A stretch of DNA of 64,000 nucleotides, taken from Litchfieldella anticariensis FP35 = DSM 16096. GTDB lineage: Bacteria; Pseudomonadota; Gammaproteobacteria; Pseudomonadales; Halomonadaceae. The notes below the pieces were generated by a model. That model was given only the letters and a program-made list of their open reading frames with translations, made no database searches and was not told where the DNA came from. Where the stretch lies: assembly GCF_000409775.1 (NCBI RefSeq), contig NZ_KE332388.1, forward strand, positions 10,552 to 74,551. The letters run 5' to 3'. Numbering within the stretch: position 1 is the stretch's first letter; the number at the start of each line of letters is the position of its first letter. The position numbers and the translations under genes were made by a program. Positions 1 to 64,000 of the stretch are shown here, piece by piece.

Positions 1-184
1 CACCGCCGGAGCCGCCACTACCGCCCCCACCGGAACCGCCATTGCCGCCTCCGCCGGAGCCGCCACTACCGCCCCCACCGGAACCGCCATTGCCGCCTCC
101 GCCGGAGCCGCCACTACCGCCCCCACCGGAACCGCCATTGCCGCCTCCGCCCGAGCCGCCATCACCGCCTCCGCCGGAACCACC
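1..184. repeat. 48-bp tandem repeat inside the glycine-rich gene
   Basis: Three almost perfect 48-bp units begin at 8, 56 and 104, with degenerate copies on both sides. Each encodes 16 residues of Gly-Gly-Ser/Asn-Gly pattern on the minus strand. The units are nearly identical at DNA level, so the tract probably changes length by slippage or recombination. Confidence 0.85.
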
Positions 185-532
185 GGGGTTGGAGCCATTA
201 CCGGGAGTTTCAGAGTCGCTGGGCGGAGGATTGTTACCAAGAGGACTGCCATCATCGACCGTCACCACGCTGAGGAGGAAGCCACCACATCCCCCATCGT
301 TCTCATCCAGACCTCCACCACCGCAACCTCCACTGCCTCCCCCGCCACCACCAGCGGCGGGAGGCGGTAAGGCCTCGAGGATATCCGACGAGTCGTCGTT
401 CAGGATATCCGACAACTCATCGTCACCGATGGGGTTATTTACCTCATTCCAGGAAGCGTCCTGTGCCCAGGCTCCCCCCGAGGCCAAACACCCGAGTGCC
501 ACTACCAACGTCACCCTTGCGAATCGTTCCAT
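1..532 (-). CDS. secreted glycine-rich repeat protein (partial)
   Basis: The frame is open from the left edge; 177 codons of the N-terminal part are visible. The start is the ATG at 532, preceded at 8 nt by GAGG; an in-frame ATG at 538 is too close to that site. Residues 1-24 form a signal peptide (basic MERFAR, hydrophobic core, AWA-Q cleavage site). An acidic stretch with two SDIL motifs follows, then a GGCGGGG segment, and then uniform GGSGGGG/GGNGGGG repeats that run off the edge. The C-terminal part, which would show whether this is an anchored surface protein or an enzyme with a linker, is not in the window. Function unknown. The proline-rich reading on the opposite strand is its shadow. 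Confidence 0.75.
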   Translation of the reverse strand, partial: MERFARVTLVVALGCLASGGAWAQDASWNEVNNPIGDDELSDILNDDSSDILEALPPPAAGGGGGGSGGCGGGGLDENDGGCGGFLLSVVTVDDGSPLGNNPPPSDSETPGNGSNPGGSGGGGDGGSGGGGNGGSGGGGSGGSGGGGNGGSGGGGSGGSGGGGNGGSGGGGSGGSGG

Positions 533-823
533 AGCCATAGCCTCAGTGCCATCCCCCTAGACATTGCCTGAAAACCATTTCCGCTCACTGACTTTCCAGA
601 CAATCTCTAACACCCACTCGTTAATCGAGCCTGTCTTCGATCGAGCTGGAGAAATAAAAATCAACAATCAGTTACACACCCAGTCAGCATCGCAACTGAA
701 TGGAACATTCACCATCAGAAATCAGGCTGATTGCTCAGGACTAGGGATTCCCAGCGAAAGCGCCGGAATCGGGTGAAGCACTTAATACGCCAGAGGGTGA
801 CATCGACCCTGAAGTGTCAGCAC
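533..823. other. intergenic region, no gene seen
   Basis: This 291-bp gap separates the start of the glycine-rich gene from the end of ycgN, both on the minus strand. It is more AT-rich than its surroundings and should hold the promoter of the glycine-rich gene. I see no RNA gene, repeat or convincing terminator. Confidence 0.4.
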
Positions 824-1273
824 CTAATCGTGGATAGGCAGGATCGCGATGATATGCTCTTCCCATTCGTCTTCGGGAACATCCAGTTCCGAGACGGCAT
901 AGCTGGCCACGCTGATACCGGCGCGATGGACACTGGCGGGATCCCCAGAAATCAATGGGTGCCAGGACGCCAGGCGACGCCCTTCATGCAAGCGACGGTA
1001 GGCACAGGTCTTGGGTAGCCAACGGAACTCGTCGAGCCGGTCAAACGTCAGCCGGGTACATCCCGGCACTCTGTTAAAGCGGTTGGGATAATCGCTGCAG
1101 CGGCAATTCTTCGTATCCAGCAACTGGCAAGCGACATCGAGCGTCGCCACCTCGCCGCTGTCTTCATCTTCCAGCTTGAGGAGGCAACACTTGCCACAAC
1201 CGTCACACAACGCTTCCCATTCTTCTTCTGTCAGTTGATCGAGAGGAAAGCGCTCCCAGAAACGTTCCCGCAT
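824..1273 (-). CDS. ycgN: YcgN-type cysteine-cluster protein (UPF0260)
   Basis: 149 residues. The family is recognised from the N-terminal FWERFPLDQLTEEEWEALC stretch and a cysteine pattern (C-x2-C-x2-CC near residue 30, further Cys near 50-60 and 75) typical of the zinc/iron-binding CxxCxxCC proteins. The biochemical role of the family is not established. The ATG at 1273 overlaps the ycgL stop as TGATG; a TTG one codon upstream is less likely. It is the last gene of the rnd-ycgL-ycgN unit, which implies translational coupling. Length and order match other gammaproteobacteria. Confidence 0.9.
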   Translation of the reverse strand: MRERFWERFPLDQLTEEEWEALCDGCGKCCLLKLEDEDSGEVATLDVACQLLDTKNCRCSDYPNRFNRVPGCTRLTFDRLDEFRWLPKTCAYRRLHEGRRLASWHPLISGDPASVHRAGISVASYAVSELDVPEDEWEEHIIAILPIHD

Positions 1274-1578
1274 CAATAACGTGCTTCCGTAGGCGTCTTG
1301 TAAAGATCCAACAAATACGCCTCCTTGGCGGGGGGCATCTGTAGGTAATAGCCCTTTTCCCCGATCGCTGCCATCACATCGGCAGCCTTGGCACGTGCCA
1401 GTGGTTTGTCGGCAGTCAATATCAGCGTGACTACGGACTGTGGATCACCGAAGCGCTCCAGCAATGCCTCCGGTACATCCACCAGGCCACGGCGCTTGTC
1501 CACGTACAAGTACATCTCGTCCTTACGTGGACTCTTGAAGATTTCACACAGCAACTTGTCTGACGAGATTCCGCTCAT
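1273..1578 (-). CDS. ycgL: YcgL domain protein
   Basis: 101 residues matching the YcgL family (DUF709): N-terminal CEIFKSPRKDEMYLYVDK, central PEALLERFGDP, and the late KGYYLQMPP motif. The family has a small alpha/beta fold of unknown function and is often encoded next to RNase D. The ATG overlaps the end of rnd (ATGA) and the stop overlaps the ycgN start, so the three genes form one tight operon. Confidence 0.9.
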   Translation of the reverse strand: MSGISSDKLLCEIFKSPRKDEMYLYVDKRRGLVDVPEALLERFGDPQSVVTLILTADKPLARAKAADVMAAIGEKGYYLQMPPAKEAYLLDLYKTPTEARY

Positions 1579-2705
1579 GACGCTTCCACCTGATCGAGAG
1601 CTTCTTGTAGAGAGACGGAGAGACGCTCACCTCGCCATCCTCTCGGCAAAGGCAAGTCCCGGCATTCGAGATGCGCAGCCACCATGGCTTCCAAATCCCG
1701 ACGGCGCAGCAACAGTTCCGGCGCGATGCCCAGTCGCTCAGCTTCATCGTTGACTACCCGCTTGAGGACTTTGAGGCGCTTCTTGAAGGAGCCACTCATG
1801 GGAGAGGGCAAGGGCGCAGGCAACTCCTTTGCATCAAGGTGGCGCGCTTCTCGCACCAGTGCCAGTATCGCATCCCCTTCACGTTTGATGACCGCGGGCT
1901 TTAGTCCTTCGAGCGTGGCAAGTTCATAGCGGTTTTCAGGCATGCGCTCGGCAATGGCATACAACAACTTGTCGTTGATCAGCCAGCCTCGTGGCTTGTT
2001 ACGCCGGCGCGCCTCGGCTTCACGCCAGGTAGTAAGCCGGCGATAGGCCTCGATCTGACGCGGCTCGAGTCGCCACAACTGACGATGGCGGAGATACCAC
2101 AGCGCGTCACTGTCTCCATTGCGCACGGACTGTGCCTGTAGTTCCTGACAATCAGACTCCAGCCAGGTCAGGCGCCCGTGAGCCTCGAGGGCATCGCGCT
2201 GTGCATGCCAGACCTGAAACAGGTAGACCACATCCAATGCCGCGTAACGGCACTGTGCCTCGGACAGCGGCCGCTCCAACCAGTCGGAACGAGTCTCCTC
2301 CTTGGGCAATGTCTCACCCATCCAGTGTTCGACCAGACGTTGATAACCCATGGCGGGGTCCTCGCCCAGCAACGCTTGGCCTACCTGGGTATCCGCTAAA
2401 GGCGCAATCGGCACATCGGCCCAAGCCGCAATGACTTCCAGGTCCTCGCTGGAAGCATGCAGCACTTTCAGGGGGCCCTTGGCAAGCAAGGTACGCAGAG
2501 CCGGTGTGGCGACAACCGCCTGGGGATCGATCAGGTACACCGCTTCTCCGGCATAGAGCTGCACGAGCGCAGGTACCGGATGGAACGTCGATTCACGGAA
2601 GAATTCGGTATCCATTGCCAGAACGTCGGCTTTGGCTAGTTCAGCACACGCAGCATCCAGCGTGTCAAGCGTATCGATCCAGCGAATATCAGGGTCCAGA
2701 GGCAT
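1575..2705 (-). CDS. rnd: ribonuclease D
   Basis: 376 residues, normal for RNase D, the 3-prime exonuclease that trims tRNA and other small stable RNA precursors. The N-terminal DEDD exonuclease domain shows LAMDTEF near residue 30 (first Asp and Glu), a middle Asp in the HASSEDLEV region, and CRYAALDVVYL near 155, which supplies the last Asp and the Tyr of DEDDy enzymes. HRDC domains fill the C-terminal half. First gene of the rnd-ycgL-ycgN unit and 33 bp downstream of recR. No oddity seen. Confidence 0.95.
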   Translation of the reverse strand: MPLDPDIRWIDTLDTLDAACAELAKADVLAMDTEFFRESTFHPVPALVQLYAGEAVYLIDPQAVVATPALRTLLAKGPLKVLHASSEDLEVIAAWADVPIAPLADTQVGQALLGEDPAMGYQRLVEHWMGETLPKEETRSDWLERPLSEAQCRYAALDVVYLFQVWHAQRDALEAHGRLTWLESDCQELQAQSVRNGDSDALWYLRHRQLWRLEPRQIEAYRRLTTWREAEARRRNKPRGWLINDKLLYAIAERMPENRYELATLEGLKPAVIKREGDAILALVREARHLDAKELPAPLPSPMSGSFKKRLKVLKRVVNDEAERLGIAPELLLRRRDLEAMVAAHLECRDLPLPRGWRGERLSVSLQEALDQVEAS

Positions 2706-2738
2706 TGGGTTTCCGGGTTGTTCTAGTAATGAAAAGCA

Positions 2739-3344
2739 TCACTCGGTGGAAAACGGCAGGCGTCCATTGAAGGCCCGGCTCAAGGTGCCTCCATCGACAT
2801 ATTCGAGCTCACCACCCATTGGTACACCATAAGCGAGCCGAGACAGGCGTACCTCACTGCCTTCGAGCTGAGCGGCGATATAATGAGCAGTGGCTTCGCC
2901 CTCGACAGTGGGGTTGGTGGCGAGAATCACTTCTTCTATTCCACCTTCATCGAGACGCGAGGCAAGCTGATCGAGACCGATATCTTCCGGGCCGATGCCA
3001 TCCAAGGGTGAGAGGTGGCCATGCAAGACGAAATACTGGCCCTGGTAGCCACCCGCATCCTCGATCGCCAACATGTCGGCGGGGGATTCCACCACACACA
3101 GCAGGCGTTCGTCACGGCGTGCACTACGACACAGCTCGCATACCTCTTCCTCGGTGAGGGTACGGCACCGCCGGCAATAGCCGACCTCTTCCAGTGCTCG
3201 GGCCATCACCTCGGCCAAGCGATGCCCACCTTCGCGGTCGCGCTCCAACAAGTGCAGCGCCATTCGCTGCGCGGTCTTTGGCCCGACACCCGGTAGCACC
3301 CTAAGGGTTTCCAGCAAGCGATCGACCAGTGGGGAAAAGCTCAT
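2739..3344 (-). CDS. recR: recombination mediator RecR
   Basis: 201 residues from the ATG at 3344, the usual RecR length; an upstream in-frame ATG at 3389 would add a non-homologous tail. RecR works with RecO and RecF to load RecA on SSB-covered gaps. Visible are the N-terminal helix-hairpin-helix ([17 protein letters not shown]), a four-Cys zinc site (CRRC and CELC around 57-72) and a Toprim segment starting near residue 80 ([11 protein letters not shown]). It lies directly after ybaB and dnaX on the same strand, the classical dnaX-ybaB-recR operon. Confidence 0.95.
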
Positions 3345-3401
3345 AGAGTGTCTCGTACTAGCGCCAAGCGAAAGGTAAGCACACGGCAAGTTTCGACAGC
3401 G

Positions 3402-3728
3402 CTAGAAAGGCATCTTGAAGCCTGGTGGCAAATTCAAGCCCGAGGTCACCTCCTCCATCTTGGCGCGGGAGTTGGCCTCGACCTTGCGTACCGCGTCATT
3501 GACTGCGGCAGCCAGCAGGTCCTCGAGCAGTTCCTTCTCTTCTTCCATGATGCTTGGGTCGATCTCGACGCGGCTGACATCATGGCGACCATTCATGGTC
3601 ACCTTGATCATGCCGGCACCGGCTTCCCCGGTCACTTCGGCACGTGCAACCTCCTCCTGGACGCGCTGCATCTTTTCCTGCATTTCCTGGGCCTGCTTCA
3701 TCAGGTTGCCCATTCCACCTTTCATCAT
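3402..3728 (-). CDS. ybaB: YbaB/EbfC nucleoid-associated protein
   Basis: 108 residues. It starts with the family signature [19 protein letters not shown], a coiled coil that forms the tweezer-like homodimer binding DNA, and ends with [11 protein letters not shown] as in E. coli YbaB. It lies between dnaX (32 bp upstream) and recR. The first two codons are both Met, so the start could be one codon later. Confidence 0.95.
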
Positions 3729-3760
3729 GATGTCTCCTCAGCGGATCGACGTATGAAGAA

Positions 3761-5704
3761 TTAGTTTTGCGAGGTTACGGTATTCTCGAGCAAACGAGCA
3801 CCGAAAGCCTGCTGTAATTTCTGAATGTGCGGGTCTTCCTGCAAGGCTTCAACCGCTTGAGCATGTCGCTCCGCCGCTTTTCGGTCGGCACGCGCCTTGG
3901 GTGTCTCGTACTCTGTCGGCAGTTCACCTTCCACGATCGACAGCCGCCGCTCGACACCGGCTTCCGTCAGGGCCTTTTGAATTCGCTCGACATGCACTTC
4001 GGCGTTCATCGCCGCCTGCGAAGGGTCGAGACGCAGATGCAGTGCACTACCATCATCACGGTCGACAACACAATGAGCCGCCAGGTTGCGTGTCAGCCCC
4101 CCCAGCTTCAGGCTGTCGAACAGCTCGAGCCATGAGGCATGATCGAATTCACCTTGGTGAAGCGACACCTCATCAGGTGAAACCTCGGTGGCGCCTGCAG
4201 TGTGATCGTTCCGTTCTCGTGGCTCGGGCGGCGGGGCGGATTGCGGCTTCTCGACCACCGCGCCGGCAGTCGATACCTCTGCTTCAGGTTCGCTCTCCAT
4301 CTCGACCCAAGGTGGCGGCGCCATCTCACTTGCCCTAGTCTCTTCTCGGGGCTCCCAGGGAGGAGGCTCCGGCGTCGGTTGCGGAGCAGCAGGCGTCTCG
4401 GAAGCGGGACGTTCTTCCACCGCCCACGGTGCGTTCTCCCTCATTGAATGCGGCTCGGACGCATCGTCCTCGCTTGGCGATTCGGGTCGAGACTCAGCGG
4501 ATGACGTGGCGGCGGTGTCGGCGGGAGCGACAGCTTCGCCGGCACTCTCCCTCTCGGGCGTCGCTTTCAGCGGTAACGGTGTCTGCGCCGGTTTGGGTAC
4601 GCCCTGGGGGCGGAAAGCCAGCATCCGTAACAGGGTCATTTCCAGTGCTGTGCGCGCATCGGGGGCATGCTCCATGTCACCGCGCCCCTGCAAGCCGATC
4701 TGATAGTAAAGCTGGATATCCTCGGCAGTGAAGCGAGCCGCCAACGCCAGCAGCGTATCGCGATCACCGTGGCCGTTGTCCAAGGCATCCGGCACCATCT
4801 GCGCAACCGCCAACCGATGCAGCACGCCAACCAGGTCATCGAGCACACCGGCAAAATCAGGCCCTTGCTCGGCGAGATTGACAATCTCGGCCAGAACGCG
4901 AGCGGCGTCGACATCGGCCAGCGCTTCGACCAGTGCTAGCAGATGGCGATGATCCAAGGTGCCCAGCATGGCTGCCACATCACGATGGCGCACCTCGCCC
5001 TGCCCGAAAGCGATGGCTTGATCGGTCAGGCTCATGGCATCACGCATGGAGCCGTCGGCCGCCTTGCCGAGCAGCCATAAGGCACTCTCGTCGAAGGCGA
5101 CTTTCTCAGCCTCGAGCACGTGGCTTAGATGCCCGACGATACGTTCGGGCGGCATGTTCTTGAGCGTGAATTGCAAACAACGCGACAGTACCGTCACCGG
5201 CAGCTTCTGCGGATCGGTGGTGGCAAGCAGGAATTTCACATGCGGAGGCGGCTCTTCCAGCGTCTTGAGCAGAGCGTTGAAGCTGTGGCTGGAAAGCATG
5301 TGCACCTCATCGATGAGGTACACCTTGTAGCGCCCTTGGGTCGGCGCATACTGCACGTTGTCAAGCAGTTCGCGAGTGTCTTCGACCTTGGTCCTCGACG
5401 CGGCATCGACTTCGATCAGATCGACGAAACGACCGTCGTCGATGGCGCGACAACTCTGGCATTGCCCACAAGGAGTCGAGGTGACGGCACTGTCGTCATC
5501 ACCCTTCGAAGTGCAGTTCAGGCATTTGGCGAGAATGCGCGCCAGGGTGGTCTTGCCCACACCACGCGTGCCAGTGAACAGGTAGGCATGATGCAACCGC
5601 CCTTGGTCGAGCGCATTGACCAAGGCACGCTGGACGTGCTCTTGCCCGACCAGTTCATGGAAGGTGCGCGGCCGCCATTTGCGGGCCAGTACCTGATAGC
5701 TCAT
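3761..5704 (-). CDS. dnaX: DNA polymerase III subunit tau (DnaX)
   Basis: 647 residues, the clamp-loader ATPase and replisome organiser. Domain I has the Walker A GTRGVGKTTLARIL near residue 45, a Zn site made by CLNC and CGQCQSC (about 64-84), IDEVHMLS (Walker B) near 130 and the sensor region; domain III follows. Residues of about 370-500 are a proline/glutamate-rich linker, and the C-terminal tau domain binds polymerase alpha. I find no A-AAA-AAG type slippery run on this strand, so a gamma subunit made by the E. coli frameshift is not predicted. First gene of dnaX-ybaB-recR. Confidence 0.95.
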   Translation of the reverse strand: MSYQVLARKWRPRTFHELVGQEHVQRALVNALDQGRLHHAYLFTGTRGVGKTTLARILAKCLNCTSKGDDDSAVTSTPCGQCQSCRAIDDGRFVDLIEVDAASRTKVEDTRELLDNVQYAPTQGRYKVYLIDEVHMLSSHSFNALLKTLEEPPPHVKFLLATTDPQKLPVTVLSRCLQFTLKNMPPERIVGHLSHVLEAEKVAFDESALWLLGKAADGSMRDAMSLTDQAIAFGQGEVRHRDVAAMLGTLDHRHLLALVEALADVDAARVLAEIVNLAEQGPDFAGVLDDLVGVLHRLAVAQMVPDALDNGHGDRDTLLALAARFTAEDIQLYYQIGLQGRGDMEHAPDARTALEMTLLRMLAFRPQGVPKPAQTPLPLKATPERESAGEAVAPADTAATSSAESRPESPSEDDASEPHSMRENAPWAVEERPASETPAAPQPTPEPPPWEPREETRASEMAPPPWVEMESEPEAEVSTAGAVVEKPQSAPPPEPRERNDHTAGATEVSPDEVSLHQGEFDHASWLELFDSLKLGGLTRNLAAHCVVDRDDGSALHLRLDPSQAAMNAEVHVERIQKALTEAGVERRLSIVEGELPTEYETPKARADRKAAERHAQAVEALQEDPHIQKLQQAFGARLLENTVTSQN

Positions 5705-5830
5705 GCAACGCGGGATCCTTGCAGCGGGATGGAACGCCCAGTGGGCGTCATGCGATGACCTTCCATTCTAGCGGCTGGCGGCATGGGCGAAAAGCGACAA
5801 TACAACGCCTTGACTTGCCCACTCGAGCAC

Positions 5831-6406
5831 TCAGCCCCTGCTTATCTTATACGCCGCCACGGCTAGTGCCACAGCCCTTTCCAGTTCCGTCTTGCTAAGT
5901 CCCGCCATCAACGCGGTGCGCCCCTCGCAAGCCGTGCAGATGATATCGACAGCCCGTTGCAGCACCCATTCGCGCTGTTCTTCACTGTCGGTCTGCTCGA
6001 ACAGGGATTCCATCATGCGGGCATAGACCACCGTGGGCGTCCCCGCCTGGGGGCAGGCACCTGCCTGATATGCCGGCCCTTCCTGGCGCACATTCTCAAT
6101 GGCGGCTTCCTTTACTCCAAGGTCAGGTGGTTCGGATGCTTCCGCAATATCCAGCATGCTCGGCTCCCCAGTGGCCAGCCAGCCTACCGGGACCTGCAGC
6201 GCACTCGCCAGTGCCACCAGCTTGTCGGCTCCCGGCGAAGACGAACCGCTCAAATATTTTCTTATCAGGCTCTGTGCGATGCCAGTCTTTCGCTCCAGGG
6301 AATAGGCGGACTGCCCTCCCATCGCCTGCCGGAGACGTCGGCTGAAAGCTGCGATATCCCAGGCATGAAGCTCACCGCCCACGGACTTTTCGGATTGATG
6401 TGCCAC
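5831..6406 (-). CDS. XRE-family phage-type repressor
   Basis: 191 residues from a GTG at 6406 that follows GGAG by 6 nt; a TTG at 6418 is the alternative. Residues of about 15-75 form a lambda-type helix-turn-helix (SAYSLERKTGIAQSLIRKYL, then SSPGADKLVALASALQVPVGWL). The C-terminal half has no recognisable peptidase Ser/Lys dyad and looks like an oligomerisation domain of transposable-phage repressors. It is divergent from a Ner-like gene across about 125 bp with operator-like repeats, the repressor/ner arrangement of Mu-like phages. No other Mu gene is present, so this is a remnant or domesticated switch. Confidence 0.8.
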   Translation of the reverse strand: MAHQSEKSVGGELHAWDIAAFSRRLRQAMGGQSAYSLERKTGIAQSLIRKYLSGSSSPGADKLVALASALQVPVGWLATGEPSMLDIAEASEPPDLGVKEAAIENVRQEGPAYQAGACPQAGTPTVVYARMMESLFEQTDSEEQREWVLQRAVDIICTACEGRTALMAGLSKTELERAVALAVAAYKISRG

Positions 6407-6430
6407 ATCAGACTCCAATCCGTTGATATA

Positions 6431-6494
6431 TCACAATCAACAAAAATACAATCAAGAAATGTCGCATATTGATGGCACAAACAGACTGTTTGTG
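6431..6494. promoter_or_regulatory. operator-like repeats between repressor and ner-like gene
   Basis: The divergent AT-rich intergenic stretch holds a perfect 8-bp inverted repeat, CACAAACA-GAC-TGTTTGTG (6476-6494), and related ACAATCAA words at about 6433 and 6448, with the complementary TTGTGATTG at 6490-6498. Such dyads between two regulator genes fit binding sites for the repressor and/or the Ner-like protein. Confidence 0.55.
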
Positions 6495-6531
6495 ATTGCA
6501 TAGTGCTTCATCTCATCGCACCCTTTCTGTC

Positions 6532-6783
6532 ATGAACGAAAAAAAGCGCCTAAAAAAACAGGCCTCCCAGGATTGGCATCGTGCCGATATCGTGGCGGCC
6601 ATCCATAAGGCCGGCTGGACACTACGCAAGCTGGCCACACATCACGGTTACAAGCAGGCCACCACTCTGTCCGTCGCATTGGACCGGCCATGGCCAAAAG
6701 GTGAACGCATCATCGCAAGCGCGATCGGTGTCGACCCGGCCATCATTTGGCCAAGCCGCTACTGCGTGAGAAATAAAGAATAG
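6532..6783 (+). CDS. Ner/SfsB-like DNA-binding regulator
   Basis: 83 residues from the ATG at 6532 (a TTG at 6496 lies inside the operator region). The body DWHRADIVAAIHKAGWTL, then LATHHGYKQATTLSVAL and PWPKGERIIASAIGVDP, matches the Ner/Nlp (SfsB) helix-turn-helix family. In phage Mu, Ner shuts off the early and repressor promoters. Here it faces an XRE repressor and is followed by a DUF2201-like gene. No transposase follows, so only the regulatory switch is kept. No clear Shine-Dalgarno is seen. Confidence 0.8.
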   Translation: MNEKKRLKKQASQDWHRADIVAAIHKAGWTLRKLATHHGYKQATTLSVALDRPWPKGERIIASAIGVDPAIIWPSRYCVRNKE

Positions 6784-6887
6784 CAGTCCGGCAAGGTGAA
6801 GTCGCCAAGCAAGTGCTCGTCCGTACGAGCGCATATTATCCGAGTGCCGATAAGAAAAATGTCGTGGGCAGCTATCAGGAGCCCCAT

Positions 6888-7619
6888 ATGCCCCCAAGTC
6901 CCCCCAACACATTACCAATGAACGACGGCACAACGTCCCCGCCACGAGCACTCACGGAGGCCGAGCAGTTGCTCAAGGCCGAGCAGCGCCAAGTATGGGA
7001 AGTCGACCGCACCAACCTGCAGGCAAGCCATCCGTTCATCGGTTCACTGGCGGCGAAGTTGATCCTGGTGCCAGTCATCGACAGCCGGCTACCGACCATG
7101 ATGACGGATGGCCATCACCTGTTCGCCAATGCCCATTTCACCACCGGTCTGACGCCTGCGGCACGGCACTTTTTGATCGCCCATGCCATCGCGCATTGCA
7201 TCGGCGGCCATTTCCTGCCGGTCAGGAAGCGCGACATTCACCGCTGGAATCTGGCTTGCGAGCACATCGCCAACTATCTGGCGCTCCTCGAAGGCATCGC
7301 TCTGCCGACGACGGCCATACTGTACCCCTCCCAAGCCGGCAAGAACGTCATGGAGGTGTACGACTGGCTGGAGGACCATCCGTGCCTTGCCCAGGACCGC
7401 CCTGTGGACTTGCATCCCTCGGATGCGTGGCTGCCCCTGTCGCTGGCGACAGTGCAGGATCCCGACTATCGACCCGTTCCTCCACAGGCAACACCAGCCC
7501 GCCACTGGCGTGAACTGGCACTGAAAAGCGCGATCAACGCCAATTCAGGGACGACACGCATGCGCGACTACCTCGCCATGTTGACGTTCAATGAATGCGA
7601 GGCACGGAAGTGCTCATGA
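6888..7619 (+). CDS. DUF2201-like putative metallopeptidase domain protein, probably inactive
   Basis: 243 residues from the ATG at 6888, preceded by AGGAG at 6 nt; the longer frame from 6813 has no ribosome site. Residues of about 30-150 match the N-terminal metallopeptidase domain of DUF2201/VWA-like proteins (HPFIGSLAAKL, LPTMMTDGHHLFAN, RWNLACEH). The expected HEvxHxxxxH zinc motif reads HAIAHCIGGH at residues 99-108: the metal ligands remain but the catalytic Glu is Ala. The family usually also has a C-terminal VWA-like domain and an AAA+ partner; neither is seen. It follows the Ner-like gene at about 100 bp and belongs to the cassette between dnaX and ffs. Confidence 0.65.
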   Translation: MPPSPPNTLPMNDGTTSPPRALTEAEQLLKAEQRQVWEVDRTNLQASHPFIGSLAAKLILVPVIDSRLPTMMTDGHHLFANAHFTTGLTPAARHFLIAHAIAHCIGGHFLPVRKRDIHRWNLACEHIANYLALLEGIALPTTAILYPSQAGKNVMEVYDWLEDHPCLAQDRPVDLHPSDAWLPLSLATVQDPDYRPVPPQATPARHWRELALKSAINANSGTTRMRDYLAMLTFNECEARKCS

Positions 7620-7709
7620 GTTTATCGTGCCCGAAGCAGCCACTGTTCAAGACAGCCACTGCGTAGTGGCAACAAGGGCGGGGGGGAAACGGGAGGCATT
7701 TAAATTGGA

Positions 7710-7821
7710 GGCGGCCCCCGACAGCCACATCCCGGCACACGCATCCACCACTACCGTTGCTCCCTTCCGGGCCTGGCGGGGTTCGCGGTTTCGCGTTGCG
7801 GGAGGACCGACGAGGACCACC
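7710..7821 (-). ncRNA. ffs: signal recognition particle 4.5S RNA
   Basis: On the minus strand the segment contains the conserved SRP tip, AGGCCCGGAAGGGAGCAAC, and further 3-prime the GTGTGCCGGGATGTGGCTG strand typical of bacterial 4.5S RNA. The 5-prime TCCTCCCGCAACGC region and the pairing of the first 8 nt (GGTGGTCC) with the last ones (GGGGGCCGCC) close the long hairpin. Length is about 112 nt, as in E. coli (about 114). It binds Ffh and directs membrane proteins to the translocon. In many gammaproteobacteria it sits just upstream of dnaX; here a 2-kb cassette separates them. Ends are inferred from pairing. Confidence 0.92.
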
Positions 7822-8027
7822 ATCGCGATCTCGGCTCGGGCGTGACGCCCGGTAGCGAGACACCCGCCTGTCCATTGCTGGATCAATGGCCTGATGCGAG
7901 TGCGAGCGCACTATAACAGTGGCCTTCCGCCCTCGCAAGCCCATACCCCCGACAGGACACGAAGGTATCTACGCTATGCTTAAGTCTGTACGGTTAGTCA
8001 CTCAGTCATTGATTGGGAGGTACCACC

Positions 8028-9251
8028 ATGAAAAAGGATCCTAGCAAAGGCTATGTAGCGCTTCTCGGCTGGAGCCTGAACGCTATCGAGGCGGCTGAGA
8101 ACTTCGACCGACGTTATGTGGTGGTGGCCCCGGACTGGGCCGAAGAGTACTGTCAGAAGCACGACATCCCTTATGTGTCGTGGAATTTCGAGCGCCTGAA
8201 CGATCGCTCGATGGAGATTGCCGAAACCCTGCAGGAGATGGGCGTGAACGTTGCCATCCCGCTGTTCGAGGAAACCGTGGAGTGGGCCGGTGCCATCAAC
8301 TCCGTGTTACTCGACAATCCACGCCTGTATGGTCAGGCGCTGCTGCTGCGCGACAAGGCACTGATGAAACGTCGCGCCCAGCTCGGTGGAATTCGCGTGG
8401 GGATCTTCGAGGAGGCGCATGACAAAGGAGACGTCATCCGATTCCTCAAACGCGTCAATCAGACGCTACTCAAGCTAGATGGCGACCCCAACGACCCGAT
8501 TCACCTCAAGGCCTTCGATAAGGCCGGCTGCCTGGGTCACCGCGTGATCCGCACGCCCGACGAGGTGGATACCATTCCCGAAGAGGAATTCCCGGTGCTG
8601 ATGGAATCGCATCTGGATGGCTGGGAATTCGCCGTGGAAGCCTGGATCCATGACGGCAAGATCCGCTTCCTGAACATCTCCGAGTACGTGACCTTGGGGT
8701 ATTCGGTATTCGTACCGGCCACCCCGGAGTTGGAGCAATACCGCCCGCAGATCACCGCCCAGATCGAGAAACTGATCAAGGCCTTCGACATCGACTTCGG
8801 CTTCATTCACCCCGAATACTTCGTCACCAGCGACGGTGAGATGTATTTCGGCGAGGTCGCCTACCGGCCACCCGGCTTCAAGGTTTTCGAACTGCTCGAA
8901 CGCGCCTACGGCTTCAATGCGTATCAGGGCCTGATCCTGTCATTCGATCCCAAGACCACCGAGGAAGAGATCACGACTTTCTTCCCCAAGGAAGTGGTGG
9001 ATGCCAAGTGCCATGCCGGTTGTTTCGGGGTCTACCCGCGGCGGCGTGTGGTCAGCCGCCTGGAGATGCCCGAGGAAACCGAGGATCACCCCTACTTCGA
9101 GTCGCATGAGTTGACGCCGCCGTTGGAAGAAACCGTCACCAAGCGTACCGCCTTCGGCACCCACTGGGGGCTGGTTTACTTTACTGGCGACGATGCGCAT
9201 ACCATGCGCGACCTGTTGAAACATCAGGAAGAACTCGACTTCTATGTATAA
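8028..9251 (+). CDS. ATP-grasp superfamily protein (carboxylate-amine ligase-like)
   Basis: 407 residues from the ATG at 8028, preceded by GGGAGG at 7 nt. The N-terminal part is a Rossmann-like preATP-grasp domain (YVALLGWSLNAIEAAENFDR). DKALMKRR near residue 110 starts the ATP-grasp core, PVLMESHLDGWEFAVEAW near 195 is the nucleotide-binding strand region, and MYFGEVAYRPPG at 272-283 is the Mg/ATP-binding strand with Glu276 and Arg280. Such enzymes join a carboxylate to an amine or thiol with ATP hydrolysis. The substrate cannot be read from sequence. A 679-residue gene follows after 34 bp, so they probably form an operon. No close named relative recognised. Confidence 0.8.
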   Translation: MKKDPSKGYVALLGWSLNAIEAAENFDRRYVVVAPDWAEEYCQKHDIPYVSWNFERLNDRSMEIAETLQEMGVNVAIPLFEETVEWAGAINSVLLDNPRLYGQALLLRDKALMKRRAQLGGIRVGIFEEAHDKGDVIRFLKRVNQTLLKLDGDPNDPIHLKAFDKAGCLGHRVIRTPDEVDTIPEEEFPVLMESHLDGWEFAVEAWIHDGKIRFLNISEYVTLGYSVFVPATPELEQYRPQITAQIEKLIKAFDIDFGFIHPEYFVTSDGEMYFGEVAYRPPGFKVFELLERAYGFNAYQGLILSFDPKTTEEEITTFFPKEVVDAKCHAGCFGVYPRRRVVSRLEMPEETEDHPYFESHELTPPLEETVTKRTAFGTHWGLVYFTGDDAHTMRDLLKHQEELDFYV

Positions 9252-9285
9252 TCCCCTGTTAAGCCCAAGGGGATAAGGAGTCTGC

Positions 9286-11325
9286 GTGTCTATCGAAGAC
9301 GGCCAACATGACAACCAGGACAGCAAGCTGGAGATGCTGCTGTCCAAGCTGGACGAGGCCACTGAGATCCTCGCGCAAGCTCGGGATTTCGCCAAACCGC
9401 TCAAGGTCCGCCGGGTATTGGATACCGCCCGGCGCGTTCTGATGCAGGACGGCGGTGCCGCCGCCCTGCAAGAACGTGTCGAGCCCCTGGAAACGGCAGG
9501 CATCTTCCAAGGGTCCGATTGGGCCTTTCCCCAGATCCTGATTCCTTCGCTGACCACCCACTCGCTGAAGAGCGCCGACGCCGATACCGTGGTGCTCGAA
9601 GCCCTGAGCGAGCTGCGCATGCTGGCAGTGGCCAATGGCGACTATCGTCATCCGCTGATCTCCGCCGAGCAGGCCCATCACTATCTGACCCAGGTGTTGG
9701 CGATCAACCTGGAGTTGCTGTTCATGGCACCCAGCGAGGCCGAGCGTGAGACACAGGGCCGCCTGGCTCAGGTGCCTCGCGCCCTGTTCAAGCATCTGGC
9801 CGAGGGGATCGGTTACGAGCACGTTATCGATCGGCTGATCGACGAGATCTGGCGCATCCTGCAGCAGCGCCCGATCCAGGTCGAACCGGTCAAGCAGATG
9901 ATCACCCAGATCGCCATCTGCCGGGCCAACCCGGATATGGACCTCGGTGCTAGCGGCCAAGGAGCCGATCGCCTGATCAGTAGCCTGTATGGCGCTACCC
10001 AGGCCTCACGCGAAGATCCTGGCGTGGACGTCTACCGCGAACGCCTGGAGTCAATGGATACCGGTGCCCTGCAGTACGAGGCCACCGGCTTTGCCCGCGC
10101 CATGCACGATACCGGCCTGGTATCGCCCTACCATGCCGTGCTGCTACGGTATCTGCTCGACCACGGTGACCACCTGCTTTCCGAGGCTCTTGGCCTGTCG
10201 AGCACCGGGCGTGACTGCCTGCTGTGCTATCGGCAACTGGCTCAGGCGCTGATCGAGGAAGCGGTGCATCCAGCCTCGGCGCAGGCTGTCTATGGCCTGG
10301 CACTGATGCTCGAGCGTGGCATTCTCTATCAACCGCCGGTCGCCCCGGCGCTATGGCGCCAAGTCGCCTTGCCGCTGTCGGAGTGGTCGGAGCTACGCCT
10401 GCGTCTGGCCTATGGCGATGCGGTATCGCCCCGAAGCAGACTGCTGGAAGGAGTGTTGTGCATGCTCGGCCTGCCGCTGGGCGTGGGTCAGGGCAACAAC
10501 CCCACCTGCCAGTCGGCACGTGCCTTGTCGATGTGGGCCTACAACGACCCCGACTATCTGCTGCAGATGGTGGCCTGGGCCGCCCGCGACGACGAGATCA
10601 TCATGCACTTCGAGGGAATGCCGCTCTCCTCGATGGCCAGTCTTTCCGGGGTTTCCAAGGAACTGCCCATGGACCTCGACCCGGTATCGCTGCTGGTGGT
10701 TCCGCATCTTGACCGCATCTACGCCGAGATGGGCCGTCGCTGCATTGGCCGCGAGGGTGATCCGCATCGCTGGGTCAATCCGGAATTTCACGGCTGGTGG
10801 TCCGGGCGCGGTTTTCGCATCAACGTCGATGTGGCGACCGGTCAGCTCGAGTCGCTCGATGATTTCCTGCGTCACTTCTACGCCAGCTACCACCCCTTTT
10901 ACAACGGCAACCAGCCATTGATTCACCCTCAGCCAGCGGGCATTGCGGTGACCGACAGTGCCGCCCGCTTCATTGGCTGGCACGCCATTACCCTGCTACG
11001 TGTGACACTCGACCCCAGCGACGAAATGCGTGTCTATTTCTACAACCCTAACAACGACAGCGGCCAGGACTGGGGGGATGGCGTCAAGGTCAGTACCGCC
11101 GGTAACGGTGAACGCTTCGGCGAAGCCTCGTTACCTTTCGAGCAGTTCGCCTCACGGCTGTATATCTTCCACCACGATCCGCTGGAAAGCGGTGAACTGG
11201 CCAACGTGACTCAAGAGGAACTCGACCGGGTGATCGGCTACGTTCATCGTAGTTGGGGAGCCGATCGGGTGCCCCCCACCGACCTCCAGGCCAACCCTGG
11301 TCCTGGGAACGATACGCAGCGCTGA
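9286..11325 (+). CDS. uncharacterised protein with papain-like Cys/His/Asn pattern
   Basis: 679 residues from a GTG with AAGGAG 5 nt upstream. I do not recognise a named family. The first 400 residues are helix-rich with no signal peptide. The C-terminal part has a plausible cysteine-hydrolase arrangement: Gln402 and Cys408 in GQGNNPTCQSARALSMW, His566 in FIGWHAITLLRV, and Asn/Asp in YNPNNDSG at 586-593, with aromatic strands between them. This order (Gln-Cys, His, Asn/Asp) is that of papain-like peptidases and amidases; assigning catalysis is inference. It lies 34 bp after the ATP-grasp gene, so a ligase/hydrolase pair acting on one amide-linked product is possible. Probably cytoplasmic. Confidence 0.6.
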   Translation: MSIEDGQHDNQDSKLEMLLSKLDEATEILAQARDFAKPLKVRRVLDTARRVLMQDGGAAALQERVEPLETAGIFQGSDWAFPQILIPSLTTHSLKSADADTVVLEALSELRMLAVANGDYRHPLISAEQAHHYLTQVLAINLELLFMAPSEAERETQGRLAQVPRALFKHLAEGIGYEHVIDRLIDEIWRILQQRPIQVEPVKQMITQIAICRANPDMDLGASGQGADRLISSLYGATQASREDPGVDVYRERLESMDTGALQYEATGFARAMHDTGLVSPYHAVLLRYLLDHGDHLLSEALGLSSTGRDCLLCYRQLAQALIEEAVHPASAQAVYGLALMLERGILYQPPVAPALWRQVALPLSEWSELRLRLAYGDAVSPRSRLLEGVLCMLGLPLGVGQGNNPTCQSARALSMWAYNDPDYLLQMVAWAARDDEIIMHFEGMPLSSMASLSGVSKELPMDLDPVSLLVVPHLDRIYAEMGRRCIGREGDPHRWVNPEFHGWWSGRGFRINVDVATGQLESLDDFLRHFYASYHPFYNGNQPLIHPQPAGIAVTDSAARFIGWHAITLLRVTLDPSDEMRVYFYNPNNDSGQDWGDGVKVSTAGNGERFGEASLPFEQFASRLYIFHHDPLESGELANVTQEELDRVIGYVHRSWGADRVPPTDLQANPGPGNDTQR

Positions 11326-11537
11326 TCAAGTCCTTGGCGGCAACCCAGGACCCCGCACCTCGGGATAGCGCCGTTGTAGATAGCCACGGATGCCGTGGCT
11401 TGTCGCACGTCCCTGCCCATTTCGTTAACTGGCTAACTACTTCAGTATGCCATGATTCGGCTAGGGAAACGTCATTCACCAATGGCTATAATGCCCAGCT
11501 TCCTACTCAGCGACTCCGTCAGTGATATTCAACCCCC

Positions 11538-12317
11538 ATGCCCCGACTCGACCAATTGCTCGTCACCCAAGGCCTGGCCCGCTCCCGCACCCGTGCCCAG
11601 CGACTGATCCGTCATGGCCGGGTGAGCCTGGCCGATAATGGCCGGGTACTGACCAAGCCAGGCGAAAAGCTCCCGGACGACAGCCGATTGGCGATAACGG
11701 AAGACCCCGAAGAGCGCTACGTGTCACGCGCCGGACTCAAGCTCGAGGCATTACTGGAGATGCTCGGCATGCGCCTGGATGACAAGGCGGTCTTGGATGT
11801 GGGGCAATCCACCGGTGGCTTCACCGATTGCGCGCTGCGTTACGGCGCAAGGCATGTGATTGGCGTGGAAGTCGGCCACGACCAACTCGACACCGAGCTG
11901 CGTGACGATCCTCGTGTGACCTGCGTGGAGGGCCTTAACGCCAGGGCGATGAGCGAAGACGAGAGGCTACACCAAGCCCTCACCTACCATGCGCCGGAAG
12001 GCCTCGCCCTGGCGGTGATGGATGTCTCCTTCATTTCTCAGACATTGATCCTGCCCGAGCTGGCCCGCCTGTTACCACCGGATGGCGAGTTACTGTCGTT
12101 GGTCAAGCCGCAGTTCGAAGTCGGTCCCGGCAAGGTCAATGAACGCGGTATCGTCACCGACACCAGCCTCTATGCCGACGTGGAAGCGCGCATCCGCCGC
12201 TGCTGCGACGAATGCGGCTTCACGATATTGCATTGGACCGACAGCCCGATCCGCGGCGGCGACGGCAATCGAGAGTTTCTACTTCACGCCCGCCGCCGGG
12301 GGCAACGTGCCGCTTGA
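11538..12317 (+). CDS. tlyA: TlyA-family rRNA methyltransferase
   Basis: 259 residues. An S4 RNA-binding domain occupies residues 1-60 (RLDQLLVTQGLARSRTRAQ), followed by an FtsJ-like methyltransferase with the SAM motif VLDVGQSTGGFTDCAL near 90 and the later VMDVSFISQTLIL and LVKPQFEVG segments. In mycobacteria TlyA 2-prime-O-methylates 16S and 23S rRNA; proteobacterial members are often labelled hemolysin A. Known relatives show both domains in this order and this length. No clear Shine-Dalgarno precedes the ATG. It converges with mscK, with only 5 bp between the stops. Confidence 0.88.
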   Translation: MPRLDQLLVTQGLARSRTRAQRLIRHGRVSLADNGRVLTKPGEKLPDDSRLAITEDPEERYVSRAGLKLEALLEMLGMRLDDKAVLDVGQSTGGFTDCALRYGARHVIGVEVGHDQLDTELRDDPRVTCVEGLNARAMSEDERLHQALTYHAPEGLALAVMDVSFISQTLILPELARLLPPDGELLSLVKPQFEVGPGKVNERGIVTDTSLYADVEARIRRCCDECGFTILHWTDSPIRGGDGNREFLLHARRRGQRAA

Positions 12318-12322
12318 CTATC

Positions 12323-15300
12323 TCAAGTGCCTGTAGCAGCTGAAGGCCCCGTGGGTTTCGACATCACCTGCACCGCCTGGCCTTGGGCATTGTGCAGCCA
12401 CACATCGAGCTGGTTGAAGGCGATGTCCACTCCATGTTCACGGAATAGCGCATCGACGCGTGTGTTGACTTCGTCGGCGGCATAGAGCCGGTCGGCCAGG
12501 GTATCGACGAAGATGCGCAGTTCGAAGTCGAGGGTGCTGGCACCGTAACTCATGAAGAATACCTGTGGCTCGGGGTCGGGCAGCACCCGCGAGTTCTCAT
12601 CGGCAGCCTGACGCAGCAGTCGATGCACGAGATCTAGATCCGAACCATAGGCCACGCCATATTTGAGCACGACACGAGTGACGTTGTCCGACAACGACCA
12701 GTTGATCAGTTGGTCGGTGACGAAGGTCTTGTTGGGGATGATGATCTCCTTGCGGTCGAAGTCGGTCACTGTGGTAGCACGGATGCGGATACGACTGACG
12801 GTGCCATGCAAGTTGCCCAGGGTGATGGTGTCACCGATACGCACTGGCCTCTCGAAGAGAATGATCAGCCCCGAAATGAAGTTGGCAAAGATTTCCTGCA
12901 ACCCGAAGCCCAGGCCGACACCCAGCGCGGCAACGAGCCACTGCAGCTTGTCCCACGTCACGCCGAGGGTCCCCAGCGATACCACCAGACCGGTCCCGAC
13001 GATGACGTAGGAAAGCAGTGAGGTAATCGCATAGGCACTGCCCTGCTTGAGGCTCAGACGCGAAAGCACCATGACTTCCAGTAGCCCCGGCAGGTTTCGA
13101 GCCATTATCAGGGTCAGAGCCACGATGACCAGCGCGGTAACGATATCGGCCACACTCACGGCACTGGCGATCATGCCATCGGTTACGCCCTCTCCGCGGC
13201 TACCCTCCCAGATCGCCACCTGATCGAGGTAGCCGAGTACCGTCAGAAGATCGGCCCATACCAGGTACAGCACCAAGGCGAAACCGATGAACAGGATCAG
13301 CTTGGATAGCCTTAGCGATTGCTGATTGACCTGCTCCATGTCCAAGGGAGGCTCCTCGACCACCTCCAGACCGCCTTCGGCCCCTTCCTGCACTTGAGCG
13401 CGACGACGTGCCAAGGCACGACGATAGGCCAGGCGACGTGCCGCCACTGCCAGGCCACGTATCACCACGGCCTCGACCAGCACCCACAATCCCAATAGAT
13501 ACAGCGTGACGATGAAGCGACCAACCAGGCTCAGTGCGGTGTACTCGAACCCCAGCATGATCAGCACCAGAAATATCATCGGTACCGTCGCCAGCGCCAA
13601 CCCCAGCAAGAGCCGAAACAACTTGATACCAAAGAATGGCGTATGGGCCATGATCAAGCGCACCATCGATACACTCATCGCTACCAATCCGGCTGCCATC
13701 AGCAATAGCGACGTCGGACGCTCCGCCAGAGTGGCGCCAGCCTCCTGGGTCAAATTACCAATCAGCAAGACGGGGATCAGTGCCACCCCCAGCCACAGCA
13801 GCAGCCAACGCAAGCGTGATGCATAACCGGACGGCCAGGTGAAATGCTTGGTCGCCACACCATCCTTGACCAGCAGACGTCGACAAAACGCGATGACAGC
13901 CCAGGCAAGTGCCAATTGCCACAACGCATGCCCCAGGGAAACACCGAACCCGCCACTACCGAGTGCCAGCGTCCAACCCGCAGCCGTCAACACCAACGGC
14001 CCAGGCGCCGCAAGCAGTAGATTGAGAGCGACCGCCAGTGGCGTGTGCCGCTGGGAATCGCGCTTGAGCCGCCCGACTTCCGAGTGCAGCGTATCCAGAT
14101 ATCTCTGGATACGACGCCGTAACCCCAGCAGTACCATGGCAAGCAAGACGAGCGGTGCTCCCCAACCGGCCGCTGTCTGTGGCCATTGCCACAGGCTGGC
14201 CAATGAAGCGCGCCACTCGCCCTGGGTCAGGTGGGCACGAAAGGTCGCTGGTAACTGGCGCAGCCACGTCATATCCAGCGGTCGCCCATTGGCAACCCAG
14301 AACAGTTGCTCATCAATGGTGGCGCGCAACTCACGGCTGATCGACAACAGTTGCTGCTGGTTGAGCTGCAGTTCGATCGCCGCGGTCAACAGACCGCCAT
14401 ATTCCTGTTCGAGTTGGTCGACCAGTTCACGACGAGACTGATAGAGCCGCAGCAAGGAGTCACTCAGCCCCGGGGTAGCCTCCACGCCCGCCTCTTCCAA
14501 CCGCTGGTTGGCGAAACGCTCGGCATCCCGCAGGCTATCGCGCTGGCGTCCCAGTTCGAACTGCTTGAGTCGCAAATCGGCAATCTCTTCCTGCAGGTCG
14601 CGACGCGCATCGACCCGCGGCAAAGCTTGCTGCTGCTCACGCAGAATGCGCGACAATAGCTGACTGCCGCGGATGGCATCGATCTGTTCGACAAGGCTGC
14701 GCTGCAACTGGCGTACACGATCGAGCTCGCTACGCACCTCGATGCCTTCACGCACCAGGCGGTTGGTACGGTCGGTGGCACGCAGTAACTCCAGACTTAG
14801 ATCACGGTTGATCTGCTGAGCACGCAGCACCACCGGATGGCCAGCGGCAATCAAGGGATCGTCGCGAGCGGCGTCGGCGATGGCCTGTTCCGACTGCAAA
14901 CGACGCTGGCGGTCGATCACGCTTTGCAGCATCGAGAGCAGGGCCTGCTCCTCGCCCAACTGACGATTCAGCAAGTCGCGATGCTGCATGGCCAGCTCAC
15001 GCAAGCGGGTATTGCCGGTCAGTTCGCGCTGGTGTAGGCGCAGCTCTTGCTCCGCGAGTTGCTGTTCGACCTGCAAGGCCATCAACGTCGGATCGTCCCC
15101 GGAGACTGGCTCTCGCTCGAGTTCTTCCAGCTCACGGCGATACTTCTCGAGACGTTGCATGGCGTCGGCAATCGACTGTTGGGCACGCTCGGGTACCGTC
15201 TGGGTGGCGATCAACGTCGCATTGACCGCGGCCTGCTGGTCCTGCAAACGCTGCAACGTCGCCAGCGATTCCTGCAATCGCGACTCCAACTCACCAGTCG

Positions 15301-15715
15301 GCAAGCTATCGAGATCTTCCGCCGACCAGGCAAATGGCTGCTCTTCCAAGCGCGACAGTTCACGCTCGAAACGCCGAAGTTCCTCAGGCGCCTGCTGAAT
15401 CTGTTGATCCAGTTCAGCCAGGCGCTGCTGCGTGGCATCGAGGCGGTCGAGAGCGGCCAGGGTGCGGTTCAATGCCTCCAGGTCACGCGTTTGTGCCTCA
15501 TCGGGGACGTCCACCGATTGCAATGCCTTCAGTTGCTCGGTTACCTCGTCACGCTTCGGCAACGGGGTGTCCTGCGCCTGGGCAGCACTCCAAACCAGCA
15601 TCGATAGCGCCCACATGGCAAACCATGCAACGCTCTTACGCCATGCTGCCACCGATCCGTGACCATTTTGCCTGTTCATCTTCCCGACACCCGCCCCATC
15701 GATGTTTCCCGCCAT
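12323..15715 (-). CDS. mscK: MscK-type mechanosensitive channel
   Basis: 1130 residues, close to E. coli MscK (about 1120). The N-terminus has a signal peptide ending in AQA near residue 48, so the mature part starts at QDTPLPKRDE. About 430 residues of periplasmic coiled coil follow, then about ten hydrophobic segments (510-960). The C-terminal MscS domain shows GLGFGLQEIFANFISGLI, a beta-domain RIGDTITLGNLHGTVSRI and EIIIPNKTFVTDQLINWS. It would release solutes at hypo-osmotic shock, which fits a halotolerant host. An internal ATG at 15679 would give a more usual signal peptide; neither start has a strong ribosome site. Confidence 0.88.
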   Translation of the reverse strand: MAGNIDGAGVGKMNRQNGHGSVAAWRKSVAWFAMWALSMLVWSAAQAQDTPLPKRDEVTEQLKALQSVDVPDEAQTRDLEALNRTLAALDRLDATQQRLAELDQQIQQAPEELRRFERELSRLEEQPFAWSAEDLDSLPTGELESRLQESLATLQRLQDQQAAVNATLIATQTVPERAQQSIADAMQRLEKYRRELEELEREPVSGDDPTLMALQVEQQLAEQELRLHQRELTGNTRLRELAMQHRDLLNRQLGEEQALLSMLQSVIDRQRRLQSEQAIADAARDDPLIAAGHPVVLRAQQINRDLSLELLRATDRTNRLVREGIEVRSELDRVRQLQRSLVEQIDAIRGSQLLSRILREQQQALPRVDARRDLQEEIADLRLKQFELGRQRDSLRDAERFANQRLEEAGVEATPGLSDSLLRLYQSRRELVDQLEQEYGGLLTAAIELQLNQQQLLSISRELRATIDEQLFWVANGRPLDMTWLRQLPATFRAHLTQGEWRASLASLWQWPQTAAGWGAPLVLLAMVLLGLRRRIQRYLDTLHSEVGRLKRDSQRHTPLAVALNLLLAAPGPLVLTAAGWTLALGSGGFGVSLGHALWQLALAWAVIAFCRRLLVKDGVATKHFTWPSGYASRLRWLLLWLGVALIPVLLIGNLTQEAGATLAERPTSLLLMAAGLVAMSVSMVRLIMAHTPFFGIKLFRLLLGLALATVPMIFLVLIMLGFEYTALSLVGRFIVTLYLLGLWVLVEAVVIRGLAVAARRLAYRRALARRRAQVQEGAEGGLEVVEEPPLDMEQVNQQSLRLSKLILFIGFALVLYLVWADLLTVLGYLDQVAIWEGSRGEGVTDGMIASAVSVADIVTALVIVALTLIMARNLPGLLEVMVLSRLSLKQGSAYAITSLLSYVIVGTGLVVSLGTLGVTWDKLQWLVAALGVGLGFGLQEIFANFISGLIILFERPVRIGDTITLGNLHGTVSRIRIRATTVTDFDRKEIIIPNKTFVTDQLINWSLSDNVTRVVLKYGVAYGSDLDLVHRLLRQAADENSRVLPDPEPQVFFMSYGASTLDFELRIFVDTLADRLYAADEVNTRVDALFREHGVDIAFNQLDVWLHNAQGQAVQVMSKPTGPSAATGT

Positions 15716-15854
15716 TCATGTCATGGCGGCGATTGTCATGCCACCACGACCACTTGGCAATCACTTATCCTTAGCTTTTCACACAATCATTGACTTGCCG
15801 CTCTGGCATGGTAGAAACGGCTTTTACTAGCCTTCTTATCTCAAGGTGTTACGC

Positions 15855-16916
15855 ATGAAATCGGCTAAATTAGCCATTGGACACGGACTCGTTTTTCTTA
15901 GCTTGATACATGCGCCCGGAGTCATGGCAAACGATGTAAATACCGAAGGAAATCTGACCCCGGCCGAACGAGAAGCCATCGAAACGCGAATCGAGACGTT
16001 GACCGCGGAAATACGCGAACTACGTACCCAGCTACACAGCAGTAGCAACGCTGGCGTGGCCGAGGCCCAAGTGGAAGAAGACCCAAGTACCGTTGCTCTG
16101 GAAGAGGCCGAGGAACGGCGCGAACTCGAGCGAGAATCGAGCCTCAATCCCTTTGCGATTACCACGTATCGCCGTAATTACTTGATGCCCTGGAGCTACA
16201 ATACCAATCCCAACGGCGAAGATTTCCGCGAGCTTTCCGATGGGCACATCGGCAATGCCGAGGTCAAATACCAGTTCAGCGCCAAATTCAGCCTGGTCGA
16301 AGACATGTTCAACGACAATGGCGACCTGTATTTCGCCTATACCCAGCGCAGTTGGTGGCAAGCCTACAACTCCGAGGACTCCGCGCCTTTTCGCGAGACC
16401 AATTTCGAACCGGAAATCTTCGTCAGCTTTGACAACGACCTGACGCTGTGGGGCTGGACCAATACCCAGAACCGGGTCGCCTTCAACCACCAGTCCAACG
16501 GTCGCTCCGCCACACTATCGCGTAGCTGGAACCGGATCTACGCCGAAACGATCTTTCAGCGCGGCGACTGGGCATTCAGTGTAGCGCCACACTGGCGAGT
16601 CCCGGAGTCGGAAAGTGAAGACGACAACCCGGATATCGAACGCTACATGGGCTATGGCGATATCTCCGTCGCCAAGCGCATCATGGATACTCATGAAGCC
16701 AGTCTGCTGGTGCGCGGCAACCCGAGTGCCGGCCATATGGGGACCCAGCTCGATTACTCCTGGCCACTGTTCGGTAACATCCGTGGCTACGTACAGTACT
16801 ACAACGGCTATGGCGAGAGCCTGATCGATTACAATCACCACAACAACCGACTCAGCCTGGGCTTCAGCCTGAATCCGTTGTTTGCCGGCCAGGCCGCCGG
16901 CCAGGCACAACGTTGA
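15855..16916 (+). CDS. pldA: outer-membrane phospholipase A1
   Basis: 353 residues from the ATG at 15855 (AAGG 8 nt upstream). A signal peptide ends near MANDV, and a charged coiled stretch of about 80 residues precedes the barrel. The PldA active site is visible as FNHQSNGRS near residue 210 (His and Ser of the N-H-x-S-N-G motif), followed by SRSWNRIYAE; RNYLMPWSYN and the alternating strands fit the 12-stranded beta-barrel. It hydrolyses phospholipids that reach the outer leaflet and keeps lipid asymmetry. Single gene with its own upstream region. Confidence 0.93.
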   Translation: MKSAKLAIGHGLVFLSLIHAPGVMANDVNTEGNLTPAEREAIETRIETLTAEIRELRTQLHSSSNAGVAEAQVEEDPSTVALEEAEERRELERESSLNPFAITTYRRNYLMPWSYNTNPNGEDFRELSDGHIGNAEVKYQFSAKFSLVEDMFNDNGDLYFAYTQRSWWQAYNSEDSAPFRETNFEPEIFVSFDNDLTLWGWTNTQNRVAFNHQSNGRSATLSRSWNRIYAETIFQRGDWAFSVAPHWRVPESESEDDNPDIERYMGYGDISVAKRIMDTHEASLLVRGNPSAGHMGTQLDYSWPLFGNIRGYVQYYNGYGESLIDYNHHNNRLSLGFSLNPLFAGQAAGQAQR

Positions 16917-16986
16917 ACCCCATTGTCATCGGCACTACCCCTGCTGCTATGCTGAGGGCGTCATTCATCGTCAGAGGAAGACCCAA

Positions 16987-17319
16987 ATGGCAGATCGCAA
17001 GTCCAGTACCGAAGCCAGCACCGAGCAGCTCAAGGCTGATCTGCGCCACCTCTCCCAAACCATCGAAGATCTGGTGAAGGCAACCGCCGACGACTCCCGT
17101 AGCAATATCAAGGAGTTACGCGAGCGTGCCGAAAAGCGTCTGCATGACACGCGCGAACGCCTGGAAGCCCGGGGCGAGAGGCTTTACGGCGAAACCCGCG
17201 AAAGCGTTCGCGAGCAGGTCGATGCCTGCGACAGGTACGTGCACGACAACCCCTGGACCAGCGTTGGCATCGGAGCCGCCGTAGGTGTCGTAATTGGCAT
17301 GCTGATTGGACGTCGTTGA
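16987..17319 (+). CDS. yqjD: YqjD/ElaB family ribosome-associated membrane protein
   Basis: 110 residues from the ATG at 16987 (GAGGAAG upstream). A long charged helix (about residues 15-80, rich in E, R, K) is followed by the family hallmark YVHDNPWTSVGIGAAVGVVIG and a short C-terminal membrane anchor ending GRR. In E. coli YqjD anchors ribosomes at the membrane in stationary phase. Its TGA overlaps the next ATG (TGATG), which starts the yqjD-yqjE-yqjK-like operon. Confidence 0.9.
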   Translation: MADRKSSTEASTEQLKADLRHLSQTIEDLVKATADDSRSNIKELRERAEKRLHDTRERLEARGERLYGETRESVREQVDACDRYVHDNPWTSVGIGAAVGVVIGMLIGRR

Positions 17320-17711
17320 TGAGTGATCGCCACGGACCGGCGGAGCGTTTGTTCGTCGCCACCAAGCGACTGATTTCCAGCCTGATAAGAACCGGCGAGA
17401 CGCGGTTGCGTCTCGCCGTGCTGGAGTTGGAGGAAGAGCGCGCCCGCCTGGTCACGTTGTTGATGTTGGCCGGCCTCAGCCTGGTACTGATGTTGGTGGG
17501 CCTGGCTGCGCTCACTCTGCTGGTCGTGGTGATCTTCTGGGACACGCATCGCCTGTTGGCCACTGGCCTTGCCGCCGGTGTGCTGCTCGTCAGCGGTATC
17601 GGTCTTGGGCTCTGGGTGCGCCGAATGGCCAGCCGTCCCACGTTGCTGAAGAGCACCCTCAAGCATCTCGCCACCGACCGTGAAATACTGGAGCGGCGCG
17701 ATGAGTCATGA
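17319..17711 (+). CDS. yqjE: YqjE-like phage-holin-family membrane protein
   Basis: 130 residues. The start overlaps the yqjD stop by one base. An amphipathic N-terminal helix (RLFVATKRLISSLIRTGETRL) is followed by two hydrophobic helices (about 45-70 and 78-105), the layout of the YqjE/holin superfamily III proteins encoded after yqjD. The role is unknown. Its 3-prime end overlaps the next gene. Confidence 0.85.
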   Translation: MSDRHGPAERLFVATKRLISSLIRTGETRLRLAVLELEEERARLVTLLMLAGLSLVLMLVGLAALTLLVVVIFWDTHRLLATGLAAGVLLVSGIGLGLWVRRMASRPTLLKSTLKHLATDREILERRDES

Positions 17712-18012
17712 TCGCCCTCCTCATCTGTCGTCGAGCCAACAGCGTGCCCTGAGCAAGGCGGAACTCGAAACCCGCATCGAGCAACAGCGCATCGACATCC
17801 TGGTCGAGTCGAATCGTTGGCGCGAAGCCAGCGGCGGCATCGATGCCGCCTGGCATACGCTGATGCGCTTCAAGGTGCCGCTACTTGCCGTGGGCAGCAT
17901 CGTGTTGCTGCGTGGAACGAGAAACCCACGTGCCGTGTTGCGCGTGGGCAGGCGTGTCGCTACGTGGGCACTGCTAGCACGTCGTGCCCAGCGGTTATTG
18001 GGCAAGCGCTAA
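17701..18012 (+). CDS. YqjK-like small protein
   Basis: 103 residues from the ATG at 17701, overlapping the end of yqjE by 11 bp. A charged helical N-terminus (RALSKAELETRIEQQRIDI) is followed by a hydrophobic patch (about 60-70) and a very basic tail ending in RRAQRLLGKR. Position and composition match the third gene of yqjDEK; sequence similarity alone is weak. Confidence 0.7.
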   Translation: MSHDRPPHLSSSQQRALSKAELETRIEQQRIDILVESNRWREASGGIDAAWHTLMRFKVPLLAVGSIVLLRGTRNPRAVLRVGRRVATWALLARRAQRLLGKR

Positions 18013-18027
18013 ACGGGAGGCCCCATC

Positions 18028-18486
18028 ATGTCACTCGCCATTGCCTTGCACTTGCTGGCCTCAACCATTTGGGTCGGGGGCATGTTCTTCGCCTACATGG
18101 CGCTGCGCCCGGTGGCCGCGGGACTGCTCGAACCACCGACTCGACTGACGCTGTGGGCCAGAGTCTTCGAACGCTTCTTTCCCTGGGTCTGGGCGGCGGT
18201 ACTCGTGCTGCTGGGCAGCGGGCTGTGGATGACCTTCGCCGTTTTCGGCGGCATGGCAGGGGTCGGCTTGCATGTACATCTGATGATGGCGTTAGGCGTG
18301 ATCATGATGCTGATCTTCCTGCATATCTACTTCGCGCCCTACCGCAGGCTGAGCCAGGCAGTAGAAAGGGAGGACTGGCCGGCGGGTGCCGTACAGCTTG
18401 GCCTGATCCGTCGCCTGATCGGCATCAATCTGATTCTCGGCCTGCTGGTGGTGGTCATCGCTTCAGGTGGGCGCTATTTTCCTTAG
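18028..18486 (+). CDS. CopD-like integral membrane protein
   Basis: 152 residues with four hydrophobic segments. The first contains HLLASTIWVGGMFFAYM, typical of the CopD/YphA group of small membrane proteins, and a HVHLMMALGVIMMLIFLHIY segment carries further His residues that could bind metal or haem. It starts 15 bp after the yqjK-like gene with GGGAGG upstream, so it is probably the last gene of that operon. Involvement in copper handling is only suggested by family name. Confidence 0.75.
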   Translation: MSLAIALHLLASTIWVGGMFFAYMALRPVAAGLLEPPTRLTLWARVFERFFPWVWAAVLVLLGSGLWMTFAVFGGMAGVGLHVHLMMALGVIMMLIFLHIYFAPYRRLSQAVEREDWPAGAVQLGLIRRLIGINLILGLLVVVIASGGRYFP

Positions 18487-18497
18487 GCGTCGCAAGT

Positions 18498-19406
18498 TCA
18501 TGCACTCGCTGCCTGAGCATGCCAATACGCCTTGAAACGCTTCCTCAGCGGCTTCGGCGGATCGGCATAGAGCAGTTGCCCCAGTTGTCTGGCTCGGGCA
18601 CGTAATACTTCCTGACGCGCCTTGGCGAGTCGCTCCAGCGTCATTCGTTGCTCGACGCTGGCCTGTTGATGGTTGCTCAAGGTTTCCCGCAATACCGTCA
18701 GATCATGATCGTCACCCAGCAACTCGGACAACTCCTTGAGCGTATCGACACGCACTTTCAAGACAGGAGGCCATAGCCGCTCCAGCAAGCGGCTATGGTA
18801 CCAGTGATACTTCACTGCCTTGCGCCATTCATGGAAGTCACTGTCCTGCCAGGTGTCATAAGCACCGGCAAAGGCTCGCCGACCACTTCCATAGGTCTGC
18901 TGCAACCCGGCGGCCAAGGCGCCAAACCCTGGCTTTCTCAATTGCCACCCAGGCACCCGTTGCCTGGCGGACCTCAAGGTCGCCGCGGCTTCCCGCATCC
19001 GCTTATCGGTCGTTCCATCCACATGCAGCATGGTTTGGCGTTCCTGCTCCAACAATTCTCTGAGCGGAGCCAATGCCAGTTTCTCGTCGGAGTCGTCGCA
19101 TGACGCGATCAGTGTATCGTAGGTATCGACCAGCACCTGGGCATCCCGTGCCCCAGCAAGCAGTCTTGCGGTATCACGAAAGCAGGCATTCTCATCGCGA
19201 TATACGCTTTTGGGCAACTCGCCACGCATGAGGCGCAATAGCCCTCTCAGCATTTTCATGCGCTTGCGCACTTGGTGGATATTGCGCGCCAGTTGCGCTG
19301 CATCGCCTTGACTCTCGAGTTCGCGTATCGCCTTCTTGAGCTGCTCGTCAGCAACTCGTTGCAGATTGTCCTGCATAGGCCGATCCAATCGGAGCGCGAA
19401 TGCCAC
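18498..19406 (-). CDS. CHAD domain protein
   Basis: 302 residues forming one CHAD domain: conserved His in IHQVRKRMKMLRGLLRLM near residue 45, the AGARDAQVLVDTYD motif near 90, FHEWRKAVKYHWYHSRLL near 190 and LGDDHDLTVL near 230. CHAD proteins are all-helical, with a basic pore that binds polyphosphate; many localise to polyphosphate granules. There is no CYTH domain. It converges with the CopD-like gene. Confidence 0.9.
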   Translation of the reverse strand: MAFALRLDRPMQDNLQRVADEQLKKAIRELESQGDAAQLARNIHQVRKRMKMLRGLLRLMRGELPKSVYRDENACFRDTARLLAGARDAQVLVDTYDTLIASCDDSDEKLALAPLRELLEQERQTMLHVDGTTDKRMREAAATLRSARQRVPGWQLRKPGFGALAAGLQQTYGSGRRAFAGAYDTWQDSDFHEWRKAVKYHWYHSRLLERLWPPVLKVRVDTLKELSELLGDDHDLTVLRETLSNHQQASVEQRMTLERLAKARQEVLRARARQLGQLLYADPPKPLRKRFKAYWHAQAASA

Positions 19407-19562
19407 TGCCTTCCTCCTGTCGTGGGCGTTATTGTTGGTTGCGCGGTTGGAGATCCGGCTCGCTCAGGCACGTTCCAGATAACGGTTCATCTCGACCAAT
19501 GAATCCATTTCATTGTAGAACGCCCGATGGGAAACGTGCTGCAAGTCGATATCGGCCTCGAC

Positions 19563-20774
19563 CTACAAAGCCGATCCGCAAGCCACGCCCGAGGCCCAGG
19601 CCCACTGGAAGTTGTAGCCGCCAAGTTCGCCAGTGACGTCGAGCACTTCGCCGATGAAACGCAATTGCGGTAGGCCATTGACTTCAAAGGTCTTCGATGA
19701 GATCGCGCGGGTATCGACTCCACCCATGGTGACTTCAGCGGTGCGCCAGCCTTCGGTGCCAGCGGGCTTGATGCACCATTGGTTGAGGCGTAGCTGCCAT
19801 TCATCGAGGCGGGCATTGGAAAGTTCGGCCAGCGGCGGATCCTCGCCGTACCACTCACCCAGTGACTGGGCCAAGCGCTTGGGTAAGTGCTCACTCAGCC
19901 AGGTGGAGAGCTTGCGCTTCGGGGTTTCACGACGTGCCACCGACAAGGCATCGAAAGCCTCGACCCCAGGCAGCAGATCGATCTCGAGTTCATCGCCGGG
20001 CTGCCAATAACTGGAAATCTGCAGCATCCCGGGGCCGGACAGCCCCCGGTGAGTGAACAGCAAGGGTTCGCGATAGCGACGATCACGGCCCGGTCCCTTG
20101 CGCTCTCCATCATGCAGGCTGCTCACGGCGATATCACAGGCGACTCCGGCCAGATCCGCGACTCGCGCCTTCCAGTGCGAGGTCAGGGTAAACGGCACCA
20201 AGGCCGCACGCGTCTCGGTAACCTCTAGCCCGAACTGGCGGGCAATGTCGTAGCCAAACGCCGTGGCTCCCATGGTCGGAATCGATAGCCCGCCTGTCGC
20301 CACCACCACGCTACCCGTCTCGATACGGCCCCGCGAGGTGTGTAAGCGCATACCTTCTCCATGACGCTCGAGCGACTCGACCGTGGTCCGAAGGCTGATC
20401 TCGACGCCGGCCCAGTCGCACTCGGTCAGCAGCATGGCAACGATGTCCTTGGCCGATTCGGCACAGAACAACTGCCCGGGCGCTTTCTCCACGAACTCGA
20501 TGCCGTGTCGTTCAACCAATTCGACGAAATGCTCCGGACGGTAACGCTTGAGTGCCGAGATACAGAACGCTGGGTTGGCGGAGAAGAAATTGGACGGCGT
20601 GGTGTTGAGATTGGTGAAGTTACAACGCCCGCCACCGGACATCAGAATCTTCTTGCCAGCCTTGTTGGCATGGTCGAGCACCAGCACGCGCCGACCGGCA
20701 TAACCGGCCGTCAGCGCGCACATCAGCCCGGCGGCACCGGCACCGATCACGACCACATCGGGTTGGGGCGTCAT
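19563..20774 (-). CDS. YhiN/HI0933-family FAD-dependent oxidoreductase
   Basis: 403 residues. The N-terminal dinucleotide-binding motif VVIGAGAAGLMCAL at residues 8-21 and the family signature AGKKILMSGGGRCNFTNL near 40 are clear, as is VVATGGLSIPTMGATAFGYD near 160, typical of the HI0933/BaiN-like flavoproteins. The C-terminal MGGVDTRAISSKT and GELGGYNFQWAWASG close the FAD domain. Reaction unknown in vivo. Normal length. Transcribed alone; 156 bp separate it from CHAD. Confidence 0.9.
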   Translation of the reverse strand: MTPQPDVVVIGAGAAGLMCALTAGYAGRRVLVLDHANKAGKKILMSGGGRCNFTNLNTTPSNFFSANPAFCISALKRYRPEHFVELVERHGIEFVEKAPGQLFCAESAKDIVAMLLTECDWAGVEISLRTTVESLERHGEGMRLHTSRGRIETGSVVVATGGLSIPTMGATAFGYDIARQFGLEVTETRAALVPFTLTSHWKARVADLAGVACDIAVSSLHDGERKGPGRDRRYREPLLFTHRGLSGPGMLQISSYWQPGDELEIDLLPGVEAFDALSVARRETPKRKLSTWLSEHLPKRLAQSLGEWYGEDPPLAELSNARLDEWQLRLNQWCIKPAGTEGWRTAEVTMGGVDTRAISSKTFEVNGLPQLRFIGEVLDVTGELGGYNFQWAWASGVACGSAL

Positions 20775-21162
20775 AGAACATCACCACTGGAATGGGAATC
20801 GTCGCAAAGGGCGGTGATTCTACCAGAGCGACGACTTACCGCCAGCCGCTTGGGTGACGCCTCTCAGGAATCCCATTGAAAGCACTCTCGTACTATTGCC
20901 ATTGGCAAAAGTAACGTTAGCTACTACCCTTTCAGTAACTTATTGTAAAAAACAATAGGAAAAGTAGGGAAACTCGCTACATGCTTTTGCATGCTGGACA
21001 TCGTGAAGAAAAGACTATTTCGCTGGTCTGCCAATACAAGAACGACTAAACTTAACTCAAAGTAACACAAGATTACAAAAAGAACCAATCAGCAAAAAGA
21101 AAAAAATCGAAGAATCTGAACACGTTGTCATTGCGACATCTAGGGAACGCGGGGGATCTTCC
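20775..21162. other. AT-rich intergenic region upstream of the AraC regulator
   Basis: From about 20900 the 388-bp gap becomes clearly AT-richer than both flanks, with A-runs and a small dyad TATTGT-AAAAA-ACAATA near 20942. It must contain the divergent promoters of the flavoprotein and the AraC-type regulator. I see no gene or RNA. The base change suggests acquired DNA or a silenced promoter. Confidence 0.4.
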
Positions 21163-22071
21163 ATGGTGAAGACTCATGACTATGTGCTTGTCGTGATCCG
21201 GAATCTTCAGGAAACATTTGATGACGGTTATCTAAAGACCCTGCGACAGCATGGTTATCGAATTGAGCTTGTCCCGGCGGGACAGGACCCGATTCCGACC
21301 ATGGAGGCCCGCCCCCCCATCGCTGCCTGCTTCCAGTACGACTACCCCGACCTGCAAGGCCTGGCGGACCTGCGTGAGGCCAAAAAGCGCGTCTCCTCGG
21401 TTCCGCTGCTGATGATCACCCAGGCGCATTCGGAGCACCTGGCCGTGTGGGCCTTTCGTTCCCGGGTGTGGGACTACTTCGTGCAACCCATCGACATGCC
21501 GCGCCTGCTGGAAGTGTTTGCCAGCCTGCGCAGCGTAAGGCTACCCGGAAGTGCGAGCGTGGCTTCGAACATGGACCCGGATTCGAGAAAGGCGCTGGAT
21601 GTCCAGAATGCCATCCCCCCCGAGGCACGCTTGCGCTGTTCCGGCCCCGGCGGCGAACAAGCGCAGCTCGACCGCGCGATGTCTTTCCTCGACAAGAACC
21701 TGCACCGCAAGATCGCGCAGGCGGAAGTGGCGGAAAGTTGCGGCTTGAGTACCTTTCAGTTCAGCCGCCTGTTCAAGCGCCTGACCGGCGTCACCTTCCA
21801 GGAATACCTGCTGCATCGGCGCATTGCCGAAGCCATGCGCCTGCTCGCCAACCCCAAGGTATCGATCACCGATGTCTGCTTTACCGTCGGATTTCGTGAC
21901 CTTTCCTATTTCACGCGGGTCTTCCAGCGCTATGTCGGCCAACCCCCTTCCCGTTATCGCTTGAGCCTGGTCGACAAGCAGCAGGAACCGCAACCGCATC
22001 AGCACAAGATCGAGTTCGACCCCCTGGCGGCAACAGCGGCCCAGTTATCGTTAGCTCCGCTCAAGAGCTGA
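21163..22071 (+). CDS. AraC-family regulator with receiver-like N-terminus
   Basis: 302 residues. Residues 1-130 look like a degenerate response-regulator receiver (YVLVVIRNLQE, then SSVPLLMITQAHSEHLAV and RVWDYFVQPIDMPRLLEVF, where the last resembles the receiver KP-loop region), but no phospho-accepting Asp in the usual acidic context is visible. The C-terminal 100 residues are a standard AraC double HTH (HRKIAQAEVAESCGLSTFQF and ISDVCFTVGFRD-like repeat, YVGQPPSRYRL end). It lies at the 3-prime end of the tad locus, facing it. A role in controlling the tad genes is inferred from position only. Confidence 0.85.
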   Translation: MVKTHDYVLVVIRNLQETFDDGYLKTLRQHGYRIELVPAGQDPIPTMEARPPIAACFQYDYPDLQGLADLREAKKRVSSVPLLMITQAHSEHLAVWAFRSRVWDYFVQPIDMPRLLEVFASLRSVRLPGSASVASNMDPDSRKALDVQNAIPPEARLRCSGPGGEQAQLDRAMSFLDKNLHRKIAQAEVAESCGLSTFQFSRLFKRLTGVTFQEYLLHRRIAEAMRLLANPKVSITDVCFTVGFRDLSYFTRVFQRYVGQPPSRYRLSLVDKQQEPQPHQHKIEFDPLAATAAQLSLAPLKS

Positions 22072-22104
22072 ACGTCATTTCTATCATCTGTCAGTCATGA
22101 TGAG

Positions 22105-22131
22105 CCGGCCCGTCTTCGACGGGCCGGTTTT
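22105..22131 (+). terminator. rho-independent terminator after the AraC gene
   Basis: A perfect 10-bp stem CCGGCCCGTC / GACGGGCCGG with a 3-nt loop is followed by TTTT on the plus strand, 33 bp after the regulator stop. No T-run follows on the minus strand, so it ends the regulator transcript only. Confidence 0.9.
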
Positions 22132-22159
22132 GGTTGCAGACTCTGATTGATCACTGCTA

Positions 22160-23455
22160 TCAATCGACGAGTACTGGTATCTCCGCCAGAATCCCGAAAT
22201 TCTCTCCCCCCGTCTGGCCCTTGGGTTCGTGATAACTGCAACTGGGCAGGAAGTAGATGGTCTTCTGGCGCCAGCCGCTCTCCTGCGGGGAGCTGCTCCA
22301 TTCGGCCAGGCTGCCATCGGAATCGCGAATGTTCATGGCATTGACGAAATCGTCCCAGCGCGTCACGCCATTGGGGTCGGCATTGCTCCAGGTGCCCGGC
22401 GACACACCGTCACTATCATCGGGCGGCAGTTCCATTTGTTGCGGGGCTTGCGCATCGATATTGTTAGCCTGATCGGTGATCCAGGCGATATTGAGATTCA
22501 CTGCGCCAACCAGAGAGTTGCTGGGTGAAATACCACTCGAGCAGTCGACCACCGGCAGCGTCAGGCTCCATAGCCGCTCCTTGTCGGTCTCCGACACCCA
22601 GCAGTCAAACAATGCCTGGAATGCCGACTGCACCTGGCCATTGCTGGTGGTCATATCTTCCCCGAAGTTCAACTCGTCGGGATTGCCATCACCGCAGACC
22701 AAGTCCCTTATTTCACCGGCATTGGCTGCCCCGTTATCCCCCTGTTCGAAATTGGTCCAGCCGCCAGTCTGGTCGCCTTCGGGAATGAAACGCCCCACAT
22801 CACAGGAATAGCCACTACCATCGACGAGGGCTTGTCGACACATGGCGATCGGCTGGTCGACATCCTCAGGGCGCAGCGAACCGGCATAGCCGATATAGGC
22901 CACTGCCCGTGCCTCAACCTCATAGCCATCGAAACCGAAGACACTGCCAAAGAACGCTTCCACCTTGGTCTGCTTCCTGGCAGTGACCACTTCCACGGCA
23001 TTGATGAAGTTGAGATCGGCATCCAGTTCCGCAGTGCTGCGATCGAGATCCACCGGGTCCACGGAGTCGTTGGGGGTGAAGGTACGGGTGGCAAAGCTCC
23101 AGTGACCACGCAGCGCACTGATCACTTCCACCGACGAGTTCTGGCTATCATTGGCCTGTGCCGTATCAGTAGCGACCTTATTGGCACTATCAACAGTAGG
23201 GTCAACGATACCATCGTTGACACTGCTGCCATCCTCGAGATAAAGCACCCTAGCTCCGGCGAGTGCCCCCGCATCGGCGGCATTGTGTAGCTCGTTGCGT
23301 GCCACGTACAAGTTGCTGCCATCCACCGCCAGCGCGGTGAAGGCCAGCAGCATGAACAGCGACACCGCCAGCAACACCATGGAGACGCCGCCCTGGCGAC
23401 GAGGCGAGCCGAATCGACCTCGGGAAATGGTTGCGAGTCGTGTGTTCATGATCAT
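22160..23455 (-). CDS. tadG: Tad pilus assembly protein TadG-like
   Basis: 431 residues. The N-terminal 60 residues have the Tad_N pattern: basic RRQGGVSMVLLAVSLFMLLA, a membrane helix, then AVDGSNLYVARNELHNAADA and AGALAGAR. The remainder is a secreted region with several Cys and no complete VWA metal site that I can see. TadG proteins are minor pilins or assembly factors of Flp pili. The ATG overlaps the tadE stop (ATGA). It is the last gene of the tad operon. Confidence 0.85.
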   Translation of the reverse strand: MIMNTRLATISRGRFGSPRRQGGVSMVLLAVSLFMLLAFTALAVDGSNLYVARNELHNAADAGALAGARVLYLEDGSSVNDGIVDPTVDSANKVATDTAQANDSQNSSVEVISALRGHWSFATRTFTPNDSVDPVDLDRSTAELDADLNFINAVEVVTARKQTKVEAFFGSVFGFDGYEVEARAVAYIGYAGSLRPEDVDQPIAMCRQALVDGSGYSCDVGRFIPEGDQTGGWTNFEQGDNGAANAGEIRDLVCGDGNPDELNFGEDMTTSNGQVQSAFQALFDCWVSETDKERLWSLTLPVVDCSSGISPSNSLVGAVNLNIAWITDQANNIDAQAPQQMELPPDDSDGVSPGTWSNADPNGVTRWDDFVNAMNIRDSDGSLAEWSSSPQESGWRQKTIYFLPSCSYHEPKGQTGGENFGILAEIPVLVD

Positions 23456-23943
23456 TCCGCCCTCATAACGATGGTGGAGGAGAGATCCAGCACACCGCCA
23501 AGGGTCTCGATGAAGCCCGGCAGCACCAGGTACTGGTAGGGATAATCGACGTTCACCGTCAGGTCATCGCCGGCATCGAAGCTGCCATTGGCATTGCGGT
23601 CGAAACGTTGGACCTCGATGGTCATATCGGCCGGCCCACCCAGCGAGATCAGATACTGCTCCGCGTAGTCGCAAACGGCCTGCCTGATGGCATCGTTCTC
23701 CGCGTTCGCAGCAGCGGCATTGCACTGCAGGGTGTAGGTGGCGAAATCCGGGCGCGGATCGGGCCGAAACAGGATTCCGGTCCGCGCGCCCTCGCGGGTG
23801 GCATTGGTCATGGTCGACTTGTCGAACAATGCGACACTGAACTCGATGATGCCGAACAATAGGAGGAACAGGACGGTCGCCGAGATGGCGAACTCCACCA
23901 GTTCCGACCCCTTCTGCTTATGTGGTGAACGCCCCATGTTCAT
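23452..23943 (-). CDS. tadE: TadE-like pseudopilin
   Basis: 163 residues from the ATG at 23943, preceded by GGGAGGGGG at 4 nt. KQKGSELVEFAISATVLFLLLFGIIEF has the type IV prepilin-like G-xxxxE motif followed by a membrane helix, as in TadE/TadF pseudopilins that TadV processes. A conserved ATREGART segment follows. The C-terminal region includes DRNANGSFDAGDD, an EF-hand-like acidic loop that could bind calcium. Tightly linked to tadG. Confidence 0.88.
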   Translation of the reverse strand: MNMGRSPHKQKGSELVEFAISATVLFLLLFGIIEFSVALFDKSTMTNATREGARTGILFRPDPRPDFATYTLQCNAAAANAENDAIRQAVCDYAEQYLISLGGPADMTIEVQRFDRNANGSFDAGDDLTVNVDYPYQYLVLPGFIETLGGVLDLSSTIVMRAE

Positions 23944-23965
23944 CGTGCCCCCTCCCTTTCTCGTA

Positions 23966-24913
23966 TCAATCGACCGCCAGCCCGCCATGGCGCCGCATCA
24001 CCATATCCAGGTTGCGAGCGTTCTGACTGGCCGTGATGTAATAGGCCGGCGACAGGCGCATGGCTTCCTGGAAGAAATTCATCGCCTCGTCATAGCGCCC
24101 TTCCACCATCGAGATGTAGCCGATGTCGTTATAGGCCTTGGCACGGTTGCCGTTGCGAGCCATCGCCTCGATGGCGAAGTCGTAATCGCCTTCGCGGGCA
24201 TACACCAGCCCCAGGTTGCGCCAGGCCAGCTCGTAACGGGGGTTGGCGCTCACCGCCTCGCGCAGCGCCTGGCGGGCGCCCGGCAAGTCGCCGGCCAGGT
24301 ATCGCGAATAGCCGAGGTTGTTGAGCACACGTGCCGAACGTGGGTTAGCTTGCAGGGCCTGTTGATAATGCTCGGTCGCCTGCTCGTGCTCGCCGCGCAT
24401 ATCGGCGATGATGCCCAGCGCGTTATGCGCCTTCCAGGGCGCATTGCCACGCGCGACGATGGGTCGTAACTGCTGTTCCGCCAGCTCGAACTGACGCTGC
24501 TGCAACAGTACGATACCCAATCCGGTTCCGGCCCAGGCATGTTGCGGCTCTAGCTCCAACGCCCAGCGGTAGGCCAGGTCGGCGAGACGATAGTTGCCCC
24601 GCTCATGGTGGATGGCACCGATCTTGTAAAGCGGATCGGCCTGGGGGGCCTTTTCCAGTTGCAGGCCGCGCAGGTATTCGAACAATGCGCGGTCCTCGTC
24701 GCCGGCATTGAGCGCGGCATCGCCATTGCGATAGGCCTCGGCCGGCGACGCCACCGGGAAGGCGGTGCTGTAGACCGCCGTCGACTCACCGTCGTAGAGC
24801 GCGCCATAGGCATCCGAGCCACCATGGCGCGAACCGTTGGAGGCACAGCCGGCCAAAGCAACACTGGCCAGCAACGCCGTGACGATCATGGGTTTGCGAA
24901 GCTTGGGTGACAT
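23966..24913 (-). CDS. tadD: TadD-like TPR lipoprotein
   Basis: 315 residues. A lipoprotein signal (VTALLASVALAGC, Cys23) is followed by about five tetratricopeptide units (for example KAHNALGIIADMRGEHEQA and LNNLGYSRYLAGDLPGARQAL). TadD is the outer-membrane-linked TPR protein needed for Flp secretin or pilus assembly. It is encoded between tadC and tadE in the usual order. Confidence 0.9.
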   Translation of the reverse strand: MSPKLRKPMIVTALLASVALAGCASNGSRHGGSDAYGALYDGESTAVYSTAFPVASPAEAYRNGDAALNAGDEDRALFEYLRGLQLEKAPQADPLYKIGAIHHERGNYRLADLAYRWALELEPQHAWAGTGLGIVLLQQRQFELAEQQLRPIVARGNAPWKAHNALGIIADMRGEHEQATEHYQQALQANPRSARVLNNLGYSRYLAGDLPGARQALREAVSANPRYELAWRNLGLVYAREGDYDFAIEAMARNGNRAKAYNDIGYISMVEGRYDEAMNFFQEAMRLSPAYYITASQNARNLDMVMRRHGGLAVD

Positions 24914-24960
24914 GATGAGATACCCCCTGCAAGGTTTTTTCGTTGTTGGCTATCACGGTT

Positions 24961-25965
24961 CTAATACCCAGCTCCAGCCAGCGCCCTCATTGCGCCGAGC
25001 AACGGCGGCCCCAACGCCACCACGAAGAAACTGGGAAATACGCAGAAGATCAGCGGAAACAGCATTTTGGTGCTGATCTTGGCCGCCAGCTCTTCGGCTT
25101 CCTGGGTACGCTTGTCGCGCAGTTCCACGGCATAGATGCGCAAGGTGGTGGCAATGCTGGTACCGAAGCGCATGCTCTGCAGCAAGGTGGTCACCAGGCC
25201 GCGAATGTCCTCGACGCCAGTGCGCTCTTCCATGTCGCGCAACGCTTCCTTGCTGTCCATGCCCGCGCGGGTCTGCATGCTGAACAAATGCAGTTCGTCG
25301 GCGAGTTCTGGATGGCTGACCTCGAGATCCTGTGCCACGCGCTGTATGGCAGCCCCCAACCCCAGCCCCGCTTCGGTACAAACCACCAGCAAATCCAGTG
25401 CATCCGGCAGGCCGCGGCGCAGTAAGCGAGTGCGTTTCTTGGTCTCCCGCTCCAGCCACAGCACCGGAAGCAGGTAACCGGTAAGCGCCGTGGCTCCCAA
25501 CATCAGCAGGTTGACGCCCAGCGGCAAGCGCACGAAGGGAATCACCAGGGTCAGCAATAGCAACGGCGGCAGCACCGTCAGCGCCAGCCGGGTGCCATAG
25601 AAGACGTTCACGGCTCCTGGCGAACGCTTGCCGGCGCGCCGCAAGCGCTGCGCGATACGGTTCTTGGCTTCTTCCTTGTTGGGCACTAGCCGTTCGCCCA
25701 TCGGCCCCAGCCATTGGCTGACACCCGCGCCCTTCGCTCCACCAGCGGAAGCGACAGAGGCGGAACCGGCAGCCGTGGCAGCCCCAGCTTCCAGACCCCG
25801 TAAACGCCGACGCAAGGGGTCCGACAAACCCATCAGCAGTAACAGCAGGGCGATCATCAAGGCGAAGATGGTCAACCCCAGCAGTGCCGAAAAGCCGAGT
25901 TGGACCATCTCCGGGTCGGCAAGCCACTCTTCCAGTTGGCTCAGCAGTGACGTCAGCGCGTCCAT
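24961..25965 (-). CDS. tadC: Tad inner-membrane platform protein TadC
   Basis: 334 residues of the type II secretion F domain family: N-terminal membrane helix (about 22-45), cytoplasmic segment with an F-domain core (RRGLPDALDLLVVCTEAGLG near 175), and a C-terminal membrane helix pair (AAKISTKMLFPLIFCVFPSFF). TadB and TadC together form the inner-membrane platform on which TadA acts. It starts 12 bp after tadB. An Ala/Gly/Ser-rich linker near 55-75 precedes the cytosolic domain. Confidence 0.92.
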   Translation of the reverse strand: MDALTSLLSQLEEWLADPEMVQLGFSALLGLTIFALMIALLLLLMGLSDPLRRRLRGLEAGAATAAGSASVASAGGAKGAGVSQWLGPMGERLVPNKEEAKNRIAQRLRRAGKRSPGAVNVFYGTRLALTVLPPLLLLTLVIPFVRLPLGVNLLMLGATALTGYLLPVLWLERETKKRTRLLRRGLPDALDLLVVCTEAGLGLGAAIQRVAQDLEVSHPELADELHLFSMQTRAGMDSKEALRDMEERTGVEDIRGLVTTLLQSMRFGTSIATTLRIYAVELRDKRTQEAEELAAKISTKMLFPLIFCVFPSFFVVALGPPLLGAMRALAGAGY

Positions 25966-25977
25966 ATCTATCTCCCT

Positions 25978-26973
25978 TCACACGTCGATACGTATGATTT
26001 TGCGCATCCAGAAGATCCCGATGATCATCATCACGAATGCCGCCATCACCAGTTGCCGGCCGGTGGGATCTTGAGTGAGCATGGGAATGAAGTCGGGATT
26101 GACCACCGTCAGCACGCCAGCCAGTACGAAGGGCAACAGCGACAGGATCCAGGCGGCCATCTTGCCCTGGGCCGAGAGGGTGCGCAGCTTGCGCTGGAAG
26201 CGGAAGCGGTCGCGCACCACGGCGGCCAAGCCATCGAGCAGTTCCGCCAGGTTGCCGCCGGTCTCCTTCTGGATCAGTACCGAGGTCACGAACACCATCA
26301 CCGTGACGCTTTCCACCCGTTCCAGCAGGCCGTTCATCGCCGCGCGCACATCGCCACCGTAGTTGATCTCCATAAAGGTGATGTGGAACTCGCCGGCTAT
26401 CGGGTCGGCCATCTCCTCGGCCACCAGGCGCATGGCATCGCTGAACGGATGCCCGGCACGCAGCGCGCGCGCCATGATGATCAACGCATCGGGCAACTGC
26501 TCCTCGAACTTGGCCAGGCGGCGGCTACGCGCTATGTTCAGGCGCATGAAGGGGAAGGCCCACACCCCCAGCCCGAGCAGCACACCAAGCACGGGATGTG
26601 GCAGCAGGTAGAACCCCGTTACCCCGGCCATGCCCCCCAGGCACACTGCGTACAGTACGATGCGATAGGCGGGTGTCTGCTTGCCGGCCTGCTCGACCAG
26701 CCGCTCCAGCCGTTGCATGCCGGGCAGCGACTCCAGTGCGCGCTCCAGCGGCGAAAGATCGCGCAGGTATTTCTGGCGTACCAGCGACACCTGCCCCTGG
26801 TTCGACGCGCTATTGATATGACGTAGGCGCTTCTTGAGCCGCTTGCGTACCTGCCGGTTCTCGCCGAAGGTCGGCACCATGAAGCTCTGGATCAGCAGGA
26901 ACGCGGCAATGAAGATCATGCCGAGGAAGATCGTCTGGTCGGAGAGCTGGATGTTCAGCGCACTCAGTTCCAT
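25978..26973 (-). CDS. tadB: Tad inner-membrane platform protein TadB
   Basis: 331 residues of the secretion F family. N-terminal helix ([15 protein letters not shown]), two central helices (about 105-150), the F-domain motif [22 protein letters not shown] near 160, and the C-terminal [18 protein letters not shown] and [20 protein letters not shown] helices. Its start overlaps the 3-prime end of tadA by 10 bp, which implies coupled synthesis with the ATPase that drives it. Confidence 0.92.
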
Positions 26974-28358
26974 GGCCGCTGGCCTCCGCCGATCTGGAAC
27001 ACCTCTAACGGCGGCGCCATGCCGCGACGCTTCAGGTAGTCGTAGAAGCCGGGTACCACGCCGGTAGCCGTGAAGCGGCCGATGACCTTGCCTTCCTCAT
27101 CGATGCCTTCACGCTCGAAGCGGAAGATTTCCGACATGGTGATGATGTCACCTTCCTGGCCGTTGATTTCCTGCACGCTGACCAGCCGGCGCTTGCCATC
27201 TTCCTGGCGCTCGACCTGCACCACCACGTCGATCGCCGAGGCGATCTGCGCGCGTAGCGCCTTGGCCGGCAACTGGAAGCCACTCATCGCCACCATGCTC
27301 TCGATGCGCGTCAGGGCGTCACGCGGGGTGTTGGCGTGAATGGTGGTCAACGAGCCGTCATGGCCAGTATTCATGGCCTGCAGCATGTCGAAGGCCTCGC
27401 TACCGCGCACCTCACCGAGGATGATGCGGTCCGGGCGCATACGCAGGCTGTTGCGCACCAGATCACGCTGCGTTACCTCGCCTCGCCCCTCGATATTGGG
27501 CGGGCGGGTTTCCAGGCGCACCACATGCGGCTGCTGCAACTGCAGTTCCGCCGAGTCCTCGATGGTGACGATACGCTCATCATGCGGTATGAAGCCCGAG
27601 AGAATATTGAGCAAAGTGGTCTTACCGGCACCGGTGCCTCCCGAGACCAATACGTTGAGCCGCGCCTTGACCACCTTTTCCAGCAATTGGGCGACTTCCG
27701 GCGTCAAGGTGCCGATCTCGACCAGGTTTTCGGCGTTCAACCGTTCTACCGCGAAGCGGCGGATCGACAGCATCGGGCCATCGATGGCCAATGGGGGAAT
27801 CACCGCGTTGACCCGCGAGCCGTCCTTGAGGCGAGCATCGACCATTGGCGAGGATTCGTCGATGCGCCGCCCCACGCTGGAAACGATGCGGTCGATGATG
27901 GTCATCAGATGGCGGTCGCTGTCGAAACGCAACACGGTCTGCTCCAGTTTGCCGCGACGCTCGACGAAAATCGGCGTGGTGCCATTGACCAGGATGTCCG
28001 ATACCGACTTGTCGGCCAGCAGCGCTTCCAGCGGCCCCAGGCCCAACACCTCGTCCTGCAGTTCCTTGACGATACGCTGGCGCACCGCGGCGTTGAACGG
28101 CAGCGCCTCTTCGCTCATCAGCGACTCGCAGACCTGCTGGATCTGCTGGCGTGCTTCACGCTCATCGAGCGTGCCCAACAGCGACAGGTCCAATACCTTG
28201 ACCAGCTTGCGGAACAGCTTGTGCTTGCATTCCTGTTCGGCCGCCGTCAGCCCTTCCGTGGCATTGCGTGCGGTCTTCAACCCCCATGATTGACGGGCCA
28301 TCTCTCCATTCCCGTTTCCTTCCATACCATCACTGCCCAAGCGTTCGCGTAAGTTCAT
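26964..28358 (-). CDS. tadA: Tad pilus secretion ATPase TadA/CpaF
   Basis: 464 residues of the VirB11/GspE-like traffic ATPases. Walker [15 protein letters not shown] lies near residue 240, the Asp-box region [11 protein letters not shown] near 270, Walker [18 protein letters not shown] near 305 and the His-box [13 protein letters not shown] near 330. The N-terminal domain includes [16 protein letters not shown]. TadA powers both extension and retraction of Flp pili. GAGGGGG precedes the ATG at about 9 nt. Confidence 0.95.
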
Positions 28359-28371
28359 CGCCGTTTCCCCC

Positions 28372-29559
28372 TCAGTTCCTTCGTGCCCAGTTCAGCAGCG
28401 GCCATTTGCCACGGCTGGGCATCTGTGTCTGTTCGTCTGCGTCCAAAGCACTTGCCAATGCGTCGAGCTTGCGGGTGATCGGCGCCTTGCGTGCCAACTC
28501 GCTCAATGGGCTACCCACATTGATGCTCTGCGTCACGCGGCGGAAATCGTTGGGCAGCGTGAACACCGGCACCCCCGGCAAGGCATCGCGAATATCGTCG
28601 AGCCCGACGGCGTTGCGCTTGTCATAACGATTCACCACTACCGTGATATGGGTATTCGTCAAGCGCAGTTCGTAGCGCAGGATATCGCGCAACCGCTGGG
28701 CATCACGCAGATGCGCCACACTCTGTTCCATCACCATCAGGATACGGTCGGCACGCTCCAGCACCGTGGCCGTGGGGCCACTGATCCAGCGCGGCAAGTC
28801 GACCAACACCTCGTCGTAAGCCTGAGCCAGTACCTGCAGCAGTAATTCGACCCGCGACTCCGGAATCTCGGCGATGGTCACCATGTCCTGTGGCGAGGAA
28901 GCCAGCAGATCCAGCCCACTGTCATGGGTCTTCACATAGCCTTCCAGGGCCACGGCATCCAGACTGTCGGCCGCTTCCAGCGCCTGTACCAGGCCATTGT
29001 GCGGGGATAGATTGAAATACAGCGGCAGCGAACCGAACTGCACGTCGAAATCCACCAACACGCTGTGCCGGTCGCGCTCGGCAAGGACATGGGCCAGATT
29101 GGCGGCGATCACGCTGGCCCCGGAACCGCCCTTGGCATTGATCACTGCCGTCAGGCGCGCCGCCTGGCGCTGCGGATCGGTTAGCCGGTCGCGGCTCAAC
29201 TGGCGGATGAACTGGCTGATCTCGCCGTCATCGATGGGCGGCGAACAGAAGTCGCGGGCACCGGCGCGCATGGCGATGCGGATCAGCTCGACATCGCCCT
29301 TGGGCCCTACCACCAGCAGCGGCGGGCGCTCGGCCGCCGGGCGTTCGCATAGTGCCGTGAGTTCCGCTTCCCAGTGGTCGCTGACCAGCAGGATCAAGGC
29401 ATCGGGCAACGACGACACTCCATGCAAGGGATCGGCATGCCCGTTGACGATCACCCGGGTCGTGACGTTGATGTCGCTTTGGCTGCGTAGCATGGACTCC
29501 AGGAAGCCCAGCTCGTCCCTGTTCCGTCCTGCCAGTAGTATTTCCAGTCGATAACGCAT
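28372..29559 (-). CDS. tadZ: Tad polar-localisation ATPase TadZ/CpaE
   Basis: 395 residues. The N-terminal 125 residues form a receiver-like domain ([18 protein letters not shown], a [22 protein letters not shown] segment). A MinD/ParA-type ATPase follows with the deviant Walker [18 protein letters not shown] near 140 and [10 protein letters not shown] near 165. The Walker A has Ala-Ser where ParA proteins have Lys-Thr, as in many TadZ/CpaE. It positions the pilus machine at the pole. Located just upstream of tadA. Confidence 0.92.
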
Positions 29560-29644
29560 GCCGTTATTCCCGTATGTGATTGGCCTGAATCGCCGTCCAC
29601 TCTCTTCTTGCTTCTTGTTCTTGCACTCTTATCGCTTTGCCCAT

Positions 29645-29956
29645 TTAAGGCATGACCACCATTGGTGCCTGGCTGGCCTGCCCAGAGGTAGGCGGTTGCC
29701 GATAAGCCCGCATCGCTGCCGCCGGCTTGTCGCCGCGCATGGTGCCCACCTCGTCTTCCGGGGGGTAAGTCTGCAGTTCGATCATGCGTCGCACGCTGTC
29801 ACCATATTCCGGCAAATCGGCTCCCGGCTGTGCCGCGCAGGCTGTCAGCAGTACGCTGCCAAGCGCGATGACTGCCAGCCGCCATGGCCATCGCGGCCGG
29901 TCATGCGTGACGAGTGAGTGTGTCCGTTCTTGCGGTGTAAGAGATGAACGCTTCAT
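29645..29956 (-). CDS. small Tad-locus lipoprotein
   Basis: 103 residues from the ATG at 29956 (GGGAGA upstream). A basic N-terminus precedes a hydrophobic stretch ending in the lipobox LLTAC, so it should be an outer-membrane lipoprotein. The mature part has YGDSVRRMIELQTYPPEDE and GDKPAAAMRAYRQ, the pattern I associate with small lipoproteins encoded after the Tad secretin in gammaproteobacteria (CpaD-like in position, much shorter). It could be a pilotin or stabiliser of the RcpA secretin. Function inferred from context. Confidence 0.7.
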   Translation of the reverse strand: MKRSSLTPQERTHSLVTHDRPRWPWRLAVIALGSVLLTACAAQPGADLPEYGDSVRRMIELQTYPPEDEVGTMRGDKPAAAMRAYRQPPTSGQASQAPMVVMP

Positions 29957-29981
29957 GGTGCTGTCTCCCGGGCTATGTGGA

Positions 29982-31559
29982 TCAGAGGTCATGGCCGAAG
30001 CGTCCTTCGGTGCCGCCATCGTCACGACTGGACATCAGCTCCATGTCGAGACTGGAAGTGCGGCGCGGAGGCGGCTGGTCGTCAGGGCCACGAGCATGAA
30101 AGTTGCCCAGTAGATAGAACTCCAGATCGCTCGGCGGTACGAAGGAACCGGTGGGCAGACGCACCTGCGCGGTGTCGAACGAACGTGCCAGGCGCGGGGT
30201 GACGAAGATCACCAGTTCGGTCTGCTCCTTGATGAACTCCTGGCTGCGGAACAACACGCCGAGCACCGGCAAGTCGCCCAGCCCAGGGAACTTGGAGACG
30301 TTCTCGCGCAAGCTCTCGTTGAGCATGCCGGCGATGGCGATGGTCTGCCCAGTGTTGAGTTCCACGGTCGAGCTGGCGCTGCGCTTGACCAGCGCCGGCA
30401 CGAAGAACTGCGACGTGGTTTCATCACCGACACCTAACCGCAGGCTGTTGGCGGCCACCAGGTCCGAGACCGAGACATCGACCTGCAGGTTGATGGTGCC
30501 GGAATCCAGCACCACCGGCACGAAACGCAGCCCGACCCCGAATTCCTTGTATTCGATGGTGATCGTGCCGTCGCCCTGGGGTACGGGAGTCGGGAATTCA
30601 CCGCCGGCCAGGAATTGCGCTTCCTGCCCGGTCAAGGTGGTCAGGTTGGGCTCAGCGAGGATCTTGGCCACCCCTTCGCGGTTGGCGGCATCGAGCACCA
30701 GATTGAGCAGATAGTCGCCGCGCTGGTAGCTGGCGAAGATCCCGGTGTCCTCGATCGAGGCCAGATTGGGGGCGAACTCGTCGATCACCGGCCCAATCGG
30801 CGTATTTCCGCCGAATGTCGGAACTCGAGCCGTTCCCCCAGCTCCAGTATCGAACTCGGCGTCGGGGAAGGTCGCCCCACCAGTCACACCACCCAGGCGC
30901 AAGGCCGAGGAGCCGACATTGAAGACATTGAAGTTGGCTTCCAAGCGCTTGACCAACGAGCGCGATACCTCGGCGACCTTGACGTCGAGCATCACCTGCT
31001 GGGCGCCACCGACCTGCATCAGGTTGAGTACCGTTTCGCCGCCCTCCTCACTGGCCACGGCAAAACGGTTGGCCAGCCGTAGCGCAGTATCCATACGCTC
31101 GGCGCTCGATACCTCGCCGCTGAGCACGATGCTGTCCTGGGCCGAACGCACCTGGATATTCTCGCCGGGCAGCATGGTATGCAGGTGGCCCTTCAGCGAT
31201 TCCAGGTCGTGGGTGACACTGACGTTGAGCATACCCTGGACGCGCTCGGACTCGTCCCACAGCACCACGTTGGTCGTGCCGAGCGACTTGCCCAGGATAT
31301 AGATCTGCCGCGAGCGAACCACCACGATATCGGCGATCTCCGGGTTACCCACCGAGAGTATCTTCACCGAACGCGGAAACTCCAGTACCTGTGACTTGTT
31401 GATCGGCACGTCCACCGATACCGTGCGCCCTTCGTAGGGCATCGCGACCCGGCGTTCCTGGGCCAGGGCAGCTCCGCCCCCCAACGCTGCCAGCCCCCAT
31501 GCCAGCAAAGAAGCCAAGGCCACCGCCAGCCACTTATCCACTACCCGTTGCCTGTTCAT
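29982..31559 (-). CDS. rcpA: Flp pilus secretin RcpA/CpaC
   Basis: 525 residues from the ATG at 31559. Signal peptide to about residue 33, then the pilus-secretin N-domain (LEFPRSVKILSVGNPEIADI, IYILGKSLGTTNVVLWD), a BON-like domain, and the secretin core with NLMQVGGAQQVMLDVKVAEVSR near 190, an LTTLTGQEAQFLAGGEFPTPV segment and the C-terminal VPALVKRSASSTVELNTGQT signature. It forms the outer-membrane channel of the Flp pilus. Follows rcpC and precedes the small lipoprotein. Confidence 0.93.
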   Translation of the reverse strand: MNRQRVVDKWLAVALASLLAWGLAALGGGAALAQERRVAMPYEGRTVSVDVPINKSQVLEFPRSVKILSVGNPEIADIVVVRSRQIYILGKSLGTTNVVLWDESERVQGMLNVSVTHDLESLKGHLHTMLPGENIQVRSAQDSIVLSGEVSSAERMDTALRLANRFAVASEEGGETVLNLMQVGGAQQVMLDVKVAEVSRSLVKRLEANFNVFNVGSSALRLGGVTGGATFPDAEFDTGAGGTARVPTFGGNTPIGPVIDEFAPNLASIEDTGIFASYQRGDYLLNLVLDAANREGVAKILAEPNLTTLTGQEAQFLAGGEFPTPVPQGDGTITIEYKEFGVGLRFVPVVLDSGTINLQVDVSVSDLVAANSLRLGVGDETTSQFFVPALVKRSASSTVELNTGQTIAIAGMLNESLRENVSKFPGLGDLPVLGVLFRSQEFIKEQTELVIFVTPRLARSFDTAQVRLPTGSFVPPSDLEFYLLGNFHARGPDDQPPPRRTSSLDMELMSSRDDGGTEGRFGHDL

Positions 31560-31606
31560 TGCGTTCCCCTGCTGACTCATCGTTTCTGGTTATCGTTAGT
31601 GGCCCG

Positions 31607-32428
31607 TCAGTTGCGCACGCTGACCGAACTCTGCTGGGTACCGCGAATGATATGTACCTGCCGGCCGACCGGTGCCGCGCGAACAGGCTGCGGCGTGGGC
31701 TCGGATACGGCCTTGGGTTCGGCGACGCCCATGTTCGAACGCTGGGCGGTCATGAAGTCGTCCTTGTCGTCTTCCTGGTCGAGCGGATTACGCAGGGTAA
31801 GCTGTACCTTGCCCTCCTGGGTCGCTTCCACCAGCTTCTCTGCCTGGCGTGGGTCGACCTCGAGCGTTACCGCACGTACGATCACTGGCCCGTCACGTTC
31901 CTGGGAGGCGATCTGGTCCACCGCCAGCACCTTGATATTGCGCAGGATGGTTTCCGAGGTGACGTTGCGGTTGTTGCCATTGGATTTGGCAGAGACGACG
32001 TCCACGCGGTTGCCGGGCAGCAAGAAGCCAGCTACACCCACCACGTCGTCGACACGCACGCTCATCGCCCGCTTGCCGCTCTCCAATATCGCCGCCAGGG
32101 CACTGCCGCCCATGTGTTCGGCGACTCTTCCTTCGAGCACGATCTCGCCGGGATAGATCACCTGGTTGCTGACCCTTCCGACCACCTTCTCGATCTCCGA
32201 GAAGCTGCCTTCAGGCACAGCCTTGGGTGGCAGTTCCACCATGCGCAGGTCCGAGGCCTGTACCGTCTGGCCAAAGGGGATCTGCAGCGTGGCCACCACC
32301 ACTTGCGCCATATCGCTCACGGCGTCTCCCTCGCCTTGCTCATGCATCCAGTTCTTGGCCAGCATGGCGGCGCCGGTGGCCATCACCAACGACACGCCCA
32401 ACATCAACACGATGCCTTTCTTGTTCAT
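31607..32428 (-). CDS. rcpC: Flp pilus assembly protein RcpC/CpaB
   Basis: 273 residues: N-terminal membrane anchor (IVLMLGVSLVMATGAAMLA), a SAF domain (VVVATLQIPFGQTVQASDLR, then VIYPGEIVLEGRVAEHMG), and a RcpC-type C-terminal region (GKRAMSVRVDDVVGVAGFLL, LPGNRVDVV). RcpC/CpaB is periplasmic and stabilises the RcpA secretin. Its ATG overlaps the stop of the AAA+ gene upstream, so both are translated as a unit. Confidence 0.92.
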   Translation of the reverse strand: MNKKGIVLMLGVSLVMATGAAMLAKNWMHEQGEGDAVSDMAQVVVATLQIPFGQTVQASDLRMVELPPKAVPEGSFSEIEKVVGRVSNQVIYPGEIVLEGRVAEHMGGSALAAILESGKRAMSVRVDDVVGVAGFLLPGNRVDVVSAKSNGNNRNVTSETILRNIKVLAVDQIASQERDGPVIVRAVTLEVDPRQAEKLVEATQEGKVQLTLRNPLDQEDDKDDFMTAQRSNMGVAEPKAVSEPTPQPVRAAPVGRQVHIIRGTQQSSVSVRN

Positions 32429-33762
32429 GATGCGTCCCTCCCGGGTTCACCAAGCTCTCCGAAATAGTTTTGCCATGCCCAGTGCAGGGCCTCCCGCGAT
32501 AGCCCCTCACGCACCACCCCCCGATAGCGGAGATAGTCCTGGGCCAGGCCCAGCAGATCGCGGGGGTGGCAAGGCAGCAGCGGCACCTTGAAGCGTGCGT
32601 GTAGTTCGTCGATCACGAAGTGCGTCACCAACGGATCGCAGGTCAGCTCTCGCTCGTGGCACTCCTGCTGCCAGATGGCCAGGTAGCCGTCTCGCGATAG
32701 CGGTTCGAAATGGATCTTGTAGCCAATGCGGCGCAGGAAGGCGGGGTCGGCCAGCGACAGCGGCTCGAGGTTGGTGGAGAACACCAGCGCCACATCGAAG
32801 GGCACGTGAAAATGCTGGCCGTTGCTCAGGGTCAGGTAATCGCAGTGCTCTTCCATCGGCACGATCCAGCGATTGAACAGTTCCATGGGTTCCATGCGCT
32901 GGCGACCCAGGTCGTCGATCACCAGCATGCCGTTGTTGGCACGAAGCTGGATCGGTGCATGATGAATATGGGTCGTTGCGTCGTACTGAACTTCCAACAT
33001 GTTCAGGGTCAGTTCGCCCCCGGTGACCACACAGGGCCGCCGGCAGCGTACATAGCGTGGGTCATGGCCCTGCTCCAGATACAACCTTGCCAGGGGCGAA
33101 GTGGCCTCTTCCTCGATCACCTCATGTACGGCAGGGTCAAAGCAGCGTAGCGCCTTGCCGGCAACCAGAATGGCATGTGGTATCAGCACATTACCGGGCA
33201 ACAACCGTGACAGGCGCCGCGAGATGAAACTCTTGCCGGTCCCTGGGTCGCCATAGAGGAACATCGCGCGCCCCGAGTGCAGCGCCGGGCCCAATTGGTC
33301 GAGCAGCTCAGGCGCAATCACCGTATCGGCAAAGGCATCATGCACTGTCTGGCGGTCGACGCCATCGGCACTCATGGTCTGCGTTTTCACTTGGCGGACA
33401 TAGTCCTCCAGCGTGACGGGGGCCATGCCCGCATAGCCGTCACGCGCCAATGCTTCCAGCGCCGCGGCACGCCCGCGGTCGGTCAGCCCGAAACGCAGCA
33501 CGCCCTGTTCACCAGCCCCACGCACTTCCGCGCGGCGCTCATCGCGTAGGAAGTGGCATATCTCCTCAACCACCGGCCCCGCCAGCGCACTGCCCTGGCT
33601 CAATTGATGCAGATCCAGCACCCCATGCTCGTAAAGCTGCTTGGAAAGCAAGTCCGCCAGGTAGAGCAGATCGAGCCCCGTCTCGGCCACCGTACTCGGC
33701 CGCACCGGCCCGCTACTCGCCGAGGCCGACGGTAAACGCTCTGTGGAGAGACACAATGTCAT
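32425..33762 (-). CDS. AAA+ ATPase of the tad locus
   Basis: 445 residues from the ATG at 33762, preceded by AAGGAGT; the longer open frame upstream reads through a repeat tract. An N-terminal helical part of about 150 residues resembles a winged-helix module (GVLRFGLTDRGRAAALEALA). The AAA+ core has Walker A LYGDPGTGKSFISRRLSRLL near 185 and Walker B GMLVIDDLGRQRM near 285, with sensor region ALVFSTNLEP. It is MoxR/DnaA-like in flavour and not one of the canonical tad ATPases. It overlaps rcpC by 4 bp and so belongs to pilus assembly or its control; the exact job is unknown. Confidence 0.75.
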   Translation of the reverse strand: MTLCLSTERLPSASASSGPVRPSTVAETGLDLLYLADLLSKQLYEHGVLDLHQLSQGSALAGPVVEEICHFLRDERRAEVRGAGEQGVLRFGLTDRGRAAALEALARDGYAGMAPVTLEDYVRQVKTQTMSADGVDRQTVHDAFADTVIAPELLDQLGPALHSGRAMFLYGDPGTGKSFISRRLSRLLPGNVLIPHAILVAGKALRCFDPAVHEVIEEEATSPLARLYLEQGHDPRYVRCRRPCVVTGGELTLNMLEVQYDATTHIHHAPIQLRANNGMLVIDDLGRQRMEPMELFNRWIVPMEEHCDYLTLSNGQHFHVPFDVALVFSTNLEPLSLADPAFLRRIGYKIHFEPLSRDGYLAIWQQECHERELTCDPLVTHFVIDELHARFKVPLLPCHPRDLLGLAQDYLRYRGVVREGLSREALHWAWQNYFGELGEPGRDAS

Positions 33763-33788
33763 GACAAGACTCCTTCTACTCTTTATTG

Positions 33789-33830
33789 GCTTCGGGCTTC
33801 GGGCTTCGGGCTTCGGGCTTCGGGCTTCGG
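33789..33830. repeat. six tandem heptamers GCTTCGG
   Basis: Six perfect copies of the 7-bp unit GCTTCGG stand head to tail between tadV and the AAA+ gene. The unit length is not a multiple of three relative to flanking frames and the tract is not part of a gene. It begins a larger low-complexity spacer. Confidence 0.95.
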
Positions 33831-33866
33831 GCAAGATCGTCGTTTGCTCTGAGTCTTCCGAAAAAC

Positions 33867-34040
33867 TGCTCGTAGCTCGCAGCCCGTACCTCGTAGCTTT
33901 TCTTCCTACTTCCTTCTTCCTCTTTTCCGCTCGTAGCTCGTTGCCCGCAGCCCGTCGCTTTTCTTCCCACTTCCCACTTCCCACTTCCTTCTTTTTCTTT
34001 TCCGCTTGTAGCTCGCAGCTCGCGACTCGTAGCCCGCCGC
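33867..34040. repeat. degenerate tandem repeat spacer, pyrimidine-rich
   Basis: Two and a half imperfect units of about 65-75 bp, each starting near GCTCGTAGCTCG and running into a C/T-rich tail (TTTTCTTCC, ACTTCC words), start near 33870, 33930 and 34004. ACTTCCC is itself repeated in tandem within the second unit. On the minus strand this is a purine-rich tract just after the tadV stop. It holds no gene. Such ACTTCC/CGTAGCTCG repeats look like an expanding intergenic satellite. Confidence 0.75.
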
Positions 34041-34041
34041 C

Positions 34042-34584
34042 TTACCCCCACCACTGCCACACCAATAACCCCGTGGTCCCCAGCGCAATCGACACTGCAA
34101 AGGGGAATTTCCTGCCCATCACTTCGCCCTCTTCCGGCGCCACATAAATCGGCTTTCCAGTCACGGCTAAGGTCTTTAACATCAGGCCATACCTGGCCCA
34201 TGGAGAGATGGAATTTCGCGAAAACAGCGCACTAGCGGCAAAACCCATGGCGATTACGCCACCGACAAAGATGCTGGCCAATGCGGCGATGAAAACGTCA
34301 TAAGGGCCAAGTAAGGTGCCAACTGCCGCCATCAACTTGACGTCACCGGCACCGGTCATACCCAGCAGATAGCCTGGCAGCAAGATCACAAGCCCCACTG
34401 CCAGGCCGGAAATGGTGGCCAGGATACCGCCGGAACCTGCCAACAATCCCTGCAGCAGAATTCCTATTGCGGCCCCGGCCATAACGAGCACATTGGGGAT
34501 ACGCCGCTGGCGTAGATCCCAGACCGCCGCGCTCCAGATCAGCAGCAGTACCAGTCCGGGTATCAGCAAGTGCTCATGGCGCAT
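34042..34584 (-). CDS. tadV: Flp prepilin peptidase TadV/CpaA
   Basis: 180 residues from the ATG at 34584 (AGGGG upstream). A24-type aspartic peptidase: first active Asp in AAVWDLRQRRIPN near residue 20, second in MTGAGDVKLMAAVGTLLG near 72, within six membrane helices. It cleaves the leader of Flp and of the TadE/TadF pseudopilins at the inner membrane. It is encoded next to flp. Shorter than the PilD type because it lacks the methyltransferase domain, as expected for TadV. Confidence 0.93.
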   Translation of the reverse strand: MRHEHLLIPGLVLLLIWSAAVWDLRQRRIPNVLVMAGAAIGILLQGLLAGSGGILATISGLAVGLVILLPGYLLGMTGAGDVKLMAAVGTLLGPYDVFIAALASIFVGGVIAMGFAASALFSRNSISPWARYGLMLKTLAVTGKPIYVAPEEGEVMGRKFPFAVSIALGTTGLLVWQWWG

Positions 34585-34668
34585 AGTGATCCCCTTTGTT
34601 GTTTGGCTGTTCTTAGGAGGAAGAAGCGCCGATGTCCCTATCGGCGCCAACTTTCGTTACTGAGATGC

Positions 34669-34854
34669 TTACGGTCCTGCCGGAGCCAAGGCGTCCCGCA
34701 GCGCGCCCAAGTGCGTTGATACATGCCCACCGATTGCAACGAAAATCGCCGCTCCGACAGCCACGATCAGCCCACCGACCAGCGCCCATTCGACGACCTC
34801 GGTGCCTTCTTCTTCTTTCCAGAAGCGCTCGATACCCTTCATCAACTTGTTCAT
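34669..34854 (-). CDS. flp: Flp pilin
   Basis: 61 residues with the Flp signature: short charged leader, then the cleavage/recognition sequence EEGTEVVEWALVGGLIVAVG with Glu at +5-like position and a single hydrophobic helix, and a short C-terminal tail. It is the major subunit of the pilus built by the genes to its left. GGAG lies 8 nt upstream of the ATG. First gene of the locus; its promoter should lie in 34860-35000. Confidence 0.93.
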   Translation of the reverse strand: MNKLMKGIERFWKEEEGTEVVEWALVGGLIVAVGAAIFVAIGGHVSTHLGALRDALAPAGP

Positions 34855-34963
34855 GTCGTGATTCTCCGTTTCTTCTTGAGTTGGTTAACCACTTCTTTCC
34901 AGAGCCGGCCGGGACCGGCCAGAGCCGACACCCCCGGGAATCAGCTCCCGAGGTCAGCATCGC

Positions 34964-34989
34964 TGTTACAATACAGTTACGCTGTAACA
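34964..34989. promoter_or_regulatory. dyad upstream of flp
   Basis: TGTTACA-N12-TGTAACA (34964-34970 and 34983-34989) is a perfect 7-bp inverted repeat about 110 bp upstream of the flp ATG, with a second inner repeat ACAG/CTGT. It is in the right place for an activator site of the tad promoter. The cognate protein is unknown. Confidence 0.45.
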
Positions 34990-35263
34990 ATCTTGCAGGG
35001 CTATAGGATTATCTTGCGTTGGGTCGGATGACTGAGGGCTGGGAAGGAAGGATGAGAGACGTTTCGACCGCAGGAATGACAAGAGGAACAATGAGTTAGG
35101 ATGCAGAATTCATTGCAGCGCAGCACAACAAATTTTTCTACACATTTCGTTACATTGATGAGAGAAAATCGCAATACGACGTTCAACGAACTAATATCGA
35201 GGGCTAAAATATAATCATTCTTGATTGTTTTTTGTCACAAATAGAAATGAGTGAGGTTCCAGC

Positions 35264-35428
35264 AAAGGAAACGCTGAAGAAATCGACGAGCATGCTCAAG
35301 CGCAAGGCGCCCGGAGCACAGGAACCGGAGCATATGGGGTATAGGTGAGGATCCGCCGGTCCGACGCTTCGGCACCGCGCAACGCAGCGATTGAGTAGCG
35401 CAGGCATTTATTCAGTGTTTCCCAAAAG
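35264..35428. mobile_element. MITE-like inverted-repeat element
   Basis: The left end reads GGAAACGCTGAAGAAAT and the right end, on the other strand, GGGAAACACTGAATAAAT, a near-identical inverted repeat bounding about 165 bp without a real gene. A second, shorter element at 40225-40302 has the same ends. No transposase lies inside, which fits a non-autonomous MITE. The remaining part of the 34855-35615 gap is AT-rich with no gene seen. Confidence 0.6.
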
Positions 35429-35615
35429 GGCTGATTGAGTTCCCGTGCAAGCAAATCGTTGCCTGTCGAGGTAAGCAACGAAAATTTCCGATTTTTAATC
35501 ACATTGTCGACCCTTCCGCTGTGTAGCCTGTGGGGAAGACCCGTTAGCATTAGAATTAAGTGTGGACATGGATTGGTCCGCGCTTTCGTTTCATTTTTCC
35601 TAATAACGAGACAAC

Positions 35616-36740
35616 ATGATTCGCACATCGCTTTCTTCAGGCTGGCCGCTGGTCGCCGCTGCCCTGCTGGTTTCCGCGTGGCTGGTGGCGCCTGGTGCTC
35701 ATGCTCAGGAACGTGTTCCGGTGATTGCCAGCTATGCCGAGCTTCGCCCATGGTCGGACCCGCTAGAGGCACTGGGCACGCTGCGCGCCGACGAGAGCGT
35801 GACACTTTCCGCCACCATGACCGAAACCGTCGCCGAGCTGAATTTCCAGGATGGCGAAGTGGTCGAGGCTGGCCAGTTGCTGATGCGCCTGGAAGACAGC
35901 GAGGAACAGGCCCAACTACGCGCCGCACAGGCGCTGTATGACGAGAGGCGCAATGCGTTCTCGCGTGCCACACAGTTACAGCAGCGCAACCTCGGCACAC
36001 GGGCGGAACTCGAGGACAGCCAGGCACGGCTGCGCCAGGCCGAAGCCGCAATCGAGGAAATCCAGGCGCGCTTGGCCAATCATCGGTTGCGAGCCCCCTT
36101 CGACGGCGTGATCGGCTTTCGCAATATCAGTGCCGGCAGCCTGGTCACGCCTGGTACGGAACTGCTGACCCTGGATAAGCTGGATGTGGTCAAGCTCGAC
36201 TTCCGGGTACCCGAGGTCTATCTCGCTGCATTGCAACCAGGGCTGCGTCTTACCGCGCGTACCGATGCCTACCCCGATGAAACCTTCAGCGGCGAGATCG
36301 CCAATGTCGGTACACGTATCGACTCCGTCACCCGCAGCGTGACGGTACGTGCCATATTGGCCAACGATGACATGCGCCTGCGCCCCGGCATGTTGATGGA
36401 GGTCGTGATTCAACGCCGCCCGCGCGACACCCTGGTGGTGCCAGAGTCGGTACTGGTGCCCAGAGGCGAGCGCCACTATTTGTTCGTTATCGACGAGGCC
36501 GATGACAACCGCCTCGAACGCCGCGAGGTCGTGGTCGGCGAACGCCGTGCCGGTGAAGTCGAAATTCTCGAAGGCTTGCAAGCCGGCGAACTGGTGGTGC
36601 GCCATGGTGTGCAGCGTGCCCGCGATGGCGATCAGGTGGCCCTGCTGGGCATTGCCGACGACGAGACTGCGGTGCGCGATATCCTGCAACGTCAGCGCCC
36701 AACCGCGGCCCCGGATGCCTCCGCCAAAGGCGGTGCCTGA
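35616..36740 (+). CDS. RND efflux periplasmic adaptor
   Basis: 374 residues. Signal peptide to about residue 31 (APGAHA-Q), then the membrane-fusion fold: biotinyl-lipoyl half (TMTETVAELNFQDGEVVEAG near 70), alpha-hairpin (about 95-155, AQLRAAQALYDERRNAF), the second lipoyl half (LRAPFDGVIGFRNISAGSLV near 160), beta-barrel and membrane-proximal domain. No lipobox. It links the RND pump to an outer-membrane channel. The TGA overlaps the pump ATG (TGATG). No outer-membrane factor gene is adjacent. Confidence 0.92.
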   Translation: MIRTSLSSGWPLVAAALLVSAWLVAPGAHAQERVPVIASYAELRPWSDPLEALGTLRADESVTLSATMTETVAELNFQDGEVVEAGQLLMRLEDSEEQAQLRAAQALYDERRNAFSRATQLQQRNLGTRAELEDSQARLRQAEAAIEEIQARLANHRLRAPFDGVIGFRNISAGSLVTPGTELLTLDKLDVVKLDFRVPEVYLAALQPGLRLTARTDAYPDETFSGEIANVGTRIDSVTRSVTVRAILANDDMRLRPGMLMEVVIQRRPRDTLVVPESVLVPRGERHYLFVIDEADDNRLERREVVVGERRAGEVEILEGLQAGELVVRHGVQRARDGDQVALLGIADDETAVRDILQRQRPTAAPDASAKGGA

Positions 36741-39700
36741 TGCGGCTGTCCGATATCTCCGTTCAGCGCCCGGTGCTGGCCATGGTGATCGCGGCCTTGA
36801 TCGTGGCCTTTGGCCTATTGGCCCTGGAACGCCTGCCGCTGCAAGAGTATCCCGCCATCGACCCGCCGATCGTGAGTATCGACACCCGCTACCCCGGCGC
36901 CTCGGCCAGCGTGGTGGAAACCCGGATCACTCAGGTGATCGAGGACCGAATCGCCGGCATTGAGGGCATCGAGTTGATCACCTCGTCGAGCGAAGACGGA
37001 CGCTCCCGAATCGACGTTGAGTTCAGCCTGGCCATGGATATCGACGCTGCAGCCAACGACATTCGCGACCGTATCTCCGGGGCCTTACGCGACCTGCCTG
37101 ACGAATCCGACCCACCGGAAGTGCAGAAGACCGACAGCAGCGACGATGTGGTGCTGTGGCTCAGCTTGTCGGGAGATGGCTATTCGATGGCCGAGCTCAC
37201 CGACTATGCCAATCGTTATCTGGTCGACCGCTTCTCGGTGCAGCCGGGTGTTTCCCGAGTACGAGTCGGTGGTGGGCGCGAATATGCCATGCGCATCTGG
37301 CTGGACCGCAACGCCCTGGCGGCGCGCAACCTGACTGTGGGCGACGTGGAGGATGCACTGCGTGCCGAGAATGTGGAGTTTCCTGGTGGCGCTATCGAGT
37401 CACAGGAGCGCCAGTTCATCGTGCGCCTGCCACGGGCTTTCTCCACGCCCGAGGATTTCCGCACCCTGGTCCTGGATCAGGGTAGTGACGGCTACCTTGT
37501 GCGGCTGGGTGATGTGGCGCGAGTCGAGATCGGCTCGGAAGAGGATCGTTCGATGTTCCGCGCCAATGGCATCCCCATGGTCGGACTGGGCATGATCAAG
37601 CAGTCCACCGCCAATGTGCTGGAGCTCTCGCAAGGCGTGGTCGCCGAGATGGCGCGTGTGCAACCCAGCCTTCCCGAAGGCATGGAACTGCGTCTGAACT
37701 TCGACTCCTCTCTGTTCGTCTCCGGTGCCATCCAGCAAGTGGTGATCACGCTGTTCATCGCCATGGGCCTGGTGGTACTGGTGATCTTCATGTTCCTGGG
37801 CAATTTCCGCACTACCTTGATGCCCGCTGTCACCGTTCCCATTGCCGTGATCGGTTCGTTCATCGCCCTGGCGGTATTGGGCTTTACCATCAATCTATTG
37901 ACGCTGTTGGCGCTGGTGTTGGCCATCGGTCTGATCGTCGACGACGCCATCGTGGTGCTGGAGAACATCAACCGACGCATGCACGAGTACGGCGAAACTC
38001 CGCTAGTCGCCGCCTTTCGCGGTACCCGCCAGATTGCCTTTGCGGTAATTGCCACCACCTTGGTGCTGATCGCGGTGTTCGTACCGCTGAGTTTCCTGCA
38101 GGGCGACATCGGGCGGCTGTTCTCGGAATTCGCCCTGACCCTGGCGGCGGCGGTGGCGATCTCCAGCCTGCTGGCACTGTCGCTAACGCCGATGATGGCT
38201 TCGAAGATCTTGAGCCCCGCCATGCATGAGGGCCAGTTGGCACGTGCCGTGCAGTGGTTGTTGGAACGCTCGCAACGTCTCTACCGCGCGCTTTTGCTGC
38301 ATATGCTGAAACAGCGCCTGGTGGTGCTGGCGGTGTTCCTAGGGTTGGTGGGCGCCACAGCCTGGCTCGCCGACCGCCTGCCGGAGGAATATACCCCGCA
38401 AGAGGACCGCGGCAGCTTTTTCATCCTGGTCAACGGTCCGGAAGGTGCCACCTATGACTATACCCTCACCTACATGGACGAGGTCGAGGCACGCCTGGCA
38501 CCGATGGTCGAGAGGGGAGAATTGCAACGCGTGATCATCCGCGCGCCTTTCGGCTTCGGTAACATCGAGAACTTCAATGACGGCTTCGCCATCGTCAGCC
38601 TGGCCGATTGGGGCGAGCGACGCTCGGCTTGGGAGATCATGGCCGAGGTACGCACCCGATTGAGCCCTCTGCCTGGCATCACGGCGTTCCCGATCATGCG
38701 CCAGAGCTTCGGTCAACGTGTCGAGAAGCCGGTGCAGTTCGTACTCGGTGGCGGTACCTATGAAGAACTCACCGAGTGGCGCGATCTGCTGCTTGACCAT
38801 ATCCACGATGACAACCCTCGCCTGATCGAACTCGACAGCGATTATCAGGAGACTCAGCCTCAGTTGCGGGTGGATATCGATTACCAGCGAGCCGCTACGC
38901 TGGGCGTGACCGTGACCGAGATCGGTCGCACCCTGGAATCGCTGCTCGGGGGACGCAGCGTGACGCGTTACGTCGACGATGGCGAAGAGTACGACGTCAT
39001 CATCGAGGGCGATCGCGACGCCCAGCGCAGTCCACGCTCGCTGGACAACGTCCAGGTACGCTCGGCCCGCAGTGGTGAGCTGATACCACTGGCCAGCCTG
39101 GTTCGGCTGACCGACTTTGCCGGCCCCAGCACCCTCAACCGCTTCAACCGGGTACGCTCGATCACCATCGAAGCCAATCTCGCCGATGGCTACCCGCTGG
39201 GTGAAGCCCTCGATTACCTGGAGCGCGCCGCCGACGAGCTGTTGCCGCCCGAGGCACAAACCGATGTCGCGGGGCCCTCCCGGGATTATCAACAGGCCAG
39301 CGGTGCCACGACCTTCCTGCTTATCATGGGTACGCTGGTCGTGTTCCTGGTGTTGGCCGCCCAATTCGAGAGCTTCATACACCCGTTGGTAATTATGCTC
39401 ACCGTACCGCTAGCCATGATCGGGGCACTCCTGGGGCTGTATGTCACCGGCCAGTCGCTGAACATCTATAGCCAGGTGGGGCTAGTGATGCTGGTTGGCT
39501 TGGCCACCAAGAACGGCATCCTGATCGTCGAGTTCGCCAACCAGTTACGCGACCAAGGGCTTGCCTTCCGCGATGCCTTGGTGGATGCCTCGGTGACCCG
39601 CCTGCGGCCGATCCTGATGACTGCCGTGACCACCATGGCGGGCTCGATCCCACTGATCGTTTCCACCGGCCCCGGCGCCGAAACCCGCATGGTGATCGGC

Positions 39701-39868
39701 ACCGTGATCCTGTGTGGTGTGGCCACGGCAACGCTATTCACGCTGTTCGTGGTACCGGTGGCCTATGACCTGCTGGCCCGGCGCACCGGCTCGCCTGCCG
39801 AGGTGCAGCGCCGATTACAACGCGAGATGAGCGATCATCATATCGCCAATGTCGACGAGCAAGCGTAG
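36740..39868 (+). CDS. RND efflux pump permease, HAE-1 type
   Basis: 1042 residues, the normal size for AcrB/MexF-like trimeric proton antiporters. Twelve membrane helices are split by two large periplasmic loops; LVLAIGLIVDDAIVVLENIN near 395 holds the Asp-Asp pair of helix 4 used for proton relay, and the N-terminus RLSDISVQRPVLAMVIA is standard. Substrates cannot be read from sequence. Cotranscribed with the adaptor. Confidence 0.93.
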   Translation: MRLSDISVQRPVLAMVIAALIVAFGLLALERLPLQEYPAIDPPIVSIDTRYPGASASVVETRITQVIEDRIAGIEGIELITSSSEDGRSRIDVEFSLAMDIDAAANDIRDRISGALRDLPDESDPPEVQKTDSSDDVVLWLSLSGDGYSMAELTDYANRYLVDRFSVQPGVSRVRVGGGREYAMRIWLDRNALAARNLTVGDVEDALRAENVEFPGGAIESQERQFIVRLPRAFSTPEDFRTLVLDQGSDGYLVRLGDVARVEIGSEEDRSMFRANGIPMVGLGMIKQSTANVLELSQGVVAEMARVQPSLPEGMELRLNFDSSLFVSGAIQQVVITLFIAMGLVVLVIFMFLGNFRTTLMPAVTVPIAVIGSFIALAVLGFTINLLTLLALVLAIGLIVDDAIVVLENINRRMHEYGETPLVAAFRGTRQIAFAVIATTLVLIAVFVPLSFLQGDIGRLFSEFALTLAAAVAISSLLALSLTPMMASKILSPAMHEGQLARAVQWLLERSQRLYRALLLHMLKQRLVVLAVFLGLVGATAWLADRLPEEYTPQEDRGSFFILVNGPEGATYDYTLTYMDEVEARLAPMVERGELQRVIIRAPFGFGNIENFNDGFAIVSLADWGERRSAWEIMAEVRTRLSPLPGITAFPIMRQSFGQRVEKPVQFVLGGGTYEELTEWRDLLLDHIHDDNPRLIELDSDYQETQPQLRVDIDYQRAATLGVTVTEIGRTLESLLGGRSVTRYVDDGEEYDVIIEGDRDAQRSPRSLDNVQVRSARSGELIPLASLVRLTDFAGPSTLNRFNRVRSITIEANLADGYPLGEALDYLERAADELLPPEAQTDVAGPSRDYQQASGATTFLLIMGTLVVFLVLAAQFESFIHPLVIMLTVPLAMIGALLGLYVTGQSLNIYSQVGLVMLVGLATKNGILIVEFANQLRDQGLAFRDALVDASVTRLRPILMTAVTTMAGSIPLIVSTGPGAETRMVIGTVILCGVATATLFTLFVVPVAYDLLARRTGSPAEVQRRLQREMSDHHIANVDEQA

Positions 39869-39888
39869 CGGGTTGATATTCGACTCAT

Positions 39889-40183
39889 GCCGGCCTGACG
39901 GCCGGATCGTGCAGCAAGCTGCACTCCCACAAAACCAGGGGGGCATCTCAGATCTCCCACAAAAACCGGGGGCATCTCAGATCTGGTGGGAGATTCTATG
40001 TTGCCTCGCAAATGCCGGCCTCACGGCCGGATCGCGCAGAAATCTGCGCTCCCACCACCCCACGCTATGCCTCGTGAGAGCGCAGCTTGCTGCGCGATAG
40101 AACACTAGCTCAGCGCACCGATCCTCGCACGCCATACCTCGTGGGAGCGCAGCTTTGCTGCGCGATTGGCGCCGACAGGCGCC
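39889..40183. repeat. REP-like palindromic repeat cluster
   Basis: Four related units. GCCGGCCTxACGGCCGGATCG joined to GCAG..CTGC..TCCCAC occurs at 39889-39930 and 40014-40055; the opposite orientation, GTGGGAGCGCAGCTTTGCTG followed by CGCGAT, occurs at 40141-40183 and, with one change, at 40074-40099. Between the first two there is a 30-bp direct repeat (39924-39953 and 39954-39982). The layout resembles the extragenic REP/BIME sequences of pseudomonads and halomonads. It lies just after the RND pump gene and may act in mRNA stability or termination. Confidence 0.75.
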
Positions 40184-40224
40184 CTGTAGCTCCACCCTGC
40201 TATGCTCAAGTACAGGTATGTGCA

Positions 40225-40302
40225 AGGAAACGCTGAATGAACCATCGAACGAGGCACCACTGCACTGAGTCCACATAAGCAGTCATTCAGCGTTTTCCAA
40301 GG
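40225..40302. mobile_element. short MITE-like element
   Basis: AAGGAAACGCTGAATGA at the left and, inverted, TTGGAAAACGCTGAATGA at the right bound about 78 bp. The ends match those of the element at 35264-35428. The right edge touches the AAGGAG ribosome site of the following gene. Confidence 0.6.
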
Positions 40303-40315
40303 AGAATACGTTCTT

Positions 40316-40729
40316 ATGATCGAACTGCTTCCGCCCGGTGCTGCCCATGTGGTAGCCATACGGGCCAGTGGACGGGTCGATGTCGATGATCTGCAACAAG
40401 CCATCGACGCCATCGAAGAAGTCAAGAAGACCCAACCGCGAGTGAGCCTTTATGCCGAGATCGACGAGATGCGTTGGATGACCGCCACCGCGGTCTTGCG
40501 CGATTTAGGCTATGGATTGACCCAACTCGGCGATCTGCAACACTTCTACCGTGCGGCGGCGGTGACTGACCGGCGCTGGGTCCGGCCCATCGCACAACTC
40601 GAGAGCCGCCTGTTCAAGCCGCTGGAAGTGCGTGTCTTCGCCACCCACGACAAAGAGGCTGCCAAGGAGTGGGTCAAGCATCTCCCCGAAGGCACGGAGG
40701 CGGAATACAGTAAAGCGGCTCCCGGTTGA
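40316..40729 (+). CDS. SpoIIAA-like (STAS/SEC14) protein
   Basis: 137 residues. The pattern (GAAHVVAIRASGRVDVDDLQ at the N-terminus, SLYAEIDEMRWMTATAVLRD in the centre, RVFATHDKEAAKEWV at the end) matches the SpoIIAA-like DUF3478 family, a CRAL-TRIO/STAS-like fold of unknown cellular role. AAGGAG lies 11 nt upstream of the ATG at the edge of a MITE-like repeat. Small soluble cytosolic protein. Confidence 0.82.
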   Translation: MIELLPPGAAHVVAIRASGRVDVDDLQQAIDAIEEVKKTQPRVSLYAEIDEMRWMTATAVLRDLGYGLTQLGDLQHFYRAAAVTDRRWVRPIAQLESRLFKPLEVRVFATHDKEAAKEWVKHLPEGTEAEYSKAAPG

Positions 40730-40732
40730 GGT

Positions 40733-41158
40733 TCAGCAATCCCCCATACGACGACCATCGATCATGGTGTTCATGGTCATGTCACCCATCGGGGTCGTCG
40801 TTTCCACCTGCATGGTGCCCTTGGCCCGATCGACCATATATTGCATATCGCCGACGATGATGGCTTCACCACCCTCACCCATACAAACCATCCGATAGTT
40901 CATCGCATCACTACTGGCATTCTGCTCGAGCACCTTGCACCCCTCTTCTTCCTGAATGAGGCCTTCATTCGCCTCATTAAGGACTTCCTGGGTCAAGCAT
41001 TCACGATTAGTCTGAGTTTCCTCGGGAATCGGGACGTCCCCTTCCACCGTGGTTTTGGTGACGAACTCCCATTCACCGGGTGTGAGATTGGGTGCCTGGG
41101 CCCACACTGACAGCGGCAGGGCCACGGCAGCGGCATAAAGCAAGCTGCGAAATATCAT
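40733..41158 (-). CDS. DUF3617 family secreted protein
   Basis: 141 residues from the ATG at 41158; the longer reading to 41275 adds an unrelated tail. Signal peptide to about residue 21 (SVWAQA), then the DUF3617 motifs LTPGEWEFVTKTTVEGD and CLTQEVLNEANE, several Cys, and the end TTPMGDMTMNTMIDGRRMGD with a final Cys. Periplasmic, function unknown. It converges with the SpoIIAA-like gene, 3 bp apart. Confidence 0.85.
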   Translation of the reverse strand: MIFRSLLYAAAVALPLSVWAQAPNLTPGEWEFVTKTTVEGDVPIPEETQTNRECLTQEVLNEANEGLIQEEEGCKVLEQNASSDAMNYRMVCMGEGGEAIIVGDMQYMVDRAKGTMQVETTTPMGDMTMNTMIDGRRMGDC

Positions 41159-41275
41159 TGTGATGTCCCCCACGGATAGATGCGTGATAGGCCGCTCCCT
41201 TGGCATTTCTAGAGAGTAGCGTAACGCCACGAGGATGGATAACCTCCTGAAGACAACATCGATAATAGCCAACAC

Positions 41276-42490
41276 ATGGAAGCAACGATGAAGGCAACCT
41301 ACCGCACCGCAGGGCCAATTATCACCTCACTGCTGGATACCGACTGGTACAAGGTCACCATGATGCAGGGGGTTCACCACAAGTACCCCAACGCCAGCGT
41401 GACGTGGGAATTTCGCTCGCGAAATGCCGAGGATCTGGAGCCGTATATCGGTGAGATACGCAGGCAGATCGATCAGTTGGCAACGCTCCAACTGACCAAG
41501 GAAGAGTCGGCCTTTCTCAGCACCTTCTCTTACATGTCGCCCGACTTCATTCGTTTTCTGGAGTTGTTCCGCTTCCGCCCGGAATATGTCGATGTCTACA
41601 TGGAGGGGAACGAGCTATGCATCGTCATCGATGGCCCTTGGTCGCACAGCATCCTGTTTGAGATCGTGATCCTGGCGATCATCAGCGAAGTGCGCAATCG
41701 TGCCCTGTATCCCAATGTCAGTATCGACCAAGCCATCGAGCAGCTACGCCACAAGCTCGATACCTTGCGCGATGCCTATCCCGCTGAACAATTAGCCAGC
41801 TTCAACCTGGCGGATTTCGGTACACGGCGGCGTCTATCACAGCCGGTGCAGGAGGCTATCGTCGAGGTCCTCGCAAAAGAGTTCCCCGGGAATTTCGTCG
41901 GCACCAGCAACGTCGACATCGCCCGTCGTCATGGTATCCACCCGATGGGAACCATGGCGCACGAGTGGGTGATGGCACATCAGCAATTGGGCAGTCGACT
42001 GGTCGATAGCCAACGTGCCGCACTGGAAGCCTGGGTGCAGGAGTACCGCGGAGACCTGGGAATTGCGTTGACCGACACCATCACACTCGATGCCTTCCTG
42101 CGCGACTTCGATCTGTACTTCGCCAAGCTATTCGATGGGCTGCGCCACGACAGCGGCGACCCGATCGTATTCGCCGAAAAATGCATTCGCCATTACGAGA
42201 CACTGGGGATCGATCCCATGACCAAGACACTGATCTTCAGCGATGCCCTGACCTTCGACAAGGCGATGAAGATCAAGACCGCATTGGAAGGCCGCATCAG
42301 GACCAGCTTCGGCATCGGCACGAGCCTCACCTGCGACATACCCGGCGTTCAGCCGATGAATATCGTCATCAAGATGGTGTCATGCAACGGCCAGCCAGTC
42401 GCCAAGATCTCCGACGAACCGGGCAAGACGATCTCTCGCGACACGGACTACGTCAGATACCTGAAGAGCGTCTTCGGCGTGGAGCATTGA
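41276..42490 (+). CDS. pncB: nicotinate phosphoribosyltransferase
   Basis: 404 residues, matching PncB of E. coli (400). It makes nicotinate mononucleotide from nicotinate and PRPP in NAD salvage. Visible are [20 protein letters not shown] at the N-terminus, [20 protein letters not shown] near 180, [22 protein letters not shown] around 210-230 with the phosphorylated-His region, and GLRHDSGDP near 290. The start may instead be ATG 41288 (MKATYR). Last ordinary chromosomal gene before mobile DNA. Confidence 0.95.
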
Positions 42491-42511
42491 TGGGCTGGGC
42501 CACAGGCAGTA

Positions 42512-42625
42512 GAGGAAATTCCAGACGTAATTCGATTCCTTCGGGGCCGGACACATGGCGTCGATGTCTTCCTGATTGTGAGCCGGATCCGATACGTACA
42601 TAATGAAGCCGGCATGGCCCGAGCC
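42512..42625 (-). pseudogene. fragment of a phage portal (Q) gene
   Basis: On the minus strand a 38-codon stretch reads GSGHAGFIMYVSDPAHNQED then IDAM, followed by PKES. The intact portal gene at 44696-45763 has SHAGFIMYVSDPAQNQEDID then AM and LKES at the same place. Similarity stops on both sides. It is a decayed duplicate piece, 2.5 kb from the intact gene, between pncB and the antitoxin gene. DNA identity is visible too (ATGGCGTCGATGTCTTCCTG at both loci). Confidence 0.85.
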
Positions 42626-42690
42626 CAGTTGATCAGAAATGCACTGATCGATCACCTAAACGGCTCCGATCGCTTAGCACACCCATACAA

Positions 42691-42721
42691 GATCGCCCCA
42701 CCGCATTGCGATGGGGCGATC
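42691..42721 (-). terminator. hairpin after the antitoxin gene, probable terminator
   Basis: A 10-bp perfect stem GATCGCCCCA / TGGGGCGATC with an 11-nt loop stands 31 bp after the antitoxin stop. On the minus strand it is followed by TTGTAT, a weak U-tract. It could also serve pncB from the other side, but no T-run is there. Confidence 0.5.
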
Positions 42722-42751
42722 TCTCACAGGAACAATGGGTGAATCGTCGCT

Positions 42752-43033
42752 TCAGGATGCTTCAGCGTGCAACTTGAAACCAAGGGCGTTCATCACTTTC
42801 ATGATTGTTGCGAAGCTGGGATTGCCATCGGCAGACAGTGCTTTGTACAACCCCTCGCGAGTCAGTCCCGTATCGCGGGCGAGTTGTGCCATACCGCGAG
42901 CTCGAGCGATGTCGCCCAGGGCAGCCGCCACCAAAGCCGGGTCGTTCTCCTCGAGACAGGCCTCGAGATACAGAGCCATATCCTCTTCGGTATTCAGATG
43001 ATCAACGGCATCCCATTTACGTAGTGTGCTCAT
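42752..43033 (-). CDS. HI1420-type addiction-module antitoxin
   Basis: 93 residues. A Cro/cI-like helix-turn-helix (RARGMAQLARDTGLTREGLY, KALS, NPSFATIMKVMNALGFKL) preceded by DAVDHLNTEEDMALYLEAC, the pattern of the putative addiction-module antidote family. AGGAGG lies 6 nt upstream of the ATG. The toxin gene lies immediately upstream (9 bp) but is frameshifted, so the antitoxin is now an orphan that may still bind the palindrome at 43340. Confidence 0.88.
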   Translation of the reverse strand: MSTLRKWDAVDHLNTEEDMALYLEACLEENDPALVAAALGDIARARGMAQLARDTGLTREGLYKALSADGNPSFATIMKVMNALGFKLHAEAS

Positions 43034-43041
43034 GGAACCTC

Positions 43042-43330
43042 CTACACGTCGCGAGCCAATTGCTTCGCGACTTCGATGTCCTTGGCCTGACTAGACTTAT
43101 CGCCACCGGCCAAGAGAATCACCAGCTCAAAACCTCGCTGCACGAAATACACACGATATCCCGGTCCATAGTGAATTCGCATCGGATACGCCTTCACCAA
43201 CCGGTTCGCAATCGCCAAAATTGCCTAACTCCACGCGGCGTATCCTGGCCAGGATCTTCGCTCTGGCCCGCCGATCTCGCAGTTTGGCGAACCAGACAGC
43301 ATAGGTTTCTGTCTCGCTGATGATCTTCAT
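43042..43330 (-). pseudogene. HI1419/HigB-like toxin gene, frameshifted
   Basis: The frame from 43330 starts as a normal RelE-like phage-derived toxin (KIISETETYAVWFAKLRD, then [20 protein letters not shown] and VGEGV). After about residue 48 it goes out of frame and ends at 43127. In the next frame it resumes exactly where expected: [20 protein letters not shown] then [20 protein letters not shown] to a stop at 43042. One small indel near 43183-43187 (two bases missing or one extra) explains both parts. The toxin is therefore probably dead unless recoding occurs. Confidence 0.9.
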
Positions 43331-43339
43331 GACAACGAG

Positions 43340-43357
43340 TGTGAACTATAGTTCACA
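43340..43357. promoter_or_regulatory. toxin-antitoxin operator palindrome
   Basis: TGTGAACTATAGTTCACA is a perfect 18-bp palindrome, 9 bp upstream of the toxin start. Location and symmetry fit autoregulation by the antitoxin. Confidence 0.75.
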
Positions 43358-43478
43358 TAAAAACAAGCACTCAGTCTGGATGCAAATCCCTCCAACCACG
43401 CCTAGAGGCGCTTCGTCTGCATGACGATAAGGATCTAGATCCCTACACGAGATCGAAACGTTCCTCGATCTATAAGCA

Positions 43479-43508
43479 TTCCCAGAAATATTCCCAAAAC
43501 CGTTCCCA
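43479..43508. repeat. three TTCCCA repeats at 12-bp spacing
   Basis: TTCCCA occurs at 43479, 43491 and 43503, exactly 12 bp apart, about 60 bp from the tRNA-derived attachment core. Regularly phased short repeats next to an att core resemble arm-type integrase sites. No other function is apparent. Confidence 0.4.
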
Positions 43509-43520
43509 AGGACCAGAAAC

Positions 43521-43557
43521 TAGAAAGGGGAATCAAGCTAAGCGCTTGATTCCCCTT
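43521..43557 (-). terminator. terminator of the original tRNA-Ser gene
   Basis: A perfect 14-bp stem, AAGGGGAATCAAGC / GCTTGATTCCCCTT, with a 5-nt loop lies 11 bp beyond the CCA end of the tRNA fragment on the minus strand. It is followed on that strand by TCTAGTTTC. It marks the chromosomal side of the integration junction. Confidence 0.8.
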
Positions 43558-43567
43558 CAAAATCCTA

Positions 43568-43594
43568 TGGCGGAGAGGGAGGGATTCGAACCCC
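43568..43594 (-). other. tRNA-Ser 3-prime fragment, probable prophage attachment site
   Basis: On the minus strand, GGGGTTCGAATCCC then TCCCTCTCCGCCA is the T-loop, acceptor strand and CCA end of a tRNA, most like tRNA-Ser. The 90 bp upstream do not fold as the rest of a tRNA, so only the 3-prime end is present. Its terminator follows to the left. This is the usual product of phage integration into a tRNA 3-prime end. The intact tRNA is expected at the other prophage end, right of the window. Confidence 0.8.
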
Positions 43595-43750
43595 AGCACA
43601 ACCTTGCCACCAACGGTAAACTACTGATTCCAAAAGACTAGGTGAGCAGTATTCCCTAATTCTCAGTCCCAGGCCAGTCCCTGGATATGAAGGACGCATG
43701 CGTGACGTGCGTGTACGCAGGCGTGTAGGCGCCCTTTCGCTAAAATTCGT

Positions 43751-44058
43751 GGGGGGTCCGGAAAAAGGTAATAAAGGTAATGAGGTACACGAAGCACAGA
43801 ATATACCTTTGATATTTCTCAGAAAAATGGAAAGGCAAAAAGGTTAGAAAAAGGTAATAACGAGGTAATTTCATTACCCCTCAAAAAGGTGTGATGAGAG
43901 AAAATAAATATCCTTTATAAACAGATAGTTATGGAAACCTAACCTTTTTCATTACCTTTTCTAACCCTTCAGGGGTTAGAAATTCATCCCTACGAAACAA
44001 CGTGTTACGGCAGATTTTCACCGACCTAACCTTTATTACCTTTTTCCGTACACCCCCC
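43751..44058. repeat. AT-rich iteron block bounded by inverted repeats
   Basis: The left edge GGGGGGTCCGGAAAAAGGTA then ATAAAGGT (43751-43778) is matched in inverse orientation by the right edge (44028-44058), with a 2-3 bp difference in the GTCC/GTGTAC part. Inside are about a dozen AAAGGTAAT/AAAGGTTA words in both orientations, and a central dyad GAGGTAAT-TTC-ATTACCCCTC near 43862. The block is much more AT-rich than its surroundings and holds no gene. Density of iterons suggests a replication origin or a partition/regulatory centre of the prophage or of a satellite. Confidence 0.6.
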
Positions 44059-44220
44059 ATCTCCTGAGATCGTCCCCTCCACGTTTGCTGCTCTTCGTGG
44101 CGTTGAGTTCGCATGATTCCGCATGGAAAAAAGCGGCTACCAGACCGTGGTGAAGCCCAGAGCCTGCGTGGTTTCCAGCCAGACGCATGGCTGCACAAAA
44201 ACTGACAGGTTTAGCGCGCA

Positions 44221-44239
44221 GGCGGGGCGGGGTGTCGAC
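44221..44239. other. possible cos site
   Basis: GGCGGGGCGGGG (44221-44232) differs by one base from the start of the P2 cohesive end as I remember it (GGCGAGGCGGGG). It lies on the Q side of the late genes, where P2 has cos. The remaining 7 bases do not match obviously. Position support is good, sequence support moderate. Confidence 0.4.
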
Positions 44240-44360
44240 GGCGCGCCAGGAGGCGAGACGAAGGTCTCGAATAAGGCCGTGGCAACATATTGAAACAAGC
44301 AATACTCTTGAATGGAGGGAAGGCGTAAGCCTCAGCGTACATAGGGGGACGGAGGGAACA

Positions 44361-44645
44361 ATGAGGGTAGCTCTATATCTACTAGTAGTTGTTGCGCTTA
44401 CAGCCTGTGCTACGGCCAAGGAAACCTACACACCAAGTGGACAAAAGGGCTATAGCATCAACTGCTCTGGAAGTGCTCTCACTTGGGGGGAATGCGCGCA
44501 AAAGGCTGGTGAGCTGTGTGGCGCTAAAGGCTATACCATCCTTGAGAGAACTGGTGACCAGGGAACTATGGTCTCAGCTACTCAATACGGTATGTTCGGT
44601 AATACCGTTACAAATCGCTCCATGCTCATTCAATGCAAACCGTGA
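44361..44645 (+). CDS. small prophage lipoprotein
   Basis: 94 residues from the ATG at 44361, preceded by GGAGGGAACA. A lipoprotein signal ends in the lipobox ALTAC. The mature part carries three further Cys and INCSGSALTWGECAQKAGEL then CGAKGYTIL, a pattern seen in small secreted proteins of phage and bacterial accessory regions. It lies between the possible cos site and the portal gene, outside the conserved late genes and on the opposite strand to Q. It may be a lysogenic-conversion gene expressed from the prophage. Function unknown. Confidence 0.75.
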   Translation: MRVALYLLVVVALTACATAKETYTPSGQKGYSINCSGSALTWGECAQKAGELCGAKGYTILERTGDQGTMVSATQYGMFGNTVTNRSMLIQCKP

Positions 44646-44647
44646 GT

Positions 44648-44670
44648 AAAAAGCCGCCCAGGTGGGCGGC
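44648..44670 (-). terminator. rho-independent terminator after the portal gene
   Basis: An 8-bp perfect stem GCCGCCCA / TGGGCGGC with a 2-nt central loop is followed by TTTTT on the minus strand, 26 bp after the Q stop. It ends the P-Q transcript and protects the lipoprotein gene. Confidence 0.85.
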
Positions 44671-44695
44671 GAAGTGGCTGCTTGCCGGTATGCGG

Positions 44696-45763
44696 TCAGG
44701 TCACGGTGCCGATCGGTGACGGCTTGGCGGCATCGAGCGAGTACGGCCGAAACCGGATCACCTCTTCACCCAGGTAATCGTTGATCTCGCTGAAGACGGC
44801 CTGGACTGGCTCGAGCTCGTTGGTGACGAAGACGCGGGCGGCCTTCTCCACGTCACCGAAGCCGCCGGTGTTGTTGGGGATGATACCCATCAGCTGCGGC
44901 GGGATGCGGTGGCCGGCCAGTTGATCGTCGCGGGTGATGTTCTTGATCGAGGCGAACTCATCCTTGGCGGCTACTTCCGAGATCGGGATGATCTGGATGC
45001 CGTCCTTCTTCCCATTGGGGCTGTAGAGGAACAGGTTGCGGAAGTTGCCGACGCCCTTCGATTCCTTCAGCGCCGTGCGCATGGCGTCGATGTCTTCCTG
45101 GTTTTGGGCTGGATCCGACACGTACATGATGAAGCCGGCATGGCTGCCATTGAGGTAGTACTTGCGCCGGAACAATGTGGCGTTCTCGTTGAGATAGATC
45201 GACTGCAGCGCGCCCAGGTAGTCCGGCACGCCGTAGACCTCCTGGTTGATGTCCGGCTCGAGCAGGTGAATCAGGCTGCCCTGCGGGAATTCGGTCCGCT
45301 CTGCCCAGTTCGGTACCCAGAAATAACGCTCGAGATCCGCACCGCGGCGCACGTACTTGGCCCGTGCCGGGCGCAGCTCGAGCAGCTTGCCCAGTCGCCC
45401 AAGGATCTGCTCGAGGTAGCAGTTGCCGAAGACCAGGTAGTCGGTGGCCAGGGCGCTGAAGGCCTGGCGGCTTAGCAGACGATGTGGCACGAACGACCGC
45501 ACCAGGATGTTACGTTTCACCTGGATCGCGCTGCCGTGATGCGCCGTGGCCCGGTAGGTCTGCGACAACGCCGGGAAGTCGACCGGCGGCTCATACCATT
45601 CCGTGCCCAACATCCAGCAGCCGGTATAGAAGAAGTCGTAGCCGTCGGTGACCGGTACCGGATCGCCGAAACTGAACGCCTCGACCTTCGCCGGAGGCGA
45701 TGCGTTGTCGTCGACACGATAGGCAGGCACGCGGACGCGTGGCTTTTCTGCGAGCTCGCTCAT
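44696..45763 (-). CDS. Q: P2-type portal protein (gpQ)
   Basis: 355 residues, matching P2 Q (about 344) and the PBSX-type portal family. Visible: EAFSFGDPVPV near the N-terminus, YEPPVDFPALSQTYRA, VKRNILVRSFVPHRLLSR, YLVFGNCYLEQILGRLGK, the SHAGFIMYVSDPAQNQEDID segment and DDQLAGHRIPPQLMGIIPN. The portal dodecamer is the DNA entry vertex of the head. Its start overlaps the end of P by 4 bp. Confidence 0.95.
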   Translation of the reverse strand: MSELAEKPRVRVPAYRVDDNASPPAKVEAFSFGDPVPVTDGYDFFYTGCWMLGTEWYEPPVDFPALSQTYRATAHHGSAIQVKRNILVRSFVPHRLLSRQAFSALATDYLVFGNCYLEQILGRLGKLLELRPARAKYVRRGADLERYFWVPNWAERTEFPQGSLIHLLEPDINQEVYGVPDYLGALQSIYLNENATLFRRKYYLNGSHAGFIMYVSDPAQNQEDIDAMRTALKESKGVGNFRNLFLYSPNGKKDGIQIIPISEVAAKDEFASIKNITRDDQLAGHRIPPQLMGIIPNNTGGFGDVEKAARVFVTNELEPVQAVFSEINDYLGEEVIRFRPYSLDAAKPSPIGTVT

Positions 45764-47541
45764 TCATACATCTCCATCATTGATCGGCCGGTCCCGTGAT
45801 CGGCCGGTCCGTCGAGTGGTTCGTTTTGCAGGGCGTGCATGGTCGCCCACGCCAGATCTGCATGGCCGGTCTGGTTGTTGCGACCCGCGGTGTAGGTGAT
45901 CTGGCGGCCGGAGGCGGTCAGCTCGCGCCGAATCGCCATGAACGACTGGGCGAGGTCCGTCCAGCCGGCATCGTATTCCAACCGTCCTTTGTTGATGATC
46001 TGCTGGGCCTGCATGACCAGCCGTGCCTTCACTTCGGGTGTGTAGCGATAGCGGGTCACAGTGGGGAAAAACTTGGCGACCAGCTGGGCGACGGCCTCGC
46101 CCAGGCCCGAGGTGTCGATGCCGATGAAGGTGACGTTGTAGCGGCGGGTCACGTCGCGTATGAATTCGGACTGGGCCTCGTAGTCGCGCCCCTTGAGGCG
46201 ATGACGCTCAAGCACCCGATGCTTGCCGGTCATCGACCGCGGCGGCGCCACTACGACCAACCCCGCTCCGTCGCCATCTTCGCCATCGCCGGCCGGGTCG
46301 TAGCCGATCCACACTGGATGCTCGCCATAGGGTCGCGGCGCGAATGGCTTGATGTCCCGCCACACGTCCCAGCTATCGACCATGCACTTCTGCATCATGG
46401 CCAGCGGGAAGGCGCTCTGGGTGTCGTCGACGAACTCGCACATCAGCAGGTTTTTGAACGCATCGGGGCTGTACTTGCGCCGAAGCTTGTCGATGTCGAG
46501 CAGGATGTCGCCACCGCGCGCTACTGCGTCTTCGACGGTCACGATCTGGCGCCAATGATCATCTTCACAGCGTCGACCGCCCGCCAGGGCGCTGTGGGAC
46601 ACGTCGAGCTTGATATGGTCGGCCTTGGGGCGCCCCTCGTTGAAGTGATCCCCCGTCCAGAACGGATAGGCTTCATGGGTGACCGATGACGGCGTGGAGA
46701 AATAGGTCTCCCGCCATTGCTTTTGCATCGCCATCCCGGACGTCACCATCTGGAACTGGGCGAAGCCATGGATCCAGAAGTACTCATCCAGATAGGTGTC
46801 GCCGTGATAGCCCTGGGCCGTCTTGGCGTTGGTACCCAGGAAGTGCAGCTCGGCACCGTTGGGAAGGATGATGGGATCGCCCCTGAGCTCCACCCCTGTG
46901 GTCTCGAACACGAAACGCACGATGTAGTTCTTGAAGATATGGGCTTGAGCCTTCGAAGCGCTCATGAATATCTTGTTCCGGCCTGTCTCCAGGGCATCAG
47001 CGATCGCTTCCCGAGCGAAGTACCAGGTCGCGCCAATCTGCCGGCTCTTGAGAATATTGCGGATCGTTTCCGTTTCCTTCGCCCGGTACCAGTCTCGCTG
47101 ATAGTCGAGCAATGACGCCTCGAAGGCCTCGACGATCTGGATCACTCCCTCGTCGCCTACATCGTTCTGCTTGGGCTTTCGCTTAGGGCCGGCGTTGCGC
47201 CGATCAATGTTGGGATTGAGATCGCTCTCGCGGCCTGATTCCTGATACTTGTGCACCCGGGCCAGCCGCTCGATCTGTCGGCCCAGCAGATCGATTTCCT
47301 TGAAGTCCCTGCCTTCCTTTTGCTCCTTCCAGATCAGCTGGACCATACGCGCTTCGAGCGCACCCTCCACACGCTGGCTCGGAGTGGCGTCATCCCAGGC
47401 GTCGCGCTTCTTCCAGCTATCGATCGTCGCACGCGGAACATCCAGATATTCAGCAATGTGCGCGATCCGCCACCCCATCCAGTAGAGGTGCCGGGCGGAA
47501 AGTCGGGAGTTATCGGTTTCGATGTCGGTCGTTGGCGTCAT
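45760..47541 (-). CDS. P: P2-type terminase large subunit (gpP)
   Basis: 593 residues from the ATG at 47541, equal to P2 P (about 590); an upstream ATG at 47628 would cross the late-promoter site. An N-terminal helix-turn-helix (IAEYLDVPRATIDSWKKRDAWDD) is followed by the ATPase core (SRQIGATWYFAREA near 190 in the Walker A region, GYHGDTYLDEYFWI near 265 in Walker B) and the nuclease domain with IGYDPAGDGEDGDG near 410 and FIGIDTSGLGE. It cuts at cos and packages DNA. Divergent from O. Confidence 0.95.
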   Translation of the reverse strand: MTPTTDIETDNSRLSARHLYWMGWRIAHIAEYLDVPRATIDSWKKRDAWDDATPSQRVEGALEARMVQLIWKEQKEGRDFKEIDLLGRQIERLARVHKYQESGRESDLNPNIDRRNAGPKRKPKQNDVGDEGVIQIVEAFEASLLDYQRDWYRAKETETIRNILKSRQIGATWYFAREAIADALETGRNKIFMSASKAQAHIFKNYIVRFVFETTGVELRGDPIILPNGAELHFLGTNAKTAQGYHGDTYLDEYFWIHGFAQFQMVTSGMAMQKQWRETYFSTPSSVTHEAYPFWTGDHFNEGRPKADHIKLDVSHSALAGGRRCEDDHWRQIVTVEDAVARGGDILLDIDKLRRKYSPDAFKNLLMCEFVDDTQSAFPLAMMQKCMVDSWDVWRDIKPFAPRPYGEHPVWIGYDPAGDGEDGDGAGLVVVAPPRSMTGKHRVLERHRLKGRDYEAQSEFIRDVTRRYNVTFIGIDTSGLGEAVAQLVAKFFPTVTRYRYTPEVKARLVMQAQQIINKGRLEYDAGWTDLAQSFMAIRRELTASGRQITYTAGRNNQTGHADLAWATMHALQNEPLDGPADHGTGRSMMEMYE

Positions 47542-47586
47542 GCCGCCCAGCGTACCCGCGCGCGCGATGCCCATATTGCCGGGCCC

Positions 47587-47610
47587 GGTGTAAGAGGTCC
47601 GATCTACACC
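47587..47610. promoter_or_regulatory. late-promoter activator site between P and O
   Basis: GGTGT-N14-ACACC. The same dyad, with the same spacer length, stands in front of V (54634) and FI (61065) and nowhere else that I noticed in the late region. In P2 the Ogr activator binds a TGT...ACA dyad upstream of exactly these operons. Here it can serve both divergent transcripts. Confidence 0.75.
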
Positions 47611-47689
47611 GGGAACGCGTTGAGCCAAGCCGCATGTACGCGGAACCTGACGGCAACCTCTCCGCCCCTAAACCAGCCGAGGACCACTC

Positions 47690-48508
47690 ATGCCCTGGCA
47701 CCGCATTGCAACCGAAGGCGCTACCACTGATGGCCGCACCATCAGCGCCGAATGGCTCACCCAGATGGCCAAGAACTTCGACCCGGCCAAGTACGGCTGC
47801 CGGATCAACCTGGAGCACATCAAGGGCCTGCTGCCGGATGGCCCGTTCAAGGCCTATGGCGACGTCACAGCGCTGAAGACCGAGAAAGGCGACGACGGCA
47901 AGCTGGCACTGTTCGCCGAGATCGACCCGACCGACGAGCTCAAGGCTTTGGTCGAGAAGCGCCAGAAGGTTTACACGTCGATGGAAGTCGATCTGGATTT
48001 TGCCGACAGCGGCGAAGCCTACCTGGTCGGCCTGGCCGTGACCGATACCCCCGCCTCGTTGGGCACCTCGATGCTCCAGTTCAGTGCACAAGCCGGCAAG
48101 GATTCCCCGCTCGCCGGTCGCAAGCAGCGTCCGGACAACCTGTTCTCCGCCGCCGTCGAAACGGCATTCGATTTCAGCGAGTCCACCCCAGAAGACAAAG
48201 GCCCCTCGTTGGCCGATCGCGTCAAGGCGCTGTTCAAGAAGCACGACGCCAAGACCGACGCGGGCTTCGCCGCGTTCCGTACCGAGCTCGAGCAGACCCT
48301 GGAGCTGTTCGTCGAGAAGCACAACGCGCTGAAGAATGATCTCGCCGGTCGCGCCACGGCCCAGGCCTTCGGCGAACTCAAGGAGGCGCACGAGGCACTT
48401 CAGGCCCGCTTCGACGAGCTGTTCAACAAGCTCGACAACGAGCCCTCCACCCACCATCACCGCTCGAAGGCCACCGGCTCCGACGGCGCCATCGTCACCG
48501 ACTGCTAA
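47690..48508 (+). CDS. O: P2-type capsid scaffold/protease (gpO)
   Basis: 272 residues. The start PWHRIATEGATTDGRTISAE and the stretch YGCRINLEHIKGLLPDGPFK are typical of gpO, whose N-terminal half is a serine protease and whose C-terminal coiled coil (about 150-255, VKALFKKHDAKTDAGFAAFR) is the scaffold. It shapes the prohead and processes N. First gene of the rightward late operon O-N-M-L. Confidence 0.94.
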   Translation: MPWHRIATEGATTDGRTISAEWLTQMAKNFDPAKYGCRINLEHIKGLLPDGPFKAYGDVTALKTEKGDDGKLALFAEIDPTDELKALVEKRQKVYTSMEVDLDFADSGEAYLVGLAVTDTPASLGTSMLQFSAQAGKDSPLAGRKQRPDNLFSAAVETAFDFSESTPEDKGPSLADRVKALFKKHDAKTDAGFAAFRTELEQTLELFVEKHNALKNDLAGRATAQAFGELKEAHEALQARFDELFNKLDNEPSTHHHRSKATGSDGAIVTDC

Positions 48509-48523
48509 GGAAACGACCCACTC

Positions 48524-49540
48524 ATGCGCAACGATACCCGCATCCTGTTCAATCAGTTCGCTACGCAGGTGGCGAAGCTCAACGGCGTGCCCGATGCCAC
48601 TCAGAAGTTCGCCGTCGATCCCAGCATCCAGCAGCGACTGGAAAAGCGCATTCAGGAGTCCAGCGACTTCCTGAACCGCATCAACATGATCGGCGTCGAT
48701 GAGCTCAAGGGAGAGAAGCTCGGCCTCGGCGTCTCCGGCCCGATCGCCGGACGTACCGACGTCAGCACCAAGGATCGTGAAACCCGCGACCTGTCGACCC
48801 TCGATCCCAACGGCTATGAGTGCCGGCTGACCGAGTTCGATACCCACCTCGGCTACAACAAGATCGACGCCTGGGCCAAGTTCCCGAATTTTCAAGCACT
48901 GCTCCGCGACGCAATCGTCCGTCAGCAGGCGCTCGACCGCATGACCATCGGTTTCAACGGCACCAGTGCCGCGGCGCAGACCGATCGCGTCGCCAACCCG
49001 ATGCTCGAGGACGTCAACATCGGCTGGCTGCAGCACTACCGCACCCAAGCCCCGGCCCGCGTGATGACCGGCGGAGCCACGGCCGGCACGGTCAAAGTCG
49101 GCAAGGGCGGCGACTACGCCAACCTCGACGCACTGGTCTATGACGCCGTTCACAGCCTGCTCGAACCCTGGTATCAGCGTGTGCCCGGCCTGGTCGTGCT
49201 GGTCGGTCGCGATCTCCTGTCCGACAAGTACTTCCCGCTGCTCAACACTGAACAGCCGCCGACCGAGCAGATGGCCGCCGATGTCGTCATCAGCCAGAAG
49301 CGCATCGGTGGACTACAGGGCATGGACGTTCCGTTCTTCCCCGACAACGCCATCATGGTCACCACGCTGGATAACCTCTCGATCTACTGGCAGAACGGCG
49401 CGCGCCGTCGCTATGTCACCGAGAACCCCAAGCGTAACCGCATCGAGAACTACGAATCCTCGAATGACGCCTATGTTGTTGAGGACTTCGGTGCCGGCTG
49501 CTTGATCGAAAACATCGATCTGGGCGACTTCAGCGTCTGA
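48524..49540 (+). CDS. N: P2-type major capsid protein (gpN)
   Basis: 338 residues (P2 N about 357). MRNDTRILFNQFATQVAKLN starts the pre-protein; QSSDFLNRINMIGVDEL-like and GWLQHYRTQAPARVMTGGAT segments are conserved in the family, as is the YNKIDAWAKFPNFQALLRDA motif. HK97 fold expected. The N-terminal residues are normally removed by gpO. Follows O after 15 bp. Confidence 0.95.
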   Translation: MRNDTRILFNQFATQVAKLNGVPDATQKFAVDPSIQQRLEKRIQESSDFLNRINMIGVDELKGEKLGLGVSGPIAGRTDVSTKDRETRDLSTLDPNGYECRLTEFDTHLGYNKIDAWAKFPNFQALLRDAIVRQQALDRMTIGFNGTSAAAQTDRVANPMLEDVNIGWLQHYRTQAPARVMTGGATAGTVKVGKGGDYANLDALVYDAVHSLLEPWYQRVPGLVVLVGRDLLSDKYFPLLNTEQPPTEQMAADVVISQKRIGGLQGMDVPFFPDNAIMVTTLDNLSIYWQNGARRRYVTENPKRNRIENYESSNDAYVVEDFGAGCLIENIDLGDFSV

Positions 49541-49552
49541 TAAGGAGCCATC

Positions 49553-50251
49553 ATGACCAGTCCCGCCCGCCGCCACTTTCAACGCGTCACCGCAGCGCTC
49601 GCTGCGGCTGACGCTGGCGACCAGCCCATGCAGGGCGCCGCCTATGAGCTGATGCAGGCCGCCCTGTTCGAGGATTACCGCCGCCTCAAGTCGACCCAGT
49701 CGATGGAGCGCAAGGCCGAGATCAAGCGCGAGATCCTGCCTAACTACGCCGACTATGTCGCCGGCGTGCTGGAATTTGGCCAAGGGGCCCAGGATGACGT
49801 GTTGATGCGCGTCATGTTGTGGCGCATCGATGCCGGCGACATTGCCGGTGCGGTGGCCATCGCCCGCTACGCCATCAAGCACGATCTCAATCCACCCGAC
49901 CAGTTCGAGCGCGGTACCGCCGCGATCATCGCCGAAGAAGTGGCCGATCAGGCCCTCAAGCTGCTCGATGCCGAGGGCGCCGATGTGCTTGCCCTAGTCA
50001 CGCACCTGATCGATGTCGAGGTCCTGACACGTCAGGCCGACATGCATGACCAGGTGCGCGCCAAGCTCTTCAAGTCCCTGGGCTATGCCCTGCGCGCCGC
50101 CGGCCAGTTGAGCGAAGCCCTGGCCACCCTGGAACGTGCCCTGGAGCTCAACGACAAGGTCGGCGTGAAAAAGGACATCGAGCGCCTCGAGCGCGAGATC
50201 CGCCAGGCCGAAGCCCAACACCAGCAACAAGACGCCGCCGATCAGGCCTGA
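49553..50251 (+). CDS. M: P2-type terminase small subunit (gpM)
   Basis: 232 residues. TSPARRHFQRVTAALAAADA at the N-terminus and MERKAEIKREILPNYADYVA, then VLEFGQGAQDDVLMRVMLWR, match gpM, which recognises cos with gpP. The C-terminal end is a charged coiled coil. AAGGAG lies 7 nt upstream of the ATG. Located in the standard place between N and L. Confidence 0.94.
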   Translation: MTSPARRHFQRVTAALAAADAGDQPMQGAAYELMQAALFEDYRRLKSTQSMERKAEIKREILPNYADYVAGVLEFGQGAQDDVLMRVMLWRIDAGDIAGAVAIARYAIKHDLNPPDQFERGTAAIIAEEVADQALKLLDAEGADVLALVTHLIDVEVLTRQADMHDQVRAKLFKSLGYALRAAGQLSEALATLERALELNDKVGVKKDIERLEREIRQAEAQHQQQDAADQA

Positions 50252-50364
50252 CGGGCCCGATCGGCTCAACCGAGTCGACCGCCGACGTCAGGGGGCGCGG
50301 TGTGTATCGAGGAGCGGTTTCCCGCGATGCCATGCCGCCCACCCCCTTTTAACGAGGAACCCTG

Positions 50365-50832
50365 ATGAGCAGCTTCGTCTCCACCGGTACCACCAGCACC
50401 ACTGCCGAACCCGTCACCAACAACGGTTTCTGGCCCGACATCCAGCCAGACGATTTCCGTGAGTCACATCGCCTGGACGGCACTATTACCCCGGCTCGTG
50501 TCGAAGGCGCCCTGCTTGCCGCGATCGCCACCGTCAATCGCACCCTACGCGACTGGCAGGCCAAGCAGGTCGAGGCCGGCCACGCGACCATCGATGCGGT
50601 ACCCACGCCGGTCTGGCAAGCGCCTGGCGTCTACCAGGGACTCTACCAGCGAGCCATCTATTCCATGGCCCACGCCAGCTTGCTCGAGCGCTACGCCGAT
50701 TACGACACCACCAACAGCGGCCACGAACGGGCCGAGCGTGTCTCGGATCCGGCCGATGCGTATCGGCGTGACGCCATCTGGGCGATCGCCGAGATCGAAG
50801 GCCGCCCACACAGCACAGTCGAGCTGATCTGA
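50365..50832 (+). CDS. L: P2-type head completion protein (gpL)
   Basis: 155 residues. NGFWPDIQPDDFRESHRLDG near residue 20 and ERYADYDTTNSGHERAER near 110 match gpL, the head completion protein at the connector. It starts 113 bp after M; that gap has no gene. Its stop overlaps the start of X (TGATG). Confidence 0.92.
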   Translation: MSSFVSTGTTSTTAEPVTNNGFWPDIQPDDFRESHRLDGTITPARVEGALLAAIATVNRTLRDWQAKQVEAGHATIDAVPTPVWQAPGVYQGLYQRAIYSMAHASLLERYADYDTTNSGHERAERVSDPADAYRRDAIWAIAEIEGRPHSTVELI

Positions 50833-51044
50833 TGCCGCGCACCGTCTACGCCCATCAGCGCGACACCCTCGATGCCATCTGTCACCGCGTGTTCGGCCAG
50901 ACAGCGGGCATCACCGAGCAGGTGCTCGAGCTCAACCCAGGAATCGCCGAGCTCGGCCCGGTGCTGCCGCAGGGCACGCCGGTCCGGCTTCCCGACATCA
51001 CACAACAACCGCAGCGCACGAAAACCGTCCAGCTGTGGGACTGA
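50832..51044 (+). CDS. X: P2-type tail protein X (LysM-like)
   Basis: 70 residues. TVYAHQRDTLDAICHRVFGQ and LELNPGIAELGPVLPQGTPV are the gpX/LysM-like pattern (tail hub component). Overlaps L by one base. Normal length. Confidence 0.92.
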   Translation: MPRTVYAHQRDTLDAICHRVFGQTAGITEQVLELNPGIAELGPVLPQGTPVRLPDITQQPQRTKTVQLWD

Positions 51045-51085
51045 AGACCGCGCTCCACGCCGCGCGAACATATGCAGAGGAACCC

Positions 51086-51433
51086 ATGGCCGAACCCAGC
51101 ACCCTTACCGCCACCGCAACCGCCACCGGCACAGCCACGCTGATCAGCATGCTGCCCGGCATCGATGCCAACGCCGTGATCGGCGCGTTCTGCGGAGCCA
51201 GCCTGTTCGTCATCAGCGCTCGCGATCTCGCCCTCTTCGAGCGCCTGGCCTACCTGGTCATCAGCCTGCTGATCGGCTACCTGGGCGGCCCCGCCCTGCT
51301 CAGCGACTGGATCGCGCATAGTGCCGTGTCCGCCTTCATCGCATCCGCCACGGCGGTCACCGCGGGACTGCGGGCCATCGAGGGCGTCAAGACACTTGAT
51401 CTCAAGTCCCTGCTCGGAGGCCGCCCGAAATGA
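51086..51433 (+). CDS. phage holin-like membrane protein
   Basis: 115 residues from the ATG at 51086 (AGAGGAA upstream). After a short Thr/Ala-rich N-terminus there are three hydrophobic helices (about 35-50, 58-75 and 85-103). It fits the putative phage holin family (P2 position of gene Y). It would make membrane lesions that set lysis time. Overlaps the next gene (ATGA). Confidence 0.75.
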   Translation: MAEPSTLTATATATGTATLISMLPGIDANAVIGAFCGASLFVISARDLALFERLAYLVISLLIGYLGGPALLSDWIAHSAVSAFIASATAVTAGLRAIEGVKTLDLKSLLGGRPK

Positions 51434-51705
51434 CCATACCCTCGCTGATCATCCTGCTTTCCGCCCTGGTGATCTGCTTGCGTTTGCTCACGTTCCGGCG
51501 CGGGCCCTCTCGCCATCGCTTGGGATACTCGATCGCCGCCTGGCTGCTCATCGCCGGTACCGGTACCTCGACAGTCCGCATCCTTACCGGCGCCGAGGTC
51601 TGTTCGGGAGGATGGGGCGTGGCTGTCGTCATGGCCGTATTCGCCTTCCTGGTAATGCGAGCCCGGGGCAATGTCGCCCACATCATTCAGCTGCGGAGGG
51701 TCTGA
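51430..51705 (+). CDS. phage holin family protein, second holin or antiholin
   Basis: 91 residues with three hydrophobic segments: SLIILLSALVICLRLLTF, then a SRHRLGYSIAAWLLIAG segment, and VAVVMAVFAFLVM. RRGPSRHR between the first two helices is typical of the holin 3/7 family. P2 has an antiholin (LysA) near this position; which of the two proteins is the pore former cannot be told from sequence. Overlaps the endolysin start (TGATG). Confidence 0.75.
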   Translation: MTIPSLIILLSALVICLRLLTFRRGPSRHRLGYSIAAWLLIAGTGTSTVRILTGAEVCSGGWGVAVVMAVFAFLVMRARGNVAHIIQLRRV

Positions 51706-52520
51706 TGCTGCTACGTAACGGTGATACCGGGTACCGCGTCGAAGCTCTGCAGCGCAATCTGATGCGCGTGGGGCAAGATATCGAAGTCGACGGATGGTTT
51801 GGCGACGAGACCGAGCGCGCCATACGTGCTGTCCAGCTCACCCATGGGCTGGTGATCGATGGCATCGCCGGCCCCAAGACGCTCGAAGCCCTGCAGCGGG
51901 GTAAGCCAAACCCATTGGCGTTGCGCCAGATCGACCTGGTGCTTGCCGCCGAATTTCTCAAGGTCGATCTCGCTGCCGTCATGGCCGTCAACGAAGTCGA
52001 GTCACGCGGCCGTGGTTTCCATGTCGGCGGCCCCCGCCATGGCGAGCCGGTAATTCTGTTCGAACGTCACATCATGCGCCGCCAGTTGATCCATCACGAG
52101 ATCAACCCGGTACCGCATCAGCAGCAGCACCCCGACCTGGTCAACGACAAGCCCGGTGGCTACATCGGTGGCCCACGCGAGCACAGCCGTTTGCTACGTG
52201 CCATGCATATCCACCAGACGGCCGCGATCGAATCTTCCAGCTGGGGGCTGTTCCAGATCATGGGCTTCCATTGGCAGCACCTGGATTACCCCAGTGCCGT
52301 CGCGTTTGCCGAAGCCATGAAACAGGACGAAGCCGCCCAGCTCGATGCCTTCGTGCGTTTCATCGAAGCCGATCCCGCCTTACATCGAGCGCTGCGTCGC
52401 CTTGATTGGCGCGACTTCGCCAGTCGCTACAACGGACCGGCCTTCGAAAAGAACGACTACGACACCAAACTCGCCGCCGCCTACCGTCGCCACGCCGGCA
52501 CCCTGGAGCTCGCTGCATGA
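51705..52520 (+). CDS. endolysin: peptidoglycan-binding plus N-acetylmuramidase
   Basis: 271 residues from the ATG at 51705; the longer open frame upstream overlaps the holin. Residues 1-65 are a PG_binding_1 domain (LRNGDTGYRVEALQRNLMRV, DGWFGDETERAIRAVQ). The rest is an N-acetylmuramidase domain with AAVMAVNEVESRGRGFH (probable catalytic Glu near 99), PVILFERHIMRRQL and SSWGLFQIMGFHW. It replaces the P2 K endolysin. No signal peptide, so export depends on the holin. Confidence 0.9.
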   Translation: MLLRNGDTGYRVEALQRNLMRVGQDIEVDGWFGDETERAIRAVQLTHGLVIDGIAGPKTLEALQRGKPNPLALRQIDLVLAAEFLKVDLAAVMAVNEVESRGRGFHVGGPRHGEPVILFERHIMRRQLIHHEINPVPHQQQHPDLVNDKPGGYIGGPREHSRLLRAMHIHQTAAIESSSWGLFQIMGFHWQHLDYPSAVAFAEAMKQDEAAQLDAFVRFIEADPALHRALRRLDWRDFASRYNGPAFEKNDYDTKLAAAYRRHAGTLELAA

Positions 52521-52885
52521 ACCTGCGCCTAGCGGCCTACGCCATCACAGCCGCAGCCCTGGTGGGAGGCGGCTGGTTCGCCCGGGGCTGGCTGGAAGAT
52601 GCTGAGCGCCTCACCGCCCTGCAGGCCGCCAACGCGGCGATTGATGCCGCCATGGCCCGCGAGTCGCGCATTGCCCAGGGAGTCGAGCAACGACTGGCCA
52701 AGCTTCAAGCCAGCGAGCGAGTCATCGACAGAGGAATCATTCGTGAGATCGAAAAGCCTGTTTATCGCCGTGTGTGTCTTGAGCATGACGCTATCCGCCT
52801 GCTCAACGCCGCCGCCCAAGGACGCGCGCCCGATCCAGCAGAGCCTGCTGACACGCTGCCCCGAGACGCTGCCGCCACTGAGTGA
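52517..52885 (+). CDS. Rz-like i-spanin
   Basis: 122 residues, starting within the endolysin stop (ATGA). One N-terminal membrane helix (YAITAAALVGGGWFARGWL) is followed by a periplasmic coiled coil (ERLTALQAANAAIDAAMARE) and a Pro-rich end, the layout of LysB/Rz. With the nested Rz1 it would fuse inner and outer membranes at lysis. Confidence 0.85.
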   Translation: MNLRLAAYAITAAALVGGGWFARGWLEDAERLTALQAANAAIDAAMARESRIAQGVEQRLAKLQASERVIDRGIIREIEKPVYRRVCLEHDAIRLLNAAAQGRAPDPAEPADTLPRDAAATE

Positions 52886-52988
52886 CGGCACCGGTGGCGA
52901 TGTCGCTCTCACTATGTCCGCCTGGGCCAGCCAGTATCACGGCTGTGCAACTCGGCATAACGGACTCGTCGAGAGCCTGAGCCAATGA
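52743..52988 (+). CDS. Rz1-like o-spanin nested in Rz
   Basis: 81 residues in the +1 frame inside the Rz gene, from a GTG preceded by AGAGGAA. KSLFIAVCVLSMTLSAC is a lipoprotein signal with lipobox LSAC, followed by STPPPKD, the proline-rich start of o-spanins, and several Cys. It extends 103 bp past the Rz stop and its own stop overlaps the start of R. P2 lysC has the same arrangement. Confidence 0.85.
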   Translation: MRSKSLFIAVCVLSMTLSACSTPPPKDARPIQQSLLTRCPETLPPLSDGTGGDVALTMSAWASQYHGCATRHNGLVESLSQ

Positions 52989-53473
52989 AGAAACTGCACT
53001 TGCTACGCACGCACCTGATCAACGCGGTACCGGGACTCGCCCGGGATCCCGATCGCCTGCTCACCTTCGTCGAGGAAGGTAGCATCGAGTTTCACCGCGG
53101 CCCCAACCTGTCGCACGAATATCAGTTCGCTGCCCAGCTGGTACTGACCGACTTCAGCGAGGATCTCGACACGGTCATGCTGCCGCTGCTGCAGTGGATC
53201 GCCGATTACCAGCCCGACGTCGATCCGGGAGAGGCCATCAGCTTCGAAGCCGAGATCCACAACAACAAGTCCGTGGATCTCGCCCTGCGCCTGCGGCTCA
53301 CCGAGCGCGTCATTGCCCGCGTCGACTGCGAGACGGGCAGCATTCAGGTCGAGCACGCCCTACCGCACTTTGCCAGCAATGAATGCATGGCCACGCACTG
53401 GCAGCTCTCCACCCGGGGCCCCGGTGAACAGGACTGGACGCTGACCAGCGAATGGGATGCTCCCGATGGCTGA
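52985..53473 (+). CDS. R: P2-type tail completion protein (gpR)
   Basis: 162 residues. KKLHLLRTHLINAVPGLARD and LLQWIADYQPDVDPGEAISF, then EAEIHNNKSVDL, match gpR, which finishes the tail before joining to the head. Starts within the Rz1 stop (ATGA) and overlaps the start of S by 8 bp. Confidence 0.92.
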   Translation: MKKLHLLRTHLINAVPGLARDPDRLLTFVEEGSIEFHRGPNLSHEYQFAAQLVLTDFSEDLDTVMLPLLQWIADYQPDVDPGEAISFEAEIHNNKSVDLALRLRLTERVIARVDCETGSIQVEHALPHFASNECMATHWQLSTRGPGEQDWTLTSEWDAPDG

Positions 53474-53930
53474 CGATTTGCAAGCCCTGGAAGACTGGGC
53501 CGCTCCGCTGCTTGCCAAGCTCGAGGCCAAGGAGCGCCGCCAACTGGCTCGCTCGATCGCGAGGGAACTGAGGCGCAGCCAACGCGAGCGAATCAAAGCC
53601 CAACGCAACCCCGATGGCACTCCCTATACCCCTCGCAAGCCACAACGGTGGAGAGCGAAGCAGGGCAGCATCAAGCGCCGGGCCATGTTCAGCAAGCTGG
53701 CCACCACCAAGTGGCTCAAGGCCACGACTCAAGGCGATACGGCGGAGCTCGGCTTCTTCGGCAGCGTGGCCCGCATCGTCCGCGCCCACCAGTACGGCAT
53801 GCGCGACCGGGTCGATCGCAACGGCCCGACCATCGATTACCCCCAACGCGAGCTACTCGGCTTCACCGCCGAGGATCGCACCATTATTCGTGACACGCTG
53901 ATCGATCATCTAACCCGCTTGGATCGCTGA
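53466..53930 (+). CDS. S: P2-type tail completion protein (gpS)
   Basis: 154 residues from the ATG at 53466. LARSIARELRRSQRERIKAQ, NPDGTPYTPRK and the AHQYGMRDRVDRNGPTIDYP region are typical of the phage virion morphogenesis family (gpS). Last gene of its operon before the BrnT/BrnA insertion. Confidence 0.93.
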   Translation: MADDLQALEDWAAPLLAKLEAKERRQLARSIARELRRSQRERIKAQRNPDGTPYTPRKPQRWRAKQGSIKRRAMFSKLATTKWLKATTQGDTAELGFFGSVARIVRAHQYGMRDRVDRNGPTIDYPQRELLGFTAEDRTIIRDTLIDHLTRLDR

Positions 53931-53998
53931 TCGCTCCCAAACGAAAACGCCCTACCGTGTCGCGGCAGAGCGTATCGTGTCAGTCATCTGAAATGGTT

Positions 53999-54289
53999 TC
54001 AGTGGGCCTGGGCCATATCGTTCACCGCCCGTTCGATGACATCTGACGGCACCCCGCGTGCCTTCAGCGCTTCGACCAACCGCTGAACACCATCATCAAG
54101 ATACTGCGCCTCATCGCGGCGCAGTCCCTCGCTGACATACGCCTTCAAGAGAGTCTGATATCCCTGAAAGCCCTTCAACGGCGCAATCGTCTTGAGAGAT
54201 TCCACCACATCGACAGGCACTCGCAAGGTCACAGTAGTCATGGGGCGGTCCTTCACCAGACGCTTTTTCAGTGTGTCATTGAGCATAGA
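53999..54289 (-). CDS. BrnA-type antitoxin
   Basis: 96 residues from the ATG at 54289 (GAGGCG upstream). VTLRVPVDVVESLKTIAPLK then GFQGYQTLLKAYVSEGLRRD is a ribbon-helix-helix DNA-binding domain as in BrnA antitoxins. It overlaps the end of the toxin by 14 bp. A second in-frame ATG at 54241 would leave only the RHH part. It would bind BrnT and repress the promoter at 54580. The pair interrupts the P2 late genes between S and V on the opposite strand. Confidence 0.85.
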   Translation of the reverse strand, partial: SMLNDTLKKRLVKDRPMTTVTLRVPVDVVESLKTIAPLKGFQGYQTLLKAYVSEGLRRDEAQYLDDGVQRLVEALKARGVPSDVIERAVNDMAQAH

Positions 54290-54569
54290 TCGCCTCCTCT
54301 TTACGTGTGGCCCGACGTGCCGAAATGATACGTAGACCGTCATCCTGGATTTCGACGTACACCACGAACAGCAGCCGTGTATGCAAATCGAAGCCGATCA
54401 CCGCATCGCGAGTCTGATCGTTGCGCGATGCATCCTGTACTACCAGCATGGGATCATCGAAAACGGTAACGGCTTCCTCGAAGCTCACCCCGTGCTTGTT
54501 CAGGTTTCCGCTGGCCTTAGCATCATTCCAGACGAATGTCGTGCCACGATGTTGAAAATGGATGTCCAT
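54276..54569 (-). CDS. BrnT-type ribonuclease toxin
   Basis: 97 residues from the ATG at 54569, preceded by AAGGAGGG. The BrnT pattern is clear: FVWNDAKASGNLNKHGVSFE then EAVTVFDDP, RDAVIGFDLHTRLLFVVYVE, and RIISARRATRKEEAIY at the end (conserved Arg pair in RIISARRA). BrnT is a RelE-fold ribonuclease that stops growth when free. The gene appears intact, unlike the toxin at 43.1 kb. As prophage cargo it could stabilise the prophage or act in abortive infection. Confidence 0.9.
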   Translation of the reverse strand: MDIHFQHRGTTFVWNDAKASGNLNKHGVSFEEAVTVFDDPMLVVQDASRNDQTRDAVIGFDLHTRLLFVVYVEIQDDGLRIISARRATRKEEAIYAQ

Positions 54570-54579
54570 TCGCCCTCCT

Positions 54580-54600
54580 TGTAAATACATTGTATTTACA
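54580..54600. promoter_or_regulatory. BrnTA operator palindrome
   Basis: TGTAAATACA-T-TGTATTTACA is a perfect 21-bp palindrome 11 bp upstream of the BrnT ATG and adjacent to its AAGGAGGG. It fits autorepression by BrnA, known for this family. Confidence 0.8.
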
Positions 54601-54633
54601 TGCTTTGGCTTCGGCAAGCCCCCACATCACACC

Positions 54634-54696
54634 GGTGTAAATCACCCCAGCCACACCCGCGCCCGCTTCGCCTGCCCTGCATAGCCACGCACGATA
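54634..54696 (+). promoter_or_regulatory. late promoter of the V operon
   Basis: GGTGT-N14-ACACC (54634-54657) is followed after 31 bp by GCACGATA (54689-54696), a candidate -10 region. The FI promoter has the same dyad, the same GCACGATA and the same 31-bp distance, plus a shared CTTCGCCTGCCCTGC in between. The V ATG lies only 5 bp after GCACGATA, so the leader would be very short. Confidence 0.7.
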
Positions 54697-54701
54697 GCGG
54701 C

Positions 54702-55343
54702 ATGAATAACGCCGCCGACCTTCTCCGCCTGATCCATAACCTGATCCGCCTGGGCACCATCGCCGAGGTGGATCACGATGATGCGCGTGTGCGTGTCAGA
54801 TCCGGTGAGCTGCTCACTGACTGGCGGCCATGGATCTCGCTGCGTGCCGGTACCACTCGCGACTGGGATCCGCCCACCGTCGGCGAACAGGTGGTGTTGT
54901 TCTCGCCTGGCGGCGATCCCGCGGCCGGTGTCGCCCTGGTCGGGCTGTACTCCGACGCACACCCTGCCCCGGCGAATAGCGGCAACCTATGGCGCCGTAC
55001 GTTCCCCGACGGAGCTGTGCTCGAGTACGACCACGCCGCAAGCCATTTGCAGGCCACTCTGCCCGGTAGCGCCGCCATGAATACCCAGGGTGACGTGACC
55101 GTGACCACCGCGGCCAAGCTGACCGCCACGGCTGCCGCAGGCGCGACGATCAATGCCAACACCGTGATCAACGGCAACCTGACCCTGAACGGTAACTTCA
55201 GTCAGCCCGCCGGCAAGACAGCCACGATGGCCGGTGATGTCGCCTTTACCGGTGCCGTTACCAGTAACGGCAAGGACATCAGCAGCAACCACAAACACAA
55301 CGACGTCCAGCCCGGTGATGGTACGTCGGGAGATGTCGTCTGA
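54702..55343 (+). CDS. V: P2-type baseplate spike (gpV)
   Basis: 213 residues (P2 V 211), from the ATG at 54702. N-terminal ADLLRLIHNLIRLGTIAEVD and RVRSGELLTDWRPWISLRAG, then FPDGAVLEYDHAASHL, match gpV. The C-terminal half is a repetitive beta-helix-like spike ending with SSNGKDISSNHKHNDVQPGD, whose HxH pair binds the metal ion of the spike tip in P2. It pierces the outer membrane at injection. Confidence 0.93.
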   Translation: MNNAADLLRLIHNLIRLGTIAEVDHDDARVRVRSGELLTDWRPWISLRAGTTRDWDPPTVGEQVVLFSPGGDPAAGVALVGLYSDAHPAPANSGNLWRRTFPDGAVLEYDHAASHLQATLPGSAAMNTQGDVTVTTAAKLTATAAAGATINANTVINGNLTLNGNFSQPAGKTATMAGDVAFTGAVTSNGKDISSNHKHNDVQPGDGTSGDVV

Positions 55344-55705
55344 TGCCTGGTATGAATGCGAGCAATGGCCGCGCACTCGACGAGCTCGAGCATCTCCAGC
55401 AGTCGGTGAGCGACATCCTCACCACACCGATCGGCTCGCGCGTGATGCGTCGCGAGTATGGCTCGCTACTGCCCGAATTGATTGACCAGCCGCTACATGG
55501 CGCCACGGCGCTACGCGCCTACTCCGCCACCGTCGTGGCGCTGATGAAGTGGGAACCACGTCTCCGCGTTCAGCAGATTACCCGCCTCGCCCCGGCCAAT
55601 CGCCCCGGCACGCTCATCCTCGAAATGACCGCCCGGCGCACCGACACCGGTGAAACCGTCGGCCTTACCGTGCCGCTTGGCACCGCAACCGGAGCCACCG
55701 CATGA
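55343..55705 (+). CDS. W: P2-type baseplate protein (gpW)
   Basis: 120 residues of the gp25-like baseplate family: LEHLQQSVSDILTTPIGSRV and MRREYGSLLPELIDQP are the conserved start, with ALMKWEPRLRVQQI in the middle. Overlaps V and J (TGATG and ATGA). Wedge component. Confidence 0.93.
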   Translation: MPGMNASNGRALDELEHLQQSVSDILTTPIGSRVMRREYGSLLPELIDQPLHGATALRAYSATVVALMKWEPRLRVQQITRLAPANRPGTLILEMTARRTDTGETVGLTVPLGTATGATA

Positions 55706-56619
55706 GCAGCCCTATCGACCTCTCGCGTCTACCGGCCCCGACAGTCGTCGAGACGCTCGACTACGAGACCATCCTCGCCGAGCGCAAGGCTGCCCTGGTC
55801 GCGCTGTTCCCTGCCGATCAACAGGACGCCACTGCCGCCTTACTCGAGCTCGAGTCCGAACCGTTGACCAAGCTCTGTGAAGAGAACGCCTACCGCGAGC
55901 TGCACTGGCGACAGCGCGTTAATGAAGCGGCCAAGGCCGTGATGGTTGCACACTCCAAGAGCGAGGATCTCGACAACCTGGTCGCAAATTTCAATGTTCA
56001 GCGTCTGACAGTGGACCCAGGTGATCCGAATGCCGTACCGCCGGTCCCGCCGACACTGGAACCGGACGAGGACCTGCGTCTGCGCGGTCCCGAGGCCTTC
56101 GAGGGACTCAGTGTCGCCGGCCCAACCGGCGCCTACGAGTTCTACGCTCGCAGTGCCGATGGTCGAGTGGCCGATGCACGCGCGATCTCGCCAGCACCCT
56201 GCGATGCGCTGATCACAGTGCTCTCGCGCCTAGGCAATGGCGAGGCACCACAAGATCTGCTCGACATCGTCTACGACGCACTCACCCCTGAAGACATCCG
56301 GCCGGTGGGCGACCGGGTCACCGTCCAATCCGCAGCGATCACCGATTACGCCATCCAAGCCGTGCTGCACCTGTACGAAGGCCACGGCCCCGAGCAGGAG
56401 CTCATTCTTGAAAGCGCCCTGGCCCGCGCCGAAAAGTACCGCAACGAGCAGCGCAAACTCGGCCGCAGCATCTACACCGATGCGATTGAAGCCGCTCTGC
56501 ATGTCGAGGGGGTCGAGCACGTAGACCTGATCTCACCGGCTGATCACATCCTCTTCGACCTCACTCAGGCCGGAAATTGCACGGGGATCGACGTCACGCT
56601 GGGGGCAAGCAATGGCTGA
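55702..56619 (+). CDS. J: P2-type baseplate assembly protein (gpJ)
   Basis: 305 residues, as P2 J (302). IDLSRLPAPTVVETLDYETI at the start, LCEENAYRELHWRQRVNEAA in the middle and RRLGRSIYTDAIEAALH-like end segments are the Baseplate_J signature. Wedge component linking spike and fibres. Overlaps W and I. Confidence 0.93.
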   Translation: MSSPIDLSRLPAPTVVETLDYETILAERKAALVALFPADQQDATAALLELESEPLTKLCEENAYRELHWRQRVNEAAKAVMVAHSKSEDLDNLVANFNVQRLTVDPGDPNAVPPVPPTLEPDEDLRLRGPEAFEGLSVAGPTGAYEFYARSADGRVADARAISPAPCDALITVLSRLGNGEAPQDLLDIVYDALTPEDIRPVGDRVTVQSAAITDYAIQAVLHLYEGHGPEQELILESALARAEKYRNEQRKLGRSIYTDAIEAALHVEGVEHVDLISPADHILFDLTQAGNCTGIDVTLGASNG

Positions 56620-57235
56620 TACCTGGACGCTGCTACCGCCCAACGCGACGTTCCTGGAGCGCACCGCCGCGACGGCTCTGTCTGAGATCGAACGTGTGCC
56701 GGTACCGCTGCGAGATCTCTGGCATCCCGATCGCTGCCCGGCACACCTGCTGCCCTATCTCGCCTGGGCATTCAGCGTCGACCGCTGGGCCCCGGACTGG
56801 TCGGAAGCGGCCAAGCGGGACGTGATCCGCAGCTCGTTTTACGTGCACCGCAAGAAAGGCACGATCTCGGCGCTTCGTCGTGTAGTCGAGCCACTCGGCT
56901 ATCTGCTGGAAGTCACCGAATGGTGGCAGACCCAGCCCGAAGGCGTGCGCGGTACCTTTGCCTTGAGAATCGGCGTGCTCGATACCGGCATCACCGATGC
57001 CATGTACGACGAACTGACTCGCCTGGTTGACGACGCCAAGCCATTGACGCGCCACATCACCGGCCTCGACCTGCTCGGCGAGACCCGCGGGCCGCTGTAT
57101 CTCGGCACCGCCGTCTACGACGGCCACGCCACCACCGTTTACCCCTATGCCGCCCCTACCACGGAGAGCGCCGGTCTGCTCTACATCGGCGCGGGGCTCG
57201 ACGTCATCGACACCACCACGGTCTACCCGCAGTAG
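56612..57235 (+). CDS. I: P2-type tail protein (gpI)
   Basis: 207 residues (P2 I 176). LLPPNATFLERTAATALSEI and LPYLAWAFSVDRWAPDWSEA, then HRKKGTISALRRVVEPLGYL, match gpI. The C-terminal 50 residues, with the paired DGHATTVYPYA and IDTTTVYPQ repeats, are an extension relative to P2. Baseplate component to which fibres attach. Confidence 0.92.
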   Translation: MADTWTLLPPNATFLERTAATALSEIERVPVPLRDLWHPDRCPAHLLPYLAWAFSVDRWAPDWSEAAKRDVIRSSFYVHRKKGTISALRRVVEPLGYLLEVTEWWQTQPEGVRGTFALRIGVLDTGITDAMYDELTRLVDDAKPLTRHITGLDLLGETRGPLYLGTAVYDGHATTVYPYAAPTTESAGLLYIGAGLDVIDTTTVYPQ

Positions 57236-57244
57236 GAGCCGACA

Positions 57245-58546
57245 ATGCCCCAGTACTACACGCTGCCCACAGCCATCGGCGAAGCGAAAATTGCAAACGC
57301 CATCGCCCTGGGCGGCACCATCACCATCAGCGAGCTCGCCGTCGGCGACGGCGGTGGAAGCTTGCCGGTACCGGACAGCGACCGGGAAAACCTCGTCAAC
57401 GAAGTGCGCCGCGCGCCGATCAATACCAGCGACACCGACCCCGACAATCCCAACTGGATCGTCGTTGAGCAAGTGCTACCGCCCGACGTCGGCGGCTGGA
57501 CCATCCGCGAGATCGGTCTGTTCGATAGCGACGGCGACCTCATCGCCTACGGCAACTATCCCGAGACCTACAAGCCGGTACTGTCGGAAGGGAGCGGCCG
57601 AACGCAGACGATTCGCTTCGTGATGCAGGTCAGCGACACCGCTGCTGTGACGCTGAAGGTGGATCCCAGCGTGGTGCTGGCTACCCGCAAGTACGCCGAT
57701 GACAGCATCGCCGCCCACGAGCAGAGCCGAAACCATCCTGCCGCCACTACCACGGCTCTCGGTTTTGTTGAAAAGGCCACGCTCACTGAAGCTAAGAACG
57801 GTACCCCCGACAAGTTCCCCGACGCGGCGAGTATGAAAGCGGCAATTGCCGATTCCCGATCTGGCGACCAGTTCGCGACCTACGACGCAAGCCGCATCTA
57901 TAACACCGGCGAGATCACACGCGGCAGTGACGGCAGGTTCTATGAGTTCTACGACCGCGACCAGGCCGGCACGGTTCAAGGCGTCGATCCCACCAATGCC
58001 GCTAACCGGCCGCATGTGTGGATGGAATGGCACGGCGTGCTACCCGGTACCGTCATCGAATGGCGCTCGGAAACACTGCCCGAGGGCTATATCGAAAACG
58101 ACGGAGCAGTAGTAGGTAGGACCGACTATCGGCGCATCTTCGCTGTCTACGGCACCACTCACGGCGCAGGTGATGGAGCAACAACATTCAATCTTCCCGA
58201 TGATCGTGGTGAGTTCAAACGCGGCTGGGACCATGGGCGTGGAATCGACACGGATCGTGTCGCGTTTGCCGATCACCAATGGCATGCAGTGGAGCGCCAC
58301 GTCCACTCGTTGCCAACGGGAATGTCAAACACTGGTACCGGGCATTGGGGCGTCGATGATCAATATTGGAAGAGGACTACGGCCACCAGCTCTATCAACG
58401 ACGGGCCCGTACTCGGTGAGTATGTAGGAACGTATCATGACGACAACAACAATGGATCGCCGACTGGTACAAATTGGATTGGCGGTAATTACAGCGCTGA
58501 AACCCGCCCCCGCAACAACGCTGTTATCTATCTGACCAAGATTTGA
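57245..58546 (+). CDS. H: tail fibre protein (gpH-like)
   Basis: 433 residues, shorter than P2 H (669). The N-terminal 150 residues (QYYTLPTAIGEAKIANAIAL, then VEQVLPPDVGGWTIREIGLF) are the conserved tail-collar fibre domain that attaches to gpI. A short shaft with HPAATTTALGFVEKAT follows. The C-terminal half is a tail-collar type tip (GTVIEWRSETLPEGYIENDG, TFNLPDDRGEFKRGWDHGRG). The tip determines the receptor and is expected to be variable; from about 58160 its DNA is somewhat AT-richer than the stem. Confidence 0.9.
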   Translation: MPQYYTLPTAIGEAKIANAIALGGTITISELAVGDGGGSLPVPDSDRENLVNEVRRAPINTSDTDPDNPNWIVVEQVLPPDVGGWTIREIGLFDSDGDLIAYGNYPETYKPVLSEGSGRTQTIRFVMQVSDTAAVTLKVDPSVVLATRKYADDSIAAHEQSRNHPAATTTALGFVEKATLTEAKNGTPDKFPDAASMKAAIADSRSGDQFATYDASRIYNTGEITRGSDGRFYEFYDRDQAGTVQGVDPTNAANRPHVWMEWHGVLPGTVIEWRSETLPEGYIENDGAVVGRTDYRRIFAVYGTTHGAGDGATTFNLPDDRGEFKRGWDHGRGIDTDRVAFADHQWHAVERHVHSLPTGMSNTGTGHWGVDDQYWKRTTATSSINDGPVLGEYVGTYHDDNNNGSPTGTNWIGGNYSAETRPRNNAVIYLTKI

Positions 58547-58556
58547 GGCCGACACC

Positions 58557-59222
58557 ATGCGAATTTGGGACATCAGCCCCGTAGACCAGACCGTTATCGA
58601 CCCCGATGGCCGAGAATGCCCACTCGACCCCATGAGCCGTAAGCCCAAAGTTCCCGGCGATGCAATGACTGTCGCGCCGCCGCTGACCGGTGAGCACGAG
58701 GCAGCCCAAGCCATCAATGGTGCCTGGCAAGTCGTCGCCGACTGGCGTGGTCACGTCTACTGGACTGCCGACGGCCAACGTCACGAGATCCGCGAGCTAG
58801 GTATCGAACCGCCGGCTGATGCCCTGGACGAAGTGCCGCCTGAGCCGCTCGATAATCTCGCCGCCGCCGCGATGCGTCGCATCAACGCCGGCTATACCGC
58901 TGCCATGGCCACGATCCTCAATGAGTATCCCGACGCCGAAACGCTCAGTTTCGATAAGCAAGATAGGGAAGCCCGTGACTGGGATCTGTGGCAGCAGTCC
59001 GGTGCAGTACCGGAAGACGAGCCGGCTACACCTTACCTCGACGCCATGCTCGTCGAACGGCCGATCGGCAAGGCGGAACTGGTGTCGCGCATTCTCGCCA
59101 AGGCCGATGCGTTCACCACCGCGCATGGCCAGGCCACCGGCCGCCGCCAGCGCCTCGAAGACGAGGTGAAAGCTGCAAAGCAGGCCGGTGACCGGATCAT
59201 GCTAGAAACCATAGATTGGTAG
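58557..59222 (+). CDS. G: tail fibre assembly protein (gpG-like)
   Basis: 221 residues. VVADWRGHVYWTADGQRHEI near residue 60 is the typical motif of tail fibre assembly proteins, and the C-terminal part (EARDWDLWQQSGAVPEDEPA then PYLDAMLVERPIG) resembles DUF4376-like chaperones. It folds the fibre and pairs with H in sequence type. Follows H after 10 bp. Last gene of the V-G operon. Confidence 0.87.
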   Translation: MRIWDISPVDQTVIDPDGRECPLDPMSRKPKVPGDAMTVAPPLTGEHEAAQAINGAWQVVADWRGHVYWTADGQRHEIRELGIEPPADALDEVPPEPLDNLAAAAMRRINAGYTAAMATILNEYPDAETLSFDKQDREARDWDLWQQSGAVPEDEPATPYLDAMLVERPIGKAELVSRILAKADAFTTAHGQATGRRQRLEDEVKAAKQAGDRIMLETIDW

Positions 59223-59230
59223 CTTTGAGT

Positions 59231-59449
59231 CTAGCCAGCCGGCGCCGTCCGTTTCCATACCTCGATGCCTTCACGGTCGGCTTCTGTCCTCAGCGTGACA
59301 TAGCGCATCTGCGTGATCCCGTTCTGGAGGAAAACGACCACTAGCGGTTCATCGAGTGGCGGCGCTTCCAATCGATAATCACAAAAGGCAGAGCCAGCAT
59401 AAGCAGAGGCAGGAAGAGAACGTACAGCGGTATGAGTAGGTAGGTACAT
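59231..59449 (-). CDS. small hypothetical prophage protein
   Basis: 72 residues from the ATG at 59449 (GGGAG 10 nt upstream). No family recognised. YAGSAFCDYRLEAPPLDEPL, then VVVFLQNGITQMRYVTLRTE, suggests a compact beta-rich protein without membrane helices. It is on the minus strand, 8 bp from the end of G. It may be real because its GC and codon use resemble the phage late genes, but it is short. Confidence 0.45.
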   Translation of the reverse strand: MYLPTHTAVRSLPASAYAGSAFCDYRLEAPPLDEPLVVVFLQNGITQMRYVTLRTEADREGIEVWKRTAPAG

Positions 59450-59724
59450 CACTTGGTGTCTCCCGACATGAGTGAAACGCCAACATAGCAGTTTCTGCAC
59501 CTTATTTACCAGCATTCAGCCCGCCATCCAGCGGGCTGGCTTTCACTACGCTACTGCAATCCCAACAACGATCCCACCTGGATCAACACTGTCACCAGGT
59601 GAAGGCTCGCTGCTAGCAACTGCATCAGCGCAACGGTTCGGTTCAGTCCCCTCGTGCGAAGAGCAGCGCCAGTCGCTGCTCCTTGCCCCGTACAAGGGGT
59701 GATTTCGAAAAAATCGGAAGCTTC

Positions 59725-60345
59725 TCACCCGGGCACGACCGAACTCACTGGTATGTCACGTGGAATTTTGAGGCAATATCTTTTCTCAATGTCTAAGAGA
59801 AGCGTTTCATTCCTCTCCCTAAACTGAGGTCCATTTAATGGCTCTATCAAATCGACGCCAATCTTTCCTAAATATTGTTCACAATTAAAAATAATAAAAG
59901 AAAAATAATGGCACAACGTAGTATTCATAGGCTCCCACCCAAACTTAGGAGATAGCTCCAAAACCTTTCCGTTCATCTTGTCGAACTCTATTGATATCCC
60001 TCCCACTACATTTTTCAGCGAAATCAATATTTGTCTTTGTTCGATACTCAATCCAGCATCCAGCATAAGATCTTTGTCGTCTATGATAGTCGTGTCGAAA
60101 CTGGGGCACATTAAGGGAGATTCCTTACTCCCCCTCTTGATCTTGTCATTCTCGATATGAACGACTAACGATTTCAGAGACACACTATAAATCATTTCCA
60201 CTTCTTGTCTAATCTGTCTCCGTTTGTTAACCCTCCTGACCCAAGACCTCGCCACATCTGACAGAAGCGTAAAAAAGAAACCAGCCACCACACCAAACAG
60301 GGCTGCGATAAATTCAGATGTCTGGAAGAAATGAAATAACTCCAC
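59725..60345 (-). CDS. membrane-anchored hypothetical protein, prophage cargo
   Basis: 206 residues from a GTG at 60345 with AGGAG 6 nt upstream. Residues 10-30 (FIAALFGVVAGFFFTLLSDV) form one membrane helix, followed by a basic stop-transfer (RSWVRRVNKRRQIRQ) that puts the rest in the cytosol. The cytosolic part (about 45-206) is mixed alpha/beta with no motif I recognise. The gene is clearly AT-richer than the phage genes around it. Together with the gene at 60419 it sits between G and FI, where P2 carries fun(Z). Defence or superinfection exclusion is a guess from location. Confidence 0.65.
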   Translation of the reverse strand: MELFHFFQTSEFIAALFGVVAGFFFTLLSDVARSWVRRVNKRRQIRQEVEMIYSVSLKSLVVHIENDKIKRGSKESPLMCPSFDTTIIDDKDLMLDAGLSIEQRQILISLKNVVGGISIEFDKMNGKVLELSPKFGWEPMNTTLCHYFSFIIFNCEQYLGKIGVDLIEPLNGPQFRERNETLLLDIEKRYCLKIPRDIPVSSVVPG

Positions 60346-60418
60346 ATTGGCTCCTATTTTTCTAGTTAAGCAAGACGGTACATTTCACAGCCTAACAATC
60401 AACCGAACTACAACGGGC

Positions 60419-61042
60419 TTATATTTTCCTTCCTTTGATGAACCGCGCCCAGAGATACCAAGGGTTCAGCATGCTCTCCCGATAGGTATATCCCGAGAAC
60501 TCATCAATGGCGTAGACCCATTTCCTTCCGTAGATATCCTTGAACTTTAATGTGAAGGCCAGAGGCGCCATGAACTGACTGAACGTTTCGATATCTTCTC
60601 TGGCTAATCCTGGTGATACGATGAAGCGGGCCAGAAGTAGATCATCACCGGTGCCAAACGCGTGCCCCTTTTCTACGCTGGATGTATACACAATTTCGAC
60701 GAGATATCCACCGAAGGCATCCTCGATAAGCCGCTGCATCATGTTATGAAACCGACCCTCGATTTTTTTCTTACCATTCCATACCGTCATGGACGTCACG
60801 ATCGCTGGCCCGAACCCCTTGTTGCTCAACGTGATCGCACATTCTGGATCTTCCTCGGATGGGTACGATGCCCACACAGAAAAAGCAGGTATCACAGACA
60901 TCCGCCCATGCTTGCGAGTCGTCCAGGCAGTAGCGAAGCTCACCAGCAAGGCAGCCGCTGCAATCGTATTGCCTGTGTTCGAGAAGATGTTGTTGATCCA
61001 CTTGATCCAGGTTGCAAGATCGAATAACTGGGCCCAGTCCAT
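60419..61042 (-). CDS. membrane hypothetical protein, prophage cargo
   Basis: 207 residues from the ATG at 61042 (AAGGGG upstream). A membrane helix at about 23-42 (GNTIAAAALLVSFATAWTTR) is followed by a beta-rich domain: RMSVIPAFSVWASYPSEEDP, then AITLSNKGFGPAIVTSMTVW, a pattern (N-x-G-x-GPA) seen in small membrane proteins with an Ig-like cytosolic domain, and EIVYTSSVEKGHAFGTGDDL. No catalytic motif. It lies 73 bp upstream of the gene ending at 59725, on the same strand, so the two may form an operon. Function unknown. Confidence 0.65.
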   Translation of the reverse strand: MDWAQLFDLATWIKWINNIFSNTGNTIAAAALLVSFATAWTTRKHGRMSVIPAFSVWASYPSEEDPECAITLSNKGFGPAIVTSMTVWNGKKKIEGRFHNMMQRLIEDAFGGYLVEIVYTSSVEKGHAFGTGDDLLLARFIVSPGLAREDIETFSQFMAPLAFTLKFKDIYGRKWVYAIDEFSGYTYRESMLNPWYLWARFIKGRKI

Positions 61043-61064
61043 ACATCCCCTTAATCAGTGTTCC

Positions 61065-61127
61065 GGTGTGAATCCCGCATCTTACACCCGCCACCACTTC
61101 GCCTGCCCTGCTCGCCCCCGCACGATA
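61065..61127 (+). promoter_or_regulatory. late promoter of the FI operon
   Basis: GGTGT-N14-ACACC (61065-61088) and, 31 bp later, GCACGATA (61120-61127), the same arrangement as upstream of V. The FI ATG is 46 bp further on. The dyad lies just upstream of, and facing away from, the cargo gene start at 61042. Confidence 0.72.
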
Positions 61128-61173
61128 CCTGCGTGATTTCATGTTTTATCGCTGAACCTGCGCAGGAGCCCAC

Positions 61174-62688
61174 ATGGCCACCGACTACCACCACGGCGTA
61201 CGCGTCACCGAGATCAACGAGGGGACGCGACCGATCCGAACCGTCAGTACGGCAGTGATCGGGCTTGTCGCGACCGCCCCCGATACCGAACCCGGCATCG
61301 CGGCCACGCTGACACTCGACTTCCTCGCCGCCAATACCGGCGTCATCTATACCGCGGTCACTGCTGGCAGTGCCGGCAACCAGATCCGCATTCGCTATGT
61401 CGATCCCGGCGACGTCTCCCAGGCCCTGGCCGTGAGTGTGTCCGCCAAGGACATCACAATCAGCCTGGCCACCGATCTCGAGGGCGATATTGCGAGTACC
61501 GCCGAGGATGTCGTCACCGCTGTCAACGCTAACGCCGACGCCTCGGCTCTCGTCACCGCTGCGCTGCCAGGTAGTGAGACCGGCCTGGGCGTACTGAGCA
61601 GCGTCACTTTCACCAACCTTGCCGGCGGCATCGACGAACCCTTCCCCCTCGATATTCCGGTGCTCGTCACCGATGTCTATGCCGCGATCGGCAACGCCGG
61701 CATTAGCGGCACGCTGAAACGTTCCCTGGATGCGATCGCCGACCAGGCCAAGCCGCTGATCGTCGTGGTGCGCGTGGCCGAGGGCATCGACGACGCTGAA
61801 ACCAAGGCCAATGTCATCGGTACCGTGACCGCCTCCGGCCAGAAAACCGGCATGAAGGCGTTGCTCGCTGCGCATCAGCGCTTCGGCATCAAGCCGCGCA
61901 TCCTGGGCGTGCCCGAGCTCGACGATGTCGATGTGGCTGCCGAGCTCGCCGGCATCGCCCAGCAACTGCGGGCCTTTACCTATGTATCGGCACACGGGTG
62001 CGAGACTGTCGCCGAAGCGGTGATGTACCGCGAGAATTTCGGTCAGCGCGAAGTGATGGTGCTGTGGCCGGAGTTCACCGGCTTCGATACCGACGCAGGT
62101 ACCACCGTCACGCTCTCTGCCGTGGCCCGAGCACTCGGCCTGCGCGCTTACCTGGATGAAAGCGTCGGCTGGCACAAGACGCTCTCCAACGTGCCGGTCA
62201 ATGGCGTTACGGGTATCTCCAAGGACGTGTTCTGGGACCTGCAGGATCCAGCGACCGATGCCGGTGTGCTCAACGCCGCGGACGTCACCACCCTGATCAA
62301 CCAAGGCGGCTACCGCTTCTGGGGCTCGCGCACCTGCGATACCGACGGCCTGTTCCCGTTCGAGAACTACACCCGCACCGCCCAGGTGGTGGCCGACACC
62401 ATGGCCGAGGCGCACATGTGGGCCGTCGACAAGCCCATGCACCCGTCGCTGGTGAAGGACATCATCGAAGGCCTCAACGCCAAGTTCCGCGAGTGGAAGG
62501 CACTGGGCTACATCATCGACGGCAAGGCCTGGTTCAACGAGCAGGCCAACTCCGAGACCACCCTCAAGGCCGGCAAGCTGTACATCGATTACGACTACAC
62601 GCCCGTGCCGCCTCTCGAAAACCTCATGTTCCAGCAGCGAATCACCGACCAGTACCTTGTCGACTTCGCCGCGCGGATCAACGGCTAG
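61174..62688 (+). CDS. FI: P2-type tail sheath protein (gpFI) with insertion
   Basis: 504 residues, about 100 more than P2 FI (about 396). The N-terminus YHHGVRVTEINEGTRPIRTV and ALRAYLDESVGWHKTLSN-like core, and the C-terminal NLMFQQRITDQYLVDFAARI, are standard sheath. The extra segment (about residues 45-150, VIYTAVTAGSAGNQIRIRYV onwards, repeated Val/Thr/Ala/Asp) is a beta-rich domain that would be exposed outside the sheath. CAGGAG upstream of the ATG. First gene of FI-FII-E-T. Confidence 0.93.
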   Translation: MATDYHHGVRVTEINEGTRPIRTVSTAVIGLVATAPDTEPGIAATLTLDFLAANTGVIYTAVTAGSAGNQIRIRYVDPGDVSQALAVSVSAKDITISLATDLEGDIASTAEDVVTAVNANADASALVTAALPGSETGLGVLSSVTFTNLAGGIDEPFPLDIPVLVTDVYAAIGNAGISGTLKRSLDAIADQAKPLIVVVRVAEGIDDAETKANVIGTVTASGQKTGMKALLAAHQRFGIKPRILGVPELDDVDVAAELAGIAQQLRAFTYVSAHGCETVAEAVMYRENFGQREVMVLWPEFTGFDTDAGTTVTLSAVARALGLRAYLDESVGWHKTLSNVPVNGVTGISKDVFWDLQDPATDAGVLNAADVTTLINQGGYRFWGSRTCDTDGLFPFENYTRTAQVVADTMAEAHMWAVDKPMHPSLVKDIIEGLNAKFREWKALGYIIDGKAWFNEQANSETTLKAGKLYIDYDYTPVPPLENLMFQQRITDQYLVDFAARING

Positions 62689-62698
62689 GAGCTAACCG

Positions 62699-63208
62699 AT
62701 GGCACTGCCCAAGAAACTCAAGGACCTCAACCTGTTCGGCAATGGCGACAACTGGCAAGGCCTGGTCGACACGCTGACGCTGCCCCCGCTCGCTCGCAAG
62801 ATGGAAGAGTGGCGCGGTGGCGGCATGGACGCCCCGGTCGATATCGACCTGGGCGGGGAGAAGATCACCTTCGAATGGACGATTGGCGGCCTGGTACCGG
62901 CGATCTTCGACAACTTCGGCACCAACCGCCTGGATGCCGACCTGTTGCGCTTCGAAGGCTTCTACGAGCGTGACGACGTGGGCCAGACCTCCGCCGTCAG
63001 CGTCGTGGTGCGCGGCCGTCACCAGCAGATCGCCATGGGCGATGCCAAGGCCGGCGAGAACACCGCCCACCAGGTCACCACCACATGCAGCTATTACAAG
63101 CTCGAGATCGATGGCGTGACCGTCATCGAGATCGACGTGCCCGGGCTGGTGTTCATCGTCAACGGCGAGGATCGCTACGCCGCTCGCCGCCGGGCACTGG
63201 GCCTGTAA
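62699..63208 (+). CDS. FII: P2-type tail tube protein (gpFII)
   Basis: 169 residues (P2 FII 172). ALPKKLKDLNLFGNGDNWQG at the start, KMEEWRGGGMDAPVDIDLGG and the C-terminal ETDVPGLVFIVNGEDRYA-like end are family hallmarks. Forms the rigid inner tube. Follows FI by 10 bp. Confidence 0.95.
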   Translation: MALPKKLKDLNLFGNGDNWQGLVDTLTLPPLARKMEEWRGGGMDAPVDIDLGGEKITFEWTIGGLVPAIFDNFGTNRLDADLLRFEGFYERDDVGQTSAVSVVVRGRHQQIAMGDAKAGENTAHQVTTTCSYYKLEIDGVTVIEIDVPGLVFIVNGEDRYAARRRALGL

Positions 63209-63250
63209 TCACAGGCCATCCACCCTCTACCACTGTTTGGAACCGACACC

Positions 63251-63547
63251 ATGACCAACAAAGCGAACACCGAAGAAATCACTCTCGACAGCCCCATCCA
63301 GCGCGGCGAGAAAACCATCGAGAAGATCTTCCTGCGCAAGCCCAGCTCCGGCGAGCTGCGCGGCCTGGCACTTTCCGACGTGCTGCATCTGCAGGTCGAT
63401 GCCTTGGTCAAGCTCACCCCGCGCCTGTCGAGCCCGGCCTTGACCGAGCCCGAGATGCGCAACCTCGACCCCGCCGACCTGGTGCAGATCGGAGGCGCGA
63501 TCGCCGGTTTTTTGCTGACGAAGCGGGCCAAGGGCGAGACCGCCTAG
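63251..63547 (+). CDS. E: P2-type tail assembly protein (gpE)
   Basis: 98 residues. ITLDSPIQRGEKTIEKIFLR and KPSSGELRGLALSDVL begin the family, which is a tape-measure chaperone. Near the end a T-TTT-TTG heptamer allows a -1 shift into the next frame to make gpE+E-prime. Confidence 0.93.
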   Translation: MTNKANTEEITLDSPIQRGEKTIEKIFLRKPSSGELRGLALSDVLHLQVDALVKLTPRLSSPALTEPEMRNLDPADLVQIGGAIAGFLLTKRAKGETA

Positions 63548-63717
63548 GCCGTGCGGCGGGGCCTGACATAAGCCTGCCCGAGCACGTCGAAGAGGCGATG
63601 GCGGATCTCGCTATCGCCTTCCACTGGACGCCGGCGGACTGCGCCGGCTTCTCCCTCTCCGAATTGATGCAGTGGCGTGAACGCGCCCGGCGGCGCACCC
63701 AGCCTGACGCTGATTGA
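63251..63717 (+). CDS. E': gpE+E-prime, -1 frameshift product
   Basis: Reading to 63514 in frame and then re-reading base 63514 in the -1 frame gives 155 residues: the gpE part followed by ADEAGQGRDRLGRAAGPDIS, then LPEHVEEAMADLAIAFHWTP and a stop at 63715. P2 makes the same extended chaperone (about 142 residues). The extension has no start codon of its own with a ribosome site, and ends just before T, exactly as in P2. Confidence 0.88.
63508..63514 (+). promoter_or_regulatory. -1 frameshift slippery heptamer TTTTTTG
   Basis: The bases fall as ggT TTT TTG in the gpE frame, so both tRNAs can re-pair one base back. P2 uses the same heptamer in E. The extension frame is open across it and for 67 codons. 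Confidence 0.9.
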
Positions 63718-63743
63718 AGAACGAAGACTAAAAGGAGCCACCG

Positions 63744-64000
63744 GTGGCCAAACCGCTCAAACTCGAAGTACTCCTGGGGGCGATCGACAAAGCCACCGGC
63801 CCACTGAAGAAGATCACCCAGGGCAGCGGCAAGACGGCGCAGGCCTTGAAGGCCAGCCGTGACGAGCTTCGTTCCCTCGAGGCCGCGCAGAAGAACCTGC
63901 GCGGCTTCACCAACCTCAAACGCAACAGCGAGCAGACCGCCCGGGCGTTGGATGACCAGCAGCGCCAGGTACGCGAACTCACCCAGCAGATCAAGAATGC
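63744..64000 (+). CDS. T: P2-type tape measure protein (gpT), partial
   Basis: Only the first 85 residues are present; the gene runs off the right edge. It starts with GTG at 63744, preceded by AAAGGAG at 8 nt. AKPLKLEVLLGAIDKATGPL and a long charged coiled coil (SRDELRSLEAAQKNLRGF, then QTARALDDQQRQVRELTQQI) match the N-terminus of gpT, which sets tail length. The P2 order (E, E-prime, T) supports this. Confidence 0.9.
   Translation, partial: MAKPLKLEVLLGAIDKATGPLKKITQGSGKTAQALKASRDELRSLEAAQKNLRGFTNLKRNSEQTARALDDQQRQVRELTQQIKN

Follow-up and report, generated by a model that had tools for sequence, protein, structure and literature searches.

Locus and gene layout

The locus examined here raises the question of why a gene for an ATP-grasp protein and a gene for a protein with a papain-like residue pattern lie side by side in Litchfieldella anticariensis, by appearance a halophilic bacterium, and what their products might do together. 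In the window (the whole stretch of DNA analyzed, 64,000 nucleotides), an open reading frame at 8028 to 9251 on the plus strand encodes the 407-aa ATP-grasp protein, here named P1. It is followed after an intergenic gap of 34 bp by an open reading frame with a GTG start at 9286 to 11325, also on the plus strand, which encodes a 679-aa protein, here named P2. The initial annotation had described two genes 34 bp apart with good ribosome sites, and both were found as claimed: Shine-Dalgarno-like sequences, read by eye, precede P1 (GGGAGG, 8015 to 8020, plus strand) and, inside the gap, P2 (AAGGAG, 9275 to 9280, plus strand).

Conserved catalytic pattern of P2

The same annotation had placed Gln402/Cys408, His566, and Asn587-Asp591 of P2 in the order used by papain-like hydrolases. 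This pattern is real. Gln402, Cys408, His566, Asn587, Asn589, and Asp591 were invariant in 37/37 sequences, comprising the window sequence and 36 homologues that are 42 to 92% identical; both Cys408 and His566, which had been singled out for comparison across homologues, are therefore kept. The homologues came from 39 loci, from which the window's own gene (L001 and L002) and one fragment (L031) were left out. Gly403, Pro406, Thr407, and Pro588 were likewise invariant in all 37 rows. Cys408 is the sole invariant residue among the 6 cysteines of P2, and His566 is one of 3 invariant residues among its 23 histidines. Given the invariance rate of the P2 domain (68/285 positions), the chance of hitting only invariant positions in six random picks is about 1.6e-4. 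Furthermore, the Gln, Cys, His, and Asn were invariant in all 82 rows of an alignment of the P2 domain. From alignment A3, L096 (internal stop) and 34 rows with at least 90% identity were left out, and 45/79 were kept. P2 thus carries, conserved and in order, the Gln, Cys, His, and Asn/Asp of papain-like (clan CA) cysteine enzymes. No Pfam, NCBIfam, or PADLOC family matched it at E ≤1.

On the DNA, the codons for Gln402 to Cys408 (QGNNPTC; predicted oxyanion Gln and nucleophile) lie at 10489 to 10509, the codon for the predicted catalytic His566 at 10981 to 10983, and those for Asn587 to Asp591 (NPNND), with Asn587 as the predicted third catalytic residue, at 11044 to 11058, all on the plus strand. 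In such a site, Cys408 would act as the nucleophile and His566 as the base, with Asn587 orienting the His and Gln402 contributing to the oxyanion hole.

Predicted fold of P2

Structure models divide P2 into an all-helical N-terminal part (about residues 1 to 395) and a papain-like C-terminal domain, modeled as residues 362 to 665 (10369 to 11280, plus strand; pLDDT 74.5, pTM 0.68). In the domain model the Cys is immediately N-terminal to a helix, the His is in a strand, and the Asn directly follows the next strand. This predicted arrangement fits the clan CA placement, in which the core helix begins at the Cys and the sheet carries the His and Asn. The active-site loop (residues 398 to 409, or 37 to 48 of the domain model) had a pLDDT of <50 in both the full-length and domain models.

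The fold search that had been suggested for the 679-residue protein returned mostly papain-fold neighbors, with modest scores. Judged from their titles, 47/50 rows listed by Foldseek for the domain were papain folds; m-calpain ranked best (E 3.7e-3), and none reached E 1e-3. VIA-align listed papain folds in 49/50 rows, again judged from titles and preselected by Foldseek, with a best Z of 6.5 (rmsd 5.0 over 212), and Z up to this value is within the range that the tool calls common. The full-length model (pLDDT 71, pTM 0.44) gave no significant Foldseek row; staphopain C, staphopain, a P. distasonis cysteine protease, and fibroinase stood at ranks 15, 30, 40, and 48, all with E >1, and two VIA rows fell on residues 404 to 637 (6w4n and 3pw3; Z 5.3). 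A fold assignment for the helical N-terminal part was rejected, as the VIA matches to armadillo/HEAT-like proteins and the N-oxygenase HrmI (Z up to 6.7) were at the level of helical noise.

P2 shares with clan CA proteases (calpain, staphopain, bleomycin hydrolase, Pd_dinase) the Gln-Cys-His-Asn order, with Gln and Cys 6 apart, and the helix and strand placement. The Cys-His spacing of calpain is 157, close to the 158 of P2. However, P2 has no detectable sequence relation to Peptidase_C1, and its N-terminal part differs. No Pfam C1 or C2 family matched at E ≤1, and a search of PDB sequences returned nothing significant (best E 0.11 and 0.27). Homology to Peptidase_C1 (PF00112) was likewise not upheld by profiles: hhalign against 13 bacterial C1 domains gave a probability of 0.4% and E 0.17, which is weak evidence either way given the low diversity of the P2 profile (Neff 2.0). 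Overall, the models and the conserved pattern support P2 as a probable cysteine enzyme with a papain-like fold, whose Gln-Cys-His-Asn pattern is predicted to be catalytic.

The fold neighbors include calpains, bleomycin hydrolase, staphopain, cathepsins, Pd_dinase, and the phytochelatin-synthase-like Alr0975. The last of these would suit a transferase like phytochelatin synthase: P2 would move an acyl group via its Cys, P1 would make the acceptor or donor, and both would serve a single forward route toward a peptide or osmolyte; the constant presence of P1 and P2 together would also suit such a pathway. We consider this reading unlikely, as Alr0975 does not outrank the calpains, bleomycin hydrolase, staphopain, or the cathepsins, and the Z differences are within ties.

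P1 as a probable ATP-grasp ligase

P1 matched ATP-grasp_4 (PF13535) in the Pfam search with E 2.2e-5 and 24.5 bits, a score that does not reach the curated cut-off of 27 bits. The same family was matched at E ≤1 by 11/11 aligned P1 members (best E 2.3e-6). Glu276 and Arg280, on which the initial annotation had based the ATP-grasp assignment, are both invariant in the 11-row P1 alignment, as is Glu263; these are the acidic and Arg metal/phosphate-site residues of ATP-grasp enzymes, and the codons for Glu276 to Arg280 (E-x-A-x-R) lie at 8853 to 8867 on the plus strand. The P1 profile resembled L-amino acid ligases BL00235 (3vot) and 4wd3 locally, over about 120 residues that include the acidic/Arg metal-site region, but not at the family level, the matches being weak (E 7e-4 and 2e-3, respectively). 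No RimK family was matched in Pfam or NCBIfam at E ≤1. P1 probably joins molecules using ATP.

Linkage and co-inheritance of P1 and P2

Strong matches to P1 and P2 were found in the same 23/58 relatives and in the same 53/61 Marinobacter-genus genomes. With both surveys joined (118 genomes, one being common to both sets), 75 genomes carried both genes and 43 carried neither, in counts that ignore the relatedness of the genomes. Two weak P1 matches in genomes lacking P2 were not scored as P1 (G018, E 8.5e-5; G026, E 4.4e-6, partial). Relatives of P2 numbered at least 584 in one genome scan, many of them in marine and salt-loving Gammaproteobacteria. Among the 80 closest loci, which are the best scoring of these and so biased toward close relatives of the window, an intact P1 was directly upstream of P2 in 72, P1 was reduced to a 3′ piece in 3 (L085, L088, and L102), and no P1 adjoined P2 in 4. 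The neighborhood comparison thus bore out the linkage of the two genes. In carriers from another class, an intact P1 was directly upstream of P2 in 3/3 cases. Linkage and co-inheritance together support P1 and P2 as one functional unit.

Counted against the module reading, 51/103 near-full-length P2 copies in the Marinobacter set had no P1 within 1 kb. This set holds 103 such P2 copies (1 to 5 per genome) versus 73 P1 copies (1 to 3 per genome), a surplus that would suit a modification of P2 by P1, or a P2 that acts as a protease on protein targets of its own under the control of P1, with one or two ligases serving several P2 paralogues. The stronger conservation of P1 (mean column identity of 84% in alignment A2, versus 64% for P2 in alignment A1) points the same way, but the two alignments hold different sequences and the gap has other explanations. 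Neither an interaction nor a modification site is known, and we regard this arrangement as quite unlikely.

The distribution is patchy (8/274 in the class sample), genomic sites vary, and broken genes occur among P2 carriers (P1 in G009; P2 in G755 and others). Together with a RES-Xre pair that adjoins one cluster, these features could indicate a selfish or conflict pair (addiction or effector-immunity) spreading between genomes. We consider this highly improbable in view of the long-lasting conservation of synteny in Halomonadaceae and the single plasmid record among 72,556. Neither protein had a PADLOC match at E ≤1, and a defense system was rejected on that basis. Phage origin was rejected as well, there being no phage record and no relative encoded in any of 156 candidate IMG/VR stretches. 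These negative results count against a selfish or conflict pair as well.

A histone-deacetylase-family partner

The co-occurrence of a histone-deacetylase-family gene with the P1/P2 pair is new in this analysis. The gene was missed in the initial annotation because it sits elsewhere in this genome, outside the window. At a threshold of at least 460 bits, a deacetylase orthologue was present in 16/23 relatives with the pair versus 0/35 without it, and in 40/53 Marinobacter-genus genomes with the pair versus 0/8 without it. Across both surveys, it was found in 55/75 pair carriers and 0/43 noncarriers, being absent at this threshold from 20/75 carriers; relatedness is again ignored in these counts. 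The deacetylase gene directly adjoins the pair in four loci (L129, L159, L168, and L087) and lies ≤133 bp from a P1 paralogue in 4 Marinobacter genomes, in 3 of which a GNAT acetyltransferase gene abuts the deacetylase gene; placement beside the pair or a P1 paralogue was seen in four families. The L159 and L273 proteins matched Hist_deacetyl (PF00850) with 311 and 313 bits, respectively, above the cut-off of 27.9. The deacetylase is likely the third member of the module. Other neighbors were rejected as module parts, as they were not kept with the pair across genera: dnaX, recR, tlyA, and mscK-like genes in Halomonas, and GCS2-like and AstE-like genes, DUF2959, and BCCT transporters in other genomes.

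Such a partner would also suit polyamine conjugation, in which P1 would conjugate polyamines with amino acids or peptides, P2 would be the amidase, and the deacetylase would free polyamines from their acetyl form. P1/P2 would then be a functional analogue, divided between two proteins, of glutathionylspermidine synthetase/amidase. In two Marinobacter loci (L166 and L234), 3 bp separate a potI-like gene from the P2 paralogue that follows it, and in a third (L227) a P2 paralogue is near puuA/puuC-like genes; the best NCBIfam matches of these neighbors are PotF, PotG, PotH, PotI, and PuuC. P1 of Saccharospirillum (L108) is preceded by an ABC operon with PotB, PotC, and PotD among its best matches. 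However, all of these Pot/Puu matches fall under the family cut-offs, the Marinobacter cases may reflect a single ancestral insertion, most other P2 copies lie elsewhere, and placement by a polyamine operon may be chance. Furthermore, the deacetylase is less similar to acetylpolyamine amidohydrolase 3men than to HDAC6/HDAH. Polyamine conjugation is a rival reading that we rate as rather unlikely.

A possible reversible amide-ligation module

The reading we favor, tentatively and at somewhat less than an even chance, is that P1 and P2 form a reversible amide-ligation module of the RimK/RimB type with a different eraser, the deacetylase supplying or exposing the amine. P1 would activate a carboxylate with ATP and join it to an amine, either a lysine side chain or an N-acetylpolyamine, supplied or exposed by the deacetylase. 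P2 would remove or remodel the joined group, and it probably cuts or reshapes the kind of bond that P1 makes. Together, the two would control how much of a modification is present, much as RimK and RimB do on ribosomal protein RpsF. The papain-like architecture (as modeled), the invariant pattern, the ATP-grasp similarity, the strict co-occurrence of P1 with P2, and the frequent co-occurrence and repeated linkage of the deacetylase were computed; we infer the substrate, which way each step runs, and that P2 acts on what P1 makes. The initial annotation had suggested a small peptide- or conjugate-making module with a reversal or maturation step; the papain-like pattern and the pairing of the genes bear out part of this suggestion, in which P2 would cut the bond formed by P1 and a peptide or conjugate would be the product.

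In the accessible text of PMC12239564, RimK is an ATP-grasp glutamate ligase acting on RpsF, RimB is the protease that undoes its product, and both RimB and RloA of the rlo operon are aspartic (retropepsin-like) proteases. As far as that text describes them, these systems resemble P1/P2 in that a bacterial ATP-grasp ligase and a protease are encoded together. They differ in that P2 is a cysteine enzyme by its papain-like model, with no aspartic protease family matched in Pfam or NCBIfam at E ≤1, and in that P1 weakly matches ATP-grasp_4 and no RimK model.

Glutathionylspermidine synthetase/amidase, which has an ATP-grasp part, resembles the proposal in pairing an ATP-driven amide-forming activity with a papain-like cysteine amidase that cuts the amide. 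The two activities are fused there, whereas P1 and P2 are two genes, and neither P1 nor P2 has a CHAP or GSP_synth domain (Pfam, E ≤1). The accessible text of PMC10318531 mentions this enzyme as a CHAP protein.

Iyer et al. in 2009 reportedly surveyed ATP-grasp amidoligase operons, in which ATP-grasp or other ligases accompany papain-like enzymes, GNAT enzymes, and others, much as P1 accompanies P2 here. Similar combinations occur in the class-I AAtRS-like peptide systems of PMC2922099, whose accessible text describes neither the P1/P2 pair nor the deacetylase. Likewise, no description of the pair was found in a literature search covering titles and the starts of abstracts, with subscription papers mostly outside its range.

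A more specific version of the amide-ligation reading, which we judge very unlikely, is a code written on and erased from a lysine or the tail of a protein, in which P1 would add an amino acid or similar group, P2 would remove it, and the GNAT enzyme and deacetylase would set acetylation at that site or one nearby. The eukaryotic tubulin code involves tubulin tyrosine ligase, vasohibin, and HDAC6. If the write-and-erase code were true, the module would be the tubulin code's counterpart in bacteria, and the several P2 paralogues per genome would be different erasers for one writer.

Implications

Overall, the P2 family, which has no Pfam or NCBIfam entry, gains a predicted fold and predicted catalytic residues. 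Its partner, P1, was co-inherited without exception across the 118 genomes of the two surveys, and the deacetylase joins them as a likely third member. Provided that the pair sets a reversible modification, bacteria would have a further way, beside RimK/RimB, to write and erase amide tags.

Gene pair and genomic linkage

The two ORFs of the initial annotation, 34 bp apart and each with a good ribosome site, were all present in the window sequence. P1, an ATP-grasp protein, is encoded at 8028 to 9251 (plus strand) and P2, a 679-amino-acid protein, at 9286 to 11325 (plus strand). P1 matched ATP-grasp_4 in Pfam under the family cut-off (E value, 2.2e-5) and PRK07206 in NCBIfam far under it (25.5 bits; cut-off, 302), and P2 had no family match in Pfam, NCBIfam, or PADLOC at E values up to 1. 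A small SRP RNA gene (7716 to 7812, minus strand; Rfam RF00169, 74.7 bits) lies just upstream of the P1 gene. Between dnaX and this RNA gene are a helix-turn-helix repressor-like ORF (5831 to 6418, minus strand) and an ORF resembling, by eye, an ImmA/IrrE-type peptidase (6813 to 7619, plus strand), which are perhaps a small mobile remnant.

The genes had been expected to be linked across genomes, and this was borne out. Among the closest 80 of at least 584 P2 loci in the genome collection, intact P1 was directly upstream on the same strand in 72, partial in 4 (one cut by a contig end, three with a 3' piece), and absent from that position in 4. The loci nearest to the window suggest an origin within the Halomonas group. 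In loci L085, L088, and L102, P2 is intact and the upstream ATP-grasp gene is reduced to a 3' piece. Counting P1 genes up to 1 kb away, the 103 near-full-length P2 copies in Marinobacter divided into 42 with a tandem P1, 10 with P1 on the opposite strand, and 51 with none. P1 also preceded P2 in all 3 carriers among 240 genomes searched in another class. Ligase paralogues (about 77 to 78% identical) occur at sites without adjacent P2 in L172, L173, and L080 (20424 to 21638), and broken or fragmentary P2 genes stand beside an intact paralogue in Marinobacter L274, L275, G722, G740, and G726.

P2 was found in 23 of 58 relatives surveyed, the same 23 that gave strong P1 matches; P1 matches in the other 35 were limited to two weak partial ones. 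Within Marinobacter, the same 53 of 61 genomes carried both. Pooled, with one genome common to both surveys, 75 genomes had both genes and 43 neither; the surveyed genomes include a few incomplete ones (e.g., G733, 62%), P1 is broken in G009, and P2 is in pieces in G755. Fisher values (1e-16 and 3e-10) overstate this co-occurrence, as related genomes are not independent. P2 relatives were present in 8 of 274 genomes of an even class sample, in 11 of 398 of a phylum sample, and, among plasmid records, on a single Halomonas replicon of 1.8 Mb; none were found in phage records or IMG/VR.

Conservation and predicted fold of P2

The papain-like pattern proposed initially (Gln402, Cys408, His566, Asn587, Asn589, and Asp591) was invariant at every position, including the Cys408 and His566 on which the proposal turned, in the window protein and 36 homologues (42 to 92% identity). 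Of 101 invariant positions among 679, 68 fall within residues 380 to 664, and Cys408 is the sole invariant cysteine. An 82-row domain alignment gave the same outcome. By eye, the motif order (Q-G-x-x-x-x-C, H-A, N plus W-G-x-G) is akin to papain-type sites of bacterial C1 domains.

The full-length model was middling (pLDDT 71, pTM 0.44); that of residues 362 to 665, built from the 82 rows, reached pLDDT 74.5 and pTM 0.68 and placed a helix after Cys408, His566 within a strand, and Asn587 after the next strand. Foldseek returned m-calpain first (E value, 3.7e-3) and papain folds in 47 of 50 rows, the remaining three being MazF. VIA-align, a re-scoring of rows picked by Foldseek itself, gave papain folds in 49 of 50 rows (best Z 6.5; root mean square deviation, 5.0 over 212 residues); this Z score is unconvincing by itself, and the uniformity of the list is the convincing part. 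A sequence profile of P2 compared with one of 13 bacterial Peptidase_C1 domains gave no match. The modeled domain thus likely has a papain-like fold, a claim that covers the fold and does not extend to a named papain family.

Neighboring genes

A domain search identified a protein with a Hist_deacetyl domain, encoded directly beside P2 in L159, L087, L129, and L168. In L159 the order is P1-P2-deacetylase; L087, a metagenome-assembled genome without an assigned family, has the same order, cut. L129 reads P2-deacetylase-P1, and in L168 P1 and P2 are divergent, with the deacetylase facing P2. In Marinobacter G712, G737, G747, and G756, it lies within 45 to 133 bp of a P1 paralogue. Linkage to P2 or a P1 paralogue spans four families (f170, f186, f193, and f20) plus L087. 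Such adjacency is unusual, being seen at 1 of the 80 best-matching P2 loci and in 4 Marinobacter genomes out of 61. Orthologues, counted from 460 bits upward (67 to 75% identity to the L159 protein) so that distant, ubiquitous family members were left out, occurred in 16 of 23 P2 carriers versus 0 of 35 other relatives, with fragments in two further carriers, and in 40 of 53 versus 0 of 8 Marinobacter genomes. The window's own genome has one on another contig (72% identity). That region (L174) has near-identical 247-amino-acid membrane-protein ORFs on both flanks (627 to 1370 and 10417 to 11160) and, by eye, two ORFs similar to FNR and one similar to Hsp20. Three Marinobacter clusters have a GNAT acetyltransferase gene immediately next to the deacetylase gene; in L273, an Xre-like antitoxin and RES-domain gene pair (4060 to 5153) lies beside such a GNAT/deacetylase/ligase-paralogue cluster.

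Other neighborhoods hint at a tie between P2 and polyamine genes. In two Marinobacter genomes (L166 and L234), 3 bp separate a potFGHI-like operon from a P2 paralogue downstream of it. Genes resembling puuA and puuC are close to a P2 paralogue in L227 and, as judged by eye, also in L163, L218, L223, L224, and L230. In Saccharospirillum L108, P1 is preceded by an ABC operon of the polyamine type. All polyamine-gene family scores were under cut-off, the Marinobacter cases are possibly a single event, and other P2 copies are located elsewhere, so we treat this association as a rival and not as a result. P2 paralogues also occur near a FabH-like 636-amino-acid protein (L164, within the region 3265 to 11868; L120; L229; L241), a GCS2-like ligase gene (L164, L120, and L241), and an AstE/AspA-like gene (L164).

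Possible function of the pair

ATP-grasp ligases make an acyl phosphate and then an amide. P1 would do likewise, and P2 would form a thioester at Cys408, after which it might hydrolyze the P1 product, transfer it, or act elsewhere. No description of the P1-P2 pair, the P2 family, or the deacetylase link was found in the literature searched. The nearest working model is RimK/RimB, in which an ATP-grasp ligase puts glutamates on RpsF and a protease takes them off (PMC12239564). P2 differs in protease class, and P1/P2 is therefore not a RimK/RimB system. The general kind, in which a ligase is paired with a peptidase for reversal or maturation, is already known.
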